DNA from: Ralstonia soli
GTDB lineage: Bacteria > Pseudomonadota > Gammaproteobacteria > Burkholderiales > Burkholderiaceae
NCBI RefSeq assembly: GCF_023955655.1
Contig: NZ_JAMXHT010000006.1
Span: 124,001 to 188,000 of the forward strand
Length of the DNA: 64,000 nt
Reading direction: 5' to 3'
The position numbers and the translations under genes were made by a program. Of this stretch, positions 1-64,000 are shown one piece after another (position 1 is the stretch's first letter; every line of letters begins with the position of its first letter). The notes beneath the pieces were generated by a model that saw only the letters and a program-made list of their open reading frames with translations, made no database searches and was not told where the DNA came from.

Positions 1-493
1 CGTCCCCCGCGATCAGGTAGCGCATGACCTCGCACAGCGTGGCGAGGTGGTCTTCGGTTTCGGTGACGCCCTCGGCGCGCTCCAGGCCGTAGCGGCGCAA
101 GTCATCGCGCAGCACCACGAGCGGCTTTTCGTTCAGGAAGCCGGCCTGGTAGTACGAGCCATACAGGAACACCTCGGGCTTGCCGACGCCGATGAACAGC
201 TCGGTGTATTCATCGTCGGCCTGCACGGCGGTGGTCTGGCCGGCGTGCGCCACCACGCGGCGCCAGGCCTGGGTGAGCGCGCTGCTGGCAGCGGCTTGCG
301 CATCGGCCGGGTCGGTATCAGCGTCGCCGGCCGGGTCCAGCGGGGCGGCGGCGATGCGCTGCAGCAAATCGGCCTCCGGTGCGTGGAAGAACAGCGTCGC
401 TAACAGGCCGTACAGATCTGCGCGGGCGAGATCCTCGGCGCTGTCGGCGGGCGTGGCGGCGGGCTGGAATTGCAGGGGCTGGGCGTCGGTCAT
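1..493 (-). CDS. TorD/DmsD-family redox-enzyme maturation chaperone, 3' end outside window
   Basis: The first 164 codons of a minus-strand gene whose C-terminus lies beyond base 1. The start is ATG at 493-491, 22 bases after the stop of the ferredoxin gene. The protein is soluble; near residue 25 it carries the helix ADLYGLLATLFF and further on ELFIGVGKPEVFLYGSYY. The aromatic/glycine-rich FLYGSYY stretch before a long helix is typical of TorD/NarJ-type chaperones, which bind the twin-arginine leader or apoprotein of molybdenum enzymes until the cofactor is inserted. Placed after a multi-cluster ferredoxin and DUF3306/DUF3305 genes, it most likely serves a formate dehydrogenase encoded to the left. 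The client is inferred from this context. It could be another member of the same chaperone superfamily. Confidence 0.85.
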   Translation of the reverse strand, partial: MTDAQPLQFQPAATPADSAEDLARADLYGLLATLFFHAPEADLLQRIAAAPLDPAGDADTDPADAQAAASSALTQAWRRVVAHAGQTTAVQADDEYTELFIGVGKPEVFLYGSYYQAGFLNEKPLVVLRDDLRRYGLERAEGVTETEDHLATLCEVMRYLIAGD

Positions 494-515
494 GGGAAAC
501 GGCAACGGGTTCGGT

Positions 516-2684
516 TCAGTGCGTGGCGCCCGGACGTTCGCCGCGCTCCATCATGTCGATGACGCGGCAGTCGCCGCACATCTTCAGGCGTTCGGCCGCG
601 GCACCGGAAAAGGCCGGATGTGCGCCCAGTTTGGTCAGCATGGTGGTCACCATCTGAGCGGTGCCGAACGGCTTGTTGCAGCGAATGCAGTGGAACGGCT
701 GCGTCTCGTTGAGCGTGACGGGCTGACGCGCCGCAGCGGACAAATTCAGGCGCGGCACAAGCGCGATGGCGTCTTCCGGGCAGGTGGTCTCGCACAGGCC
801 GCATTGAACGCAGTTGCGCTCGATCATGGAGAGCACCGGGCGTTCGGCCTGGTCGCGCAGCGCTTGCGACGGGCACGCGCCCACGCACGCCATGCACAGC
901 GTGCAGCGTTCGCGGTCCACGGTGATGGCGCCAAACGGCGCGCCGGCCGGCAGCGGGATGACGGCCTCGGTGGCCTTGGCGTGGCGCGCGAGGTGGTCGA
1001 GCGCGAAATCGAGCGTCTCCCGCTTGGCGGCCGCCACGGCAAACGTGGCAGCCGGCATGTCACGACGGAAGCCGCGCAGCGCGCCAGACACGTCGGCCGC
1101 GTTCAGACGTGCATCGAAGGCGGCCGCGCCAGCCACATCGATGAGCACCACACCAGAGGCGTCCGCCGGTTCGCCCAGGCCCTGCAGCACGGCCTGGACC
1201 ATGGCGACCTGCTCCGCGAGCATCGCACGGTACTGCGGCGCATCGTCTTCGGTCAGGACGATGGCAACGCGGGCGGCACCGTAGGCCAATGCAGTCAGCC
1301 ACAGGTCCGGCCCCGTCGACGCCGCATGAAAGACCTCGACCGGCAGCACATTCACCGGCACGCCCTGCGCCTTGCCGATGCACGCGGCACGGCCCAGCTG
1401 TTCGATCAACGTGCGTCCGCGTTCACCGTTGTGCAGCAGGACCACGGCGTCACGCCCGCCCGCCGAGGCGTACGTATTCAGCAGCGTCTTGAGCTTGCGC
1501 CCCTGGTACGACGCGTTCGGATACGCGTAGGTGATGGCGCCGGTCGGACACGCCGTCGTACAGGCGCCGCAGCCCACACACAGGTTGGGCGTGACGTGCA
1601 CGCTGCCGCGCCCGTCCTTCCACTGCGATGAAATCGCCGACGCCGAGCACACCTGCACGCACGTGTCGCAGCCCACCTGGCCGTTGCGCCCGTGTGCGCA
1701 GATCGATTCCTTGTATTGGAAGAACTTGGGCTTCTCGAATTCGCCCACCATTTGTAGCAGCGCGAGCGACGTCGTCAATTGACGGCCGGCATCGGCGCCT
1801 GCATGGAAGTAGCCCTGCGGCGGCTGGTGTTGGGCAAACGCAGGCGCGTCGCTCAGATCGAAGATCAGGTCGAACTGGCCCGACACCGTCTGGGGCGCAT
1901 CCACGCGGCCAAAATCGATGGCCATCGCTTCTCCGCAGGCTTTGACGCACGCGCGGTGGTCCCGGCAGCGGTCCAGGTCGATCTGGTAGAGCGCGTCGAT
2001 CGCGCCCTCCGGACACACGTCGATGCAGGCGTTGCAGCGCGTGCATCGATCGAGGTCGATCGGATTGCCGCTGCGCCACTTCACCTCGAACGCGCCGAGC
2101 CAGCCCTTGACCTCCACAAGCTCTCCGGCGTGGACCGGCCAACGGCGCTCCAGCGGCGCCGACACCGCACCGATTGTGCGATCACGGCCCGTCGCCAGCA
2201 CCGTCACGCTCAGTTGATCGGCCAGACGTTCGGCCCAGGGCATCACCCGTTCCGCAGGACCGACGATCAGCACGTTGCCGTCAGACCGGTAGTCGACCAC
2301 CGGCACTGGGTCCGGCTCAGGCAAGCCCGCCACGGCCAGCAGCGCCGCCGTCTTGGCATGGAAGCCACGCGCATCGCGCCTGGCGCCGGCGGACCAACCG
2401 CCCGTCTCACGCACGTTGACGAAATGGATCGGCGCGGTCACGCCCTCGCGCGCGGCAGCCACCTCGGCAAACAGCGCCTTCTCCTGCGTGCAGGCGACGA
2501 TCACGTCTTCCGCACCGTCAAGCGCCTGCGTGAAAGCACCGATCTCCCGACGGCACAGCAGGTGGTGCGTCTGGCCGGGTGTATCGATGGCGGCAGCGGA
2601 TGCGCGCAGGGCTTCGCCGATCGTCGAGACAGCATCGGCGTCGAGCGGCATGGTGTGATTGCAACTGCAGACCAGCGTGGGCAT
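516..2684 (-). CDS. Multi-cluster 4Fe-4S ferredoxin protein of formate dehydrogenase-type loci
   Basis: A 722-residue cytoplasmic iron-sulfur protein. Cysteine motifs in order: CTRCNACIDVCP near residue 214, CRDHRACVKACG near 240, CAHGRNGQVGCDTCVQVC near 329, CVGCGACTTACP near 369, CTLCMACVGACP near 594, CVQCGLCETTCP near 625, then CIRC near 666 and CGDC near 701. About six classical [4Fe-4S] sites are therefore visible, with an alpha/beta segment of about 200 residues between the two halves. A GTG-initiated extension of 11 residues is possible, but ATG at 2684 gives the expected N-terminus MPTLVCSCN. The neighbours (DUF3306 upstream, TorD-like downstream) match formate dehydrogenase accessory clusters of Burkholderiaceae. 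Its role is probably electron transfer or Fe-S/Mo cofactor supply during enzyme assembly; this is inferred. Confidence 0.85.
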   Translation of the reverse strand: MPTLVCSCNHTMPLDADAVSTIGEALRASAAAIDTPGQTHHLLCRREIGAFTQALDGAEDVIVACTQEKALFAEVAAAREGVTAPIHFVNVRETGGWSAGARRDARGFHAKTAALLAVAGLPEPDPVPVVDYRSDGNVLIVGPAERVMPWAERLADQLSVTVLATGRDRTIGAVSAPLERRWPVHAGELVEVKGWLGAFEVKWRSGNPIDLDRCTRCNACIDVCPEGAIDALYQIDLDRCRDHRACVKACGEAMAIDFGRVDAPQTVSGQFDLIFDLSDAPAFAQHQPPQGYFHAGADAGRQLTTSLALLQMVGEFEKPKFFQYKESICAHGRNGQVGCDTCVQVCSASAISSQWKDGRGSVHVTPNLCVGCGACTTACPTGAITYAYPNASYQGRKLKTLLNTYASAGGRDAVVLLHNGERGRTLIEQLGRAACIGKAQGVPVNVLPVEVFHAASTGPDLWLTALAYGAARVAIVLTEDDAPQYRAMLAEQVAMVQAVLQGLGEPADASGVVLIDVAGAAAFDARLNAADVSGALRGFRRDMPAATFAVAAAKRETLDFALDHLARHAKATEAVIPLPAGAPFGAITVDRERCTLCMACVGACPSQALRDQAERPVLSMIERNCVQCGLCETTCPEDAIALVPRLNLSAAARQPVTLNETQPFHCIRCNKPFGTAQMVTTMLTKLGAHPAFSGAAAERLKMCGDCRVIDMMERGERPGATH

Positions 2685-2774
2685 GGATGTGTGCGTGTGC
2701 GCCCGCGTCGGGTACACGGACGGTGGGGCGATGGGGACATGGCCGCCCGGCTCGCAGCCGCGCGGTCCTCTTTT

Positions 2775-3341
2775 TTATTCTACGGACGGAGGCTTAGCGC
2801 CGCCATGCGGGGTTGCCTGAGCGGGGGCATCAACCAACGGCGGCTCGGCGGCAAGTCCGGGCGGGGCTTCGTCCGTCACAGGCGGCACTGTCTCGGCGTC
2901 GGGTTCGAAATCCACCCTTTCCGCCACCGCTTTCTCTTCATCCAGCGGCTCAAACAACCGCAGCTCGGCTGTGTGGCGCAGTTCCCGCAACATCTCGGGC
3001 GGGATCGGGTCGGGCTGCGAGTAATCGTCGATGTACGTGTCGAGCCCGTCCATCACATTGAAGTGCGGATCGGTGAAGAGCTTCTTGAGCGCGGCACGCT
3101 TGACCGTCTCATCAACGCCGCGGGCGATGAAAGGCGCGAAATCGTCGGCCGGCGTGAGCTTGGCGGCGTCTTCCAGCGTGAGCGGAGGCGGCGCATCGGG
3201 CACGGGCTCGGTCGGCACCGCCTCAGGCACTACGACCGGGACCGCCTCAGCGGGCGGTGCTGCCGCCTCAGGCTCGGGCTCGCCGCGCCGCTCGGCGGCC
3301 TTGCGGCGCGACCAGCGCGACAGGAAGGTTTCGTCGCTCAC
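2775..3341 (-). CDS. DUF3306 family protein
   Basis: A 188-residue soluble protein that I recognise as DUF3306 from its N-terminus SDETFLSRWSRRKAAERRG and the motif LTPADDFAPFIARGVDE in the middle. The body has a Pro/Ala/Glu-rich low-complexity linker (about residues 20-55) and an acidic, proline-rich tail. I chose GTG at 3341, which lies 11 bases after the stop of the DUF3305 gene and gives the family N-terminus; the longer open frame to 3452 would overlap that gene. The family has no established biochemical function. It nearly always sits with DUF3305, a ferredoxin and a TorD-like chaperone beside formate dehydrogenase genes, so a role in that enzyme's maturation is likely but inferred. Confidence 0.85.
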   Translation of the reverse strand: MSDETFLSRWSRRKAAERRGEPEPEAAAPPAEAVPVVVPEAVPTEPVPDAPPPLTLEDAAKLTPADDFAPFIARGVDETVKRAALKKLFTDPHFNVMDGLDTYIDDYSQPDPIPPEMLRELRHTAELRLFEPLDEEKAVAERVDFEPDAETVPPVTDEAPPGLAAEPPLVDAPAQATPHGGAKPPSVE

Positions 3342-3352
3342 GGCAGCCTCGC

Positions 3353-3892
3353 TCAGTACTTCGCGCGGTCTTCCGGCGGCAGGAACGACTCGGGGCGGCG
3401 CCGTTTCTTCGGCTCGGGCCGGTAATTCTCGGCCACGTACGCCCGCAGCCACTCCAGCGCGGCACTGTCCAGCGGCACGTTTTCGACCGTTTCCCCGCCA
3501 TCGAGCCAGCGGCCCGCCTCGTTGTAGCTGAGCGACACCGTATGCGGAATCGCCCGGCCCTCTTCGTCACCCTTGGCCGTGCCCGCCTCGCCCAGGCGCC
3601 ACAGCACGAACCAGCATGGCGCGGCGGACGTCACGTTCAGGTAGTAGCCCTCGGCCTCGTCGCGAAACAGCGTGACGTCGAAGCCGGGCGTGAGCCAGCG
3701 CTCTTCGGTGTCGGAGCGATCAAGACAGCGCGGCTCGCTGCCGTATTCGCCCAGATCGGGCACCACCGCTTCCAGCCGCCACTGAAACGGCTGCCAGCGA
3801 TTGGCCGTCGGCCGGCGGCACAGCACCACCGCCATCCTTACGGACGGGCGCTCCGCCTTACGCTCATCGGATAGCGGCTCGGTGGTGTCCAT
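3353..3892 (-). CDS. DUF3305 family protein
   Basis: A 179-residue soluble protein matching DUF3305: after a short polar N-terminus comes MAVVLCRRPTANRWQPFQW, then a region rich in tryptophan and acidic residues (DVTLFRDEAEGYYLNVT, PCWFVLWRLGE) and an C-terminal VAENYRPEPKKRRRPE segment. No cofactor motif or membrane helix is visible. It begins 10 bases after the apbC stop codon and is followed after 11 bases by DUF3306, so it is probably co-transcribed with both. The function is unknown. The constant pairing with DUF3306 and formate dehydrogenase accessory genes is the only functional clue. Confidence 0.85.
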   Translation of the reverse strand: MDTTEPLSDERKAERPSVRMAVVLCRRPTANRWQPFQWRLEAVVPDLGEYGSEPRCLDRSDTEERWLTPGFDVTLFRDEAEGYYLNVTSAAPCWFVLWRLGEAGTAKGDEEGRAIPHTVSLSYNEAGRWLDGGETVENVPLDSAALEWLRAYVAENYRPEPKKRRRPESFLPPEDRAKY

Positions 3893-3902
3893 GGTGTTGC
3901 GC

Positions 3903-4994
3903 TTACGTGTTCTGGACGACGATCGACGGGAACTTGCTCGTCATGTCCTTGGCCTTTTCGGCCACGGCAATGGCGACGCGGCGCGCGATCTGCTTGTAGA
4001 CGCCGGCAATCGCGCCATCCGGGTCGGCCACCACGGTCGGGCGGCCCGAATCGGCCTGCTCGCGAATGGACAGGTTCAGCGGCAGGCTGCCCAGGAACGG
4101 CACGCCGTACTGCGCGCACATCTTCTCGCCGCCGCCCGCGCCGAAGATGTGCTCGGTGTGGCCGCAGTTCGGGCAGCAGTACACCGCCATGTTCTCGACC
4201 ACGCCGATGATGGGAATGCCCACCTTCTCGAACATCTTCAGGCCCTTCTTGGCGTCGAGCAGCGCAATGTCCTGCGGTGTGGTGACGATCACCGCGCCCG
4301 TCACGGGCACCTTCTGCGACAGCGTAAGCTGGATGTCACCCGTGCCCGGCGGCATGTCGACGATGAGGTAATCCAGATCGCGCCAGTTGGTCTGCTTGAG
4401 CAGCTGCTCCAGCGCGGACGTGACCATCGGGCCGCGCCAGACCATTGGGTTGTCCTGCTCGATGAGGAAGCCGATCGAGTTGGCCTGCAGGCCGTGGCCT
4501 TCCATCGGCTCCATCGTCTTGCCGTCGGCGGATTCGGGCTGGCCCTGGATGCCCAGCATCATCGGCTGGCTCGGGCCATAGATATCCGCATCCAGAATGC
4601 CGACATTGGCGCCCTCGGCGGCCAGCGCCAAGGCCAGGTTCACGGCGGTGGTCGACTTGCCCACCCCGCCCTTGCCCGAGGCCACGGCGATGATGTTCTT
4701 CACATTCGGCATCAGGTGCACACCGCGCTGCACCGCGTGCGCGACGATCTTCATCGACACCTGCACGCTCACATTTTCGACACCTTGCACCTGGCGCAGC
4801 GCGCCGATCACCAGCTTGCGGATCGGCTCAAACTGGCTCTTGGCCGGATAGCCGAGCTCCACATCGAGCGACACCTGGCCGCCATCGACACGGATGTTGC
4901 GCACCGACTTGGAGGACACAAGGTCACGCTCGGTATTGGGATCCACCACGCCGCGCAGGGCTTCGGTGATCTGTTCGACGGTTACGCTCAACAT
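3903..4994 (-). CDS. apbC: Iron-sulfur cluster carrier ATPase ApbC/Mrp
   Basis: A 363-residue P-loop ATPase of the Mrp/NBP35 family that carries [4Fe-4S] clusters to apoproteins. Residues 1-80 form the MIP18/DUF59-like domain. The deviant Walker A GKGGVGKST is at 108-116, and the bridging-cluster cysteines are CPNC at 274-277. Walker-B-like DYLIVDMPPGTGD is near 208-220. The start at ATG 4994 has a good Shine-Dalgarno (GGAGCAA just upstream) and the family N-terminus; the open frame extends 57 codons further but has no family similarity there. It heads the run DUF3305-DUF3306-ferredoxin-TorD with a 10-base gap, which fits Fe-S supply to the putative formate dehydrogenase, although ApbC is also a housekeeping protein. 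Confidence 0.93.
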   Translation of the reverse strand: MLSVTVEQITEALRGVVDPNTERDLVSSKSVRNIRVDGGQVSLDVELGYPAKSQFEPIRKLVIGALRQVQGVENVSVQVSMKIVAHAVQRGVHLMPNVKNIIAVASGKGGVGKSTTAVNLALALAAEGANVGILDADIYGPSQPMMLGIQGQPESADGKTMEPMEGHGLQANSIGFLIEQDNPMVWRGPMVTSALEQLLKQTNWRDLDYLIVDMPPGTGDIQLTLSQKVPVTGAVIVTTPQDIALLDAKKGLKMFEKVGIPIIGVVENMAVYCCPNCGHTEHIFGAGGGEKMCAQYGVPFLGSLPLNLSIREQADSGRPTVVADPDGAIAGVYKQIARRVAIAVAEKAKDMTSKFPSIVVQNT

Positions 4995-5197
4995 TTGCTC
5001 CACAAATCTAATGCGAATGGGGGACAGGCCAACAGTGGCGCCGCGTGAACTTTGCAATCCATCCGCCACTCTATGTGCTGATTTGCTATTGTATTTGCCC
5101 GGCGCCCTGTTCGGCCGATTCCCCCTAAATATCCCTCGGTCGCTCCGGTTATCGGCAAACCACACAAGAACCGACCTGTTATCTCGAAGGAGAACTC

Positions 5198-5827
5198 ATG
5201 AAAGCCAAGCTTATTTCCGTCTCGCTCGTCGCACTGCTGGCCGCCGGCTGCGCCACTGAGCAGCAGAACCAGACTGCCGTGGGCACGGGCGTCGGCGCGG
5301 CGGTTGGTGCCGGCATCGGCGCGCTGGTCGGCAACGGCCGCGGTGCAGCCATTGGTGGCGCAATCGGTGCGGCAACCGGTGCGGCCGCCGGCTACAACTG
5401 GAATGCCATCAAGTCCAAACTGGCCGGCGACACCGCTGGCACAGGCACGCAAATTTCGGAGCAGCCCGATGGCTCACTCAAGCTGAACATCCCGAGCCAG
5501 GTGTCCTTCGATACCGACAGCGCGGTGATCAAGCCATCGTTCCGCGGCCCGCTGGATAGCGTGGCCCAAACACTGACGCAGCATCCGGAGCTGGCCGCCA
5601 ACGTGGTCGGCCACACGGACAGCACCGGCAACGCCAGCTACAACATGACGCTGTCGCAAAAGCGCGCCCAGAGCGTGGCGGGCTATCTGACCGACCGTGG
5701 GGTCGCCCGCAACCGCCTCTCGGCTGAAGGCCGCGGACAAACGCAGCCGGTTGCCGACAACGCAACCGAGGCCGGGCGCGCACAAAATCGCCGCGTCGAA
5801 ATTTATTTGAAACCTATCCAGGGGTAA
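5198..5827 (+). CDS. OmpA-family outer membrane lipoprotein with glycine-zipper region
   Basis: A 209-residue lipoprotein of the YiaD/OmpA-like class. The signal peptide ends at a lipobox (LLAAGC, Cys18). Residues about 30-65 are a Gly/Ala-rich glycine zipper (repeats of GxGxxxGxxxG), which probably inserts into or lies against the outer membrane. The C-terminal OmpA domain (about 90-209) contains VSFDTDSAVIKP, the peptidoglycan-binding signature GHTDSTGNASYN starting at Gly138, and AQNRRVEIYLKP at the end. The start is supported by the Shine-Dalgarno AAGGAGAA 5 bases upstream. It probably links the outer membrane to peptidoglycan. It is transcribed alone, divergent from apbC, and its transcript may run into the structured 3' region that ends at 5965. 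Confidence 0.9.
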   Translation: MKAKLISVSLVALLAAGCATEQQNQTAVGTGVGAAVGAGIGALVGNGRGAAIGGAIGAATGAAAGYNWNAIKSKLAGDTAGTGTQISEQPDGSLKLNIPSQVSFDTDSAVIKPSFRGPLDSVAQTLTQHPELAANVVGHTDSTGNASYNMTLSQKRAQSVAGYLTDRGVARNRLSAEGRGQTQPVADNATEAGRAQNRRVEIYLKPIQG

Positions 5828-5842
5828 CCCTGTCATAGAAAA

Positions 5843-5965
5843 CAGGTGCCGCTTGCCACACGTTGCTGGCTCGCGATGCGTGGCTGACCTCCCGGGCGGT
5901 ACCTGATTTCTCCTCCTTTTCCGTTGTGGAAAGCTGCGCCGGCACTGACCGGCGCTTTTTTTTTT
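5843..5965 (+). ncRNA. Candidate structured small RNA or 3'-UTR RNA with exposed CU-rich anti-Shine-Dalgarno motif
   Basis: Between the OmpA lipoprotein stop and a strong terminator lie about 120 bases with no gene. A 10-bp stem joins CAGGTGCCGC (5843-5852) to GCGGTACCTG (5896-5905) and encloses a smaller hairpin with arms GCCAC and GTGGC. It is followed by the unpaired run TCTCCTCC (5909-5916), a small hairpin TTTCC-GTTGT-GGAAA (5918-5932) and the terminator. Structure, single-stranded CU-rich seed and terminator are the usual parts of a bacterial sRNA that pairs with ribosome-binding sites. It may be released from the lipoprotein mRNA. I do not recognise a named family, and no independent promoter is clear, so this is an inference. 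Confidence 0.35.
5936..5965 (+). terminator. Rho-independent terminator after OmpA lipoprotein/candidate sRNA
   Basis: A perfect 7-bp G+C stem GCGCCGG / CCGGCGC with a six-base loop CACTGA, followed by ten consecutive T residues. This is the strongest intrinsic terminator in the window. It lies 109 bases after the lipoprotein stop codon. Confidence 0.92.
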
Positions 5966-6057
5966 GGGGGTCACGCCATGCGCGGCATCGTGACGCACAT
6001 GGTCGTTCTGCCATCCCAGGCATTCACTTGTGACCGGCCTGCCGCCGCCGGGCGCGG

Positions 6058-6063
6058 TAAAAT
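6058..6063 (+). promoter_or_regulatory. Possible -10 element for metG
   Basis: TAAAAT in the context GCGGTAAAATATGCG, 61 bases before the metG ATG. It resembles the TAnAAT-type -10 boxes common in Burkholderiaceae; no convincing -35 box is seen. Confidence 0.35.
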
Positions 6064-6123
6064 ATGCGTTTCTCCGCGCGCCGCCCCCTGTTTGCGGCCC
6101 GCCCGCACTTTTCTGGCCCGCCC

Positions 6124-8193
6124 ATGTCCGAACGTCGCATCCTCGTCACTTCCGCCCTGCCCTATGCCAACGGGCCGATCCACATCGGCCACCTGGTCGA
6201 GTACATCCAGACCGATATCTGGGTGCGCTTTCAGCGCATGCGTGGGCATGAGACCTACTACGTGGGCGCCGACGACACCCACGGTACGCCTGTCATGCTG
6301 CGCGCCGAGAAGGAAGGCCTGACCCCGCGCCAGCTGATCGAACGCGTCTGGACGGAGCACAAGCGTGATTTCGACAACTTCCTGATCTCGTTCGACAACT
6401 ACTACAGCACCGACTCCGAAGAGAACAAGGCGCTCTGCCAGAGCGTCTACCTCAAACTCAAGGACGCCGGCCTGATCGACGTGCGCGAGGTCGAGCAGTT
6501 CTACGACCCGGTCAAGGAGATGTTCCTGCCGGACCGCTTCATCAAGGGCGAGTGCCCAAAGTGCGGCGCGAAAGACCAATACGGCGATTCGTGCGAAGTG
6601 TGCGGCGCGACCTACCAGCCGACCGATCTGAAGAACCCGTACTCCGTGGTGTCGGGGGCGACGCCGGTGCGCAAGTCGTCGGAGCACTACTTCTTCAAGC
6701 TGTCCGACCCGCGCTGCGAAACCTTCCTGCGCGAGTGGGTGGCAGACCTGGCCCAGCCGGAAGCCACCAACAAGATGCGCGAATGGCTCGGCGACGAAGG
6801 TGAAGCCAAGCTGTCGGACTGGGATATCTCGCGCGATGCGCCGTACTTCGGCTTTGAGATTCCAGGCGCACCGGGCAAGTACTTCTATGTGTGGTTGGAT
6901 GCGCCGGTCGGCTACTACGCCAGCTTCAAGAACCTGAGCGCAAAGCTCGGCCTCGATTTCGACGCGTGGATCAACGAACATTCGACCACCGAGCAGTACC
7001 ACTTCATCGGCAAGGACATCCTGTATTTCCACACACTGTTCTGGCCGGCGATGCTCAAGTTCTCGGGCCACCGCACGCCGACCAACGTGTTCGCGCACGG
7101 CTTCCTGACCGTGGACGGCGCGAAGATGAGCAAGTCGCGCGGCACCTTCATCACAGCGCAGAGCTACATCGACACGGGCCTGAACCCGGAATGGCTGCGC
7201 TACTACTTCGCCGCAAAGCTCAACGCGACGATGGAAGACCTGGACCTGAACCTGGATGACTTCATCGCCCGCGTGAACAGCGATCTGGTGGGCAAGTTCG
7301 TCAACATTGCCAGCCGCTCGGCGGGCTTCCTGGTCAAGCGCTTCGAGGGCCGCGTAAATGACACCGCCCTGGGCCATCCGCTGATGGTGCAACTGCGCGA
7401 AGCCGCCCCGCAGATTGCCGACCTGTACGAGAAGCGCGAATACAGCAAGGCGCTGCGTGCAGTGATGGAACAGGCCGATGCCGTCAACGCGTTCGTCGAC
7501 ACCGAAAAGCCGTGGGACCTCGCCAAGGACGAAGCCAACCGCGAGAAGCTGCACGCCGCGTGCTCAGTCGCACTGGAAGCGTTCCGCCTGCTGGCCGTGT
7601 ACCTCAAGCCGATCCTGCCGACCACGGTCGAGCGCATCGAGGCGTTCCTCAATGTCGAGCCGCTGACGTGGCGCGCGATTGACTCGCAGCTGTCATCGGC
7701 CAAGCCGATCCAGCCGTACTCGCACCTGATGACGCGTGTGGACAAGAAGCAGGTGGATGCATTGGTCGAAGCCAATCGCCAATCGCTGCAGGCCACAGCG
7801 GATACTCCGGTTGCTGCGGGCAATGGTGCTGCCACCATCGAGCCGATGGCCGAGACCATCACCATCGACGACTTCGCGAAGATTGATCTGCGTGTCGCCA
7901 AGATCGTGGCCTGCCAACGCGTAGAGGGCTCGAACAAGCTGCTGCAACTCACGCTGGATGTGGGTGAAGGTCAGACGCGCAATGTGTTCTCGGGCATTCA
8001 ATCGGCGTATGCACCGGAAGACCTCGTGGGCAAGCTGACCGTGATGGTGGCCAACCTCGCGCCGCGGAAGATGAAGTTCGGGATGTCGGAGGGGATGGTG
8101 CTGGCGGCTTCGGCTGCGGATGAGAAGACTCAACCGGGTCTTTACATTCTTGAGCCACACTCCGGAGCCGTTCCGGGCATGCGCGTGCGTTGA
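6124..8193 (+). CDS. metG: Methionyl-tRNA synthetase
   Basis: A 689-residue class I synthetase that charges tRNA-Met and initiator tRNA. The HIGH motif is at residues 20-23 (PIHIGH) and KMSKS at 334-338. A zinc knuckle uses C144, C147, C157 and C160 (CPKC ... CEVC). The anticodon-binding helical domain covers about 390-540, and an EMAP-II/Trbp111-like tRNA-binding domain (about 585-689, beginning [14 protein letters not shown]) gives the long, dimeric MetG form. I start at the ATG at 6124 ([17 protein letters not shown]); an upstream ATG adds 20 residues without family similarity. It is monocistronic, with its own terminator just downstream. Confidence 0.97.
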
Positions 8194-8218
8194 TCACCTA
8201 AGCCACGCCAGAAACAGC

Positions 8219-8252
8219 AAGGCCAACCCCACGGGGTTGGCCTTTGTCTTTT
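8219..8252 (+). terminator. Rho-independent terminator after metG
   Basis: Stem GGCCAACCC / GGGTTGGCC around a CACG loop, flanked by AA and followed by TTTGTCTTTT. It starts 26 bases after the metG stop and separates metG from the convergent lipoprotein gene. Confidence 0.85.
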
Positions 8253-8277
8253 GACGCGCCACTGAGTCGGCACGCGG

Positions 8278-8856
8278 TCAGGCTCCGTTCAACCGATTAT
8301 CGCTACGGGAAGTGGTCGTAACCCGCCCGTCCGGCCCGAAGTGGACATTGAAGAACGCCTTCTCCGTCGGGCTTTCCATCCATTTGTAGCCCCAGACCTC
8401 TTCCTGTTTCAGCTTGAACGCTTCCACCTTGCCGGGCTTACCAAGCATCCGGCGGATGTCGTCCTTGGTCTGCCCAACCCGTACACGGCCAAAATTCTCG
8501 GCGGTCAGTACCTGATCGATTTTCTGTACGCGACCGTCGGGGCCGATCGTCACCATCCACGTTGAAGTCCCTTCCGGCCCGCGCGGATATTCCAGTTGCC
8601 GCGTGCCGCCCTCGCTCTCCCAGATCATCTCGGGCTGCCCCGCGGTGGCCCTCACATCGTCCTCGGTGGACTGCCCAGCGACGATGCCCTTGAACAGCAG
8701 GTTGTCGGGCTTGGCCGATTGCCATACCCGTTTGGCCGCGTCCCCGGCGCGATCGACCGCCTGATCAACCTTCTGCTGATCGCAGCCGAACAGGCCGAGC
8801 AACGACGCCAGAATCCCCATGGTGACCCCCACTTGTGCCAGTTGACGATGCGGCAT
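8278..8856 (-). CDS. SmpA/OmlA (BamE-like) lipoprotein
   Basis: A 192-residue probable lipoprotein: hydrophobic signal segment, then a Cys at residue 25 in LLGLFGCDQQ. Two copies of a BamE/SmpA-like module follow: the first around LLFKGIVAGQSTEDDVRATAGQP and the second around NFGRVRVGQTKDDIRRMLGKP, each with the short beta strands of the SmpA/OmlA fold. The start ATG at 8856 has a good Shine-Dalgarno (AAGGGGG); an in-frame upstream ATG would add 18 residues and spoil the signal peptide. It lies just downstream of tamB on the same strand (57-base gap), so it could be co-transcribed with tamA-tamB. A role in outer membrane assembly or integrity is plausible but inferred. The true BamE is normally shorter, with one module. 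Confidence 0.8.
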   Translation of the reverse strand: MPHRQLAQVGVTMGILASLLGLFGCDQQKVDQAVDRAGDAAKRVWQSAKPDNLLFKGIVAGQSTEDDVRATAGQPEMIWESEGGTRQLEYPRGPEGTSTWMVTIGPDGRVQKIDQVLTAENFGRVRVGQTKDDIRRMLGKPGKVEAFKLKQEEVWGYKWMESPTEKAFFNVHFGPDGRVTTTSRSDNRLNGA

Positions 8857-8913
8857 GAAACCCCCTTGGTTGGAACATGTATCCGTCGCCATTCTGGCAG
8901 CCGGATCCACCGA

Positions 8914-11900
8914 TTACCAACGCTTGTTGAACAGCACCGATGCCCCGTTGATTGTGCCGCCGCGCGCCACGACCGACCAGCGCCGTGAGAATTGCCACGT
9001 CAGCTTGACGATCGAATCGGCCGTCGACAGGCTCTGCTCGTAACCGACCGTGATGCGCTCCGAGATCGCCTTGCCCAGGCTCACCACCTGCGGGTCAGTC
9101 AGGCCGGCGGTGGACGGCCCGATCGAGAACTCGTCGAGCCCGAAGCGTCGCGCCACGTTCTTGCCCGCCACGTTGCCCAGCAGACCGAGCGCCGCGCCGG
9201 ACATCGCCTGCTGCTGGCCGAGGCCCGCGTTGGACGCGCTGTAGCCGAACATCAGCCACGAGAGCTTGTCCTCATCGGGCACGTTGGGCTCGGAGACGAG
9301 CTTCACGCGCGGCTGGCGCACGGTGCCGGTCACCTGCACGCCTGCCTCGACTTCCTGGTTGCGACGCATGGCGATGATGTTGAACGAAGGATTATTGATC
9401 GGCCCGATGAAGTTCAGCACGCCCTGGTCGATGGCGAGCTTGCGGCCGAACGCCTCGTAGGTGCTGCCCGGACGCACGTAGATCGTGCCCGTGCCGCGCA
9501 GGGGCACCAGGGGTTCGCTGTGCACATGCATCTGGCCGCCGAGCGACAGGTCGGCGCCCGCGCCCTTGAAGCGGAAGTTGTCGCCAAAGTCGACGTCGAT
9601 ATCGACGATCGGGCTGAAGCGGCCGGCGGGCTTTTCCTCGCGCTTGACGCCACGTTCGGCCTGGTTGCGAGCGGCATCGGCGCGACGCACGATGACCACG
9701 TCGTCGCCGAGTACCGGGGCGCCATCCTTGGGCAGGTCGAAGAGACCACGGTCCACCTTGAACTTGCCCGTGATGGCCACGCGGTCGTTGTCATTGGCGA
9801 TGCGCGCCTGGCCCGAGAGCACCAGCGTGCGGTCCGGATCGGCAAAGAGCTGCAGCTTGTCGGCGACGATGGAGCCGGTGAGGTTCGGATTCGCCTCGCC
9901 GAGCTGCACGCGGCCCTGCGCACGCACGGTGCCGTCGCCGCCGTGGAACACCACCTGCTGCAGGTCAACGACGTTCTGATCCAGCGCCACGCGTAAAACG
10001 CCGCCGGTCAGACGAATACCCTGGTCGTACAGCGCCACCTCGACGTCCTGGCCGGTCAGGAAGCCGCTCACCTTGGGCGCGCCCACCGTGCCGGCAAACG
10101 TCAGGCTTGCGGCGAGCTGCCCTTCCGTTGCCACATCCGGCCCCAGCAGATCGCCGATGCTCTTGAGGTGCGGCAGGTTGATCGTCAGCCCCCCCGACAA
10201 CGGCGAGTTGGGCGCCATCAGCGCCAGCGCACCCGGCGCCGGATCGCGCACGAGCCCGACACCTGCATCGAGATACAGATTACCGACGCGGGTGGATTGC
10301 ACGTTGCCGCGCAGCGCGAGGCGCATGCCTTCGCCCTGCGCTTCCACCGTCGCCTCGGTCAGGCCCAGCGGGGTGAAGCCGCGCCCGGCGTTGATCGACA
10401 GATCGCCGCTGCGGCGGGCAATGCGTGCCGTGCCGATGGCTGTGCTGCCGAGGTCAAGATCCCATTGACCATCGATGACGAGGTCGGTCCGCACCGGCGG
10501 CGCCTGGCCCGTCCAGGTGCGCACGAGCTCCAGCACGCGTGCGATCTGCAGCCCGTCGATGCGGCCGGCGCTGCGCACGTGGCCCCGGGTCGATTCAACA
10601 CGCTCGATATGGATGGGCGTCTTGTCCAGCGTGAGATCGGTGCGCCCCACCATCAGGCGACCCGGTGCCACCGAAACTCGCACCGGCGCCGTGAGCTGCA
10701 GGTTGGGCTCGCCTTGCGCCGTGAGCGTGGAGATCGTGCCGTCCCAGCCGTCGCCGTCCTTGCCCGGCGTCAGCGCGCCATCACCCGCCAGCGCAAACTT
10801 GAACGGCTGGTTGCGTACAGTGCCGTCGGCATCGGCGCGGAAGCGGTGGGCACGTCGCGTGCCGTCCAGCGTGGCGTGCACCTCGCGCAACGACAGGCTC
10901 GGGCCTGTCACTCGCTGCGCGGTCAGCTCAAGCAGCAAGGGGCCGTCGATTCCGTCGCGGATCTGCGCCCGGCCATTGGCGGTGTCGATCTTATTGCCCT
11001 GATAGGCAAGCTGGTTGGCGCGGAACGTGGCCTCCACCTGCGGCCGCTTGATCGTGCCCGACACATCGCCGGACAGGCTGAGCGCCCCACTCACGCCGAG
11101 TTGCAGGCGCGCCAGCTGCGGCGCGTCGACCTCAACGTGCATGCGGTCGCCTGCCGCGCCGAAACTGCCACGCAGGCTAGCCTTGTTGCCGGCCACGTCG
11201 AGCTTCGCGTCGCTGGGCAGCAGGCGCATCAGTTCGTCAACCTTGCGCAGATGGACGTTGCCGTCGCCGGTCATCGGCAGGCCGGCATATTCGCTGTTGC
11301 GCACGGCAAACTTGATGGCGGCGTCGATCGGCTCGCCGAGCGTGCCTCGTGCATCGAAATCGGCGTTGATGCGGCCCTTGGCCACCTTCGCCAGCCGCGA
11401 CGGATCGAACTCGGCCAAGTTGCCTTTGAAGGCGAACGACTGCGCGTCGTCGTGCTTGAGCGTGCCCGCCAGCGTCAGCCGCGAGCGGCCGAGCGACACC
11501 TGCGCGCTATCCACCGCCACCTGCGCTGCGTCCAATACAGCCTTCGCCTGCGCGCGCATGTCGCCACCGGCCAGATCGAGCGCCACATGCTGCGTACCGC
11601 CCGCAAAATCGACGGTGATGGGGCCGCCGAGCTTCGTCTTCTCCAGCGATGCATGCACCGCCTGCAGGTCGAGCTGGTGCACATCGACGCGCAGCGTGCC
11701 GTGGCCCTTCTGCACATCGGCGCCACCCGTCAGTTGCGCGCCGCCCAGCAGACGCACGTCCAGGCCGGTGAGCTGCTGATCGTCTTCGTTCAGCCGAACC
11801 TGTGCGCGCAGCGATTGCAGCGGCAGCTTCTGCTTGTCGAGGGTACCGGCCTGCGCGTTGTCGATCTGGATGGGGCCGGCCACGGTCAGCGTCTTGGCCT

Positions 11901-12852
11901 GTTCGTCCGGGCGCAGGTCGGCGTGAATGGAGAGCGACGCTTCCGGCGCACCCGGTGCAAACGCGCGCGGGTTCACGTGGTCGGCCGACACCACCGCCCG
12001 CGACAGCGGCAACGCGCCGAACGGCGTGGCGTCGATCTGCGCCTGCGCGGTGAGCTTGGCGCCGGTGCCGGTCGCGTCGATATGCAGCGCCTCCAGCGAG
12101 CCCGACAGTTGCGCCGACACCGACGCATCCTGCTTCTGCCTGTTTTGCCCACCTCCTGCCTCGAACTGCGTGGCCAGCGTCGCGGCCCCGGTGAGCGGAT
12201 ACGGCCGCGTGCCGGTCATGTGCAGCGTGGCGGTCAGCTTGCCGGCCGGCGTCTCCATGCCGTCGAGCATCACGTTGTGATGCGTGCCATCGGTGTGCAA
12301 GCTGCCGGCGATCGACTTCAACTCGGTGCTCGACGTGCCCTCGCGGATGGCGAGACGATCCACGGCAAGCCGGTCCACATCGATCGCCAGCGGCAACACC
12401 AGAGACGTGGGCGGACCACTCGGCGGCGACGGCGGTGTCGGATGCTGGATCACCTCGATATTGCCGGCACGCAGATACGCGAAATGCGCATGCCATGGGC
12501 CGCGTGTGATCGCCCAGCGGCCCTCGACATGATCGATGCGCACCTCGGTGCTGCCCGCACGTACGTGCACATCGCGCAGCGACAGGCCTTCGCGCAACGT
12601 GCCACCGTCCAGCTTGCCAGACACATAAGCATGGCCGAAGCGCGTGGCCAGCGACCACAACTGCGCCGTGCCGGACTGCGAATGGATGGCCCAGAGCAGC
12701 CAGCCGGCCGATACCAGCACAATCACCAGCACCAGCACAACCAAGCCCCCGAACCAGCGCAGCGTCCGGCGCCCCCAGCCCCGCTTGGGACGTGCCGGGC
12801 GAGGCGCTTCAGGTGGGTTCGTGTCAGGCGTTTGCGAGTCGGCCGTCGTCAT
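8914..12852 (-). CDS. tamB: Translocation and assembly module subunit TamB
   Basis: A 1312-residue inner-membrane-anchored periplasmic protein of the TamB/YtfN (DUF490) family. An N-terminal basic segment is followed by one transmembrane helix (about residues 33-55, GLVVLVLVIVLVSAGWLLW). More than 1000 residues of repetitive beta strand come next, the hydrophobic groove that spans the periplasm, and the conserved TamB domain occupies the last 350 residues, ending SRRWSVVARGGTINGASVLFNKRW. The size is normal for the family. With TamA it helps insert outer membrane proteins, and the family is also implicated in phospholipid transport. The ATG at 12852 lies 2 bases after the tamA stop, so translation is probably coupled. 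Confidence 0.94.
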   Translation of the reverse strand: MTTADSQTPDTNPPEAPRPARPKRGWGRRTLRWFGGLVVLVLVIVLVSAGWLLWAIHSQSGTAQLWSLATRFGHAYVSGKLDGGTLREGLSLRDVHVRAGSTEVRIDHVEGRWAITRGPWHAHFAYLRAGNIEVIQHPTPPSPPSGPPTSLVLPLAIDVDRLAVDRLAIREGTSSTELKSIAGSLHTDGTHHNVMLDGMETPAGKLTATLHMTGTRPYPLTGAATLATQFEAGGGQNRQKQDASVSAQLSGSLEALHIDATGTGAKLTAQAQIDATPFGALPLSRAVVSADHVNPRAFAPGAPEASLSIHADLRPDEQAKTLTVAGPIQIDNAQAGTLDKQKLPLQSLRAQVRLNEDDQQLTGLDVRLLGGAQLTGGADVQKGHGTLRVDVHQLDLQAVHASLEKTKLGGPITVDFAGGTQHVALDLAGGDMRAQAKAVLDAAQVAVDSAQVSLGRSRLTLAGTLKHDDAQSFAFKGNLAEFDPSRLAKVAKGRINADFDARGTLGEPIDAAIKFAVRNSEYAGLPMTGDGNVHLRKVDELMRLLPSDAKLDVAGNKASLRGSFGAAGDRMHVEVDAPQLARLQLGVSGALSLSGDVSGTIKRPQVEATFRANQLAYQGNKIDTANGRAQIRDGIDGPLLLELTAQRVTGPSLSLREVHATLDGTRRAHRFRADADGTVRNQPFKFALAGDGALTPGKDGDGWDGTISTLTAQGEPNLQLTAPVRVSVAPGRLMVGRTDLTLDKTPIHIERVESTRGHVRSAGRIDGLQIARVLELVRTWTGQAPPVRTDLVIDGQWDLDLGSTAIGTARIARRSGDLSINAGRGFTPLGLTEATVEAQGEGMRLALRGNVQSTRVGNLYLDAGVGLVRDPAPGALALMAPNSPLSGGLTINLPHLKSIGDLLGPDVATEGQLAASLTFAGTVGAPKVSGFLTGQDVEVALYDQGIRLTGGVLRVALDQNVVDLQQVVFHGGDGTVRAQGRVQLGEANPNLTGSIVADKLQLFADPDRTLVLSGQARIANDNDRVAITGKFKVDRGLFDLPKDGAPVLGDDVVIVRRADAARNQAERGVKREEKPAGRFSPIVDIDVDFGDNFRFKGAGADLSLGGQMHVHSEPLVPLRGTGTIYVRPGSTYEAFGRKLAIDQGVLNFIGPINNPSFNIIAMRRNQEVEAGVQVTGTVRQPRVKLVSEPNVPDEDKLSWLMFGYSASNAGLGQQQAMSGAALGLLGNVAGKNVARRFGLDEFSIGPSTAGLTDPQVVSLGKAISERITVGYEQSLSTADSIVKLTWQFSRRWSVVARGGTINGASVLFNKRW

Positions 12853-12854
12853 AT

Positions 12855-14639
12855 TCAAAATGCGATGCCCAGCGACACGCTCGGGCGGAACTGTTTCTCC
12901 TGGATGCCGTAGCCCAGGTCGAGCTGGATCGGCCCGACCGGACTCTTCCAGCGCACGCCCACGCCCACACCGTTGAACCAGCGGCGCTGCGACCAGTTGT
13001 CGGTGGCGGTGCCGGTGTCCCAAAACACGGCGGCGCCCCATTGCGGCAGGAACCAGCGCTGGTATTCCAGCCCGCCGGTCACGAGGAACTTGGTCGGCAG
13101 CGTACTGCCGTTGACGGTGTTGCCGATGCTCTGGAAGTCGTAGCCGCGCACCGACTGCGTGCCCCCCGTGCGAAAGCGCAGCGTGGCCGGAACGCCGTCA
13201 CCCGGGCCGTTGGTGATGACCGCCCCCAGTTCGCCGCGCGCCACCAGGATGTCGCGCTGCCCCACCGGGACGAACTGACGGATGCGGCTGTAGGAGCGCA
13301 CGAACGACTGGTCCGTCAGCACGCCCTTGACCGCCGCGCCGATCTGCGTGGTGATGATGTTGCCGCGGCGCGGGAACAGCGGGTCGTCCACGTCGCGGCG
13401 CGTCCAGGCAAAGCCGGGCACCAGCGCCTTGCTCAGCTGGCGCTCGGCGCCGTCGGGGCGCAGGTCGTCGTAGTAGAAATCGATGGTGAACGACGTCTCG
13501 TAGATGCCGCGCACGCGTGTCTGCTTGAAACCGGCGCGGTAGCTGCGCGTATCGGTACCCGAGGTGTCGGTGCGGTCCATGCTGCTGTAGATGCTGTTGA
13601 CGTACTGCTTGTCGTCGGGCGGCAGCGTCACGCCGGCAAACAGGTACTGTCGACGCTGTTCGAGGCGCGCCTGGGTGTCGACCACCCACGCCTTGTTGAA
13701 CAGATTCAGATACTGATAGCGCCCTTCCACCGAGGCACCCGTATCCGTGCCGTAACCCACGCCGCTGGTCAGGCGGTTGGGCGGGTACTCCCGCACGCGC
13801 ACGCGCACCGGCGCATTGACCGGGTCTTTCGGGTCGTCGCCCAAGTCGACGATGGCGTTGGAGAAATACGGCTGCCCCTGGATGGCGGCCTGCAACGACT
13901 GCAGGCGATCAGCGGAGTAGTCCTCGCCCACGCGCAGCGGGTTCACGTGCTCGATGATGCTGCGCGGATAGCGCGACAGGCCCTGCACATCTAGCGGGCC
14001 CAGCGTGTAAGCGGGACCGCTGTCGTAGTCCACCGACAAGTCCGCCTTGCTTTCGTCCGGATCGACACGCGCCTGCGAGTTCGTCTGCTTGGCCGCGTAA
14101 TAACGTTTGCTCTGCAGCGCGGCCAGGCTATCGTCCTTGGCCTTGTCCCAGCCGGACTGACGAAAGGCCACGCCGTGCGGCAGGCCCCAGGCCTTTTTCA
14201 ACTCGTCGATGCGCTTCGGGTCCTGCGTGATGGCGCCGGTAAAGTCGAGCGCCACGTTGTCGATCGTCGTGCGCGGCCCCGGTTCGACCTTCACGTTCAC
14301 CACGCGCTTGTCAGGCGCGCCTTCCAGCTGCGCGGTCGCCTTGGGCACGAAGTAGCCCTCGGTGGCCGTCAGCTTGGTGACCTGGTCGCCAATGGTCTCG
14401 ACCATGTACTGGAGCTGGTCTTCGGTGATGTCCTTGCGGTCTTTGTAGCGCGAGAGGTCCAGGTGGCGCTCGAGCAGGTCTCGGATCGCCTTGGGCGCCT
14501 CGATTTTGACCTGATATTCGGCGCGAGCCGGCACGCAGGCGAGGGACAGGACAAAGCCCGCCACCAGCGCGGCAGCATGCACACCCAGAAAACGGAAGCG
14601 TGATCGTGACAGTCGCAATGCGCGACGAGGACCGGTCAT
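12855..14639 (-). CDS. tamA: Translocation and assembly module subunit TamA (Omp85 family)
   Basis: A 594-residue outer membrane protein. The signal peptide ends at PARA (residue 40). Three POTRA-like segments cover about residues 41-270, and a 16-stranded Omp85 barrel follows, with the conserved motif GGTQSVRGYDFQSIG and the C-terminal strand ending SVSLGIAF, whose terminal Phe is the usual BAM recognition residue. It pairs with TamB to form the TAM complex. I place the start at ATG 14639 because it gives a normal signal peptide; the open frame extends 73 codons further without similarity. It is divergent from the DUF3460 gene. Confidence 0.93.
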   Translation of the reverse strand: MTGPRRALRLSRSRFRFLGVHAAALVAGFVLSLACVPARAEYQVKIEAPKAIRDLLERHLDLSRYKDRKDITEDQLQYMVETIGDQVTKLTATEGYFVPKATAQLEGAPDKRVVNVKVEPGPRTTIDNVALDFTGAITQDPKRIDELKKAWGLPHGVAFRQSGWDKAKDDSLAALQSKRYYAAKQTNSQARVDPDESKADLSVDYDSGPAYTLGPLDVQGLSRYPRSIIEHVNPLRVGEDYSADRLQSLQAAIQGQPYFSNAIVDLGDDPKDPVNAPVRVRVREYPPNRLTSGVGYGTDTGASVEGRYQYLNLFNKAWVVDTQARLEQRRQYLFAGVTLPPDDKQYVNSIYSSMDRTDTSGTDTRSYRAGFKQTRVRGIYETSFTIDFYYDDLRPDGAERQLSKALVPGFAWTRRDVDDPLFPRRGNIITTQIGAAVKGVLTDQSFVRSYSRIRQFVPVGQRDILVARGELGAVITNGPGDGVPATLRFRTGGTQSVRGYDFQSIGNTVNGSTLPTKFLVTGGLEYQRWFLPQWGAAVFWDTGTATDNWSQRRWFNGVGVGVRWKSPVGPIQLDLGYGIQEKQFRPSVSLGIAF

Positions 14640-14797
14640 CGTGGCAAGAATGGCGCCGCACCCACGGGCCGGCCGAGTCGAGGAAAGGCGTATTTGACCA
14701 TACCGAACCTGCAGGGTGCCCACGAAAATGCGCCGCGGGCGTCCTTTCAGAGCGATCCGAAGCTGCTCGCAGGCGCCGTGCCCGCCGGCCAATACGG

Positions 14798-14803
14798 TAA
14801 AAT
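14798..14803 (+). promoter_or_regulatory. Possible -10 element for DUF3460-scpA-panC
   Basis: TAAAAT in the context ACGGTAAAATGCGCC, 64 bases upstream of the DUF3460 start. It is the Burkholderiaceae-style -10 box; no clear -35 box. Confidence 0.35.
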
Positions 14804-14866
14804 GCGCCGGTTTTCCGCCTGGGAACGTCCTGGGCGGGGCAAGGTCATCCAACATCACTTACTGCC

Positions 14867-15055
14867 ATGTCCCTGTACAAGTCCGAGATCACCCAGTTCC
14901 TGGAAGAACTCAAGACCCAGAAGCCCGATCTGGAAGCGCAACAGCGCCAGGGCCGCTCCCTGCTGTGGGACAAGGACCCGATCGACCTGGAAGAGCGCGC
15001 ACGCGCCAAATCCGCTCGCGTGCCGCAAAAGCCGTACGTCTACTCGCTGGACTGA
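14867..15055 (+). CDS. DUF3460 family small protein
   Basis: A 62-residue, highly charged soluble protein beginning MSLYKSEITQFLEELK and ending PQKPYVYSLD, which matches DUF3460, a small family of beta-proteobacteria with unknown function. The sequence predicts an amphipathic N-terminal helix followed by LLWDKDPIDLEERARAKSARV and a short aromatic tail. It stands 39 bases upstream of scpA, which suggests co-transcription and perhaps a link with chromosome organisation; that link is inference from position only. Confidence 0.85.
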   Translation: MSLYKSEITQFLEELKTQKPDLEAQQRQGRSLLWDKDPIDLEERARAKSARVPQKPYVYSLD

Positions 15056-15094
15056 TCGGCCGACCGGCCCTCAGCCCACCAGGCCCACCGCCGC

Positions 15095-15976
15095 ATGACC
15101 ACTACCGCGCAGGACAAGCTGCCGCTGCCCGTCGAGCTGCCCAGCGTGGCGCCCGAGCAGGATTCCACGCCCGCGCAGGTCGACGGCCTCGCGTTTGCGC
15201 GGCTGTACGGCGAGCCGCTGTTCAAGCTCCCGCAGGATCTCTACATCCCGCCTGACGCGCTCGAGATCTTTCTCGAAGCGTTTGAGGGGCCGCTGGACTT
15301 GCTGCTGTACCTGATCCGGCGCCAGAACTTCAATGTGCTGGACATTCCGCTGGCGCAGGTCACGCGGCAGTACCTGGCGTACATCGAGCAGATCCGCGCG
15401 ACCAACCTCGAATTGGCCGCCGAATACCTGCTGATGGCGGCCATGCTGATCGAGATCAAGTCGCGCATGCTGCTGCCGGTCAAGAAGACCGACTCCGGCG
15501 AAGAACCCGAAGACCCCCGTGCCGAACTGGTACGCCGCCTGCTCGAATATGAGCAGATGAAGCTGGCCGCGCAGAAGCTCGACACGCTGCCGCAGCTCGG
15601 CCGCGACTTCCTGCGCGCGCAGGTGTACATCGAGCAGAGCCTCGCGCCGCGCTACCCCGACGTCGATACTGAAGACCTGCGCGTGGCGTGGGCCGACGTG
15701 CTGCGCCGGGCCAAGCTCACGCAACATCACAAGATCTCGCGCGAAGAATTGTCCGTGCGCGAGCACATGAGCCAGATCCTGCGCCGCCTGCAACACGCGC
15801 GGTTCATGGAGTTCACCGAGCTGTTCGAAGAAGCGATCCAGTCCGGCAAGGGCGCGCCCATCGTGGTGGTCAACTTTGTCGCCATGCTGGAGCTCTCGCG
15901 CGAATCGCTGCTCGAAATCACGCAGGCCGAACCGTACGCGCCCATTTACGTGCGCCTCGCCTATTCTCCGACGTAA
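15095..15976 (+). CDS. scpA: Segregation and condensation protein A
   Basis: A 293-residue kleisin-type subunit of the SMC-ScpA-ScpB condensin-like complex, which organises chromosomes in the cytoplasm. The N-terminal SMC-neck-binding domain begins after a variable 45-residue leader at FEGPLDLLLYLIRRQNFNVLDIP; it continues with YLLMAAMLIEIKSRMLLP, the strongest family signature. The winged-helix C-terminal domain (about 215-293) contains FTELFEEA and FVAMLELSRE. The start at ATG 15095 overlaps no gene and leaves a slightly long N-terminus. A convincing scpB is not in the window. It lies between DUF3460 and panC in the same direction. Confidence 0.93.
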   Translation: MTTTAQDKLPLPVELPSVAPEQDSTPAQVDGLAFARLYGEPLFKLPQDLYIPPDALEIFLEAFEGPLDLLLYLIRRQNFNVLDIPLAQVTRQYLAYIEQIRATNLELAAEYLLMAAMLIEIKSRMLLPVKKTDSGEEPEDPRAELVRRLLEYEQMKLAAQKLDTLPQLGRDFLRAQVYIEQSLAPRYPDVDTEDLRVAWADVLRRAKLTQHHKISREELSVREHMSQILRRLQHARFMEFTELFEEAIQSGKGAPIVVVNFVAMLELSRESLLEITQAEPYAPIYVRLAYSPT

Positions 15977-15990
15977 TTCGTCCGACCTGA

Positions 15991-16866
<876 letters not shown>

Positions 16867-16883
16867 GCGACGCGTCGTCCAAC

Positions 16884-16912
16884 AAAAAGCCCGGCCTGTG
16901 CCGGGCTTTTTT
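16884..16912 (+). terminator. Bidirectional rho-independent terminator between panC and the ParA-like gene
   Basis: AAAAAGCCCGGC, loop CTGT, GCCGGGCTTTTTT: a perfect stem flanked by A and T runs, so it can stop both converging genes. The last T overlaps the stop codon of the ParA-like gene. Confidence 0.93.
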
Positions 16913-17577
16913 CATGCCGCCGCCGAGGTGTCAGCGGCTGCCGTCTGCAGCGGCGTTTCCCCCAACCAGTCTAGGATGCTGCTCCACTGCTCCACGTCCT
17001 TCGCCACGCGCGAGGGCGCCACGTCCCACAGGGTCAGGCCGTGCGCGGCCAGTTGCACGTAATTCTGGGTATCGCGCAGATAGCCGAGGATCGGCACATC
17101 AAGCCCCTGCACGAAGCGCTGCAGCTGCTCCGCCGCACGCGTGCGCATATCCACGCGCATGCCGACCACGCCCAGCTTGACCTCGCCGTGGCGGACGGGC
17201 TTTTCATCAGCCAGTTTGCGCAAGAAGGCTTGCGTGGCCAGGATATCGAACATCGACGGCTGCAGCGGCACGATCACGTGCCCGGCCATCTTGATGAGGT
17301 CGCCCAGCCGCCAGCCATGCAGGCCGGCAGGGGTGTCGAGTACCACGTGCGTGGTGCCCTTGGGCGGCTTGGCGATGTGGTCGGCGTTGATTTCCCAGGT
17401 GCGGATCGGCTTGGCGGTCTCGGGACGCAGGGCCAGCCACTCGCGTGAGGACTGCTGGCGATCGGTATCGCCCAGCATCACGGCGTGGTCTTGCGCGGCA
17501 AAGTAGCCGGCCAGATTGGTCGCCAGCGTGGTTTTGCCCACGCCGCCCTTCGGATTCGCTACAACAGCCACCGGCAT
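16912..17577 (-). CDS. ParA-family ATPase
   Basis: A 221-residue deviant Walker-A ATPase with KGGVGKTT at residues 10-17, the switch motif DTDRQQSSREW near 38-48 and VVLDTPAG near 78. It belongs to the short ParA/MinD-like group that lacks an N-terminal DNA-binding domain. The start ATG at 17577 has a good Shine-Dalgarno (GAGGAGG); 15 further in-frame codons upstream are possible. No parB or parS is adjacent and the chromosome parAB pair is normally next to gidB, so this is probably an orphan ParA that positions some other cargo. The cargo is unknown. Confidence 0.85.
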   Translation of the reverse strand: MPVAVVANPKGGVGKTTLATNLAGYFAAQDHAVMLGDTDRQQSSREWLALRPETAKPIRTWEINADHIAKPPKGTTHVVLDTPAGLHGWRLGDLIKMAGHVIVPLQPSMFDILATQAFLRKLADEKPVRHGEVKLGVVGMRVDMRTRAAEQLQRFVQGLDVPILGYLRDTQNYVQLAAHGLTLWDVAPSRVAKDVEQWSSILDWLGETPLQTAAADTSAAA

Positions 17578-17653
17578 GCCTGCCTCCTCGCGCTCATCGA
17601 GTTTGAGTGCCGAGTCGATCACTCGGCGGATCTGCGTATCCGATAATTATGGC

Positions 17654-19159
17654 TCAGCCTGCACGCTGGAGCGCCTCGAACAGCGCGGCGAGATCGAGGT
17701 GCGCCTCGCATGTATCGGCAAGGCGTTCGAGCGACGCCTCGCGCAGGGCGGCGTAGTCTTGCGCCTGTGCGTCACGCACGCCGGCCCAGGCAAGCAGCGC
17801 GCGGCAGGCGTCGGGGGCATCGAACAAACCGTGCAGATAGGTGGCGAGAATCTGCCCATCGGCAGAGATGGCGCCGTCCGCACGCCCGTCGTCGAGCCGC
17901 ACGGCGGGCCGCGCGAGGCCCGGCCCCTCCGTCACGCCCATGTGGATTTCGTAGCCGTCGATGGCGGCATCGCCTGCCCCCTTCCCAACCAGCGTGCCGC
18001 GTACCTGCCGTAACTGCTTGGCCGCCGCCAGCGTGGTCTCGAAATCGAGATAGCCAAGCCCATCGACGCTGCCGGGCGCGCCCTCCAGCCCCTGCGGATC
18101 ATGCAGACGCCGCCCCAGCATCTGCATGCCGCCGCAGATGCCGATCAGCTTGCCGCCGTAACGCAGGTGCCGCGCGATGGCCGCCTCCCAGCCATGAGCG
18201 CGCAACCAGGCGAGATCGGCCTGCACGCTCTTGCTGCCCGGCAGGATGATGAGATCGGCCGGGGGAATGGGTTGGCCCGGGCCGACCAGGCGCACATCCA
18301 CCTGCGGGTGCGCGCGCAGCGCATCGAAATCGGTGTGGTTCGACACGCGCGGCAGCACCGGAATCACCACGCGCAGGGCATCGCCGGAGGTCGCATGCTG
18401 CGCCGTCTGCACCGCATCTTCCGCATCGAGATGCAAGCCATGCAGATACGGCAGCACGCCGAACACCGGCTTGCCCGTCTGCGCGGTCAGCCAATCGAGG
18501 CCGGGCGTGAGCAGCGAGATGTCGCCGCGAAACCGGTTGATGACGAAGCCCGCCACGCGCGCGCGCTCGCTCTCCGACAAACACGCAAGCGTGCCGATCA
18601 GGTGTGCGAACACGCCGCCGCGGTCGATATCGGCGACGAGCACCACGGGACAATCCACCGCCTCCGCAAAGCCCATGTTGGCGATGTCGCGGTCGCGCAG
18701 GTTCACCTCGGCGGGGCTGCCGGCGCCTTCCACGAGCACGAGGTCGTACTGTGCGCGCAGACGCGTGTGCGATTCGAGCACGGCGGCCATCGCGGTCGGC
18801 TTGTACGCGTGATACGCGCGGGCGTCGAGATCGCAGCGCGGCTGGCCGTGGATGATGATCTGCGCGCCGGTGTCGCTGTTGGGCTTGAGCAGCACGGGGT
18901 TCATGTCGACCGTGGGGGCGACGCCCGCGGCCTGGGCCTGCAGTGCCTGCGCGCGGCCGATTTCGCCGCCGTCTGCGGTGACGGCGCTGTTGAGCGCCAT
19001 GTTCTGTGGCTTGAACGGCGCCACGCGCACGCCGGCGCGATGGGCAACGCGGCACAGCCCCGCCACCAGCGTGCTCTTGCCGGCGTCAGACGTGGTGCCC
19101 TGGATCATGAGCGTGCCCCGTAGCCCATTCGGCAGCACGGAAAAAGGGAGCTTTGACAT
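17654..19159 (-). CDS. cobQ: Cobyric acid synthase
   Basis: A 501-residue ATP-dependent amidotransferase that amidates four carboxylates of adenosylcobyrinic acid a,c-diamide to yield cobyric acid. The N-terminal synthetase domain has the P-loop [10 protein letters not shown] at 21-30 and [13 protein letters not shown]. The C-terminal class I glutaminase-like domain has its nucleophile Cys342 in [10 protein letters not shown] and the late motif YEIHMG. It is the only cob gene of the locus on its own transcript, divergent from cobU across only 48 bases; no riboswitch fits in that space. Its presence shows the strain acts on corrinoids upstream of cobinamide, not only in cobinamide salvage. Confidence 0.96.
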
Positions 19160-19207
19160 GCGCGGATTATCGCACCCGGCCTTGTGCAGCCTCGCTAGAA
19201 TGCACGG

Positions 19208-19792
19208 ATGTCACGCCGTCTCACACTCGTCCTCGGTGGTGCCCGCTCGGGCAAGAGCCACCACGCCGAACAACTCGCGCTGCAATGCGCGGGGCCCGTC
19301 ACGTACATCGCCACCGCGGGTGAAGGCGACGAAGAAATGCAGCTGCGTGTGGCCCTGCACCGCGCGCGCCGCCCTGGCACCTGGGGGCTCGTCGAAGAGC
19401 CCGTGCGCTTGGCCGAGGCGCTCTACACGCACGCCCAGCACGGCGGCTGTGTACTGGTCGATTGCGTCACGCTGTGGCTGAACAACCTGCTCTTTGGCGA
19501 GCCCGGCGAGCACCACGAATACCCCGACACCGGCCTCATCACCCCGCCCGCCGCGTGGACCACCGAAATCGACGCGCTGCTCACCGCCCTGCCGCTGCTG
19601 CCCGGCGAGGTCATCCTCGTGAGCAACGAGATCGGCCTGGGCGTGGTGCCGATGGGCGCCGTCACACGTTTCTACGTCGACGAACTGGGCCGGCTGAACC
19701 AGCGCCTCGCCGCCCTGGCCGACAACGTGCACCTGCTGGTGGCCGGCATTCCGATGGTGGTCAAGGGGCCGGCCCTCGGCACCGCATCGTGA
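19208..19792 (+). CDS. cobU: Adenosylcobinamide kinase / adenosylcobinamide-phosphate guanylyltransferase
   Basis: A 194-residue bifunctional enzyme that phosphorylates adenosylcobinamide and then adds GMP to give AdoCbi-GDP. The P-loop GGARSGKS is at residues 10-17, followed by the conserved HAEQLA helix, [13 protein letters not shown] and [12 protein letters not shown]. The last motif [13 protein letters not shown] is diagnostic. Equivalent to CobP in Pseudomonas nomenclature. The stop codon overlaps the GTG start of cbiB by four bases, so the two are translationally coupled. Confidence 0.96.
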
Positions 19793-20781
19793 GCGTCCCG
19801 ACCGGCGGCGTAGGCGACCTGGGATGGTCGCTCGTTGCACTGGCCGCGCTCGCAGGCGTGCTGCTCGACCGGCGCTTCGGCGAGGTGCCACGCTGGCATC
19901 CGCTGGTCGGCTTCGGGCGCATCGCCACTGCCATTGAACACGCCATGAACCGCAGACCGGCCGCGCTGGCGCGCTCGCGCATCGTCGGCCTCATCGCATG
20001 GGCAATCACCGTGTTGCCGTTCGTGCTGCTGACGGCGTGGCTTGCCGCCGTGGCGCGTACTGCCTCGCCGTGGCTGGTGGTGGTGCTGGATGCTGTCGCG
20101 CTCTACTTCGCCATCGGCGCACGCAGCCTGCATGACCACATCGCGCCGATAGCGCTGGCCCTGCGCGATGCTGATCTGCCCCGCGCACGCGCGCTCGCCT
20201 CGCGCATCGTCTCGCGCGACCTGTCTGACGCGGCCGACGAACCTATCGCCCGCGCCGCCGTGGAATCCGCGCTGGAAAACGGCAGCGACGCCATCTTCGC
20301 GCCGCTGTTCTGGATGGTGGTCGCCGGCGCGCCGGGCGTGGTGCTGTACCGACTGGCCAATACGCTTGACGCCATGTGGGGCTATCGCAATGCACGCTTT
20401 GCCGGCTTCGGCTGGGCAGCCGCGCGCATCGACGACGGATTGAACTGGATACCCGCACGGCTCACGGCGATGAGCTATGCCGTACTTGGCCAGACCGTGG
20501 GCCACACCGCCGATGCCCTGCGCTGCTGGCGCACGCAGGCGCCGCACTGGTCGAGCCCCAACGCGGGCCCGGTCATGGCCGCCGGCGCGGGCAGCCTGCG
20601 CGTGCGGCTTGGCGGCGCGGCGCGCTACGAAGGCGTGGACGAGGCACGCCCGCCGCTCGGCACCGGCGACCGCGCAACCGCGGCCGACATCACGCGTGCG
20701 CTGACGCTGGTCTCGCGCACGTTGTGGCTGTGGCTGGGCGTGCTGGCGCTCATCGCAGCAGCAACGCAGAGTCTGTCATGA
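19789..20781 (+). CDS. cbiB: Adenosylcobinamide-phosphate synthase
   Basis: A 330-residue polytopic inner membrane protein that joins adenosylcobyric acid to (R)-1-amino-2-propanol O-2-phosphate. Family motifs are [17 protein letters not shown] near residue 26, [22 protein letters not shown] near 140 and [18 protein letters not shown] near 190. Four to five hydrophobic segments are visible. The start is GTG at 19789, inside the end of cobU; that is the only start that gives the family N-terminus without overlapping cobU extensively. Its stop overlaps the cobD start as ATGA. Confidence 0.94.
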
Positions 20782-21806
20782 GCGGCATCGTCCACGGCGG
20801 CAACGTGATGGCGGCACGCGTGCTTTACGGCGAGCCTTCCGACGGCTGGCTGGACCTCTCCACCGGCATCAACCCGAACGGCTATCCCATCCCGACGATC
20901 CCGCCCGAGGCCTGGCTGCGCCTGCCCGAAGACGACGGCCTCGAAGCGCAGGCCGCCGCGCATTACGGCGTGCGCGATGTCCGTGCGGTGCTGGCCGTTG
21001 CGGGCTCGCAAGCGGCCATCCGCACGCTGCCGCATCTGTTGCCGCACGGGCCACATGGACGTGTGGGCATTGCGCAGATCGGCTACAGCGAATACGCGCC
21101 CGCCTTTGCGCGTGCCGGTCACGACGTCGTTCTGCTGCCTGAAGCGGCCTTCCTGGGCGACCTGCCCGATGACGTGCGGCACCTCGTCGTCGTCAACCCC
21201 AACAACCCGACCGCACGCCTGCTGCCGGCCGAAACGCTGCGTGACTGGCATGCGCGGCTGCACGCGCGCGGCGGCACCTTGATCGTGGACGAGGCATTCA
21301 TCGAAGCGTTCGACAATGGCCCGACGCTCGCCCCCTTGGCCGGTGCACCGGGCCTCGTCGTGCTGCGCTCGATCGGCAAGTTCTACGGATTGGCGGGCGC
21401 GCGCATCGGCTTCACGCTGGCGGCGCCCGAGTTGCTGGCCGCGCTGCGCGAGGCACTGGGGCACTGGACCGTCAACGGCCCGGCCCGCGCCGCCGTGCGT
21501 GCGGCGCTGGCGGATACCGCCTGGCAGGCAACCACCCGCTCGCATCTGCAGCAGGCGGGCAGGCGGCTGTCGGCGTTGCTCGATCACCACGGCTTGCCGA
21601 ACACTGCCACGCCGTTATTTGCCTGGGCGCCCACGCCGCGCGCACACGCGCTGCATGCCGGGCTCGCCCGCGCGGGCATCTGGACGCGCCTGTTCGACCT
21701 GCCGACGCTGCCCGGCCTGCCGGGTGTGCGCTTTGGCTTGCCTCCCGATGAAACCGGATGGCAGCGCCTTGCCGATGCGTTAGCATCCGTTTCGCCTTCC
21801 GCTTGA
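20778..21806 (+). CDS. cobD: L-threonine-O-3-phosphate decarboxylase (PLP-dependent)
   Basis: A 342-residue fold-type I PLP enzyme related to histidinol-phosphate aminotransferase, which makes (R)-1-amino-2-propanol O-2-phosphate for CbiB. The N-terminus [15 protein letters not shown] and [12 protein letters not shown] are typical of the CobD branch. The Schiff-base lysine is K201 in [15 protein letters not shown], and [13 protein letters not shown] binds substrate and PLP. Start ATG at 20778 overlaps the cbiB stop by four bases. In Pseudomonas nomenclature the same protein is CobC. Similarity to HisC means a strict aminotransferase role cannot be excluded from sequence alone, but the context decides. 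Confidence 0.92.
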
Positions 21807-21819
21807 ACCGCTCCCCCCG

Positions 21820-22761
21820 ATGACCGCTTGTCTGCCCCGTCTTGCACATTGCCTGTGCGCGCTCGGTCTTGCCGCGCTGGCTGCCGCTGCCCCGGCACGC
21901 GCCGCCATCTCCGTGACCGACGACACCGGCGCCACCGTCACGCTGCAGCGCCCGGCGCAGCGCATTGTCAGCCTTGCGCCGCACGCGACGGAGCTGCTGT
22001 TCGCGGCCGGCGGCGGCCCGCGCATCGTCGGCACGGTGGCCTACAGCGACTACCCGCCGCCCGCGCGCGACATTCCGCACGTGGGCGACAACCGCTCGCT
22101 GGACCTGGAGCGCATCGCCGCGCTCAAGCCCGACCTCGTGGTGGTCTGGCGCCACGGCAACGCACAAAAGCAGATCGACCGGCTGCGCGCACTGGGGATT
22201 CCGCTGTACTTCTCCGAGCCGCACCGCATGAGCGACATTCCGCGCTCGATTGAAACGCTGGGCACGCTGCTCGACACCCGCGCCAGCGCGCACGATGCCG
22301 CCCAGCAATTCCGCCAGCGCGTCGATGCGCTGCGCCAACGCTATGCCAGCCGGCCGCCGGTGCCCGTGTTCTATCAGGTGTGGGAACAGCCGCTGATGAC
22401 ACTCAACGGCCAGCACATCTTCTCCGACATGCTCGCGCTGTGCGGCGGCCGCAACGTGTTTGCGGGCGAGCCGCTGCTGGTGCCGACCGTGTCGATGGAA
22501 GCCGTCATCGCGGCCAACCCCGAAGTGCTGCTGACCGCAAGCATGGGCGCCACGCAGGGCAACCGCCCCATTGACACGCTCGATGCATGGAAGCGCTGGC
22601 CGCAATTGCTGGCCGTGCAGCGCGGCAACCTGTTCACCATCAACGGCGACCTCATCAACCGCTTCGGCCCGCGCCTGGTCGACGCAGCCACGCTGCTGTG
22701 CGAAGACCTGGAGCAGGCGCGCACGCGGCGCCTGGGGCAGCAGGCCACTGTAGGACGCTAG
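21820..22761 (+). CDS. btuF: Periplasmic cobalamin-binding protein BtuF-type
   Basis: A 313-residue periplasmic binding protein of the helical-backbone (class III) metal/siderophore type. A signal peptide ends near residue 28 (APARA). Family motifs: RIVSLAPHATELLFAAG, IVGTVAYSDYPPPARDIPHVGD, LDLERIAALKPDLVVVW and VSMEAVIAANPEVLL. It would deliver corrinoid to BtuCD, which is encoded in the opposite arm of the same locus. It starts 13 bases after cobD. The gene ends in TAG at 22759-22761, and the first unit of the 21-bp repeat array begins at the very next base. Confidence 0.92.
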   Translation: MTACLPRLAHCLCALGLAALAAAAPARAAISVTDDTGATVTLQRPAQRIVSLAPHATELLFAAGGGPRIVGTVAYSDYPPPARDIPHVGDNRSLDLERIAALKPDLVVVWRHGNAQKQIDRLRALGIPLYFSEPHRMSDIPRSIETLGTLLDTRASAHDAAQQFRQRVDALRQRYASRPPVPVFYQVWEQPLMTLNGQHIFSDMLALCGGRNVFAGEPLLVPTVSMEAVIAANPEVLLTASMGATQGNRPIDTLDAWKRWPQLLAVQRGNLFTINGDLINRFGPRLVDAATLLCEDLEQARTRRLGQQATVGR

Positions 22762-23223
22762 GGTCGGGGCTCGCAGCATCGCCTGCGGGTCGTTGAGCGC
22801 CGGCTTTGGGCCTCTGAGCACCAGCGATGACTCCCGGAGAGTCCGCAGCGAAGCTCGGAGCATCGACCTCGGGTCTCTGAGAGCCAGCTTCGAGTCTCCA
22901 GGCACCCGCTTTGACTCTCGGAGAGCCAGCAGCGGGGCTCAGAGCGTCAACCTCGGGGCTCTGAGAGCCAGCTTCGAATCTCCAGGCACCCGCTTTGACT
23001 CTCGGAGAGCCAGCAGCGGGGCTCAGAACGTCAACCTCGGGGCTCGGAGAGCCAGCTTGGCATTCCAGGGCGGCCAATGTCGGCTCTCAAAGCGTCGGCA
23101 CTGGCTCTCGACGTGCCGGCAGCGAGTCCTTGAGTATCGGTGTCGCGTCTTTAAGCATCGAGATCGGGTCTCGGAGCACCAACATCGGGTCTTGGAGAGC
23201 CGGCGTCGAGGCTCAGCGCATCA
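22762..23223. repeat. Array of about 22 degenerate 21-bp tandem repeats between btuF and cobC
   Basis: This 462-bp stretch is built entirely of 21-bp units with the core TCGGGKCTCNGAGNRCC. The phase is constant from 22762 to about 23056, then slips by one base, and continues to 23223. Units at 22867-22950 and 22951-23034 form an 84-bp direct duplication differing at only three positions; a third partial copy follows. Many units contain short palindromes such as GGCTCT-G-AGAGCC and CTCT-CGG-AGAG. The array begins at the base after the btuF stop and its last bases overlap the cobC stop codon, so it fills the whole convergent intergenic gap. As 21 is a multiple of three, long open frames with 7-residue repeats run through it on both strands. 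There is no start signal or family match for them, so I do not call a gene. Confidence 0.93.
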
Positions 23224-23808
23224 CCGGTTCCAGAACAACAGCACCGGCAAGGAGCCCGGCGCATCGGGCCGCACGCGAAAGCCGCAGGCACCGCCCCATT
23301 GCAGCGGCCATTGCAGCGTGTCGGCCAGCGGGCGCTGCAGCCAATGGGCCGCAAGCGCGCGCATGCAACCCGCGTGCGTGACGGCCCAGACGCACGATGC
23401 CTGGGTGGCTACCGTCGCATCGGCCCAGGCCGTCACGCGCGCCAGCAAATCCGCCGCCGATTCCCCGCCATGCGGATTGCCATGCACGAGGTCACGCGCC
23501 CAGCGGTCGACTTCCGCACGCGGGATGTCGTCCCACCGGCAGCCCTCCCAGGTGCCGAAATCGAGCTCCATCAAGTGCGCCTCGACCTCGATGGCGGGCA
23601 GCGGCGCCGCTTGCGCCATGGCTTCGGCCGTCAGACGGCTGCGCTGCAGCGGGCTCGCCAGCAAGCGTTGCGGGGTATGGGCGGCGAGCTTTTCGACGAT
23701 GGCGGAGGGGTCCGGGTCCATCGGCGAATCGAGTGCCAGATCGGTGCGGCCATAGCAGAGACCGGCCGTCATGGCAGGCCGCGCGTGGCGGATCAGGATG
23801 ATGTCCAT
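23221..23808 (-). CDS. cobC: Histidine phosphatase family, alpha-ribazole phosphatase type
   Basis: A 195-residue member of the phosphoglycerate-mutase-like phosphatase superfamily, the last gene of the btuB-led operon. The catalytic RHxR motif is IRHARP with His8, and the second histidine is His145 in VTHAGC. The acid/base region is ELDFGTWEGCRWDDIP. It would remove the 5'-phosphate from alpha-ribazole phosphate or adenosylcobalamin phosphate in the nucleotide-loop pathway. The start ATG at 23808 overlaps cobS by 16 bases. Its stop TGA lies inside the last repeat unit of the adjoining 21-bp array. Substrate assignment rests on context. Confidence 0.9.
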   Translation of the reverse strand: MDIILIRHARPAMTAGLCYGRTDLALDSPMDPDPSAIVEKLAAHTPQRLLASPLQRSRLTAEAMAQAAPLPAIEVEAHLMELDFGTWEGCRWDDIPRAEVDRWARDLVHGNPHGGESAADLLARVTAWADATVATQASCVWAVTHAGCMRALAAHWLQRPLADTLQWPLQWGGACGFRVRPDAPGSLPVLLFWNR

Positions 23809-24563
23809 GCCAGCAATCCCCACAGGATCAACAACTCGAACACCTGCTGCGCCATGCCCAGACAGTCGCCCGTGATGCCGCCGATGCGGCGCACGAAGTA
23901 GCGGCCCAGCAGCCAGCGCACCACGATCAATCCCGCCACAACGAGCGCTGCGCACACCGGCCCGAACCACAGCAGCGGCACGATGCCGAATACGCCGGCC
24001 CACAGCGCGTCGCTCCAACGCATGCGTTGTGCAACGGGCTTGGCCTTGCCCTCGGCGCGCACATAGTCGTGCGTGAGCAGGTAGCTGACGGCCGCCGCGC
24101 GGCTTGCGGCGTGGGCGGCCACCATGGCAACCAGGATGGCAACGCCGTGCGGCGCCATGGCCGTCAGCAGTTGCCACTTGAGCAGCAGCGCCATGCACAC
24201 GGCAATCGCCCCGAACGCGCCGATGCGCGAGTCGTGCATGATGCGCAGCCGGTCTTCGGGCGTGTAGCCGCCACCGAAGCCATCGGCACAATCGGCCAGG
24301 CCGTCTTCATGGAAGGCACCGGTCAGCAGCAGCGTGGCCACCATCGATGCGGCCACGGCCACGCCCGGTGCAGGCACGGTGCGCGACACCAGCCAGTACA
24401 CCGCAGCCGCCACTGCGCCCACCAACCAGCCGATCAGCGGAAAGTAGCGCGCTGCGCGGTTCAGTCCGGCCTGCGAGAACCCGACCGACGCCGGCACGGG
24501 GATGCGGGTGAAATACCCGACCGCCGTCCACAGCGCTTGCCAGTGCTCGCGCAGGGTGTTCAT
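23793..24563 (-). CDS. cobS: Adenosylcobinamide-GDP ribazoletransferase (cobalamin synthase)
   Basis: A 256-residue polytopic inner membrane protein that joins AdoCbi-GDP to alpha-ribazole (phosphate), the final assembly step. Signatures: FTRIPVPASVGFS near 18, YFPLIGWLVGA near 40, and the Mg-binding acidic cluster FHEDGLADCADGFGGG at 84-99. Six or so hydrophobic helices are visible. ATG at 24563 stands 2 bases after the cobT stop codon and its end overlaps cobC, consistent with one coupled operon. Confidence 0.95.
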   Translation of the reverse strand: MNTLREHWQALWTAVGYFTRIPVPASVGFSQAGLNRAARYFPLIGWLVGAVAAAVYWLVSRTVPAPGVAVAASMVATLLLTGAFHEDGLADCADGFGGGYTPEDRLRIMHDSRIGAFGAIAVCMALLLKWQLLTAMAPHGVAILVAMVAAHAASRAAAVSYLLTHDYVRAEGKAKPVAQRMRWSDALWAGVFGIVPLLWFGPVCAALVVAGLIVVRWLLGRYFVRRIGGITGDCLGMAQQVFELLILWGLLAWTSS

Positions 24564-24565
24564 GG

Positions 24566-25612
24566 CTACGCGCGCTCGCTCACGCCTGCGCTGGCGAAGG
24601 TCGCCATCTCGCGGAGGAATGCCACCGCCGACACGAGCAGCGGATACGCGAGCACTGCCCCGCTGCCCTCGCCCAGGCGCAGCGACAGCGACAGCAGCGG
24701 CCGCGCATCGAGCACCTCCAGCAGCGCACGGTGCCCGCGTTCGTCCGATACATGCGCGAACACGCAATAGCGGAGCACATCGGGCACCACGCGCGCCGCC
24801 GCCAGCACAGCCGCCGTGGCGATGAACCCGTCGACGAGGACGATCATGCGGCGCTGCGCCGCCTCGATCACCGCGCCGGTCATGGCCGCCACCTCGAAGC
24901 CGCCGAAGCAGGCCAGCACGTCCAGCGGGTCGCGTACGTCGGCGTGCTTTGCCATGACCGCTTCCAGCACGGTGCGCTTGTGCGCCACGCCCGCATCGTC
25001 CAGCCCCGTGCCGCGCCCCACGCATTGCGCCACCGGCACGTCGCACAGCCGCGCCATCAGGCAGGCGGCGGACGCCGTGTTGGCGATGCCCATTTCGCCC
25101 AGCGCGATCACGTTGGTACCGAGTGCCGCGTGGTGTGCCACGCGCTGCGCGCCGAGTGCCATGGCGCGGTCGCGCTCTTCGGCGGTCATGGCGGGCTGCT
25201 CCGCAAAGTTGCGCGTGCCGGGGCCGACAGGCGCGTCGATCAGGCCGGGTGTGTCCGCCGCCCACAGCGGTGCGGCCACGCCCGCGTTCACCACTTCCAG
25301 CGCGAACCCATGCTGGCGGCAGAACACGTTGACGGCTGCGCCGCCGGCGATGAAGTTGAGCACCATCTGCGCGGTCACCGCCTGCGGATAGGCGCTCACG
25401 CCCGCATGGGCGATGCCATGGTCTGCGGCAAACACCACCATCGCCGGACGTGTCAGCGCGGGGGTCTCGGTGTTCTGGATCAGGCCGATCTGCACGGCCA
25501 GCGATTCAAGCCGGCCCAGCGCGCCGAGCGGCTTGGTCTTGCTGTCCACAGCGGCCTGCAAACGCGCACGCAGCGCTTCATCAAACGGCGGAATATGCAT
25601 CGATGGGTTCAT
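24566..25612 (-). CDS. cobT: Nicotinate-nucleotide--dimethylbenzimidazole phosphoribosyltransferase
   Basis: A 348-residue enzyme that transfers phosphoribose from nicotinate mononucleotide to the lower-ligand base, producing alpha-ribazole phosphate. Key segments: DSKTKPLGALGRLE near 23, VVFAADHGIAHAGVSAYP near 59, and the catalytic Glu315 in RLGEGSGAVLA near the C-terminus. The ATG at 25612 overlaps the cobO stop by one base. A second ATG four codons later is possible. No bluB-type dimethylbenzimidazole synthase is in the window, so the base must come from elsewhere. Confidence 0.96.
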   Translation of the reverse strand: MNPSMHIPPFDEALRARLQAAVDSKTKPLGALGRLESLAVQIGLIQNTETPALTRPAMVVFAADHGIAHAGVSAYPQAVTAQMVLNFIAGGAAVNVFCRQHGFALEVVNAGVAAPLWAADTPGLIDAPVGPGTRNFAEQPAMTAEERDRAMALGAQRVAHHAALGTNVIALGEMGIANTASAACLMARLCDVPVAQCVGRGTGLDDAGVAHKRTVLEAVMAKHADVRDPLDVLACFGGFEVAAMTGAVIEAAQRRMIVLVDGFIATAAVLAAARVVPDVLRYCVFAHVSDERGHRALLEVLDARPLLSLSLRLGEGSGAVLAYPLLVSAVAFLREMATFASAGVSERA

Positions 25613-26256
25613 TACAGTTCAACTCCCGGCTGCGCCTGGATGCCTTGGGAAAATGCGTGCTTGACGAGCGTCATGTCGGTCACGGTATCGGCGGCGTCGA
25701 TCAGCTCGGGCGGTGCGCCGCGCCCGGTAATGACGACGTGCTGCGCGGCTGGGCGGGCACGCAGGTCGGCCAGCACCGTCTGCACGTCAAGGTAATGGTA
25801 TTTGAGCGCGATGTTCAGTTCGTCCAGCAGCACCAGGCCGATGGACGGATCGCTCAGCAGCTCGCGCGCGCAGGCCCATGCGGCCTGTGCCTTTTCGATG
25901 TCGCGCGTGCGGTCCTGCGTCTCCCACGTGTAGCCCTCGCCCATCACGTGGAAGCGGCACTGCTCGGGAAAACGGCGCAGGAAACGCTCCTCGCCCGTCG
26001 CGCCGTTGGGCAATGCGGCGCCCTTGATGAACTGCACCACGCCGACCTGCATGTCGTGGCCCATCGCGCGGATCACCATGCCAAAGCCCGAGCTGGACTT
26101 GCCCTTGCCATTGCCGGTGTTGACCAGCAGCACGCCGCGCACGTCGGTGGCGGCGGCGATCTTGGCATCCACCACGGCCTTCTTGCGCTGCATGCGCGCG
26201 CGGTGGCGCTCGTTCAGGCCATCGTTGTTGTCTTCAGAAATCGTCATCGGGGTCAT
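25612..26256 (-). CDS. cobO: Corrinoid adenosyltransferase CobO/BtuR type
   Basis: A 214-residue ATP:cob(I)alamin adenosyltransferase of the CobA/CobO/BtuR family. The P-loop GNGKGKSS is near 48-55, and other motifs are VGVVQFIKG, MGEGYTWETQD, VLLDELNIALKYHYLD and VITGRGAPPELIDAADTV. It transfers the 5'-deoxyadenosyl group of ATP to the corrinoid cobalt. The 5' end overlaps btuD by about 23 bases, or 14 if the ATG three codons in is used. The overlap suggests coupled translation in the btuB operon. Confidence 0.95.
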   Translation of the reverse strand: MTPMTISEDNNDGLNERHRARMQRKKAVVDAKIAAATDVRGVLLVNTGNGKGKSSSGFGMVIRAMGHDMQVGVVQFIKGAALPNGATGEERFLRRFPEQCRFHVMGEGYTWETQDRTRDIEKAQAAWACARELLSDPSIGLVLLDELNIALKYHYLDVQTVLADLRARPAAQHVVITGRGAPPELIDAADTVTDMTLVKHAFSQGIQAQPGVEL

Positions 26257-27073
26257 CAGGAATCAAAGCCGTGCGGCGGCCGTCGGCCACCTCGGCAATC
26301 GGGGTGCGCAGCACGCGCGCGCAGTGCTCAGGCGTGAGCACATCGGCAGCCGGGCCGGAGATGGTGTGACCCGCGCCGTCCATCAACAGCGCATGCGTGG
26401 CAAAGCGGCGTGCGAGATTCAGATCATGCACGGTCAGCACGACCAGCCAGCCGTGTGTGCGGCAGCCCTCGCGCAGCAGGCGCAGCACGGCCATCTGCTG
26501 ATGCAGGTCGAGATGCGCGACGGGCTCGTCGAGCAGCAGCACACGCGCTTCCTGCGCCACCACAGCGGCCATGGCCACGCGCTGGCGTTCACCGCCGGAA
26601 AGCGTGCGCACATCACGCTGCACGAGTGGCTGCAATTGCAGCGCAGACACGGCGGCATCCACAGCGCGAGCATCGGCATCGCCCTCCCACTCCCAGCGGG
26701 CGAGGTGCGGGTGGCGGCCGGTCATCACCGCGTCGTAGACGGTGATCGGGAAGGTGTCGTGCAAGGTCTGCGGCAGGAATGCGCGGCGGCGCGCCATCGC
26801 CACAGCCGGCCAGTCGGCCAGCGGCACACCGTCGAGCGTGACGCGGCCACCCTCCGGCGCGCGCAGCCCTGCCAGCACCGAGAGCCACGTCGATTTGCCC
26901 GCGCCATTCGGGCCGACCACGCACCAGAGCTGGCCGGCTGCGGCCGTCATCGACAGGCGCTCGATCAACACGCGCCCATCCACCGCCACACGCAGATCGT
27001 GCAGCGCGAGTTCGGGCGCTGCATCCAGGTGTGCAAATGCGTCCGGCGCGAGCGCACGGCGGAACCAGCTCAT
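26234..27073 (-). CDS. btuD: Vitamin B12 ABC transporter ATPase
   Basis: A 279-residue ABC ATPase of the iron/B12 class. Walker A GPNGAGKST is at 54-62, signature LSGGERQRV at 158-166, Walker B VLLLDEP at 178-184 and the switch His in LTVHDLNLA. A 20-residue extension precedes the core. The start ATG at 27073 overlaps the btuC stop as ATGA; the open frame upstream is simply the shadow of btuC. Together with BtuC and BtuF it forms the corrinoid importer. Siderophore transporters are close relatives; the cobalamin context decides. Confidence 0.92.
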   Translation of the reverse strand: MSWFRRALAPDAFAHLDAAPELALHDLRVAVDGRVLIERLSMTAAAGQLWCVVGPNGAGKSTWLSVLAGLRAPEGGRVTLDGVPLADWPAVAMARRRAFLPQTLHDTFPITVYDAVMTGRHPHLARWEWEGDADARAVDAAVSALQLQPLVQRDVRTLSGGERQRVAMAAVVAQEARVLLLDEPVAHLDLHQQMAVLRLLREGCRTHGWLVVLTVHDLNLARRFATHALLMDGAGHTISGPAADVLTPEHCARVLRTPIAEVADGRRTALIPDDPDDDF

Positions 27074-28089
27074 CGCGCGCTCCGCATCAGCAGATAGAGA
27101 AAGGTCGGCACGCCGAGCATGGTCGTGATCACACCCACCGGCAACTGCGTCGGGGCGATCAGCGTGCGGGCGATCAGATCGGCCAGCATCAGCAGGCATC
27201 CGCCCGCCATCGCCGTGGCGGGCAGGTGGATGCGCACGTCGCGCGTCCACGCCAGGCGCACCATGTGCGGCACCAGCAGGCCGACAAACGCAACGGAGCC
27301 CGCGATCGTCACCGCCACCGCCGTGCACAGCGAGGCCACCACGTAGATCAGCGCCCGCACGCGCGCCACCGGCACGCCGAGCGCACGGGCACGGGTTTCA
27401 CCGGTCAGCAGCACGTTGAGGTCCCGGGCATGCGGGAGTACCACGGCTACCGCCACCACGAGTGCAACCAGCGCACCTGCGTAACGATCGGCACCGCCCA
27501 GGTCGCCGACCATCCAGAAGATCATGCCGCGCAGCTTGTTCTCTGGCGCGACGGTCAGGATGAGCGTGATCAGGCCGACCCAGCCGGAAGCCATCACCAC
27601 GCCGCCGAGCAGCAGGCGCGCATTGGCCTCGCCCGGTTCACCACGCCAAAGGTGCTGGCGCGCCAGTGCAGCCACCAGCGCCATCGACAGCAGCGCACCG
27701 GCGCCGGCACTCGTCTGCACGGCCCACCACGGCAGCGAGAACAGCATCGCCGTGAGCGCCGCCACCGCGCCGCCGCCGGACACCCCCAGCACATACGGAT
27801 CGGCCAGCGGATTGCGCAACAGCATCTGCATCAGCGCGCCGGCAAAGGCCAGCAGGCCGCCCGCGGCAAACGCAGCGCCCGCACGCGGCAGGCGCAACTC
27901 GGTGACGATGCCTGCAGCCAGACCATCGCCACCGCTATTGCCGAAAAAGAGGGCCCGCCAGACTTCGGCGGGCGACAGCTTCACACTACCGAACATCAAC
28001 GACGCCACCAGCACCACCACGCACGCGAGCGCCAGCAGCAACCACAGTCGCCAGGCGTATCTACGTGCGGGCAGTGCAGGCGTTGTCAT
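27070..28089 (-). CDS. btuC: Vitamin B12 ABC transporter permease (FecCD family)
   Basis: A 339-residue inner membrane permease with about ten transmembrane helices. FecCD/BtuC signatures are RLPRAGAAFAAGGLLAFAG, NPLADPYVLGVSGGGAVAA, and the coupling-loop region GSVAFVGLLVPHMVR. Start ATG at 28089 overlaps the btuB stop as ATGA; a start eight codons earlier is less likely because it would overlap btuB more. It is the transmembrane subunit of the btuCDF system. Confidence 0.93.
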   Translation of the reverse strand: MTTPALPARRYAWRLWLLLALACVVVLVASLMFGSVKLSPAEVWRALFFGNSGGDGLAAGIVTELRLPRAGAAFAAGGLLAFAGALMQMLLRNPLADPYVLGVSGGGAVAALTAMLFSLPWWAVQTSAGAGALLSMALVAALARQHLWRGEPGEANARLLLGGVVMASGWVGLITLILTVAPENKLRGMIFWMVGDLGGADRYAGALVALVVAVAVVLPHARDLNVLLTGETRARALGVPVARVRALIYVVASLCTAVAVTIAGSVAFVGLLVPHMVRLAWTRDVRIHLPATAMAGGCLLMLADLIARTLIAPTQLPVGVITTMLGVPTFLYLLMRSAR

Positions 28090-30008
28090 CGCTTCGGTTC
28101 GTGCTGCTGCCACGACAGCGTGAAGAACACCCCACGCGATGCCGTGTTGTAGCTATACACAGTTTGGTAGTTCTTGTTCGTCACGTTCTCGACGCGGGCC
28201 GACAGCGCCCAGTCAGGCGTGATCTGGTAGCGGCCAACCAGGTTCAGCAGGCCGTAGCCGCCGAGCGTCCTGATGGAGTCCTGGCGATCACCCGCGGCAT
28301 TCCACTCCACGCCCGCCGAGAACGGCCCAAAGGTCTTGTATGCCGACACGCTGCCGAAGTGCCGCGCGCGGCGCGACAGCAGCTGGTTGGCAGACAGGTC
28401 CTGCGGGTTCTGCATGGTAAAGCTGGCACGCAGATCCACGCCATAGATCGAACCGCGATACGAGGTCTCGACGCCGTTCACGCGCGCGCGGTTGACGTTC
28501 GCTGCCGAGCAGTTGAACGATGCATCGCACACCGCCGTGATCAGGTTGCTGTAGTCGGTCTCGAACACCGTCATGCGCACCAGGCCGATCGCGCCGCTGT
28601 ATTCCACGCCGCCCTCCACCGAGCGCGCCTTTTCAGGTTGCAGGTTCGGGTTGCCGAAAAAGGGGTAGTAGAGCTCGTTGAAGCTCGGCGCGCGGAACGC
28701 GTTGCTCACGCTCGCCACCGCCTTCCACTGCGGGTTGAATGCGAAGCCGTAACCGGCGTAGTAGCTGTTGGCCCCACCAAAGTCCGAATAGCGATCGCGG
28801 CGCAGGTTCAACTGCAATTGATGCGGGCCGAATTTGCCTTCGTAGCCGATGTAGCCCGAATCGACGTTGCGCGTGGGCGCGTCGTAGGCATCGCTGTCGA
28901 TGGTGGTTTGCGAATGCTCCAGGCCGACCTTCAGCAATTGATCGGGCATGAACACCCAATCGTTCTGCCAGCTCGCCTGCTGGTTGCGCGTGTTGAAACG
29001 ACCGTTCTGCGCGCCGTTCAGGAAGTTCAGGTTCTTGTCGTCCCCTTGCGAGAGCGTCACGCGCGTCTTCCAGTCCTGCGTCACCTTGCCGTCCACATAC
29101 GCCGACATCGACCGCACCTGGTTATGCGCGATGTTGATGTCGGTTGGGCTGCCGAAACCGCTGTCGTAACTGACATCGCCCCAGGTCTGGAAGTACGTCA
29201 GCCCTGCCTGCCAATCCGCGGAAAAGCGATGCGACAACTGCGCCGACACGCTCTTGTTCGTGTAGGGGTTGTCGTTCGGGTTGGCATTCTTGGCCTGCTG
29301 CGGATTGATCGACGAGAACCCAGTGGTCTTCAGCTCCGACACCGACACCGCGAACGACGTATCGCCTCGCTCGCCCAGCGAGCCACTGATACCCGCCTGC
29401 CCGCGCTTGGTGTTGCGTGCGCCGTACTCAATTTCTGCGTTAGCCAAGGGGGCATGCCCCTTGCCGCTGCGCGTGAAGATCTGCACCACGCCACCCACCG
29501 CGTCGGAACCGTACAGCGCCGAGACGTTGCCGCGCACGATCTCGATATGGTCGATCTGATCGGCCATCAGTTGATCGATCTGCGTGGAGCCCAGCGTGGC
29601 GGAACTCACCCGCACGCCATCAATCAGAACCAGCGTCTGGCTGGAACTGGCACCACGCATGAAAAGGCTGGCGCTCGTGCCGGGGCCGCCGTTCTGCGTG
29701 ATCTCGATGCCGGCCTCGCGGCGCAGCAGCGTCACCGCATCCGGCGCCTGCGAGCGCTCGATGTCGGCGCGGCTGATCACCGTGGTGTGCGGCAAGGTAT
29801 CCGACAGAGGCTGCTCGCTGCGCGAGGCAGTCACCACCGTCGGATTCAGTTCACTCACCGGCGTGCTGGCCGTCTGCGTATTGCTTTGTGCCCAGGCCGG
29901 CGCGACTGCACCCGCCATAACCCCCGCAAAAACTCCCAATCCGGCGCTGGCAAGCGCGCGCATGGCCGTCCGGGGCATCCGGAGTGGCCGCTTTGTAGTC
30001 AAGCTCAT
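28086..30008 (-). CDS. btuB: TonB-dependent vitamin B12 outer membrane receptor
   Basis: A 640-residue TonB-dependent receptor. Signal peptide to about residue 40 (APAWA), TonB-box-like LNPTVVTASRSEQP soon after, a plug domain with TLPHTTVISRADIERSQ, LRREAGIEI, LFMRGASSSQTLVLIDGVR and ALYGSDAVGGVVQIFT, and a 22-stranded barrel with a terminal aromatic-rich strand. Specificity for cobalamin follows from the riboswitch in its leader and from the downstream btuC-btuD genes. ATG at 30008 is preferred; a TTG five codons upstream is possible. No strong Shine-Dalgarno is seen, as may be expected for a riboswitch-regulated start. Confidence 0.95.
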   Translation of the reverse strand: MSLTTKRPLRMPRTAMRALASAGLGVFAGVMAGAVAPAWAQSNTQTASTPVSELNPTVVTASRSEQPLSDTLPHTTVISRADIERSQAPDAVTLLRREAGIEITQNGGPGTSASLFMRGASSSQTLVLIDGVRVSSATLGSTQIDQLMADQIDHIEIVRGNVSALYGSDAVGGVVQIFTRSGKGHAPLANAEIEYGARNTKRGQAGISGSLGERGDTSFAVSVSELKTTGFSSINPQQAKNANPNDNPYTNKSVSAQLSHRFSADWQAGLTYFQTWGDVSYDSGFGSPTDINIAHNQVRSMSAYVDGKVTQDWKTRVTLSQGDDKNLNFLNGAQNGRFNTRNQQASWQNDWVFMPDQLLKVGLEHSQTTIDSDAYDAPTRNVDSGYIGYEGKFGPHQLQLNLRRDRYSDFGGANSYYAGYGFAFNPQWKAVASVSNAFRAPSFNELYYPFFGNPNLQPEKARSVEGGVEYSGAIGLVRMTVFETDYSNLITAVCDASFNCSAANVNRARVNGVETSYRGSIYGVDLRASFTMQNPQDLSANQLLSRRARHFGSVSAYKTFGPFSAGVEWNAAGDRQDSIRTLGGYGLLNLVGRYQITPDWALSARVENVTNKNYQTVYSYNTASRGVFFTLSWQQHEPKR

Positions 30009-30232
30009 GTTTTGAAAAGACAAGAAGCGTCAGCCGGACCCGTTCCCCCGCGGGTCGCTGGCAGCAGGATCTCGATGCGGTTCCCTCACATCGGCTCAGA
30101 GCCGGCTCACGATCCGTAGCGAGCAGTCCGAAGTTGGCCCGAGAAACGCAGCCGCACATGGGTACGGCGAGTATCACAGGGCCAAGATCGGACCGCGCAG
30201 CAGGATCGTGGACCGGTTCTCGGAGATCCACC

Positions 30233-30459
30233 GTCCTGGCCGGTATCCGGGCTGGCGAAGCGGCGTGTCCGCCTTCCCATTCCCGAAGGAACAGTGGCTG
30301 GTTGGACACACCGCGCGGCGCCCTCCTCTTCTTGCGAGAGATGGCGGGCACACGCGACGTTCGCTTACCGTTGCGGGGGCAGCGCAGGTTGGCGCATCGC
30401 TTGGGGCGGGCGCTCCCTGCTTCCCGTTTAACTGCAGATGGTGCTGCGGGCACCAGGAC
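30233..30459 (-). promoter_or_regulatory. Cobalamin riboswitch
   Basis: On the minus strand the conserved cobalamin (AdoCbl-class) elements appear in order: closing stem GTCCTGG (30459-30453), ACGGGAAGCAGGG, CTGCCCCCGCAACGGTAA, the B12-box AGCCACTGTTCC, then ATGGGAAGGCGG, and finally GCCAGCCCGGATACCGGCC with the closing arm CCAGGAC (30239-30233). It lies 225 bases upstream of the btuB start and would repress the whole btuB-btuC-btuD-cobO-cobT-cobS-cobC run when adenosylcobalamin is plentiful. No T-run terminator is obvious between it and btuB, so translational control is more likely than attenuation; the 225-base platform shows nothing else that I recognise. Confidence 0.95.
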
Positions 30460-30646
30460 GCCGCGAAGTTTAACGGAAAAGCACACCAAACCCCATCTGC
30501 CCGTGCTACCAGGCCAAAATGCACGGGCCGGCACCGTTGTGCCCTTACCGCCCCGCATGGCGCCTCACCTTGCGCATCCGTATGGAGGAAAGGCGTTGCG
30601 CGCATGATCGGCTAAAATCCCCCCACTCGATTCTGATTGACACCCA

Positions 30647-30967
30647 ATGCTGAACGAACTCGAACAACTTGCCGGCAAGATCACGCGCGTGCTGCGTCAC
30701 GCCGACGCACTTGCCGCCGAGAACCAGCGCCTGCGCGCCGAAGTCGAGCGCCTTCAGGCAGACGCCGAGACCGCCAAGACCGAACGCGACGCGATGATCG
30801 CCGACCGCAGCGTGCTCAACGCCAAGATCGAAGAAGCGCAGCTGCGCATCCAATCGATTCTCGACAAGCTGCCCACGGCCACCGACGCCCGCCAGCTTGA
30901 CCTCCTCGGCCAGGCCGCAGGCACCGACGACACGACGGCCGCCCCCGCCCCGCACTCGGAGACTTAA
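30647..30967 (+). CDS. ZapB-like coiled-coil protein
   Basis: A 106-residue, almost wholly helical coiled-coil protein. LNELEQLAGKITRVLRH opens it, heptads of Leu/Ala/Val run through about residue 75, and the tail is Ala/Thr-rich and probably disordered. Genes of this type directly precede zapA in beta-proteobacteria and are annotated as ZapB-like. The start is ATG 30647, and a gap of 2 bases separates its stop from zapA, so the two are one operon. A role with ZapA in bundling FtsZ at the division site is probable but inferred. Confidence 0.8.
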   Translation: MLNELEQLAGKITRVLRHADALAAENQRLRAEVERLQADAETAKTERDAMIADRSVLNAKIEEAQLRIQSILDKLPTATDARQLDLLGQAAGTDDTTAAPAPHSET

Positions 30968-30969
30968 GC

Positions 30970-31287
30970 ATGAGCAGTAAGCAGATTGAAGTGAACATCG
31001 CCGGGCAGGCCTACAAGTTTGCCGTCTCGCCCGACAACGAAGCCGCGCTGCGTGAAGCCGCCGCCATGGTCGACGGCCAGATGACGCGCATCAAGAACGG
31101 CTCGAACACCAAGGGCATCGAGCGTGTTGCCGTGATGGCCGCGATCAGCATCGCGTCGGATCTGCTCTCGATGCAGCGCCAGGCCGCCTCCGATTCCGCC
31201 CTGCCGATCGACACGATTCGCGCCAAACTGGCCGACCTGAACGCCCGCACCGACGAGGCACTTCGCCAGTACGGCGAAGTTATTTGA
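30970..31287 (+). CDS. zapA: Cell division protein ZapA
   Basis: A 105-residue cytoplasmic protein that binds and cross-links FtsZ filaments. The N-terminal beta-rich region SSKQIEVNIAGQAYKFAVSPDNEAALREAA is diagnostic, followed by the long C-terminal dimerisation helix (ERVAVMAAISIASDLLSMQ). It is co-transcribed with the ZapB-like gene. The gene for 6S RNA follows, the same order as in many gamma- and beta-proteobacteria. Confidence 0.93.
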   Translation: MSSKQIEVNIAGQAYKFAVSPDNEAALREAAAMVDGQMTRIKNGSNTKGIERVAVMAAISIASDLLSMQRQAASDSALPIDTIRAKLADLNARTDEALRQYGEVI

Positions 31288-31327
31288 CTCCAGACAAAAC
31301 GTGTTTGTAACCGGATCGCATCCGGGC

Positions 31328-31356
31328 TTGGGTTCGGATGCGAACGGGTGTATAGT
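31328..31356 (+). promoter_or_regulatory. Sigma-70-type promoter upstream of 6S RNA
   Basis: TTGGGT (31328-31333), a 17-base spacer, and TATAGT (31351-31356). Transcription would begin near 31363, giving a 6S precursor with a leader of about 140 bases. It is one of the best -35/-10 pairs in the window. Confidence 0.6.
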
Positions 31357-31451
31357 GTCACCCAATGGCTTCCGGCATCTCCCGCAAACCCTTGCAGCAT
31401 AAGGCTTTAGCAACTAGAGGTGCGTCAGTTCGGTTGCCTGCGATGAATCTC

Positions 31452-31498
31452 TCAGACGCATCGCCATGCAGTGAAAAACAGCGTGGTGATGCGTCTGA
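31452..31498 (+). repeat. 18-bp hairpin in the 6S RNA leader
   Basis: TCAGACGCATC (31452-31462), one G-U pair, then CCATGC; loop AGTGAAAAACA; GCGTGG, then GATGCGTCTGA (31488-31498). The stem of 18 bp ends just five bases before the closing helix of 6S RNA. Fourteen bases of its right arm (31486-31499) recur inverted at 32389-32402. Confidence 0.85.
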
Positions 31499-31501
31499 CA
31501 G

Positions 31502-31718
31502 TTTCCCTGCCTGGTTCGCCATGGCCATTAATTCCTTGAACCGATAAGCATTGCTTGGTGCGGGATATGCCGTGTGGGCGAGCGCGTCTTCCAGTGCACA
31601 GCGTGCGACGCAAGTCGTACGCTCCCTGCGCCGGTGATGTACCCGAAATGCGGCTTCCGCAGCCACTCTGAACCTCACTTGGGTTCAGGATGCGGGTCTA
31701 GCGGCCGAGGTGGGGACC
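31502..31718 (+). ncRNA. ssrS: 6S RNA
   Basis: 6S RNA binds sigma-70 RNA polymerase by mimicking an open promoter. The 5' end TCCCTGCCTGGTTCGCC pairs with the 3' end GGCCGAGGTGGGGA (T31504 with A31716, nine continuous pairs including two wobbles). The 5' part CCTTGAACCGATA and the 3' part CACTCTGAACC ... GGGTTCAGGATGCGGG correspond to conserved blocks of the Escherichia coli 6S RNA. The position after zapA and before an intrinsic terminator also fits. Ends are approximate to a few bases. At about 215 nt it is longer than the E. coli RNA, the excess lying in the apical arm. Confidence 0.8.
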
Positions 31719-31723
31719 CAACA

Positions 31724-31759
31724 AAAGGCGGTAGTGCACGTGTGCGCTACCGCCTTTTT
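31724..31759 (+). terminator. Rho-independent terminator after 6S RNA
   Basis: GGCGGTAGTGCAC / GCGCTACCGCC stem with a short GTGT-containing loop, preceded by AAAA and followed by TTTTT. It ends the ssrS transcript about eight bases after the closing stem of 6S RNA. Confidence 0.93.
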
Positions 31760-31859
31760 CTTTGCGTATTTCCCTTGCCGGCGCGTGGTGCACTGCCAAT
31801 GGCAAGGCCATGGCCGTGTTGCTATGCTGCGCACACCGTCACTTCCGCACGTGCACACC

Positions 31860-32330
31860 ATGGCCGCCCAATATTGGTTGATGAAGTCCGAGCCCGACGA
31901 GGCCAGCATCGACACGCTGCAGACCGAAGGCACCCTGCCCTGGACCGGCGTGCGCAATTACCAGGCGCGCAATTTCATGCGAGACCGCATGCGCATCGGC
32001 GACGGCGTGCTGTTCTACCACTCGTCCTGCCCGCAACCTGGTATCGCGGGCCTGGCCGAGGTCTGCTCAACCAGCTACCCCGATCCCACCCAGTTCGACG
32101 CCAAAAGCCACTATCACGACCCGGCATCGAAGCCGGATGCGCCGCGCTGGATGCTCGTCGACGTGAAGTACGTGCGCAAATGCGCGCTGATCGACCTGCC
32201 CACGTTGCGCGCGCAAGAGCCGCTGGCCGACATGACCGTGCTGCAGCGGGGCAATCGACTGTCGATTACACCGGTCACGCCGGCGCAGTGGCGCTACATC
32301 ACGACCAAATTGATGCGCGATCCTGAGTGA
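31860..32330 (+). CDS. EVE-domain protein
   Basis: A 156-residue single-domain protein of the EVE/PUA-like fold: MAAQYWLMKSEPDEASIDTL, TGVRNYQARNFMRDRMRIGD, VLFYHSSC and SITPVTPAQWRYI. EVE domains are thought to bind modified bases in RNA or DNA; the exact ligand here is unknown. The start at ATG 31860 gives the canonical N-terminus; the open frame extends upstream through the terminator, which argues against an earlier start. It sits just after 6S RNA, probably on its own transcript. Confidence 0.9.
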   Translation: MAAQYWLMKSEPDEASIDTLQTEGTLPWTGVRNYQARNFMRDRMRIGDGVLFYHSSCPQPGIAGLAEVCSTSYPDPTQFDAKSHYHDPASKPDAPRWMLVDVKYVRKCALIDLPTLRAQEPLADMTVLQRGNRLSITPVTPAQWRYITTKLMRDPE

Positions 32331-32424
32331 ATAGCCTGCAACGGATGGGAATTGTTACAAACGTGATGAACGATGCGCGCAGTCGCCAGTCAGACGCATC
32401 ACATTGCTTTTTTGGGAGAACACA

Positions 32425-33126
32425 ATGAAATCTGTCCTGGCCGCAACCATTTTGGGGACTGCAATGATGACCACTGCCTTCGCACAAGCCGCGCCCGAGA
32501 CGAATCATTCTGGCGTGCTCTCGCTGGATGCACAGGCTGTGGCCGACGTGCCCACCGACACCGTCACCCTGACGCTGAGCGCGGAGCAGGAAGGCGCGGA
32601 CCCTGGCGCGATCTCCACGGCGCTGTCGCGCAAGGCCGATGACGTGATCAACCAGGCCAAGCGCACCGCAGGGGTGCAGGCGGAAACAGGCGGCTTCAAC
32701 ATCTATCCGAACACAGACCGCAACGGCAAGATCAGCGTCTGGCGTGGCCGCGCCGAGGTGCGCCTCACGTCGAAGGATTTTGCGGCGGCGTCCAAGCTGG
32801 CCGGTCAGCTCGCCAACCAGATGCAGGTGCAGAACGTGAACTTCACGCTCTCGCGCGAGGCACGCACGGCGGCTGAGGCAAAGCTGATCGACCAGGCCGT
32901 GAATGCGTTCCGCGACAAGGCATCGGCGACCACCAAGCTGTTCGGCTATACGAGCTACACCATCCGCGACGTGCATGTGAGCGAGGGCAGCAACAACCCC
33001 GGCCCGCGCCCGATGATGCGCATGGCGGCAGCGCCGGCGTCGTACGACTCAGCGCCGGTGCCGATCGAAGGCGGCAAGGCGCAGGTGACGGTGACCGTTT
33101 CCGGTGCCGTGCAGATGCTGAAATAA
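32425..33126 (+). CDS. SIMPL (DUF541) domain periplasmic protein
   Basis: A 233-residue secreted protein. Signal peptide of about 23 residues (MKSVLAATILGTAMMTTAFAQA), then a SIMPL/DUF541 domain with GVLSLDAQAVADVPTDTVTLTLSAEQEG at its start, NPGPRPMMRMAAAPA near the end and VTVTVSGAVQM in the last strand. The start ATG at 32425 has a good Shine-Dalgarno (GGGAGAA). Related proteins such as BP26 and YggE form periplasmic rings and are linked to oxidative stress, but no activity is established. It is followed by a bidirectional terminator shared with lgt. Confidence 0.88.
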   Translation: MKSVLAATILGTAMMTTAFAQAAPETNHSGVLSLDAQAVADVPTDTVTLTLSAEQEGADPGAISTALSRKADDVINQAKRTAGVQAETGGFNIYPNTDRNGKISVWRGRAEVRLTSKDFAAASKLAGQLANQMQVQNVNFTLSREARTAAEAKLIDQAVNAFRDKASATTKLFGYTSYTIRDVHVSEGSNNPGPRPMMRMAAAPASYDSAPVPIEGGKAQVTVTVSGAVQMLK

Positions 33127-33143
33127 CCAGGTCATCGCCCATG

Positions 33144-33176
33144 AAAAAAGCCACCGCATGCGGTGGCTTTTTCTTT
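33144..33176 (+). terminator. Bidirectional rho-independent terminator between SIMPL gene and lgt
   Basis: AAAAAAGCCACCG, loop CATG, CGGTGGCTTTTTC: a perfect stem flanked by A and T runs, so it can serve both converging genes. Confidence 0.93.
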
Positions 33177-33190
33177 GCACGGATGCAAGT

Positions 33191-34093
33191 TCAGGCGTGT
33201 GCCTGGGTTTTCGCACCGTTGCCTGCGCGCCGATAAGACCAGACCAGCATGGCGATGCCGATCAGGATCATCGGCAGCGACAGCCATTGCCCCATCGACA
33301 GGTTCGCAGCCAGCAGGCCGAGGAAGTTGTCCGGCTCACGCGCAAATTCGGCGAGGAAGCGGAACACACCGTAGCCGAGCAGGAACGCGCCAGAAACCGC
33401 GCCCATCGGTCGCGGCTTGCGCGCGTACAGCCACAGCAGGATGAAGAACAGCACACCCTCACCCGCGAACTGGTAGAGCTGCGACGGGTGGCGCGGCAGC
33501 ATGTGGTACTGGTCAAACACGGCTTGCACGCCGCTGGTCACGGCCTGTTGCGCGTGCGAGAGCAGCCACTCGCGGTCTTCGGCCTGTGCCTGCGGGAACA
33601 TCATCGCCCACGGCAGATCGGGAGACGACACACGCCCCCACAGTTCCCCGTTGATGAAGTTGCCCAGGCGCCCCGCGGCGAGCCCGCACGGCACCATGGG
33701 CGCGATGAAATCCGTCACCTGCATCCACGAGCGACCGCGCATGCGGGCGTACAGCATCATCGCCACGACTACGCCGAGGAAACCGCCGTGGAAGGCCATG
33801 CCACCCTCCCACACCTTGAAGATGTCGAGCGGGTGGGCGAAGTACCAGTCGGGCTTGTAGAACAGCACGTAGCCGAGGCGCCCGCCCAGGATCACGCCCA
33901 GCACGCCGTAGAACAGCATGTCGTCGAGGTCACGGCCGCTCCAGCCCTCGGCGGCGATGTGCGGCTGGCGCGTGCGCAGCCGGCCGAACCACAGGAACAT
34001 GATGAACGCCGCCAGATACATCAGGCCGTACCAGCGGATGGCGAGCGGCCCCAGATGCAGGGCGACGGGGTCGAATTGCGGATGGATGAGCAT
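33191..34093 (-). CDS. lgt: Prolipoprotein diacylglyceryl transferase
   Basis: A 300-residue inner membrane enzyme that transfers diacylglycerol to the lipobox cysteine of prolipoproteins. Seven transmembrane segments can be seen. The Lgt signature [14 protein letters not shown] is at 141-154, with HGG at 102-104 and HPSQLYQ near 222. The length is normal. It is monocistronic and divergent from ilvD across 378 bases. Its products would mature the several lipoproteins encoded in this window. Confidence 0.97.
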
Positions 34094-34471
34094 GAATCCT
34101 GGGGTTCAGGGTTAACTGTGTTCGTGCAGCCCGGCGACGGAATCGGCACAACGCGCTCGAAATAGACCTCACGAGCCCGGCGCAGGTTGCATTGCGAGGC
34201 GTGGCAATCTCGGTTTCACCGGACGGCCTAGTCTGCTGCGCGGCATGATAGCCGGTAATGATGTCATGTGGCGTTGCTGCAGACGGGCACGGCAGCGCCG
34301 ATTTTGTTCGTCAAAAGCGCCTCAATCCGCACACCTACGGCTGTTTCCTGCAATTGAAACCGCATGGGAGGCCGCGTTTCGCGCATTTGACGCCCCTTGT
34401 GCCCAAGCGCATGCTGCGTGGATAGCCGCGTCCACAGCGGCAATGACGCCCCCCGCCCCACGGAGACCCTC
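34094..34471. other. Intergenic region between lgt and ilvD, no gene recognised
   Basis: The 378 bases between the divergent starts of lgt and ilvD hold no supported gene. Short frames on both strands lack similarity and codon structure. TTGCATTGCGAGGCGTGGCAA (34188-34208) has TTGC/GCAA ends and could be a weak operator. A TTGACG box at 34387-34392 has no matching -10 box. I see no riboswitch or leader-peptide attenuator. Confidence 0.6.
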
Positions 34472-36145
34472 ATGCCGGACAACAAGCGTTCCCAGCACAT
34501 CACGCAAGGTGTGGCGCGCTCGCCCAACCGCTCGATGTACTACGCGCTGGGCTACACGAAAGACGACTTCAACAATCCGATGATCGGCGTGGCCAACGGC
34601 CATTCGACCATCACGCCGTGCAACTCGGGCCTGCAGAAGCTGGCCGATGCCGCTGTGGCTGCGGTGAAGGATGCCAAGGCGAATCCGCAGATCTTCGGCA
34701 CGCCGACGATCTCCGACGGCATGTCGATGGGCACCGAGGGCATGAAGTTCTCGCTGATCTCGCGCGAGGTCATTGCCGATTGCATCGAAACCTGCGTCAA
34801 CGGCCAGTGGATGGACGGCGTGATCGTCATCGGCGGCTGCGACAAGAACATGCCCGGCGGCATGATCGCCCTGGCGCGCACCAACGTGCCGGGCATCTAC
34901 GTGTACGGCGGCACCATCAAGCCGGGCCACTGGAAGGGCAAGGACCTGACCATCGTGTCGTCGTTCGAGGCCGTGGGCGAATTCACCGCCGGCCGCATGA
35001 GCGAGGAGGACTTCGAAGGCGTGGAACGCAACGCTTGCCCCACCTCGGGTTCGTGCGGCGGTATGTACACCGCCAACACGATGAGCTCGTCGTTCGAAGC
35101 GCTGGGCATGTCGCTGCTGTATTCGTCGACGATGGCCAACCCCGACCAGGAGAAGGTCGACAGTGCGGCCAAATCTGCCCGCGTGCTGGTTGAGGCCGTG
35201 CGGCGCGACCTCAAGCCGCGCGACATCATCACGCGCAAGTCCATCGAAAACGCCGTGGCCGTCATCATGGCCACCGGCGGCTCGACCAATGCGGTGCTGC
35301 ATTACCTGGCCATCGCCCACGCGGCCGAGGTGGAATGGACCATCGACGATTTCGAGCGCGTGCGCCAGCGCGTGCCCGTGATCTGCAACCTCAAGCCGTC
35401 GGGCCAGTACGTGGCCACCGACCTGCACGCGGCCGGCGGCATCCCGCAGGTGATGAAGCTGCTGCTCAATGCCGGCTTACTGCATGGGGACTGCATCACC
35501 ATCACCGGCAGGACGCTCGCCGAAGAACTGGCCAGCGTGCCCGACCAGCCGCGTGCCGATCAAAACGTGATCCTGCCGCTCGACAAGGCGCTCTACAAGG
35601 AAGGCCACCTCGCCATCCTGAAGGGCAACCTGGCCCCAGAAGGTGCCGTGGCGAAGATCACCGGACTGAAGAACCCGGTCATCACCGGCCCCGCCCGTGT
35701 ATTCGACGACGAGCAGAGCGCGATGAGCGCCATCCTGAGCGACCAGATCCAGGCCGGCGACATTCTCGTGCTGCGCTATCTGGGGCCCAAGGGCGGCCCG
35801 GGCATGCCGGAGATGCTGGCGCCGACGTCGGCCATCATCGGCAAGGGCTTGGGCGAATCGGTGGGCTTCATTACCGATGGCCGTTTCTCGGGCGGCACGT
35901 GGGGCATGGTGGTCGGGCACGTCGCGCCGGAAGCGTATGTGGGCGGGACGATCGGTCTGGTGCAGGAAGGTGATTCAATCACCATCGACGCGCACGAGCG
36001 CCTGCTGCAACTGAACGTGCCGGACGATGAACTCGCCCGCCGCCGCGCCGCATGGAAGCAGCCGGCACCGCGCTATACCCGTGGCGTGCTGGCGAAGTTT
36101 GCCAAGCTGGCGGCGCCGGCCAGCAAAGGTGCCGTAACGGACTGA
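34472..36145 (+). CDS. ilvD: Dihydroxy-acid dehydratase, short 557-residue form
   Basis: A Fe-S dehydratase that converts 2,3-dihydroxy-isovalerate and -methylvalerate to the keto acids of valine and isoleucine synthesis. It has Cys123 in [10 protein letters not shown], Cys189 and Cys195 in CPTSGSCGG, and the C-terminal [20 protein letters not shown] loop. The form is the compact one, without the extra segments of the 619-residue enzyme encoded at 52608. This branch is often a [2Fe-2S] protein, less sensitive to oxygen; that cluster type is inferred from family class. The start follows a CGGAGACC Shine-Dalgarno. Confidence 0.93.
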
Positions 36146-36170
36146 TTCCAAGCGCAGCCGGCGAAACAAA

Positions 36171-36194
36171 AAAACCGCCTTCCGGCGGGTTTTC
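36171..36194 (+). terminator. Rho-independent terminator after ilvD
   Basis: ACCGCC, loop TTCC, GGCGGGT followed by TTTT, and preceded by seven A residues, so it may also act on the convergent DUF2486 gene. Confidence 0.85.
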
Positions 36195-36204
36195 TCTTGG
36201 GCGA

Positions 36205-36618
36205 TCAGCGTTGTGGCGGCTTGTGCTGATCAACCAACGCATCCTCCAGCGCGGCGCCCAGCCATTCGATCAGGCGGGCTTCCAGCGTGCGCGTGAGATC
36301 GGCCGCCAACTGCTCGGTCAGCATGGAAAGACGGGACTCCAGCGCCGAGCGGCATTGCGCCTCGATCATCGCCGGCCATTCGGTCTGGAAGCGCCACATC
36401 ACGTGGCCCATCACGCGCGCCGCATCGGTACCGGGCGGCGGCATGGGCGAGGTCGGCGCCAGGCCTTGCTCGCGCAGCGCGGGCGGCACATGGGCCTCGG
36501 CTGGCACAGGGGTCTCAACGGGCTCCGGCGCCTGCGCGGCGTCATCCAGCTCGACGATCTCCGTCAGGACCGGGATGTTGTTGTCCGGGTGGGAGCCGGG
36601 ATAGCGTCCGTCGCTCAT
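36205..36618 (-). CDS. DUF2486 family protein
   Basis: A 137-residue soluble protein beginning MSDGRYPGSHPDNNIPVLTEIVE, followed by a Pro/Glu/Ala-rich linker and a helical C-terminal half (VMGHVMWRFQTEWPAMIEAQC ... ARLIEWLGAALEDALVDQ). It matches DUF2486, a Burkholderiaceae family of unknown function. ATG 36618 overlaps the stop of holC as ATGA, so translation is coupled. A role next to the polymerase chi subunit is suggested only by this constant pairing. Confidence 0.8.
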   Translation of the reverse strand: MSDGRYPGSHPDNNIPVLTEIVELDDAAQAPEPVETPVPAEAHVPPALREQGLAPTSPMPPPGTDAARVMGHVMWRFQTEWPAMIEAQCRSALESRLSMLTEQLAADLTRTLEARLIEWLGAALEDALVDQHKPPQR

Positions 36619-37043
36619 GCGCGCCCCACGTCGTGGTGTTGGATCGGATAGCCGCGATCGCGATAGAAGCGAAAGCGGTCACGCGCGGCGGCGCGATCGG
36701 CATCATCATCGCCGACGATCTCGATGAGCCGCTCGAAGCGCGCAAACAGCGGCGGCGGCTCGGGCGACAGGTTGACCAGGATGTCGTGATGCGGTGCGTC
36801 GTCCAGCGGCTCGGCGGCATCGGCGAGCAGGATCGGCGTCTGCGCGGCCAGCGGGTGCCGCAGGCCGCAGTGCGGCAGAAAATCGAGCGCGCTGAACGTC
36901 CACAGTTGCGTGTCGAACGCTTGCAGCGCCGCCTGATCCCCTACCACGATCACCTTCTGGCCCGCGCCATACGCCTTGCGCACGAGCCGGCAGGCATAGG
37001 CCAGCTTGCCGGGCACGTTGCTGTGGAAATCGACGCGGGTCAT
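36615..37043 (-). CDS. holC: DNA polymerase III chi subunit
   Basis: A 142-residue protein of the HolC family. MTRVDFHSNVPGKLAYACRLVRKAYGAGQKVIVVG is the typical N-terminus, followed by LWTFSALDFLPHC and DILVNLSPEPPPLFARFERLIEIVG. Chi links the clamp loader to single-stranded-DNA-binding protein. ATG 37043 lies 50 bases after the pepA stop, and pepA-holC is the same neighbour pair as in E. coli. The open frame upstream belongs to pepA in another frame. Confidence 0.93.
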   Translation of the reverse strand: MTRVDFHSNVPGKLAYACRLVRKAYGAGQKVIVVGDQAALQAFDTQLWTFSALDFLPHCGLRHPLAAQTPILLADAAEPLDDAPHHDILVNLSPEPPPLFARFERLIEIVGDDDADRAAARDRFRFYRDRGYPIQHHDVGRA

Positions 37044-37093
37044 AGGTTTGAGGGTTTTAGAGACCGTTGCAAAATGAAGTGAAGCGGTCTTTT

Positions 37094-38602
37094 TCAGGCG
37101 CGGTCCATCAGGAAGCGCGTCAGCAGCGGCACCGGACGGCCCGTGGCGCCCTTGGCCGCGCCGCTCTTCCAGGCAGTGCCGGCGATGTCGAGGTGGGCCC
37201 AGTCGTACTTCTCGGTAAAGCGCGCCAGGAAGCAGGCCGCCGTCACGCTGCCGGCCGGGCGGCCGCCGATGTTGCCCATGTCGGCAAAGTTCGACTTGAG
37301 CTGCTCCTGGTATTCCTCGTCCAACGGCATGCGCCAGGCGGTGTCGAGCGATTGCTTGCCGGCCGCGATCAGCGAATCTGCCAACGCATCGCTGCGGGCG
37401 TACATGCCGGTGTTGATATGGCCCAGCGCGATGATGCAGGCGCCCGTGAGCGTGGCCACGTCGATCACCACCGCCGGCTTGAAACGCTCCACATAGGTGA
37501 GTGCATCGCACAGGATCAGGCGACCTTCGGCGTCGGTGTTCAGGATCTCGATGGTCTGACCCGACATGCTGGTGACGACGTCGCCCGGCTTGGTTGCGAT
37601 GCCGCTGGGCATGTTCTCGCAGGTCGGCACCACGGCGATGACGTTCTGCTTGAGGCCCATCTCGGCCACCGCACGCAGCGTGCCCAGCACCGAGGCCGCG
37701 CCGCACATGTCGTACTTCATCTCGTCCATGCCCTCGCCCGGCTTGAGCGAGATGCCGCCCGTATCAAACGTGATACCCTTGCCCACGAGCACGACCGGTG
37801 CCTGCTTGGCCGGGCCGCCTTCGTAGCGCAGCACGATGAACTGCGGCGGCTCTTCGCTGCCCTTGGTCACGGCCAGGAAGGCGCCCATCTTCAGGGCTTC
37901 GATCTGTTTGCGGCCGAGCACTTCGACCTTGAGCTTGAATTCCTTGGCGATCTGGCGCGCGGTGTTGGCCAAGTACGTCGGCGTGCAGATGTTGGACGGC
38001 AGGTTGCCCAGGTCACGCGTCAGGTCCATGCCGTTGGCGATGGCGGTGCCGCGCGCGGCGGCCACGCTGGCGGCCTTGGCGTCGGCAGCGGGCACGACCA
38101 GCGCGACCTTGCGCAGCGTGGTGCCGTTCTTGTCACCCTTGCTCTTGAGCGACGGATGGCGCTCGATGAAGCGGTAGCTGGTTTCGCGGATGAGCGTGAC
38201 GGCGGTCAGCACGGCCCAGGCGGTGTCCTTGTCACGGGCGGTGTGCTCAGTGAGCGTCCACGTCACGTTGGCGGCCTTGGTGCCGGCCAGCGCGCGCAGT
38301 GCGGTGCGCACGGCTTCGGCGTAGGCACGGTCGGTGAAGTCGGCTTCCTTGCCCAGACCGACCAGCAACACGCGGGCAGCGCCCACGCCGGCTACTTCGT
38401 GCAGCAGCAGCGACGTGCCCCGCTTGCCTTCAAAGTCGCCCAGCTTGACCAGGCGGCCGACCAGGCCCTTGGTGGCCACGTCCAGCGCCTTGGCGGCGCC
38501 GGCCAGGGTCTGCGACTCGAACAGACCGATCACGAGGCAATCGCTCTTGGCGGCCAGGGCGCCCGCTTTGGCCCAGTCCAGGGCTTTTGTGCTAAATTCC
38601 AT
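37094..38602 (-). CDS. pepA: Leucyl aminopeptidase (cytosol aminopeptidase)
   Basis: A 502-residue M17 metallopeptidase that removes N-terminal residues, preferably leucine. The catalytic C-terminal domain contains [27 protein letters not shown] with the metal ligands, and the signature NTDAEGRL at 355-362. The N-terminal macro-like domain occupies about 1-170. The start at ATG 38602 ([10 protein letters not shown]) is preferred; an ATG nine codons earlier is possible. E. coli PepA also binds DNA in site-specific recombination; whether this one does is unknown. GATAAT at 38646-38641 (minus) could be its -10 box. Confidence 0.96.
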
Positions 38603-38715
38603 CGCGCTTCTCTCTATGAGGCGAGTCAACGAAAGCCCACATTATCCGCGATTTTGCGCGCGGGCTCCGGTGGAACTCACATCGGCCAAGACCTCGCCCC
38701 CCATCCCGCATCCGC

Positions 38716-39846
38716 ATGATTTTCGAACAAGCCCTGCGACGCGAGCTGTCCTTTACCGCCGGCGCCGTCTTCCTCGTGCTGCTGACGTTCATGCTGACCA
38801 CCCTGGTGATCCGCATTCTCGGCATGGCTGCCAACGGCGAGGCCAACCCGAACGACGTCCTGCTCCTCATCGGCCTGGCCACGCTGGGCTACCTGGCGAT
38901 TCTGCTGTGCGCCACGCTGTTCATCTCGGTGCTGCTGGTGCTCACGCGCTGGTACAAGGATTCCGAGATGGTGGTGTGGTTCACGTCGGGCATCAGCCTG
39001 ACTGACTTCATCCGCCCGGTGTTGCGCTTCTCGCTGCCGTTCATCGTGCTGGTGGCGCTGCTGGCGCTGTTCGGCTGGCCCTGGGCCAACCAGCAGAGCG
39101 CGCTGTTCCGTGACCGCTTCGAGCAGCGCGACGTGCTGTCGATGATCTCCGCCGGCCGCTTCATCGAGCCCGCGCACGGCAACTACGTGCTCTTCATCGA
39201 GGGCGTGGACTCCGGTATGAAACACGCCCGCAACCTGTTCGTCGCCAATGCCGAGCAGGACAAGATCGGCGTGGCCATGGCCAAGACCGGCGAGTTCAAG
39301 ACCATGCCCAACGGCGACCGCTTCATCGTGCTCGACAAGGGCCGCCGCTATGAAGGTACGCCCGGCAAGCTCGACTACCGCATCGTCGAATTCGACAAGT
39401 ACGGCGTGAAGGTCGCCAACAAGCCGCCACAGACCGACGCCAATCTGCCGACCAAGAGCCGCTCCACCAAGGACCTCATCGCCAATCCGACGCCTGAGAA
39501 CCTGGGCGAACTGGTGTGGCGCATCGGCCTGCCGCTGCTGGCGCTCAACTTCGTGCTGATCGCCATTCCGCTGGCGTACGTCAACCCTCGCCTGGGCCGC
39601 TATACGCCGATGATCTTTGCGGTGCTGATCTACCTGACGTATTCCAACCTGCTGAACTTGTCGCAGGCGTGGGTGTCGCAGGGCAAGATGAACGTCTTCA
39701 TGGCCTGGTGGCCGATCCACCTGGCGGCCTTCATCTGCGCGGTGCTGCTATTCCGCTTCCGCCACTACAGCGCGGCCGGCCTCAAGGGCATCTTCGCCCT
39801 GCTCGGCTTTGCACCGAAATCGGCATCCAACAAGGCGGGCGCATGA
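38716..39846 (+). CDS. lptF: LPS export ABC transporter permease LptF
   Basis: A 376-residue inner membrane protein of the YjgP/YjgQ family. It has three transmembrane helices at each end and a periplasmic beta-jellyroll domain between (about 115-285). MIFEQALRRELSFTAGAVFLVLL is the family N-terminus, and the coupling region GISLTDFIRPVLRF follows. With LptG and LptB it pulls lipopolysaccharide out of the inner membrane. It is divergent from pepA, as in E. coli, and overlaps lptG by four bases. Confidence 0.95.
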   Translation: MIFEQALRRELSFTAGAVFLVLLTFMLTTLVIRILGMAANGEANPNDVLLLIGLATLGYLAILLCATLFISVLLVLTRWYKDSEMVVWFTSGISLTDFIRPVLRFSLPFIVLVALLALFGWPWANQQSALFRDRFEQRDVLSMISAGRFIEPAHGNYVLFIEGVDSGMKHARNLFVANAEQDKIGVAMAKTGEFKTMPNGDRFIVLDKGRRYEGTPGKLDYRIVEFDKYGVKVANKPPQTDANLPTKSRSTKDLIANPTPENLGELVWRIGLPLLALNFVLIAIPLAYVNPRLGRYTPMIFAVLIYLTYSNLLNLSQAWVSQGKMNVFMAWWPIHLAAFICAVLLFRFRHYSAAGLKGIFALLGFAPKSASNKAGA

Positions 39847-41039
39847 TGAAGATGCCCGTCTACGAGAAGTACTTCGCGCGCCAGATCTACGGCGTGTTCG
39901 TCTTCATCCTGTTTGCGGTGCTGGCGCTCTTTATCTTCTTCGACATGCTGGGCGAGCTGGGCTCGGTCATGGGGCGCTACACCACGCTCATCGCGTTCTT
40001 CCACGTGATGTTGCAGGCGCCGACGCGCGTGTATGAAGTCATTCCGGTGGCGGCGCTCATTAGCGCCATCTATGTGTTCTCGCAGATGGCGAGCCAGTCG
40101 GAATTCACCATCTTTCGCGTGGCGGGGCTCGATACGAAGCGCGCGCTGCTATCGCTGTTCAAGATTGCGCTGCCGCTGGCGCTGGTGACGTACATCTTCG
40201 GCGAATTCATCGGGCCGAAAGCGGAAGAATACGCACAGAAAGTTCGGCTGGAAGCGTTGGGCGCGACGGTTTCTGCCGGCTTCCGATCGGGCGTGTGGGT
40301 CAAGGACCGCGGCCCGGCCAAGGCGGACGGCACGGGCGGTGAAGTCACCCGCTTCGTCAACGTGGGCAGCCTGCAGCCGGATCAGTCCATCAAGGGCCTG
40401 CGCATCTATGAATTCGATCCGGATTACCGCCTGAGCTCGATTCGCGTGGCGGAACAGGCGCGCTACCAGGGCCATCAGAATTGGCAGCTGAATAACGTGA
40501 CCGAGACGCGCTTCGTTGAATTCGTGCGCAAGCCCGGTACCGTTGCCCCGCAAGACACTGTGCAGGCCGTGCCCGGTGCGCCCGATGCGCTGGCGCCGGA
40601 CTTCCGCGGTGAGCAGATCAAGCTGCCGCAGCAGGAGATGCGCTCCGAACTTACGCCGCAAATTCTGTCAGTGCTGATGGTGACGCCTGACCGCATGGCC
40701 ACGCTGGACCTGTTCCAGTACATTCGCCATCTGCGCGACAACAAGCAGGACACGCAGCGCTACGAGATCGCCCTGTGGAAGAAGGTGGTCTACCCGTTCA
40801 CGGTGCTGGTGATGATGGCGCTGGCCCTGCCCTTTGCCTATCTGCACGCACGTGCCGGCGCCGTGGGCCTGAAGGTGTTCGGGGGCATCATGCTGGGCCT
40901 GTCGTTCCAGCTGGTGAACAACCTGTTCTCGCACGTGGGCCTGCTGAACACGTGGCCGGCCATCTTCACGGCCATCGTGCCGGGCGCGTTGTACTTGGCA
41001 TTGGCGCTGGTGAGCCTGCGCTGGGTGGAGCGCCACTGA
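39843..41039 (+). CDS. lptG: LPS export ABC transporter permease LptG
   Basis: A 398-residue partner of LptF with the same layout: three N-terminal helices (VFVFILFAVLALFIFFDMLG ...), a periplasmic jellyroll domain, and three C-terminal helices (LFSHVGLLNTWPAIFTAIVPGALYLALAL). The family signature near the coupling helix is YEVIPVAALISAIYVFSQMA. ATG 39843 lies inside the end of lptF; a second ATG follows at once. The stop shares its last A with the start of the chelatase gene. Confidence 0.95.
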   Translation: MMKMPVYEKYFARQIYGVFVFILFAVLALFIFFDMLGELGSVMGRYTTLIAFFHVMLQAPTRVYEVIPVAALISAIYVFSQMASQSEFTIFRVAGLDTKRALLSLFKIALPLALVTYIFGEFIGPKAEEYAQKVRLEALGATVSAGFRSGVWVKDRGPAKADGTGGEVTRFVNVGSLQPDQSIKGLRIYEFDPDYRLSSIRVAEQARYQGHQNWQLNNVTETRFVEFVRKPGTVAPQDTVQAVPGAPDALAPDFRGEQIKLPQQEMRSELTPQILSVLMVTPDRMATLDLFQYIRHLRDNKQDTQRYEIALWKKVVYPFTVLVMMALALPFAYLHARAGAVGLKVFGGIMLGLSFQLVNNLFSHVGLLNTWPAIFTAIVPGALYLALALVSLRWVERH

Positions 41040-41410
41040 TGGCCACGCGCGCGCTCGTCCTGTTTGCCCACGGCGCGCGCGATGCCCGCTGGCGCGAGCC
41101 GTTCGACCGCCTGCGCGAGCGCCTTGCCGCGCAGCAACCCGACGTCGATACGCGCCTCGCCTTTCTTGAACTGATGACGCCCAGTCTGCCGGGCACCATC
41201 GCTGACCTGGCCGCGAACGGCACGCAAAGCATCACCATCGTGCCGGTGTTCTTCGGCCAGGGCGGCCACTTGCGGCGCGATCTGCCCGCGCTGGTTGCGC
41301 AGTGTGCCCAGGCCCATCCCGCGCTCTCCATCCGCTGCGCCGATGCCGTTGGCGAAGACGACGCTGTCCTCGACGCCATCGCCGGCTACTGCGTCCGTCA
41401 GCTCGGCTGA
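41039..41410 (+). CDS. Small CbiX-type sirohydrochlorin chelatase
   Basis: A 123-residue single-domain chelatase of the CbiX-S class. Metal-binding histidines are His11 in VLFAHGARD and His77 in GQGGHLRRDLP, with VDTRLAFLELMTPSLP between them. It would insert Fe(2+), or Co(2+), into sirohydrochlorin. As the sulfite reductase operon and a CobA-type methyltransferase are close by, siroheme is the more likely product; anaerobic B12 synthesis is an alternative. It starts on the last base of the lptG stop, so it is translationally coupled to lptFG, an odd functional pairing. Confidence 0.85.
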   Translation: MATRALVLFAHGARDARWREPFDRLRERLAAQQPDVDTRLAFLELMTPSLPGTIADLAANGTQSITIVPVFFGQGGHLRRDLPALVAQCAQAHPALSIRCADAVGEDDAVLDAIAGYCVRQLG

Positions 41411-41423
41411 GCCGAGGTTCTCG

Positions 41424-41825
41424 TTACTGCGGTTCCGCCACGTGCGCAAAACGCGCGTGCACGTTGTTCTCGACGTGAAAGCCGTGCGCGTTGAACTCCT
41501 CCAGCTCCAGCGTCAGGCCCAGATAGCGGCGTGCAAACACATCCGACAGATGCGCGCGCATGGCGGTAAACATCTCCGCGCAGATCGGCCCTGTCACGGC
41601 TTTGGGCCGACCCGCCTTGATACGGAAGGCGACGTGGATAAAGGCGTCGTCTGCAGCGCCGTCGGCCATGCGGTATTGGTCGAGGCGCAGCGCGCGCGTG
41701 CGGATGCCACCGATGGGAAATACGTCCGCATGGACGATCAGCACATCGTTGAGCACGCGCATGAGCTCAGGAATGCGCGCATCGGCTTCGACGTTGGCGG
41801 TGTACTCGATGATGACGTGCGGCAT
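41424..41825 (-). CDS. 5-carboxymethyl-2-hydroxymuconate delta-isomerase family protein
   Basis: A 133-residue tautomerase-superfamily protein: MPHVIIEYTANVE with the catalytic Pro that becomes the N-terminus, GGIRTRALRLDQYRMADG and FIHVAFRIKAGRP. It matches CHMI/HpaF, which isomerises an intermediate of homoprotocatechuate breakdown. No other hpa gene is in the window, so the physiological substrate is uncertain. It ends 13 bases from the convergent chelatase stop. Confidence 0.85.
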   Translation of the reverse strand: MPHVIIEYTANVEADARIPELMRVLNDVLIVHADVFPIGGIRTRALRLDQYRMADGAADDAFIHVAFRIKAGRPKAVTGPICAEMFTAMRAHLSDVFARRYLGLTLELEEFNAHGFHVENNVHARFAHVAEPQ

Positions 41826-41959
41826 GGCACAGATTTCCCCCCCGGGAATGGAATACGTAATACCTCACAGCATCTCATGCCCGGCAGCGTCGGTGCTGCA
41901 ACGGGCAGTTTTGCGTGCTTGAACAGGGGCGGGAGAAGCGCTGACGTTCCGAGCGCGGC

Positions 41960-42766
41960 TCAGGCGGCCAGGATAGGTGGCTCGCTGACGAGGACTTCCG
42001 GTGCGGATGCGGTGGCTCGCGCGGCAAACGCATCGCCGATCATCAGCAGGCTCGGGTGATCCGGGTTGATCCACGCCGCGGCGGCACCATCGGCCATCTG
42101 CTGCAGCGTGAAGCGCGCCGAGCGCTGCTCGGGCGTGGTGGCGGCCTCGACCACCCAGGCGGGCGTCGACGGTGCGCGGCCACGGGCGATCAGGTCAGCC
42201 GCGATGGAGGCAGCCTGATCGCGGCCCATGTAGTAGACGAGCGAGTCAGCCTGCGCAGCAGGCTCGGGCGTCACGCCTTCGGGTTGCGGCGTATCGGGGT
42301 CGGCGGCCTTGGCTTGCGTGACGAAGGCGACACTGCGCGCCACACCACGCTTCGTGAGGGGTTGGCGAATGGCGGATGCGGCGGCCAGCGCCGCGGTGAC
42401 GCCCGGCACGATTTCGTAGTCGATGCCGGCCTGCTCCAGCGCCTGCAGCTCCTCGTCGGCGCGACCAAACAGCATCGGATCGCCGCCCTTGAGGCGTACC
42501 ACGCGCTCATACTTCGTCGCCAAATCGACGAGCTGCCGGTTGATGAAGCGCTGCGCGGTCGACCGCTTGCCGCAGCGCTTGCCGACGGCAATCAGCACGG
42601 CCTGCGGGCAATACTGAAAGACCTCGGGCGAGACCAGCGCGTCGTGCAGCACGACCTCGGCTTCGCCCAACAACCGTGCACCGCGCACCGTGATGAGGTC
42701 TGCGGCACCGGGGCCCGCGCCAATCAGGCTCACGCGGCCAAACGTCTTGTGGGTCTTCGCTTCCAT
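41960..42766 (-). CDS. cobA: Uroporphyrinogen-III C-methyltransferase
   Basis: A 268-residue SAM-dependent methyltransferase that makes precorrin-2, the branch point to siroheme and cobalamin. Motifs: GAGPGAADLITVRGA near 16-30, VGKRCGKRS near 61, and RLKGGDPMLFGR at 91-102, followed by PGVTAALAAA. It is the CobA/SumT domain alone, without the N-terminal oxidase/chelatase half of CysG. Start ATG 42766 has the Shine-Dalgarno AAGGAAGC. It closes the cys operon 56 bases after cysN, which points to siroheme for the CysI reductase. Confidence 0.94.
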   Translation of the reverse strand: MEAKTHKTFGRVSLIGAGPGAADLITVRGARLLGEAEVVLHDALVSPEVFQYCPQAVLIAVGKRCGKRSTAQRFINRQLVDLATKYERVVRLKGGDPMLFGRADEELQALEQAGIDYEIVPGVTAALAAASAIRQPLTKRGVARSVAFVTQAKAADPDTPQPEGVTPEPAAQADSLVYYMGRDQAASIAADLIARGRAPSTPAWVVEAATTPEQRSARFTLQQMADGAAAAWINPDHPSLLMIGDAFAARATASAPEVLVSEPPILAA

Positions 42767-42822
42767 TTGCAGCTTCCTTTGCCTTTTCCCTGCGGGGCGC
42801 AGCTTACTGCGCCCCATCTACT

Positions 42823-44130
42823 TTAGGAAAATGCACGGATCATGCCAGCCGCCACCGTATGGTGCGTCGCTTCGTCCACCAGGATGAACGCGCCAGTGGC
42901 GGGGTTGTCGCCATAGGCGTCGCACACGATCGGCTTCTGCAGGCTGATGTTGACCGTGCCGATGTCGTTCAGCGCGATCTGCTTGCGGCCGGTGCCGTGC
43001 GACAGCGTGTGCACGTCCAGCACGCGCTCGACTTCCGACACGCGCGCGAACACGGTGGCCGTGGTGTGCTTCAGCACGTACTTGCGGGCCGGGTTCAGCT
43101 CGTGTTCGTCGAACCAGCAGAGATCCGCGTGCAGCTTCTTGGCGGCGTTTGCAGCCGTCGTCGGGGCAGCGACGATGGTGTCGCCGCGCGAGATGTCCAC
43201 GTCGTCCGCCAGGCGCACGGTGATGGTCTCGCCAGGGCCGGCAGAGTCAGCAGCACCGTTGGGCGTCAGCACCTCAGCCACGGTGGTCTCGCGGTTGGCG
43301 GGCAGCACGCGCACGGCCTGGCCGACGCGCACGGTGCCGGCCTCCACGCGGCCCATGTAGCCACGGAAGTCGTCCGCCTGCGAGCCATCCTGGCGTGCCA
43401 CGAACTGCACCGGGAAGCGCAGCGCGTCGTCGCCCGCCGGAGCGGTGTCTTCCACCTTCAGGTCTTCGAGCAGCGGCAGCAGCGGCTCGCCCTGGTACCA
43501 CGGCATGGCTTCGGACGCATGCACGATGTTGTCGCCGCGCAGGGCCGACACCGGCACGTAGCGCACATCCTTCAGGCCCAGTTGCGCGGCCAGTGCGTCG
43601 TAAGCGGTGCGGATCTCGTTGAAGCGCGCTTCGCTGTAGTCGACGAGGTCCATCTTGTTGACGGCCACGATCACATGCTGCAGCTCCAGCAGCTTGACGA
43701 TGGCCGAATGGCGCTTGGTCTGGGCCAGCAACTCGGCCTTGCCGTCGACGGTCGTCACGCGCGTCACGTCGATCAGGATGATGGCGGCGTGCGCGGTCGA
43801 GGCGCCCGTCACCATGTTGCGCGTGTATTGCTCGTGGCCCGGCGTGTCGGCAATGATGAACTTGCGGCGCGCGGTCGAGAAATAGCGGTACGCCACGTCG
43901 ATCGTGATGCCCTGCTCGCGCTCGGCTTCGAGGCCGTCGGTCAGCAGCGAGAAGTCGATCTGCTCGCCGGCGGTACGCTTGTTCTTGGCGTTGGCCAGCG
44001 CTTGCAGCTGGTCGGTCAGCACGGCCTTGCTGTCGTACAGCAGACGGCCGATCAGCGTGCTCTTGCCGTCGTCGACAGAACCAGCGGTGATGAAGCGCAG
44101 CAGGCCTTGGTGCGATGCTTGGTTGCTCAT
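42823..44130 (-). CDS. cysN: Sulfate adenylyltransferase large subunit (GTPase)
   Basis: A 435-residue translation-factor-like GTPase that drives sulfate adenylylation by CysD. G1 GSVDDGKST is at 17-25, G3 DTPGHEQY near 94, G4 NKMD near 149. Domain 2 and 3 beta barrels follow. There is no C-terminal APS-kinase (CysC) domain, as expected where an APS-specific CysH is used. ATG 44130 lies one base after the cysD stop. Confidence 0.96.
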   Translation of the reverse strand: MSNQASHQGLLRFITAGSVDDGKSTLIGRLLYDSKAVLTDQLQALANAKNKRTAGEQIDFSLLTDGLEAEREQGITIDVAYRYFSTARRKFIIADTPGHEQYTRNMVTGASTAHAAIILIDVTRVTTVDGKAELLAQTKRHSAIVKLLELQHVIVAVNKMDLVDYSEARFNEIRTAYDALAAQLGLKDVRYVPVSALRGDNIVHASEAMPWYQGEPLLPLLEDLKVEDTAPAGDDALRFPVQFVARQDGSQADDFRGYMGRVEAGTVRVGQAVRVLPANRETTVAEVLTPNGAADSAGPGETITVRLADDVDISRGDTIVAAPTTAANAAKKLHADLCWFDEHELNPARKYVLKHTTATVFARVSEVERVLDVHTLSHGTGRKQIALNDIGTVNISLQKPIVCDAYGDNPATGAFILVDEATHHTVAAGMIRAFS

Positions 44131-44131
44131 A

Positions 44132-45082
44132 TCAGAAATACCCTTCCTTCTTGCGCTTTTCCATCGAGGCTTCGCTCGTCTGGTCGTCCATGCGCGTGGC
44201 ACCGCGTTCGGTGATCTCGGTGATGGCCGTCTCGGCGATGATCTCGGCCGGCGTGGCAGCCGTGCTTGCCACCGGGCACGTGCAGCTGATGTCGCCCACC
44301 GTGCGGAAGCGCACCGACAGGACTTCGCTCACATCGCCGTCGGCCTTGGGCGTGATCGGCGTGACCGGCACCAGCAGGCCGTTCTTGCGCACCACTTCAC
44401 GTTGATGCGCGTAGTAGATCGGCGGCAGGGCGAGGTTCTCGCGAGCGATGTACTGCCACACGTCGAGTTCCGTCCAGTTGGAGATCGGGAACACGCGCAT
44501 CTGTTCGCCTTGCGCCATGCGGGCGTTGTACAGACTCCAGAGTTCCGGGCGCTGGGCCTTCGGATCCCACTGGCCGAATTCGTCGCGGAACGAGAAGATG
44601 CGCTCCTTGGCGCGGGCCTTCTCTTCGTCGCGGCGGGCGCCGCCCATCAGGGCATCGAAGCCATTGGCCTCAATGGTTTCCAGCAGCGTGACGGCCTGTG
44701 CGGCGTTGCGCGAATCGGTTTCCTTGCGCAGACGAACCGTGCCGCGCTTGATGGAATCTTCCACATGGCCCACCACCAGGCGCGCACCCAGCTTGGCGAC
44801 CTGCTCGTCGCGGAACTGGATCACTTCCGGGTAGTTGTGGCCCGTGTCGATGTGCACCAGCGGGAACGGCAGTTCGATCTTGCGATCGCCCAGCCGGAAC
44901 GCCTTGAGTGCCAGGTGCAGCATGACGATCGAATCCTTGCCGCCCGAGAACAGCAGCGCCGGGTTGCGGCACTCGGCCACCACCTCGCGGATGATGTAGA
45001 TCGACTCGGCTTCCAGCCAGTCGAGGTGCTCGTTCTGCACGGCCGTCAGTGCCGTGCCGGGGATTTCGCTCATGACTCCCAT
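44132..45082 (-). CDS. cysD: Sulfate adenylyltransferase small subunit
   Basis: A 316-residue PP-loop ATP pyrophosphatase that forms adenylyl sulfate with CysN. The PP-loop SGGKDS is at 46-51, with HIDTGHNYPEVI and DALMGGARRDEEKARAKER further on and the C-terminal EGYF. ATG 45082 has the Shine-Dalgarno AAGGAA; a second ATG three codons later (MSEIPGT) is an equally possible start. It stands 10 bases after cysH. Confidence 0.95.
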   Translation of the reverse strand: MGVMSEIPGTALTAVQNEHLDWLEAESIYIIREVVAECRNPALLFSGGKDSIVMLHLALKAFRLGDRKIELPFPLVHIDTGHNYPEVIQFRDEQVAKLGARLVVGHVEDSIKRGTVRLRKETDSRNAAQAVTLLETIEANGFDALMGGARRDEEKARAKERIFSFRDEFGQWDPKAQRPELWSLYNARMAQGEQMRVFPISNWTELDVWQYIARENLALPPIYYAHQREVVRKNGLLVPVTPITPKADGDVSEVLSVRFRTVGDISCTCPVASTAATPAEIIAETAITEITERGATRMDDQTSEASMEKRKKEGYF

Positions 45083-45092
45083 GTTCCTTTCC

Positions 45093-45896
45093 TTAGCTCT
45101 TTTGCGACACGTTGGTCGCATGCAGACCGCATTCCTTGCTGTCGCGCGATTCCCACCACCAGCGGCCGGCGCGCACATCTTCACCAGCGCGCACCGCACG
45201 CGTGCAGGGCTCACAGCCAATGCTCGGGTAGCCCTTGTCGTGCAGCGCGTTGGTGGGCACGTTGTGCTGCTCGAGGTAGGCCCAGACTTCAGCCTCGGAC
45301 CAGTCGAACAGCGGGTTGTACTTGGCGATGCCGCGGGCATCGTCGTCTTCGGCAAACGGCAGGTCGGCACGGGTGACGGCCTGCTCGCGGCGCTGGCCGG
45401 TGAGCCATGCGTCGGCGTCTTTGAGTGCGCGATTCAGCGGCACCACCTTGCGGATGTTGCAGCAGGCCTTGCGCAGCTCGATGCTGTCGTAGAAAGCGTT
45501 AAGACCGTTGTCACGCACGTAGGCTTCGACTGCGCGGGCGTCCGGTGCGTATTGCTCGATCGCATAACCGTAGTGCTCGCGGATGCGGTCGAGCATCGCC
45601 AGCGTCTCAGCGTGCAGGCGGCCGGTCTGCAGCGTGAAGATCGGCAAGTGCGCGCGCACGGCCTCGGGGCTGCGCAGGATCGCATCCGTCACGACCATGT
45701 CTTCGGCGGCCAGGCTGGTGGCGAACTTCGCCACGCCGTGCTTGGCGGCAATCTCGGCCAGGCGCTCGAACAACGCGGCTTCCTTGGCGGCCAGGGCCTC
45801 AGCCGTACCGGTATAGACGGGGCGCGTCCACAGCGCCGGGCGCCCGATTGCGGACACCGGCACTTCGGACACGGCAGCCTCTTGGAACTCGCTCAT
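45093..45896 (-). CDS. cysH: Adenylyl-sulfate reductase (APS reductase)
   Basis: A 267-residue thioredoxin-dependent reductase that gives sulfite. The four cysteines of the [4Fe-4S] cluster are Cys145-Cys146 (KACCNIRK) and Cys228/Cys231 (GCEPCTRA), which makes it the APS-type, not the PAPS-type, enzyme. The catalytic Cys is in ECGLH (Cys256). The PP-loop-like FATSLAAEDMV lies near 58-68. This agrees with the absence of cysC here. ATG overlaps the DUF934 stop by four bases. Confidence 0.95.
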   Translation of the reverse strand: MSEFQEAAVSEVPVSAIGRPALWTRPVYTGTAEALAAKEAALFERLAEIAAKHGVAKFATSLAAEDMVVTDAILRSPEAVRAHLPIFTLQTGRLHAETLAMLDRIREHYGYAIEQYAPDARAVEAYVRDNGLNAFYDSIELRKACCNIRKVVPLNRALKDADAWLTGQRREQAVTRADLPFAEDDDARGIAKYNPLFDWSEAEVWAYLEQHNVPTNALHDKGYPSIGCEPCTRAVRAGEDVRAGRWWWESRDSKECGLHATNVSQKS

Positions 45897-46441
45897 GCTG
45901 CGCTCGCCTCGGTAGCACGCTCGCGGCGGAACAGCGGACGCGGCTCATCAACGGCACCCTGGTAGCGCACACTGATCTCGCCGAAGCCGTTCAGGGCATC
46001 GTCGATGCTCTTGTCGGCGCGCACGGCGTAAGCGTCGAAACCGCAACGGCGCATGAAGTCGAGCTGGTCGCGCAGCACGTCGCCGATGGCGCGCAGTTCG
46101 CGCGTGAAGCCCAGGCGCTGGCGTAGCAGGAATGCCGTGCTGTAGCCGCGACCGTCGCGGAAGACCGGGAAATCCACCGCCACCAGAGGCAGGTTCGGCA
46201 GGTCGGCTTCCAACGCAAACGGCTCGTCGTCCGGGGCCAGCCACACGGCCAGCGTGCCGGCGCGGGCACGCGTCAGCAGCGCGTCGCGATTGGCTTGCCA
46301 GAAGGCCAGCGGCACGATGGCGTGCGCGGCGGCATCCACATCGGCTTGCGCCAGTTCACCACCTTCGGGCGCGCGCAGTACCGTCCACTCGTCGGCCACG
46401 ATTTGCGGGGCACCGTTTTGCAGCTTGATGATCTTGCTCAT
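45893..46441 (-). CDS. DUF934 family protein of the cys operon
   Basis: A 182-residue soluble protein (MSKIIKLQNGAPQIVADEW ... FPVFRDGRGYSTAFLLRQRLGF ... GDVLRDQLDFMRRCGFDAYAVR). It is DUF934, constantly found between cysI-type sulfite reductase and cysH in beta-proteobacteria. A role as sulfite reductase-associated oxidoreductase component has been proposed by annotation, but no cofactor motif is seen. It lies 18 bases after cysI and overlaps cysH by four bases. Confidence 0.85.
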   Translation of the reverse strand: MSKIIKLQNGAPQIVADEWTVLRAPEGGELAQADVDAAAHAIVPLAFWQANRDALLTRARAGTLAVWLAPDDEPFALEADLPNLPLVAVDFPVFRDGRGYSTAFLLRQRLGFTRELRAIGDVLRDQLDFMRRCGFDAYAVRADKSIDDALNGFGEISVRYQGAVDEPRPLFRRERATEASAA

Positions 46442-46459
46442 GTTCGTTTCCCTCGGCGT

Positions 46460-48121
46460 TCAGGCTTCTTCACGGGCGTAGACACGTTCCTTGAACGGGG
46501 CCATGCCGATGCGGTGGTAGGTGTCGATGAAGCGTTCGTCTTCCGTGCGATTGGCGACGAAGGTGTCGATGATGCGTTCGATCACGTCGGGCATTTCTTC
46601 GGCCTTGAACGACGGGCCGATGATCTTGCCGATCGCGGAGTCGTTGCCCTGCGCACCGCCCAGCGACACCTGGTACCACTCTTCTTCGTGCTTATCGACA
46701 CCCAGGATGCCGATGTTGCCGACGTGGTGGTGACCGCACGAGTTGATGCAACCCGAGATGTTGAGCGAGAGCTCGCCCAGGTCGTGCACGTAATCAAGAT
46801 CGTCGAAACGCGCTTGAATCGCCTGAGCGATGGGGATCGACTTGGCATTGGCCAGCGAGCAGAAATCGCCGCCCGGGCACGCGATGATGTCGGTCAGCAG
46901 GCCGATGTTGGCGGTGGCCATGCCGTGTTCCTTGGCGAGTTGCCACAGGTCGAACAGGTCGCGCTTCTTCGCGTCCGGCAGGATCAGGTTCTGCTCGTGC
47001 GCCACGCGCAGTTCGCCAAAGCCGAAGCGCTCGGACCAGTCGGCCACCAGCGCCATCTGTTCGGCCGTCGCATCGCCCGGGGGCAATGCCGCACCCGGCT
47101 TGAGCGACAGCGTGACAGCGGCATAGCCCGGCACGCGGTGCGGATGCACGTTGCGGCTCACCCACCGCGCGAACGCCTTGTTCTCGAGCAGTGCCTTTTC
47201 ATAGGCGGCGTCGGTGTCTGGCAGCTTTTCATACGCGGGCGGCGCGAAGAATTGCGCGACGCGGTCAAACTCGGCCTGCGTGATGGTCGACGGGCCGTCC
47301 TTGATGTGCTGCCACTCTTCTTCCACCTGGCGGGCGAATTCTTCCGCGCCGATGGCCTTCACGAGAATCTTGATGCGCGCCTTGTACTTGTTGTCGCGGC
47401 GGCCGTAGCGGTTGTACACGCGGATGGCAGCCTCGATGTACGACAGCATGTGCTGCCAAGGCAGGTCTTCCTTGATGATCGCGCCCAGGATCGGGGTACG
47501 GCCCATGCCGCCGCCGGCCAGGATGCGCAGCAGCGTCTGGCCGTCCTTTTCATAGGCGTAGACGCCGATGTCGTGCAGTTGCGTGACGGCGCGGTCTTCG
47601 CGCGATGCCGAGATGGCGATCTTGAACTTGCGCGGCAGGAAGGCGAATTCAGGGATGAACGTCGACCATTGGCGCAGGATTTCCGCCAGCGGGCGCGCAT
47701 CGATCACCTCGTCCGGTGCCACACCCGCAAACTGATCGGTCGTGATGTTGCGGATGCAGTTGCCCGAGGTCTGGATGGCGTGCATTTCCACCGAGGCCAG
47801 CTTGGCCAGGATGTCCGGCACCTGCTCCAGCTCGATCCAGTTGTACTGGATGTTCTGGCGCGTGCTGAAGTGGCCATAGCCGCGGTCGTGCTCGGCGGCG
47901 ATATGGCTGAGCATGCGCATCTGGTTGGCACGCAGGTGGCCGTACGGAATCGCCACGCGCAGCATGTAGGCGTGGCGCTGGTAGTACAGGCCGTTCTGCA
48001 GGCGCAGCGGCAGGAATTCTTCTTCCGTCAGTTCGCCCGAGATACGGCGGCGCACCTGGTCGCGGAACTGCTCAACGCGGTCGGCGACGAGGCGGTGATC
48101 GTAAGCGTCGTATTGGTACAT
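46460..48121 (-). CDS. cysI: Sulfite reductase hemoprotein subunit (nitrite/sulfite reductase family)
   Basis: A 553-residue siroheme and [4Fe-4S] enzyme. The cluster/siroheme cysteines are Cys415 and Cys421 (CPGGDFC) and Cys458 and Cys462 (GCINSCGHHH). Two ferredoxin-like/SiR repeats are visible, with FSTRQNIQYNWI in the first. It reduces sulfite to sulfide; no CysJ flavoprotein gene is present here, so its electron donor is probably ferredoxin-like or encoded elsewhere. A nitrite reductase role is possible by sequence but unlikely in this operon. It begins 128 bases after the TauE gene, far enough for a promoter of its own. Confidence 0.93.
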   Translation of the reverse strand: MYQYDAYDHRLVADRVEQFRDQVRRRISGELTEEEFLPLRLQNGLYYQRHAYMLRVAIPYGHLRANQMRMLSHIAAEHDRGYGHFSTRQNIQYNWIELEQVPDILAKLASVEMHAIQTSGNCIRNITTDQFAGVAPDEVIDARPLAEILRQWSTFIPEFAFLPRKFKIAISASREDRAVTQLHDIGVYAYEKDGQTLLRILAGGGMGRTPILGAIIKEDLPWQHMLSYIEAAIRVYNRYGRRDNKYKARIKILVKAIGAEEFARQVEEEWQHIKDGPSTITQAEFDRVAQFFAPPAYEKLPDTDAAYEKALLENKAFARWVSRNVHPHRVPGYAAVTLSLKPGAALPPGDATAEQMALVADWSERFGFGELRVAHEQNLILPDAKKRDLFDLWQLAKEHGMATANIGLLTDIIACPGGDFCSLANAKSIPIAQAIQARFDDLDYVHDLGELSLNISGCINSCGHHHVGNIGILGVDKHEEEWYQVSLGGAQGNDSAIGKIIGPSFKAEEMPDVIERIIDTFVANRTEDERFIDTYHRIGMAPFKERVYAREEA

Positions 48122-48249
48122 GACTGTTCAGTCCAATCCGGCTGGGCCGGCATGCGATTCAATTGGGGGAAAGCGATTTGTTATGTGGCTGCTGCCGTCG
48201 GTTCAACGACAGCAGCAACAACCAAGCAGGGGCGGCATCAAGTCATGCA

Positions 48250-49023
48250 TCACGACACCAGCTTGATGGCCGTGATCGTCAGCGTGGCGGCGAGCGCGCC
48301 GCGCACCAGACGTTCCGGCAGATTCTTGGACAGGCGCGCGCCCAGCCAGATACCCGGAATGGAGCCCACCAGCAGCGAAAGCAGCAGATTCCAGTCGATC
48401 GTGCCCAGGTACATGTGGCCCAGGCCTGCGACGGCGGTCAGCGGCACGGCGTAGGCGATGTCAGTGCCGGCCACTTCGGCGCTCTTCAAGTCGGGGTACA
48501 GGATGAGGATGAGCGTCGCGCCCACGGCCCCGGCGCCGATGGACGACACCGTCACCAGCACGCCCAGCACCACACCGACGATCACCGTGGCCACGGCCAG
48601 CGTGGTGCCTTGCAGGCGATAGCGCGGATGCTGGGCCAGCCAGCCCAGCACGCGCTGGCGGAACAGCAGCGAAATCACAGTCAGGATGACCGACACACCA
48701 ATCGTCACGCGAATGATGTGCATCCACTCAGCATCGAGGTTGCCCACGCTCTTGAGCACCAGCACCGTCACCAGCGCGGCGGGCAGGCTACCCAGGCAGA
48801 GGCGCTTGACGATGTCCCAGCGAATATGGCCGTGGCTGCGGTGCGCGATCGTACCGACACCCTTGGTCAGCGAGGCAAAGGCCAAGTCAGTGCCCACTGC
48901 GGTGGCCGGCGAGAAGCCGAACATCAGCGTCAGCAGCGGGGTCATCAGGGAACCGCCGCCCACGCCTGTCAGGCCGACCAGCAGGCCGACCAACAAACCG
49001 GAAACCGTATAAGCAAGCGTCAT
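48250..49023 (-). CDS. TauE/SafE-family sulfite exporter-like permease
   Basis: A 257-residue inner membrane protein with eight hydrophobic segments. The repeated motif of the family appears as VGLTGVGGGSLMTPLL near 15 and SSIGAGAVGATLILILYP near 158. Proteins of this family export sulfite, sulfoacetate or related organosulfur anions. At the head of the cys operon, it may vent excess sulfite; uptake of a sulfur compound is equally possible. It is divergent from cysB across 162 AT-rich bases, where CysB probably binds. Confidence 0.85.
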   Translation of the reverse strand: MTLAYTVSGLLVGLLVGLTGVGGGSLMTPLLTLMFGFSPATAVGTDLAFASLTKGVGTIAHRSHGHIRWDIVKRLCLGSLPAALVTVLVLKSVGNLDAEWMHIIRVTIGVSVILTVISLLFRQRVLGWLAQHPRYRLQGTTLAVATVIVGVVLGVLVTVSSIGAGAVGATLILILYPDLKSAEVAGTDIAYAVPLTAVAGLGHMYLGTIDWNLLLSLLVGSIPGIWLGARLSKNLPERLVRGALAATLTITAIKLVS

Positions 49024-49185
49024 GGCGCGGGGGGACGGGACAGTGAGGGCGTGTTATCACGAAGTTCGAGCATCGTAATGAACTGGCCTCATATCCCAAA
49101 CCAATAAAAAATTGTTTGTTTATATGGTGTCGGTTATAAGTAGCGCTCTGATCGCTCGCTTTTCTTCGCATCCGATCGTGCAGCC

Positions 49186-50127
49186 ATGAACCTTCATCAA
49201 TTTCGCTTCGTTCGCGAAGCCGTGCGGCAGAAATTCAACCTGACCGAGGCGGCAAAAGCGCTTTACACATCACAGCCAGGCGTCTCCAAGGCCATTATCG
49301 AGCTGGAAGAGGAGCTGGGTGTCGATATCTTCACACGACACGGCAAGCGCATCCGGGGTCTCACGGAACCGGGCCGGCGCATCCTGGCCTCGGTCGAACG
49401 TGTGCTGGAAGAGGTTGAAACCCTGAAGCGCGTGGGCAAGGACTACGCCGCGCAGGACCAGGGCAACTTCACCATCGCCACGACGCACACGCAGGCGCGG
49501 TACGCCCTGCCCAAGGCGATTGCCGAGTTCACCCGCCGGTACCCGAAGGTGCGCCTGTCCATTCAGCAGGGCACACCCGCGCAGATTGCCGAGATGGTGC
49601 TGCACGATCAGGCCGACATCGCCATCGCCACCGAAGGCATGTCGCACGTAAAGGATCTGATCTCCATTCCGGGCTACCAGTGGCAGCACGTGGTGGTAAC
49701 GCCACCTGACCACCCGCTGCTCTCGCGCCAGCACCTGACGCTGGAAGACCTGAAGGGCTACCCGATCATCACGTACGACCACCACTTTGCCGGCCGCCCC
49801 AAGATCGACCACGCCTTCGAACTGCGCCAGATCAAGCCCGACATCGTGCTGGAAGCCATCGACGCCGACGTCATCAAGACCTACGTGGAAGTGGGCCTGG
49901 GCGTGGGCATCGTGGCCGGTGTCGCCTTCGATGCGGAGCGCGACCGCAACCTGCGCGCCATTCCGGCCGGGCACCTGTTCGGCACCAACGTCACGCACCT
50001 GGGCATCAAGCAGGGGGCGTACTTGCGTGGCTTCGTCTACACCTTCATCGAACTGTTCGCGCCGACGCTCACGCGCAAGCTGGTCGAACAATTGATGTCC
50101 GGCGATCACGAAGCGTACGAGCTCTGA
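49186..50127 (+). CDS. cysB: CysB-type LysR regulator of sulfur assimilation
   Basis: A 313-residue LysR-type activator. The winged HTH covers residues 1-60 (MNLHQFRFVREAVRQKFNLTEAAKALYTSQPGVSKAI, a classic CysB/Cbl N-terminus). The effector domain has TTHTQARYALP, which contacts the sulfur ligand in the CysB group, and VEVGLGVGIVAGVAFD. It would activate the divergent cys operon when sulfur is short, with O-acetylserine as likely inducer. The intergenic ATTGTTTGTTTATATGG (49111-49127) is an AT-rich candidate binding region. Confidence 0.92.
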   Translation: MNLHQFRFVREAVRQKFNLTEAAKALYTSQPGVSKAIIELEEELGVDIFTRHGKRIRGLTEPGRRILASVERVLEEVETLKRVGKDYAAQDQGNFTIATTHTQARYALPKAIAEFTRRYPKVRLSIQQGTPAQIAEMVLHDQADIAIATEGMSHVKDLISIPGYQWQHVVVTPPDHPLLSRQHLTLEDLKGYPIITYDHHFAGRPKIDHAFELRQIKPDIVLEAIDADVIKTYVEVGLGVGIVAGVAFDAERDRNLRAIPAGHLFGTNVTHLGIKQGAYLRGFVYTFIELFAPTLTRKLVEQLMSGDHEAYEL

Positions 50128-50162
50128 TTTTCGCCTGCCCCCCTGAATTTTCCGGAGACCTC

Positions 50163-51353
<1,191 letters not shown>

Positions 51354-51366
51354 AGAGAGACACGCA

Positions 51367-52251
51367 ATGACACGTATCGCCTTCATCGGCCTCGGCAACA
51401 TGGGTTCGCCGATGGTCCAGCACCTGATTGCCGCCGGCCACACGGTCCGCGCCTACGTGCGCCGCCCCGAAGCCGCCGACCACGCCCGCGCCATCGGCGC
51501 CGAGCCGTGCAGCACGCCCGCTGAAGCCGCACGCGACGCCGAGGTCATCTTCACCAACGTCACCTCCACCGCCGATGTGGAAGGCGTGCTGCTGGGGCCG
51601 GACGGCGTCATCCACGGTGCACCGCGCGGCGCGGTGTGCATCGACCACAGCACGATCTCCGCCGTGGCCACGCGCCGCATTGCGGCCGAGCTGGAAGCGG
51701 CGGGCCTGGAATGCCTGGATGCGCCGGTCTCCGGCGGCACGGCGGGCGCGCAAAAGGCCACGCTGTCGATCATGGTGGGTGGCAAGCCCGAGGTGCTCGA
51801 GCGCGTGCGTCCGCTGCTGCAACTGCTGGGCACGACCATCACGTATATCGGCGACCATGGTTCGGGCCAGGTTGCCAAGGCGTGCAACCAGATCGTGCAG
51901 GTCATCAACATCCAGGGCATTGCCGAGGCCATGCTGTTTGCGCGCGCCCAGGGCACCGACCCGTCGCGCGTGCTGGCCGCCATCGGCCCAGGTTTTGCCG
52001 GCAGCCGCATGCTCGACATGATGGGCCCCAAGATGGCCGAGCGAAACTTTGCCGCCGGCATCGAGGCGCGCCTGCACGACAAGGACTTCGGCCTCGTGCG
52101 TGAGATCGCCCAGGAGCTCGGCCTGCAGATGCCGGCGATGGAGCTTGTCGCCTCGCAGCTCAACACGCTGGTCGCCAACGGGTGGGGGTATGACGATACG
52201 GCATCACTGCTGCGTGTGCTTGAGGTGCAGAACGAACGCGAGGCAGGTTGA
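51367..52251 (+). CDS. 2-hydroxy-3-oxopropionate / 3-hydroxyisobutyrate dehydrogenase family oxidoreductase
   Basis: A 294-residue NAD(P)-dependent beta-hydroxyacid dehydrogenase. Rossmann motif IGLGNMGSPM at 7-16, DAPVSGGTAGA near 119, and the catalytic Lys171 in GQVAKACNQ. The closest classes are GarR (tartronate semialdehyde reductase) and MmsB (3-hydroxyisobutyrate dehydrogenase), which sequence alone does not separate here. The binding protein upstream may bring in its substrate or a precursor. Confidence 0.88.
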   Translation: MTRIAFIGLGNMGSPMVQHLIAAGHTVRAYVRRPEAADHARAIGAEPCSTPAEAARDAEVIFTNVTSTADVEGVLLGPDGVIHGAPRGAVCIDHSTISAVATRRIAAELEAAGLECLDAPVSGGTAGAQKATLSIMVGGKPEVLERVRPLLQLLGTTITYIGDHGSGQVAKACNQIVQVINIQGIAEAMLFARAQGTDPSRVLAAIGPGFAGSRMLDMMGPKMAERNFAAGIEARLHDKDFGLVREIAQELGLQMPAMELVASQLNTLVANGWGYDDTASLLRVLEVQNEREAG

Positions 52252-52321
52252 TTGCGCTCCCCCCGGCCCGCCTTGTTTGGCTCGCCGGACTTCTGGCATA
52301 ATTGCTGGCTCAGCAGTACTA

Positions 52322-52406
52322 GCCCGAGTGGTGAAATTGGTAGACGCAGGGGACTCAAAATCCCCCGCCGCAAGGCGTGCCGGTTCGATTCCGGCCTCGG
52401 GCACCA
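52322..52406 (+). tRNA. tRNA-Leu (anticodon CAA)
   Basis: An 85-base tRNA with the acceptor stem GCCCGAG / CTCGGGC, encoded ACCA end, D-loop AATTGGTAGA, anticodon stem GGGGA / TCCCC around loop CTCAAAA (anticodon CAA), the long type II variable arm CGCCGCAAGGCGTG, and the T arm CCGGTTCGATTCCGG. It reads UUG codons. A terminator follows six bases later. Confidence 0.97.
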
Positions 52407-52412
52407 GATTCG

Positions 52413-52445
52413 AAGCCGCTTCTGTTCACGCAGAAGCGGCTTTTT
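52413..52445 (+). terminator. Rho-independent terminator after tRNA-Leu
   Basis: AAGCCGCTTCTG, loop TTCACG, CAGAAGCGGCTT then TTT: a perfect 12-bp stem with T tail. Confidence 0.93.
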
Positions 52446-52498
52446 CATTGGCGCCGCCGCTCTGATGTACCGCCGGCACCCCGCTGCGCCCGGCGTGG

Positions 52499-52504
52499 GA
52501 TAAT
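52499..52504 (+). promoter_or_regulatory. Possible -10 element for the long ilvD
   Basis: GATAAT in GTGGGATAATGCCGG, just over 100 bases before the ilvD start. No good -35 box. Confidence 0.3.
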
Positions 52505-52607
52505 GCCGGTTTTGCCCCGGGCGCGGCTCAAGAGGTTGATCGCACGGGCGCGCGAGGGCCTTTATCCGCGTGGCCCGCCCCACCATCGACTTTCTTCAGC
52601 ACCCAAA

Positions 52608-54467
52608 ATGCCCGCATACCGCTCCAAAACCTCCACCGCCGGCCGCAACATGGCAGGTGCGCGCTCGCTGTGGCGCGCCACCGGCATGAAAGACGAAGAC
52701 TTTCAGAAGCCGATCATCGCGGTGGTCAACTCGTTCACCCAGTTCGTGCCCGGCCACGTGCACCTGAAAGACCTGGGCCAACTCGTCGCGCGCGAGATCG
52801 AAGCCGCGGGCGGTGTGGCCAAGGAATTCAACACCATCGCCGTCGATGACGGCATCGCCATGGGCCACGACGGCATGCTGTATTCGCTGCCGAGCCGCGA
52901 GATCATTGCCGACTCCGTCGAATACATGGTCAACGCGCACTGTGCCGATGCCATGGTCTGCATCTCCAACTGCGACAAGATCACCCCGGGCATGCTGATG
53001 GCCGCGATGCGCCTGAACATCCCCGTGATCTTCGTGTCGGGCGGCCCGATGGAAGCGGGCAAGACGCGCCTGGCCAACCCCGTCACCAAGGCGGTCGAAT
53101 TCAAGAAACTCGACCTGATCGACGCGATGGTGATCGCCGCCGACAGCAAGTATTCCGACGAAGAAGTCGCGGAAGTCGAACGCTCCGCTTGTCCGACCTG
53201 CGGTTCGTGCTCGGGCATGTTCACGGCCAACTCGATGAACTGCCTGACCGAAGCACTGGGCCTGTCGTTGCCGGGCAACGGCACCGTGGTCGCTACGCAC
53301 GCAGACCGCGAACAGCTCTTCAAGCGCGCCGGCCACCGCATCGTTGAACTGGCCCGCCAGTACTACGAACAGGAAGACGAGCGCGTGCTGCCGCGCTCGG
53401 TAGGCTTCAAGGCGTTCGAGAACGCCATGACGCTGGACATCGCCATGGGCGGTTCGACCAACACGATCCTGCACCTGCTGGCCGTTGCGCAGGAGGCTGG
53501 CATTAACTTCACGATGGCCGACATCGACCGCCTGTCGCGCGTCGTGCCGCAGCTGTGCAAGGTGGCGCCGAACACGAACAAGTACCACATCGAAGATGTG
53601 CATCGTGCAGGCGGCATCATGGCCATCCTGGGCGAGCTGGACCGCGCCGGCAAACTGCACACCGACGTGCCGACCGTGCACACGCCCACGATGAAGGACG
53701 CGCTGGACCAGTGGGACATCGTCCGCACGTCCGACGAAGCCGTGCAGACGTTCTACCGCGCAGGCCCGGCCGGCATTCCGACGCAGGTGGCATTCAGCCA
53801 GAGCACGCGCTGGCCGAGCCTGGACCTCGACCGTGCGGAAGGCTGCATCCGCTCGTACGAGCACGCGTTCTCGAAGGAAGGCGGCCTGGCTGTGCTGACG
53901 GGCAACATCGCGCTCGACGGCTGCGTGGTGAAGACCGCTGGCGTGGACGACAGCATCCTCGTGTTCGAAGGCACGGCCCACGTGACGGAGTCGCAAGACG
54001 AAGCGGTCGAGAACATCCTCGCCGACAAGGTCAAGGCCGGCGACGTGGTGATCGTGCGCTACGAAGGCCCGAAGGGCGGCCCCGGCATGCAGGAGATGCT
54101 CTACCCGACGAGCTACATCAAATCCAAGGGCCTGGGCAAAGCGTGCGCGCTGCTGACGGATGGCCGCTTCTCGGGCGGCACGTCGGGCCTGTCGATCGGC
54201 CACTGCTCGCCGGAAGCGGCGGCTGGCGGCGCGATCGGCCTCGTGCGCGATGGTGACAAGATCCGCATCGACATCCCCAACCGCACGATCAACGTGCTGG
54301 TCTCGGATGAAGAACTCGCGCGTCGCCGCGAAGAGCAGAACGCCAAGGGCTGGAAGCCGGCCAAGCCGCGCACGCGCAAGGTGTCGGCGGCGCTCAAGGC
54401 GTATGCCAAGCTGGTCATGTCGGCCGACAAGGGCGCCGTACGCGACCTGTCGCTGCTCGACGACTGA
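52608..54467 (+). CDS. ilvD: Dihydroxy-acid dehydratase, 619-residue form
   Basis: A 619-residue enzyme of valine/isoleucine/pantothenate synthesis, collinear with E. coli IlvD. Cluster cysteines are Cys122 (SNCDKITPG) and Cys195, with Cys198 and Cys201 in CPTCGSC; the C-terminal loop is [20 protein letters not shown]. This long branch usually holds an oxygen-sensitive [4Fe-4S] cluster; that is family knowledge. It coexists with the 557-residue enzyme at 34472. The start ATG 52608 gives the canonical [19 protein letters not shown]. Confidence 0.96.
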
Positions 54468-54499
54468 CGTTGCGGCGGGCCACTTGCCCATCGCTGCCG

Positions 54500-54524
54500 A
54501 AGCCGCTCTCCGGAGCGGCTTTTT
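54500..54524 (+). terminator. Rho-independent terminator after the long ilvD
   Basis: AGCCGCTC, loop TCCG, GAGCGGCT then TTTT. It is 33 bases after the ilvD stop. Confidence 0.9.
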
Positions 54525-54616
54525 CTTTGGCAAAGCGGTCGAACCGTGACGACAGGTTCGGCCAAATCAGTCGGTTCCGATATGCGTTACGACTTGTGCC
54601 TTCTACAGTCGCCCGC

Positions 54617-55480
54617 ATGAAGACATCGATCCGAAAACTTGTGAGCATCGTGCGCCACGCCGCAAGCGATGCCGTCAGCCCGGCGCGGTTCCAACGCAAC
54701 CTCGACATCGTGGTGCTGGGGCTCATCGTTGCCAGCGTGCTCGTCGTGATGGCCGACAGCGTGAAGGAGCTTCACGTGCAGTACGGCCAGGCGCTGTATG
54801 TGGCCGAATGGGCGTTCACGCTGCTGTTCACGGCTGAGTATCTGTTCCGCCTGCTCACGGCGCCCAAGCCCATCGCCTATGCGCGCAGCTTCTTCGGCAT
54901 CGTCGATCTCGTGTCGGTGCTGCCGACCTATCTCGCGTTCTTCTTCCCCGGCCTGCACGCGCTGATTGACGTGCGCCTGCTGCGACTGTTGCGCGTGTTC
55001 CGCATCCTGGGGCTATCGATCTATCTGGAGGAAGGGCATGCGCTGATTCGCGCGCTGACCCGTGCACGCCGCAAAATCTTCGTCTTCATCGGCGGGATGT
55101 TCGTGCTGGTCGTCATCCTCGGCACGGTGATCTATCTCGTGGAAGGGCCGGAGAACGGCATCACGAGCATTCCCGTGGGCGTGTACTGGGCAGCGGTGAC
55201 GATGAGCACCACCGGCTACGGCGACCTGACCCCGCAGACGCCGCTCGGCCGGCTGATCACGTCGTGCGCGATCCTGCTGGGCTACGGCATCATCGCGTTC
55301 CCCACCGGCATCATGGGCGCGGAACTCGTGGCCACCGCGCTGGAGCGCCATCGTCCGCAGAACGCGCCCGCCGAGGCCGATCTGCCGCGATGCCCGTATT
55401 GCGGAGGCGCAGTCTCCACGCCGGAGTCAAGCGCGGCTTGCTCGGCCCCGGAGGCAGCCGCACCGCGCGATCGCGGCTAG
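54617..55480 (+). CDS. Voltage-gated K+ channel-like ion transporter (six-TM)
   Basis: A 287-residue Kv-type channel subunit with S1-S6. S4 is RLLRLLRVFRILGL with regularly spaced arginines, and the pore signature TTGYGD is at 198-203 within MSTTGYGDLTPQ. S6 follows as LLGYGIIAFPTGIMGAELV. The cytoplasmic C-terminus carries CPYCGG, a possible zinc-binding or redox CxxC pair, and ends in an alanine-rich tail. It resembles E. coli Kch and KvAP-like channels but has no RCK domain. Start ATG 54617 is preferred over an upstream frame that has no similarity. Confidence 0.9.
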   Translation: MKTSIRKLVSIVRHAASDAVSPARFQRNLDIVVLGLIVASVLVVMADSVKELHVQYGQALYVAEWAFTLLFTAEYLFRLLTAPKPIAYARSFFGIVDLVSVLPTYLAFFFPGLHALIDVRLLRLLRVFRILGLSIYLEEGHALIRALTRARRKIFVFIGGMFVLVVILGTVIYLVEGPENGITSIPVGVYWAAVTMSTTGYGDLTPQTPLGRLITSCAILLGYGIIAFPTGIMGAELVATALERHRPQNAPAEADLPRCPYCGGAVSTPESSAACSAPEAAAPRDRG

Positions 55481-55696
55481 GTAGCGCGCAAGAGCCTAGC
55501 GGCGCGGCCCCGCAAGATCGGACGATTCTCATTTTCCCGCGTCACAGGCTGTCACACACTGAAGGCATCCATCGGCCCCGCCATGATTGGTCGCACGAGC
55601 CCACGACGGGCGTGCCTTGAAAAACCACGGGCGGTTCCTCCCCAAGCCGCCGACGGCGCGGGGCCGGCCTTTCAGTGAACCCCTTCAGGAGTCTTC

Positions 55697-56191
55697 ATGA
55701 TGATTCGTTCTGCTTCTGCCCTGGCGGCAATCGCACTCACCACGCTGGCGGGTACCGCATCGGCGCAAGCGCTGCAAGAAAAGAATCTGCCGATGAGCGT
55801 GGCTGCCGAGATCGCCCAGCAGACCATCCAGGCTTGTGCGGCAGACCACTACAACGTCGCCGTGACCGTGCTGGACCGCACCGGCGTGCCGCGCGCCGTG
55901 CTGCGTGCCGACAACGCCGGCCTCCATACCGTAGACGCGTCGCGCCGCAAAGCCTACACGGCCCTGTCGACGCGCACCCCGACGGCCAAGATGGCGGAGA
56001 ACATCCAGAAGAACCCGGCGCAGGCGCAACTGACGTCGATCGACGGCTTCCTGGTCCTGGGTGGCGGCGTGCCCATCAAGGCTGGCGACGAGGTAATCGG
56101 TGCCGTTGGCGTGGGCGGCGCGCCGAGCGGCCAACTGGATGAAGCCTGCGCGTTGAAGGCCATCGAGAAGGTCCAGGCAAAGCTGATGTAA
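55697..56191 (+). CDS. Secreted GlcG/HbpS-family protein (heme-degrading-like domain)
   Basis: A 164-residue protein with a signal peptide (to Ala23, GTASA) and a GlcG/HbpS domain: VAVTVLDRTGVPRAVLRADNAG, SRRKAYTALSTRTPTAKMA and VLGGGVPIKAGDEVIGAVGVGGAPSGQLDE. HbpS binds heme and iron extracellularly in Streptomyces; GlcG is of unknown function in glycolate operons. The exact role here is unknown, but a periplasmic heme- or cofactor-sensing function is plausible. A second in-frame ATG follows the first. Shine-Dalgarno CAGGAGTC is close by. A terminator follows. Confidence 0.85.
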   Translation: MMIRSASALAAIALTTLAGTASAQALQEKNLPMSVAAEIAQQTIQACAADHYNVAVTVLDRTGVPRAVLRADNAGLHTVDASRRKAYTALSTRTPTAKMAENIQKNPAQAQLTSIDGFLVLGGGVPIKAGDEVIGAVGVGGAPSGQLDEACALKAIEKVQAKLM

Positions 56192-56212
56192 CCGCCAAGC
56201 ACTCAACAAACG

Positions 56213-56238
56213 AGGCCAAGTCATTGCTTGGCCTTTTT
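56213..56238 (+). terminator. Rho-independent terminator between the HbpS-like and MFS genes
   Basis: AGGCCAAG, loop TCATTG, CTTGGCCT then TTTT: a perfect stem. It lies between two converging genes. Confidence 0.9.
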
Positions 56239-56246
56239 CATGCATG

Positions 56247-57449
56247 TCACGGGTTCATGACCACGCGCGTGCGGCGCTGCGCGAGCTGCAGGCCGACCAG
56301 TGCAAGACCTGCCGCCGCAATCACCGCCCCCACCACCGGCACAGCCGCATAGCCGAAGCCAGCCGAGATGGCCACGCCGCCCGCAGCAGCGCCCAGTGCA
56401 TTACCGAGATTGAACGCACCCACGTTGACCGACGACGCCAGCCCCGGCGCCTCGGCCGCGGCGCGCATCACGCGCATCTGCAGCGGCGGCACGACGGCGA
56501 AGGTAGCAATGCCCCATACCAGCAATGCCAGCGCCGCACCCGCATGCGTTTTGGCCAGCACAGGGAAGGCAAGCATCGTCACGATCAGCAGGATCAGGAA
56601 GCCGATCAGGCTGCCGTCGAGCGAGCGATCCGCCAGGCGGCCACCCGCGATATTGCCGATCGAAAAGCCGATGCCAATCAGCACCAGCATGGCCGTCACG
56701 AATGCAGGCGCGGCGCCAGTCAGATGAGCAAGCGTGGGGGCGACGTACGTGTAAAGCGTGAACATCGCACCGGCGCCTAGCATCGTGGTGGCCAGCGCGC
56801 CGAGCACGACGGGCCGCGTCAGCACCGCAAGTTCCGCGCGCAGGTTGGGCATCTTGCCGGCGTCACCCTTGGGCAGCGCGGCAAACAACCCCGCAATGGC
56901 GATCAAACCCAGGCTGGCCGTAGCGGCAAACGACATGCGCCAACCGATCATCTGACCGAGCCACGTTGCCGCGGGCACACCGCCCACATTGGCGATCGTC
57001 AGGCCCATGAACATCGTCGCCACGGCGCTCGCCTGCTTTTCGCGCGGCACGAGGCTGGCGGCCACCACCGAGCCGAGCCCAAAGAACGCACCGTGGTTGA
57101 GGCTGGTGACGAGCCGCGCGAGCAGCAGCGTCGTGTAATCCGGCGCGATGGCCGATAGCAGGTTGCCGATGGTGAAGATGCTCATCAGCGCGATCAGCGC
57201 CTTGCGGCGCGGCCAGCGCGCGAGCAGCAGCGTCATTACCGGCGCGCCCACCATCACGCCGATGGCGTAGGCGCTGATCAGCATGCCGGCCTGCGGAATC
57301 GACACGTGCACGCCATCGGCAATCACGGGCAGCAGGCCCATCGGCGAAAACTCGGTGGTCCCGATGCCGAACGCGCCGGCCGCGAGTGCGATCAACGGTA
57401 GCGTGGCGCTGCGGCGCGCATGGCTGGTGGAAACAGTGGTGGGGTTCAT
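56247..57449 (-). CDS. MFS transporter of the DHA1/AraJ-like efflux group
   Basis: A 400-residue inner membrane protein with 12 hydrophobic helices. LALAAGAFGIGTTEF lies in helix 1 and the antiporter-type motif ARWPRRKAL follows helix 2. MGLLPVIADGVHVSIPQAGMLI and GNIAGGRLADRSLDGS match the sugar-efflux/AraJ and YdhP-like branch. It is likely a drug or metabolite exporter; the substrate is not evident. ATG 57449 is chosen because the frame upstream (71 more codons) runs through the regulatory region. It is divergent from a MarR-family gene, which may control it. Confidence 0.9.
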   Translation of the reverse strand: MNPTTVSTSHARRSATLPLIALAAGAFGIGTTEFSPMGLLPVIADGVHVSIPQAGMLISAYAIGVMVGAPVMTLLLARWPRRKALIALMSIFTIGNLLSAIAPDYTTLLLARLVTSLNHGAFFGLGSVVAASLVPREKQASAVATMFMGLTIANVGGVPAATWLGQMIGWRMSFAATASLGLIAIAGLFAALPKGDAGKMPNLRAELAVLTRPVVLGALATTMLGAGAMFTLYTYVAPTLAHLTGAAPAFVTAMLVLIGIGFSIGNIAGGRLADRSLDGSLIGFLILLIVTMLAFPVLAKTHAGAALALLVWGIATFAVVPPLQMRVMRAAAEAPGLASSVNVGAFNLGNALGAAAGGVAISAGFGYAAVPVVGAVIAAAGLALVGLQLAQRRTRVVMNP

Positions 57450-57503
57450 GCGACAGACTCCAATGCACAGATAGAAACGGGCTGGATTTTTTGCCAACGT
57501 CTC

Positions 57504-57515
57504 GCAAACGTTTGA
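57504..57515. promoter_or_regulatory. LacI/PurR-like operator palindrome upstream of the MFS gene
   Basis: GCAAACGTTTGA: the perfect palindrome CAAACGTTTG (57505-57514) centred on CG, 56 bases before the MFS start. The form is that of LacI/GalR-family operators (compare the PurR box GCAAACGTTTGC). No LacI-type gene is in the window. Confidence 0.5.
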
Positions 57516-57632
57516 GCAAGCAAACGAAAAACGGCGCAAATACGGCCCGATCGCGCCGATGAGGGCGGAAGCCCTTTTCAGCGCAATCAGCATGGATGGC
57601 AGTGTGCCTGCTCGACTGGTGCCGAAAAACCC

Positions 57633-57667
57633 GTTGATTGACGAAACAGTCTTGAACGTCAATCAAC
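57633..57667. promoter_or_regulatory. Perfect 11-bp inverted repeat between MFS and MarR genes
   Basis: GTTGATTGACG (57633-57643) and CGTCAATCAAC (57657-57667) with a 13-base spacer. No T-run follows, so an operator, perhaps for the adjacent MarR-type protein, is more likely than a terminator. Apart from this and the palindrome at 57504, I see nothing else in the 326-base gap. Confidence 0.55.
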
Positions 57668-57775
57668 AATCCGTGCCACTCAGAACGCATTCCTTGTCAG
57701 CACTCCAGCGAAGTGACGGCTTTCCCAAATATGTCATGCCGTGATAAATTTCAGCCCGAACCGTTTGATTCCGCC

Positions 57776-58216
57776 ATGTCCAGCCCCGCCTCACGACCGT
57801 TGTCCAAGCAGGATTTCGAGAGCCTCTCCGATTTCCGCTACCACCTGCGCCGCTTCCTGCGTGCGTCTGAAGACCTGATCCACGCCAAGGGCATCACGCC
57901 GCTGCAGTATCAGCTGCTGCTGCACGTCAAGGGCTATGCCGGGCGCGAGTGGGCCACTGTTGGCGAGCTGGCCGAGCGCCTGCAGGCGTCACCGCACGGC
58001 ACCGCGGCGCTGGTCACGCGCTGCGAAGAGGCCGGCCTCGTGGAGCGCCACCCGAGCGACACCGACGCGCGCCAGGTGGAGGTCCACCTCTCAAAAAAGG
58101 GCGATCGCCTCGTCGCGCTGCTGGCCGCGCTGCACCAGAGCGAGCTGTCGGCCTTCAGCCGCGCTTTCAAGATCCCTCACCTCGAACAACCCGTCGAACC
58201 ATCCGCCGGGCAGTAA
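57776..58216 (+). CDS. MarR-family transcriptional regulator
   Basis: A 146-residue winged-helix regulator: helical N-terminus (SLSDFRYHLRRFLRASEDL), recognition region VGELAERLQASPHGTAALVTRCEEAGLVERHPSDTDARQVEV, and the wing DARQ. MarR proteins are dimeric repressors released by phenolic or oxidised ligands. ATG 57776 is preferred; the frame extends 21 codons upstream. The ClC gene follows after four bases and the MFS gene is divergent, so both are likely targets. Confidence 0.9.
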   Translation: MSSPASRPLSKQDFESLSDFRYHLRRFLRASEDLIHAKGITPLQYQLLLHVKGYAGREWATVGELAERLQASPHGTAALVTRCEEAGLVERHPSDTDARQVEVHLSKKGDRLVALLAALHQSELSAFSRAFKIPHLEQPVEPSAGQ

Positions 58217-58220
58217 CGCC

Positions 58221-60035
58221 ATGCAAACCCTCGAGCACCAGCATCGGCGCGACTTTGCGACCGACACCACGCTGTTCCGCACCACAGCGCTGGCGGTCGT
58301 GATTGCTGCGTTCGCCACGCTGGCGGCGGTCGCGCTGCTCAACCTGATCCGCTTCTTCACCAACCTGTTCTTCTTCCAGACGCTGTCGCTGGCAGACCGC
58401 TCGCCGGCGGCCAACACGCTGGGGGCGTGGGTGATCGTAGTGCCGCTCGTCGGCGGTCTGATCGTCGGGCTGATGGCGCGCTTCGGCTCGGAGAAGATCC
58501 GTGGCCACGGCATCCCCGAGGCCATCGAGGCCATCCTCTTCGGCAAGAGCAGGATGTCGCCCAAGGTGGCGGTGCTCAAGCCGCTGTCGTCGGGCATTGT
58601 GATCGGCAGCGGCGGGCCCTTCGGCGCAGAAGGCCCGATCATCATGACGGGCGGCGCGATCGGCTCATTGTTCGCGCAGTTCTTCAAGCTGACGGCGGCC
58701 GAGCGCAAAACGCTGCTGGTGGCCGGTGCCACGGCGGGCATGACGGCCGTGTTCGGCACGCCGGTGGCGGCGTTGCTGCTGGCGGTGGAACTGCTGCTGT
58801 TCGAATGGCGCCCGCGCAGCATGCTGCCCGTGGCGGTGGCATGCGCGGTGGCCGGTTTCCTGCGCGTGCTGGTGCTGGAGCCCGGCCCGCTGTTCCCGCT
58901 GCAAACCACCCCGGCAACCCTGCCCGCGCTGGGCTCGTGCTTGGTCGCCGGGCTGCTGTGCGGCGCGCTGGCGCGCTCGCTGTCGATGGCGCTGTACAAG
59001 ACGGAAGACCTGTTCGGCCGATTGCCCATTCACTGGATGTGGTGGCCGGCCATCGGCGGCCTAGTGGTGGGCATTGGTGGCTATTTCGAGCCGCGCGCGC
59101 TGGGCGTGGGCTACGACGTCATCGGCGACCTGCTGCACAACCACCTGGCCATCCGCGTGGCGCTGGCGCTGCTGGCGGTCAAGGCGGTCATCTGGGTGAT
59201 CGCGCTGGGCTCGGGCACGTCGGGCGGTGTGCTGGCCCCGCTGCTGATGATGGGTGCAGGCTTGGGTGTGCTGGTCGGCCCAGTCCTGCCCGGCGGCGAT
59301 CCGGGCCTGTGGCCGCTCGTGTGCATGGCCGCCATGCTGGCCGGCGTGCTGGGCGCCCCGCTCACGGCCATCGTCTTCGCCTTCGGGCTCACGCACGATG
59401 TGAATGCACTGCTGCCGATCCTGCTGGCGGTGTCGGTGTCCTACGGCTTTGTCGTGTTGACCATGCCGCGCTCGATCATGACCGAGAAGATCGCACGCCG
59501 CGGCTTCCACATCTATCGCGAATACGCGGTCGACCCGCTCGAGCGCCACGCCGTGGATGAAGTGATGACGCGCGCTGTGCAGACCATTGATGCAGACGCC
59601 ACGCTGGCCGACACCCTCGCCGATCGCTTCGGTGCGCAGCAGGCTCACCGCGCGTTTCCGGTAGTACGCGATGGCATGCTCGTCGGCATGCTCGACCGCG
59701 ATGCCCTGCTGGCGAGTCAGAAGCGCGGCGCCGTCAACGTGGCCGAACTGTTCGGCGCCAATGCCCCGGTGATGGCGCTGCCGGGCGAAACCTGCCGCAT
59801 CGTTGCCACGCGCCTAGCAGTGCATGGGCTGGAGCGCCTGCCGGTGGTGGCCGATTCCCAATCGCGGGCGCTGGTCGGCATCGTCTCGCGCAGCGATCTG
59901 GTCAAGCCGTCGCTGGCGTTCTTCGACGAGGAACAGCGCCGCGAGCGCTTCCGCCGTGTGCCGCTGTCGGGCACGCGCACGCACCTGGAGCTGCGCCGTC
60001 GTCGCAATGGGCGCGCCGGCCGGGCAGCGCGTTAA
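58221..60035 (+). CDS. ClC-family chloride channel/transporter with C-terminal CBS domains
   Basis: A 604-residue membrane protein with a ClC core: GHGIPEAIEAILFGKSRM, GSGGPFGAEGP with the gating Glu137, and SGTSGGVLAPLLMMGAG, the third anion-site motif. Two CBS domains occupy about 445-590 (VMTRAVQTIDADATLADTL ... VVADSQSRALVGIVSRSDL). The E. coli motif GREGP appears as GAEGP. The gating Glu is kept, which is compatible with Cl-/H+ exchange or channel function; sequence cannot decide. CBS domains usually bind adenine nucleotides. It lies four bases after the MarR gene and is surely co-transcribed. Fluoride-specific ClC-F proteins differ in the selectivity motif and are less likely. Confidence 0.93.
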   Translation: MQTLEHQHRRDFATDTTLFRTTALAVVIAAFATLAAVALLNLIRFFTNLFFFQTLSLADRSPAANTLGAWVIVVPLVGGLIVGLMARFGSEKIRGHGIPEAIEAILFGKSRMSPKVAVLKPLSSGIVIGSGGPFGAEGPIIMTGGAIGSLFAQFFKLTAAERKTLLVAGATAGMTAVFGTPVAALLLAVELLLFEWRPRSMLPVAVACAVAGFLRVLVLEPGPLFPLQTTPATLPALGSCLVAGLLCGALARSLSMALYKTEDLFGRLPIHWMWWPAIGGLVVGIGGYFEPRALGVGYDVIGDLLHNHLAIRVALALLAVKAVIWVIALGSGTSGGVLAPLLMMGAGLGVLVGPVLPGGDPGLWPLVCMAAMLAGVLGAPLTAIVFAFGLTHDVNALLPILLAVSVSYGFVVLTMPRSIMTEKIARRGFHIYREYAVDPLERHAVDEVMTRAVQTIDADATLADTLADRFGAQQAHRAFPVVRDGMLVGMLDRDALLASQKRGAVNVAELFGANAPVMALPGETCRIVATRLAVHGLERLPVVADSQSRALVGIVSRSDLVKPSLAFFDEEQRRERFRRVPLSGTRTHLELRRRRNGRAGRAAR

Positions 60036-60047
60036 GGCGCAACCAGC

Positions 60048-60469
60048 TTAGTGCAGGACGAGTTAGACGCGCCGATTCTTCGCGCGGCCGTGCTCGTTCT
60101 CGTTGCTGGCCACCGGCGCCAGCGATGCCACACACCCTTGCCCGACAGCCGCGCCGCGGCAATCCCGTACTGCGACAACAACGCCTTGACCACCGCCTCC
60201 GCACGCTGCTGCAACAGGTCCTGGTTGCGCGCGAACGGCCCCGGTTGTCGGTGTGCCCGACGATGAAGACCTTGAGCGCCGGCGCCCCCTTCAGCAATTG
60301 CGCCATCTGGTCGAGCTGCGGCTTGGATTCCGCCTTGAGCGTCGCCTTGTCGGTATCGAAATAGACGCCATACGGCGCGACCTTGCCGTCGCTCTGCAGC
60401 GCCTTCTGCAGGGCAGCCGGCGCATTGGCCGAGTATAGGAAGCCGTCTGCCCTGTCGTGTTGCGCCGTC
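60048..60469 (-). pseudogene. Remnant of an OmpA-domain protein, truncated and frameshifted
   Basis: On the minus strand the OmpA domain is recognisable in three frames: QKALQSDGKVAPYGVYFDTDKATLKAE ... VGHTDN in one, then after a single-base loss near 60240 RNQDLLQQRAEAVVKALLSQYG and ARLSGKGV in a second, and after a two-base gain near 60128 ASLAPVASNENEHGRAKNRRV in a third. The last frame stops at TAA (60065-60063) exactly where the domain would go on to Glu-Leu-Val; a second stop lies at 60048. The signal peptide and N-terminal half are missing; similarity fades at the stop codon of the diguanylate cyclase gene. Three independent lesions make decay more likely than sequencing error. Confidence 0.8.
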
Positions 60470-62134
60470 TTAACCTGCGATATGCCGATTGCGCCCGCTT
60501 TCCTTGGCGCGATACAGCGCCAGATCGGCACGCTTGAGCATCTCCGATGCGGTATCGCCCGGCCGGCAGAGCGTCATGCCCATGCTGACGGTCATCGACA
60601 GGCCGGTCGGAAAGCTCTCGTCCGTTTCGGCCACCGCGGCGCGCAGGCGTTCAGCCACTTCGGTGGCGGCGTCCAGCGTCGTGCGGCCCATGACGATGGC
60701 GAACTCCTCGCCGCCCAGACGCCCCACCAGATCACCGCTGCGCAGCACCCCCGTGGCGAGCGAGGCAAAGCGCTGCAGTGCCATATCGCCCACCGCGTGG
60801 CCCCATGTGTCGTTGATGCGTTTGAAGTGATCCAGATCGGCCAGCACCAATACCAGCGGCTCGGCGCGATTGTGGGCGCGCGTGAGCACCGAATCGAACA
60901 GCGCCAAAAAGCGCCGCCGCGTGAGCACACCGGTCAGATGGTCAAAGTGCGCCTCATTGGCAAGAGCGCTGTTGGTGCGCTGCAGACGCTGGTTCAGATG
61001 GCGCGTCACACGGTGGTGCTGCCGTTCGCGCACCAGGGACCACGCCACCAGCACGAACGTCACCAGCACGCTCACGAACAGCACGAAGCCGATCGTGCGG
61101 TTGCGCGCATGGTTGGCGATCTGCTGACCCCATGCAGGCAGCGGCTCGGCCACCACGACCGTGAGGTCCGCGCTGGCATTGCGCGACACCGTCAGCGATG
61201 GCATCGCACTGCCTTGGCGCCAGGCCAGCGTGTCGCGCACTTGAGCGGGCACCCAGGCAGGGACGTCGCGGTGGGCTGTCGCATTGGCTTGATACGGCCA
61301 CGTCTCGAAGTCGACGCGCTGATAGGCGTTGTAGCGATCGCTGGCGCCCATCTGCTGCAGCCGCGCATCCGGCAGGATCTTGCCGATCAGCGATGCATCG
61401 GTCGACAGGATGATCAGCCCATTCGGATCCGTCACCAGCGAGGTCGGATGCGATACCCAGTGCTGCAAGCGCGCGAGGCTCACCTTGGTGCCCATCGCTG
61501 CAACGAGGTAGCCGTCGGCGTCATACACGGGAGCGGCAAAGAACAGCCCCGGTATGCCGGTCACCCGCCCCACCGTGAACTGCTCGCCGAGGCCGCCCAG
61601 CATCGCCTCCTTCATGTATGGCTGCATGCTCGACTGCACGCCGAGAAACGAATCGCCATGGCCGCCATTGTTGGCCAGCACGACATAGTTTTGCGGGTTG
61701 ACGACCCACACGTAGTCCAGCCCGAGATTGCCGGCGGTGGCGCTCAGGAAGGCGTTGGTGTCGACCACTTCCCGGTGCGACATCGCCTCTTCGGCGCGAG
61801 AGGCCTCGTCCATCAGGTTCCAGCGCCGCGTGTCGACGCGCTTGACCGCGCGCGGGATGGCGTCGATCTGCGCGAGCGTCTGCGGAAGCGCGCGCAGCAG
61901 CGCCACGTCGGCCGTGATCTGGTTCGACATCCCTTCTGCCACCTGCGCAGCGAGCTGGCGCCGTGCCTCCACCATCTGCTGCATGTCGCGCGCGCCCATC
62001 CCGTCGGCCGCCAGGCAAGCGGCAAACCAGCACAGCGCCACCCCGACCACCGCTCCTGACAGCCACAGCGCCAGCCGCACGGCGCGCGCGCCATGGGCCG
62101 ACGATGCCGAAGGTGACGGTGCAGGCGCCCTCAT
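60470..62134 (-). CDS. Membrane-bound diguanylate cyclase with periplasmic sensor domain
   Basis: A 554-residue signalling protein. It has two transmembrane helices (about 24-45 and 320-340) that enclose a periplasmic dCache-like sensor domain of roughly 270 residues. A short coiled linker precedes a GGDEF domain. The catalytic motif is GGEEF at 474-478 and the inhibitory I-site RSGD is at 465-468, so it should make cyclic di-GMP and be product-inhibited. Start ATG 62134 overlaps the SDR stop region by one turn; the frame extends 18 more codons upstream. The ligand of the sensor is unknown. Confidence 0.92.
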   Translation of the reverse strand: MRAPAPSPSASSAHGARAVRLALWLSGAVVGVALCWFAACLAADGMGARDMQQMVEARRQLAAQVAEGMSNQITADVALLRALPQTLAQIDAIPRAVKRVDTRRWNLMDEASRAEEAMSHREVVDTNAFLSATAGNLGLDYVWVVNPQNYVVLANNGGHGDSFLGVQSSMQPYMKEAMLGGLGEQFTVGRVTGIPGLFFAAPVYDADGYLVAAMGTKVSLARLQHWVSHPTSLVTDPNGLIILSTDASLIGKILPDARLQQMGASDRYNAYQRVDFETWPYQANATAHRDVPAWVPAQVRDTLAWRQGSAMPSLTVSRNASADLTVVVAEPLPAWGQQIANHARNRTIGFVLFVSVLVTFVLVAWSLVRERQHHRVTRHLNQRLQRTNSALANEAHFDHLTGVLTRRRFLALFDSVLTRAHNRAEPLVLVLADLDHFKRINDTWGHAVGDMALQRFASLATGVLRSGDLVGRLGGEEFAIVMGRTTLDAATEVAERLRAAVAETDESFPTGLSMTVSMGMTLCRPGDTASEMLKRADLALYRAKESGRNRHIAG

Positions 62135-62135
62135 G

Positions 62136-63137
62136 TCAGGCCTCGCTGCCCAGAAAATCCGCGACTGTCGGGTAGCGCAGCGCCACACGCAGCTCGCGCG
62201 TCAGGCGTGCATTGCGTAACCGGCGCGATTCGCTCATGAACGACAGCAGCGTCGGCTCGATCTGCGTAACAGCTTCGGCCCGCGAGATGCGCGGCGGTCG
62301 CTGCAGGCCCCGCGCATCGGCCACGGCATCAAAGTAGTCGCCCATGCGCAGCTCCGATGCATCACTGGCATGCACGATGCGCTGCGACCGCCCCCGGAAC
62401 AGCGCGGCAATCAGCGCGCGCGCCAGGTCATCGGCGTGGATGTGGTTGGTGTAGACGTCGTCTTCCGAGCGCAAGGCGGGGGTGCCGCGCTGCAGTCGGG
62501 CGACGGGCAGGCGATCAGCCGCGTAAATGCCGGGAATGCGCAGGATCGACGTGCGCCAGCCGCCGCCCGCACCGAACCAGCGCACGCGGCGTTCCGCAGC
62601 CACGCGGCGCCGCGCGCGCGCCGTCGTTGGCTTCACCGGGCGGGATTCGGCAACCCAGGCACCCCCCGCGTCGCCGTATACGCCGCTGGTGCTCGCATAC
62701 ACGAACGCACGCGCTTGGAGGCGGGTTTTCAAGCGCCCTATCACACCACCAAGCCTGCGCGCCCGGTCGGGTAAAATGCGACGTTTTGTGGCTCGCGGTA
62801 TCGGGGCAGGACGCGCCAGCGTGTGCAGCAATGCAGCGGTACGCGGGTCGTCGTTGCCGGCAGTCGGCGGCGGTGCCAGGTGCAGCACGCGCGGGCTTAA
62901 ACCCCGCAGGCGGCGCAGCGACGCGGCATCGTCCAGATTGGCGACAATCGGCACGGCACCGGCTTCACGCAACGATGCACGGCCCGCCTCGCGCGAGGTG
63001 ACGGCAAAGACGCGAAAACGCGTGCGCAGCGTCGTCAGGCAGCGTTGGCCGACATCGCCGCAGCCGACGATCAGCACGCGCGGAAGGCCCAGGCGTGGCA
63101 TAGGTTTGGATGGCAGAGCACCTGTCTGGCTCACCAT
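62136..63137 (-). CDS. NAD(P)-dependent epimerase/SDR-family protein (YeeZ-like)
   Basis: A 333-residue Rossmann protein: VLIVGCGDVGQRCL binds the dinucleotide, FVYASTSGVYGD replaces the usual YxxxK region, and VLRIPGIYAADRLP and HIHADDLARALIAAL follow. It belongs to the extended-SDR YeeZ-like group with unknown substrate. ATG 63137 or ATG 63101 (12 codons later) are both possible; neither has a strong Shine-Dalgarno. Compared with typical members it has a highly basic stretch (RATKRRILPDRARRLGG ...) of about 35 residues before the FVYAS strand. It is divergent from the reductase gene across 69 bases. Confidence 0.85.
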   Translation of the reverse strand: MVSQTGALPSKPMPRLGLPRVLIVGCGDVGQRCLTTLRTRFRVFAVTSREAGRASLREAGAVPIVANLDDAASLRRLRGLSPRVLHLAPPPTAGNDDPRTAALLHTLARPAPIPRATKRRILPDRARRLGGVIGRLKTRLQARAFVYASTSGVYGDAGGAWVAESRPVKPTTARARRRVAAERRVRWFGAGGGWRTSILRIPGIYAADRLPVARLQRGTPALRSEDDVYTNHIHADDLARALIAALFRGRSQRIVHASDASELRMGDYFDAVADARGLQRPPRISRAEAVTQIEPTLLSFMSESRRLRNARLTRELRVALRYPTVADFLGSEA

Positions 63138-63206
63138 CGAACGTGCCGCCGGATTTGCCACATTGGGGCGACCAGACACTCTTTTCAACATATTCGGAAT
63201 TGTAGT

Positions 63207-64000
63207 ATGGCTTACCAGATCAACGTGCTGCCCAGCGGCCGCCAGTTCCAGGCCGAAGACGGCGAGACCATCCTTGCAGCAGCGCTGCGCCAGGGCATCG
63301 GCCTGCCGTACGGCTGCAAGAACGGGGCATGCGGCTCGTGCAAGGGCCATGTGCGCGAGGGCTCCATCGTGCAGGGCAACCACTCGCCCAACGCGCTGAC
63401 GGCGCAGGAAGCCACCGAAGGCCGCGCGCTGTTCTGCTGCGCCACGCCCGCGACGGACGTCACCATTGAAGTGCGCGAAGTGCAAGGCGCCGGCGATGTG
63501 CCCATCAAGAAGATTCCGTGCCGCGTGGCCTCGCTGGAAAAGGCCGCGCCGGACGTCACCATCGTCAAGCTGCAACTGCCGGCCACCGAGCGCATGCAAT
63601 TCCTGGCCGGGCAGTACGTGGAATTCATCCTGCGCGACGGCAAGCGCCGCAGCTACTCGATCGCCAATCCGCCGCACGAAGAAGGCCCGATCGAGCTGCA
63701 CATCCGCCACATGCCGGGCGGCGCGTTCACCGATTACGTGTTCGGCGCCAAGGAAGGCGCACCGGCCATGAAGGAGCGCGACATCCTGCGCTTCGAAGGG
63801 CCGCTGGGCAGCTTCTTCCTGCGTGAAGAATCCGACAAGCCGATCATCCTGCTGGCCTCGGGCACGGGTTTCGCGCCCATCAAGGCCATCGTTGAGCATG
63901 CCCAGTTCATCAAGAGCACGCGCCCGATGACGCTGTACTGGGGCGGCCGTCGCCCGCAAGACCTGTACATGCACGCCAAGGCTGAAGAATGGGCGCGCAC
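63207..64000 (+). CDS. 2Fe-2S/FNR flavoprotein reductase (CDP-6-deoxy-delta-3,4-glucoseen reductase-like), 3' end outside window
   Basis: The first 264 codons of a gene that runs past the right edge. An N-terminal plant-type ferredoxin domain has its [2Fe-2S] cysteines at 37, 42 and 45 (PYGCKNGACGSCKGH) and 77 or 78 (FCCA). A ferredoxin-NADP reductase domain follows: the FAD motif RRSYSIANPP and the NAD(P) motif LLASGTGFAPIK. This layout is that of AscD/CDP-6-deoxy-delta-3,4-glucoseen reductase-like electron-transfer proteins. In Burkholderiaceae these are common housekeeping genes outside dideoxysugar clusters, so the name states family only. ATG 63207 gives the ferredoxin N-terminus MAYQINVLPSGRQFQ. 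Confidence 0.9.
   Translation, partial: MAYQINVLPSGRQFQAEDGETILAAALRQGIGLPYGCKNGACGSCKGHVREGSIVQGNHSPNALTAQEATEGRALFCCATPATDVTIEVREVQGAGDVPIKKIPCRVASLEKAAPDVTIVKLQLPATERMQFLAGQYVEFILRDGKRRSYSIANPPHEEGPIELHIRHMPGGAFTDYVFGAKEGAPAMKERDILRFEGPLGSFFLREESDKPIILLASGTGFAPIKAIVEHAQFIKSTRPMTLYWGGRRPQDLYMHAKAEEWAR

Follow-up and report, generated by a model that had tools for sequence, protein, structure and literature searches.

Arrays of dyad-symmetric 21-bp units at gene ends in Ralstonia soli and its genus, candidate sites for a DNA-binding protein

The btuF-cobC junction

In the window, i.e., the whole 64,000-nt stretch of Ralstonia soli DNA that was analysed, a btuF-like gene (21820..22761, + strand) and a cobC-like gene (23221..23808, - strand) converge on an array of 22 consecutive, dyad-symmetric 21-bp units that occupies positions 22762-23223 (462 bp). 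The stop codon of btuF (22759-22761) meets the array, and that of cobC (23221-23223) ends it. Both gene names are based on ORF reading and on tblastn in relatives; a codon-usage gene caller also recovered the two genes and called none between them. The 11 nearest named relatives of btuF (84-93% identity) are Ralstonia or unclassified Burkholderiaceae. The neighbouring ORFs as read, together with a cobalamin riboswitch, fit two converging groups of B12 genes. At its gathering threshold, Rfam 15 gave three matches in the window, namely this riboswitch (30221-30472, - strand), a 6S RNA (31501-31720, + strand) and a tRNA (52322-52403, + strand), none of which lies close to the array.

The lag-21 self-match of the array was 0.549, and none of 1000 mononucleotide shuffles exceeded 0.340. 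When ten arrays of the same genome were used to train a periodic HMM with 1-bp slips allowed, it placed 22.1 units at 22760-23223, which run from the stop codon of btuF into that of cobC. An earlier sequence-only reading had described a 22-unit, 21-bp tandem array between the two stops, and both analyses upheld it, except that the single one-base slip it reported became approximately three under the shared profile (two insertions and one deletion of 1 bp each). TRF recovered periods of 21 and 42 bp, as well as a strong 84-bp higher-order period over 22828-23069. Based on TRF and block comparison, two four-unit blocks of 84 bp (22867..22950 and 22951..23034) mismatch only at 22874, 22894 and 22944. 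The three differences previously noted are thereby confirmed, and the near identity of the blocks supports a block duplication and, with it, the recent expansion that had been proposed.

Two other origins were considered for this array. A protein-coding repeat, the main objection raised beforehand, was rejected even though one + frame is open, given that no gene is called there and that 1-bp slips are frequent in the family. A phage or plasmid origin was also rejected, as a 501-bp array query had no match to either at E 1e-5.

Placement, range and turnover of the arrays

The genome carries at least 17 arrays, of which 13 are strong (L127-L138 and the window's own, L145), with approximately 13 to 28 units each, and four are more divergent (L139, L140, L143 and L144), with 9 to 23 complete units. 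In its own genome, the window array had 13 BLAST matches, which fall in 10 places and have 66-100% identity. A pattern search of the genome matched 106 times on one strand and 89 times on the other, as compared with 29 and 7 times for the reversed pattern, and R1, a 63-column sequence-only model of this genome's own flavour built from 46 trimers, gave at least 141 matches. For wider tallies, we used 37 arrays from this and related genomes, which are non-independent since eleven of them lie at one orthologous junction. L141 held no array on inspection. L142 is doubtful and stands outside the 17; its 14 units are counted in the 37-array tallies, where their removal alters the counts at pairs 2-18 and 4-16 little, and it was dropped from the edge-distance and slip analyses. 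The arrays at L256, L257, L261-L263, L204 and L216 are based on visual reading only.

Where an array of this genome overlaps a called gene at all, it does so at the array edge and by at most a few bases. Nine of the 17 lie between convergent genes, seven between co-directional genes and one between divergent genes. Convergent junctions were more frequent than among the gene pairs of the window, a baseline that includes the array's own junction (9/17 vs 8/56, P=0.0002; for the strong arrays alone, 6/13, P=0.006). In 32 of the 37 arrays, orthologues included and five others omitted, the median distance from the array edge was 45 bp to a stop codon (n=48, nine of them above 250 bp) and 248 bp to a start codon (n=16; P=0.0001, or P=0.006 for the own arrays). 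L146 was entered as co-directional through a spurious frame, and tblastn gives it the usual convergent neighbours. The convergent junctions and stop codons at which the sequence-only reading proposed to look for further copies are thus both favoured among the arrays of this genome. Stop-side placement alone cannot tell function apart from tolerance, since upstream regions are longer anyway and orthologues were counted.

Other repeats occur near or around some of the arrays. Three arrays of this genome (L127, L133 and L137), one of G005 (L151) and one of G015 (L159) lie inside an inverted repeat with arms AAATTCAAGGCGCCATCTA / TAGATGGCGCCTTGAATTT; at L005, the place of L127, it has 206 nt at 88%. 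The same arm pair is found with no array inside at L132, L144, L156 and L262 and as a second pair in L137. Additionally, the hexamer GCTCTT is repeated 21 times at L094 1936-2061 (G000:C26), near an array.

At E 0.01, R1 matched 12 of the 16 genomes of the genus; in the 249 genomes of the family, it matched 12 at E 1e-4, none of them from outside the genus. R2, a model built from 57 trimers of other flavours, matched all 16 genus genomes; at E 0.01, it matched 33 of the 249 family genomes; 16 of these are the genus genomes and 17 belong to the 233 others, with 13 of the 17 at E above 0.001 and a chance expectation of approximately two. Outside the genus, G228 had 13 matches, and its 21-bp array, which is clear (period score 49 of 63), reaches up to a called stop codon; G028 and G048 were borderline (35 and 34), and G077 had no period (28). 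A strict restriction to the genus was therefore rejected; as far as these models detect it, the array family is a typical feature of the genus and also has at least one relative beyond it. The related repeats in all 16 genus genomes also show that the repeat is no single-locus artefact, in answer to the earlier worry about the assembly.

We compared five junctions in 15 congeners and a sixth (L130) in seven, detecting arrays mainly by the own-flavour profile and the period score, by which faint arrays of other flavours may escape. At btuF/cobC, no array was detected in any of the 15 congeners, whose aligned ends lie 9-78 bp apart; from this comparison, the window array is a lineage-specific gain. 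At the L128 junction, 13 of the 15 have only 2-22 bp, while G004 and G012 carry, at the same position, an array of a different flavour with core GGTTCNGAACC.

The L129 junction, which adjoins a gene read as ung, holds arrays in 10 of 16 genomes, our own and nine congeners, as judged with the own-flavour profile. Eight of the nine congener arrays share a flavour unlike that of this genome, and the unit number ranges from approximately 10 to 24. A divergent array became visible in G004 with another starting consensus, G006 has a gap of 19 bp, and no array was detected in G007, G010, G012 and G013, with one flank missing in three. In L201 (G011), beside ung, five identical 21-bp units follow one another at 337-441, a recent expansion in an older array.

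At the L136 junction, next to a gene read as exonuclease I, no array was detected in the 15 congeners. Thirteen of them have a short spacer with an A-tract, a hairpin and a T-tract, which together have the look of a two-way intrinsic terminator; in the remaining two, whose spacers measure 1482 and 850 bp, this arrangement is absent. Our genome has an array there, and neither such a hairpin nor, by scan, a terminator-like site. At the L130 junction, six of seven congeners have a 159-164-bp spacer and no detected array; most of this spacer seems, by eye, to be kept in our genome, with the array directly at the stop codon. For L134 (flhB), none of the 15 congeners yielded the second flank of the junction, and L204 (G001) and L216 (G013) show 21/42-bp arrays by eye.

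Structure of the repeated unit

Based on 154 complete units from ten own arrays, and also on the 37 arrays equally weighted, the unit has the consensus YYGRSNCTYNRAGNSYCRRCG, a near-perfect dyad. G3 and C17 are almost fixed, and C7, T8, A12 and G13 are strongly preferred; positions 2, 4, 16 and 18 exchange freely within purines or pyrimidines and rarely across. In the 37 arrays, this purine/pyrimidine constraint is sharp at 2-4, 7-9, 11-13 and 16-18, and positions 5, 6, 10, 14 and 15 are loose. The self-symmetry of the mean profile was 4.54 of a possible 4.75 (96%), as compared with an average of 2.05 and a best of 4.00 in 2000 column shuffles. Its dyad axes lie at position 10 and equally at 20.5, so that each helical turn of the array holds one half-site, in an orientation that alternates from turn to turn: YGRSNCTY and RAGNSYCR oppose each other, and dyad centres alternate approximately every 10.5 bp. 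A dyad repeated in helical phase is what an array bound by a protein would be expected to display, and it supports this possibility as the sequence-only reading had listed it. Between flavours, the array consensus covaries at pairs 7-13 (C-G in 29/37, T-A in 4/37) and 6-14, with P values that are too small since eleven arrays share one orthologous junction.

Slips of the period were strongly biased. Over 222 units of the own arrays, the shared profile gave 36 one-base insertions and one deletion, and array-specific profiles gave 34 and none; the other arrays, L142 excluded, had 36 insertions and no deletion over 362 units. Between fixed anchors, spacings of 21, 22, 23 and 20 bp occurred 45, 3, 1 and 0 times in the own arrays and 50, 1, 3 and 0 times in the others. 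The insertions fell mostly close to dyad centres, a location that is partly forced, since these positions are low in information and are the default of the aligner. In the strong arrays, the spacing extends to 22 bp and almost never drops to 20 bp, which may reflect selection or mutation bias.

In a dyad kept as an RNA stem, A.C pairs would be avoided, G.T pairs tolerated and changes compensated. Among 492 units of the 37 arrays, pair 4-16 was G-C in 130, A-T in 105, G-T in 99, A-C in 105, C-G in 13 and other in 40, and pair 2-18 was C-G in 142, T-A in 120, T-G in 87, C-A in 124 and other in 19. The counts at 4-16 indicate that the two halves are constrained separately, as in the site of a dimer and unlike in a stem. 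In the 13 strong arrays, no within-unit pair exceeded z 1.7 against within-array shuffles, no compensation was seen, and both strands (26 in total) folded no better than column-shuffled controls (mean z +0.23), with single strands ranging from -2.81 (L132) to +2.40 (L133). With shuffling across ten arrays, matches at several within- and between-unit pairs fell below expectation (z ~ -3) and two standard-pair counts rose above it (z ~ +3); we draw no conclusion from these values.

Some departures were found elsewhere. In all 37 arrays, pairs 7-13 (z 2.4) and 9-11 (z 2.6) were above within-array shuffles; pair 9-11 reached z 4.1 in the eight arrays at the ung site, and the group L139, L140, L143, L144 and L197 showed compensation at 4-16 (z 3.0) and 6-14 (z 2.9). 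The mean folding z of the other 24 arrays was -0.46; L197, L143, L139, L159 and L201 each had at least one strand below -2, and L148 and L149 exceeded +2. The hairpins proposed by the sequence-only reading are thus not supported as the conserved feature in the flavour of the window array, in which compensation is lacking and folding stays at control level, while divergent exceptions exist. These comparisons suggest that the thing conserved in the strong-array flavour is DNA, not RNA hairpins; stems may matter in some flavours. As a separate observation, the divergent arrays L139 and L143 of this genome, L261 (G012), L204 (G001) and L216 (G013) contain units with a central run of five or more A or of five or more T, often flanked by complementary stems; the core of the window array, by contrast, is CTCNGAG.

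A repeated terminator, one of the roles suggested beforehand, was not found either: a scan detected no GC stem with a T run within 22762-23223, its only hit being at 23241-23262, in cobC, and such a scan can overlook stems that absorb the T run, as in L219, a plain A-tract/hairpin/T-tract in which nothing was found. A RUT-like test was passed by 21 of the 26 strong-array strands and also by 98% of 200 random 300-nt pieces of the window; it is therefore non-discriminating with regard to a Rho site. The C content of the window array strands is approximately equal to their G content.

Possible roles and known systems

From the separately constrained halves, the helical phase, the placement at gene ends and the one missing terminator, we infer a boundary made with a DNA-binding protein. 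Tentatively, the arrays may be helically phased sites for a putative protein that would make a two-way transcription boundary, a reading that we find quite possible, if short of probable. The conserved thing would be a site in double-stranded DNA that a dimeric or polymerising protein recognises, with one protomer per helical turn and all protomers on one face of the helix. The bound row would look alike from either side and could thus form a boundary in both directions at gene ends, where it might stop or pause RNA polymerase leaving either gene, insulate neighbouring genes and perhaps absorb supercoils. The 96% symmetry, the sharp purine/pyrimidine code, the symmetric flavour changes at 7-13 and 6-14, the insertion excess, the convergent enrichment, the stop-side edges, the replacement at L136 and the arrays in 10 of 16 genomes at L129 favour such a boundary. 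On the other side, all 15 congeners at btuF/cobC and 13 of 15 at L128 manage without an array, mostly with a very short spacer, so that an array is not needed at these junctions. Harmless insertions would also be expected on the stop side, with promoters excluding them from the other; additionally, some divergent arrays have compensated pairs and better folding, and the 37 arrays are non-independent. No candidate gene was found for the putative array-binding protein. A fuller version, in which a genus-typical system would use a protein filament, with a protomer per turn in alternating orientation, that could replace intrinsic terminators and whose flavours would shift on both half-sites together, appears doubtful to us.

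The arrays could instead be selfish or neutral tandem DNA that arose by copying and slippage, spread within the genome and persisted where it was harmless, i.e., behind stop codons and in convergent gaps. Gain, variation and tolerance are all well explained in this way: the btuF/cobC gaps of the 15 congeners are short and hold no visible substitute, unit number varies from approximately 10 to 24 at one orthologous junction, the window array has a recent 84-bp duplication and L201 five consecutive identical units, and five arrays lie inside another interspersed inverted-repeat element. Such an origin accounts less readily for a position-specific purine/pyrimidine constraint and a dyad preserved across diverged flavours, for 36 insertions against one deletion with 20-bp spacings almost absent, for the arrays that 10 of 16 genomes carry at one junction, or for an array in the place of a terminator, and we regard it as somewhat unlikely.

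A role in RNA, as a terminator or mRNA 3' stabiliser acting through folded palindromes or through a Rho-utilisation site with C every 10-11 nt on both strands, would agree with the gene-end location, with the absence of an intrinsic terminator at one array-bearing junction and with the compensated stems of the divergent arrays. The C residues of both strands are also regularly spaced, through C7 and C17 in one and G3 and G13 in the other, and this spacing resembles the rut descriptor (YC)N9-13 given in PMC9160355. The lack of a terminator-like site in the window array, the 13 strong arrays with no compensatory change and with folding equal to the control, and the absence of enrichment in the RUT-like test make this role improbable. 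By analogy with BIME-2, which is described as binding gyrase strongly (PMC2817692), the phased sites might draw DNA gyrase to convergent gene ends, where positive supercoiling would be relieved. The convergent enrichment and the half-sites alternating every 10.5 bp would suit such a topological element, while many congeners have no array at the same junctions; we hold it to be quite unlikely.

Our results suggest a family of gene-end elements that is read as DNA rather than as RNA and is undescribed, as far as our searches of the open-access literature show. If the two-way boundary is real, a whole genus would mark many of its gene ends by long phased DNA arrays, and in at least one place an array would stand instead of a terminator. 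Junctions that hold an array in one species but are only a few bases long in another would then be natural before/after pairs for the separation of convergent genes. If the arrays are selfish, they would still form an apparently undescribed repeat family, with exact gene junctions and a strict dyad code, and a clean case for the origin and spread of bacterial tandem arrays.

Among known systems, bidirectional intrinsic terminators are likewise found at convergent gene ends, and the L136 array stands where 13 of 15 congeners have what looks like one; unlike them, the window array has no stem with a T run. Iteron and operator arrays are direct repeats of approximately two helical turns, with their sites on one face. 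The arrays described here differ from these in being dispersed over at least 17 places, and no replication or regulator gene is among the named neighbours of the window array. Rho sites are described as C-rich, G-poor and unstructured over approximately 78 nt, with C every 11-13 nt (PMC6407284, PMC9160355). The arrays resemble the VNTR or minisatellite loci used for MLVA in Ralstonia and Burkholderia in being tandem, often intergenic and variable in copy number. The units of MLVA loci are given as 5-18 bp (PMC4860299) and as mostly 6-9 bp (PMC1853098), and "21 bp" is absent from the main texts of these two papers.

REP and BIME elements are described as short palindromic units in intergenic regions, mostly between convergent or co-directional pairs and often clustered, with proposed roles in termination and gyrase binding (PMC3733652, PMC2817692). 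Our arrays are similarly intergenic and prefer convergent and co-directional junctions (9 and 7 of 17). Nevertheless, they keep a strict head-to-tail 21-bp period over many units, whereas REPs are described as single, paired or alternating. They also differ in that the strong arrays show no stem compensation and that, at 4-16, A-C occurs as often as G-T, with five divergent arrays as partial exceptions. In 183 units of the 13 strong arrays, the GTAG tag was seen 5 times, as compared with 5.4 expected, and the CGTC tag 37 times, as compared with 28.6 expected (sd 3.9), i.e., in at most a minority of units. The Y1_Tnp family was matched in all 16 genus genomes. One such REP-transposase-like gene was found in our genome (L241:4524-5393, G000:C3), where it precedes a large gene read as gltB, and no array was detected within the 10 kb read around it. 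In all, six loci of 9-10 kb around Y1_Tnp genes, five of which represent the conserved gene and the sixth a different copy in G002, had no detected array. Based on the tags, the stems and the RAYT neighbourhood, a RAYT-associated REP was rejected. As far as its sequence can tell, the array family is REP-like in its place and is not a REP by its structure.
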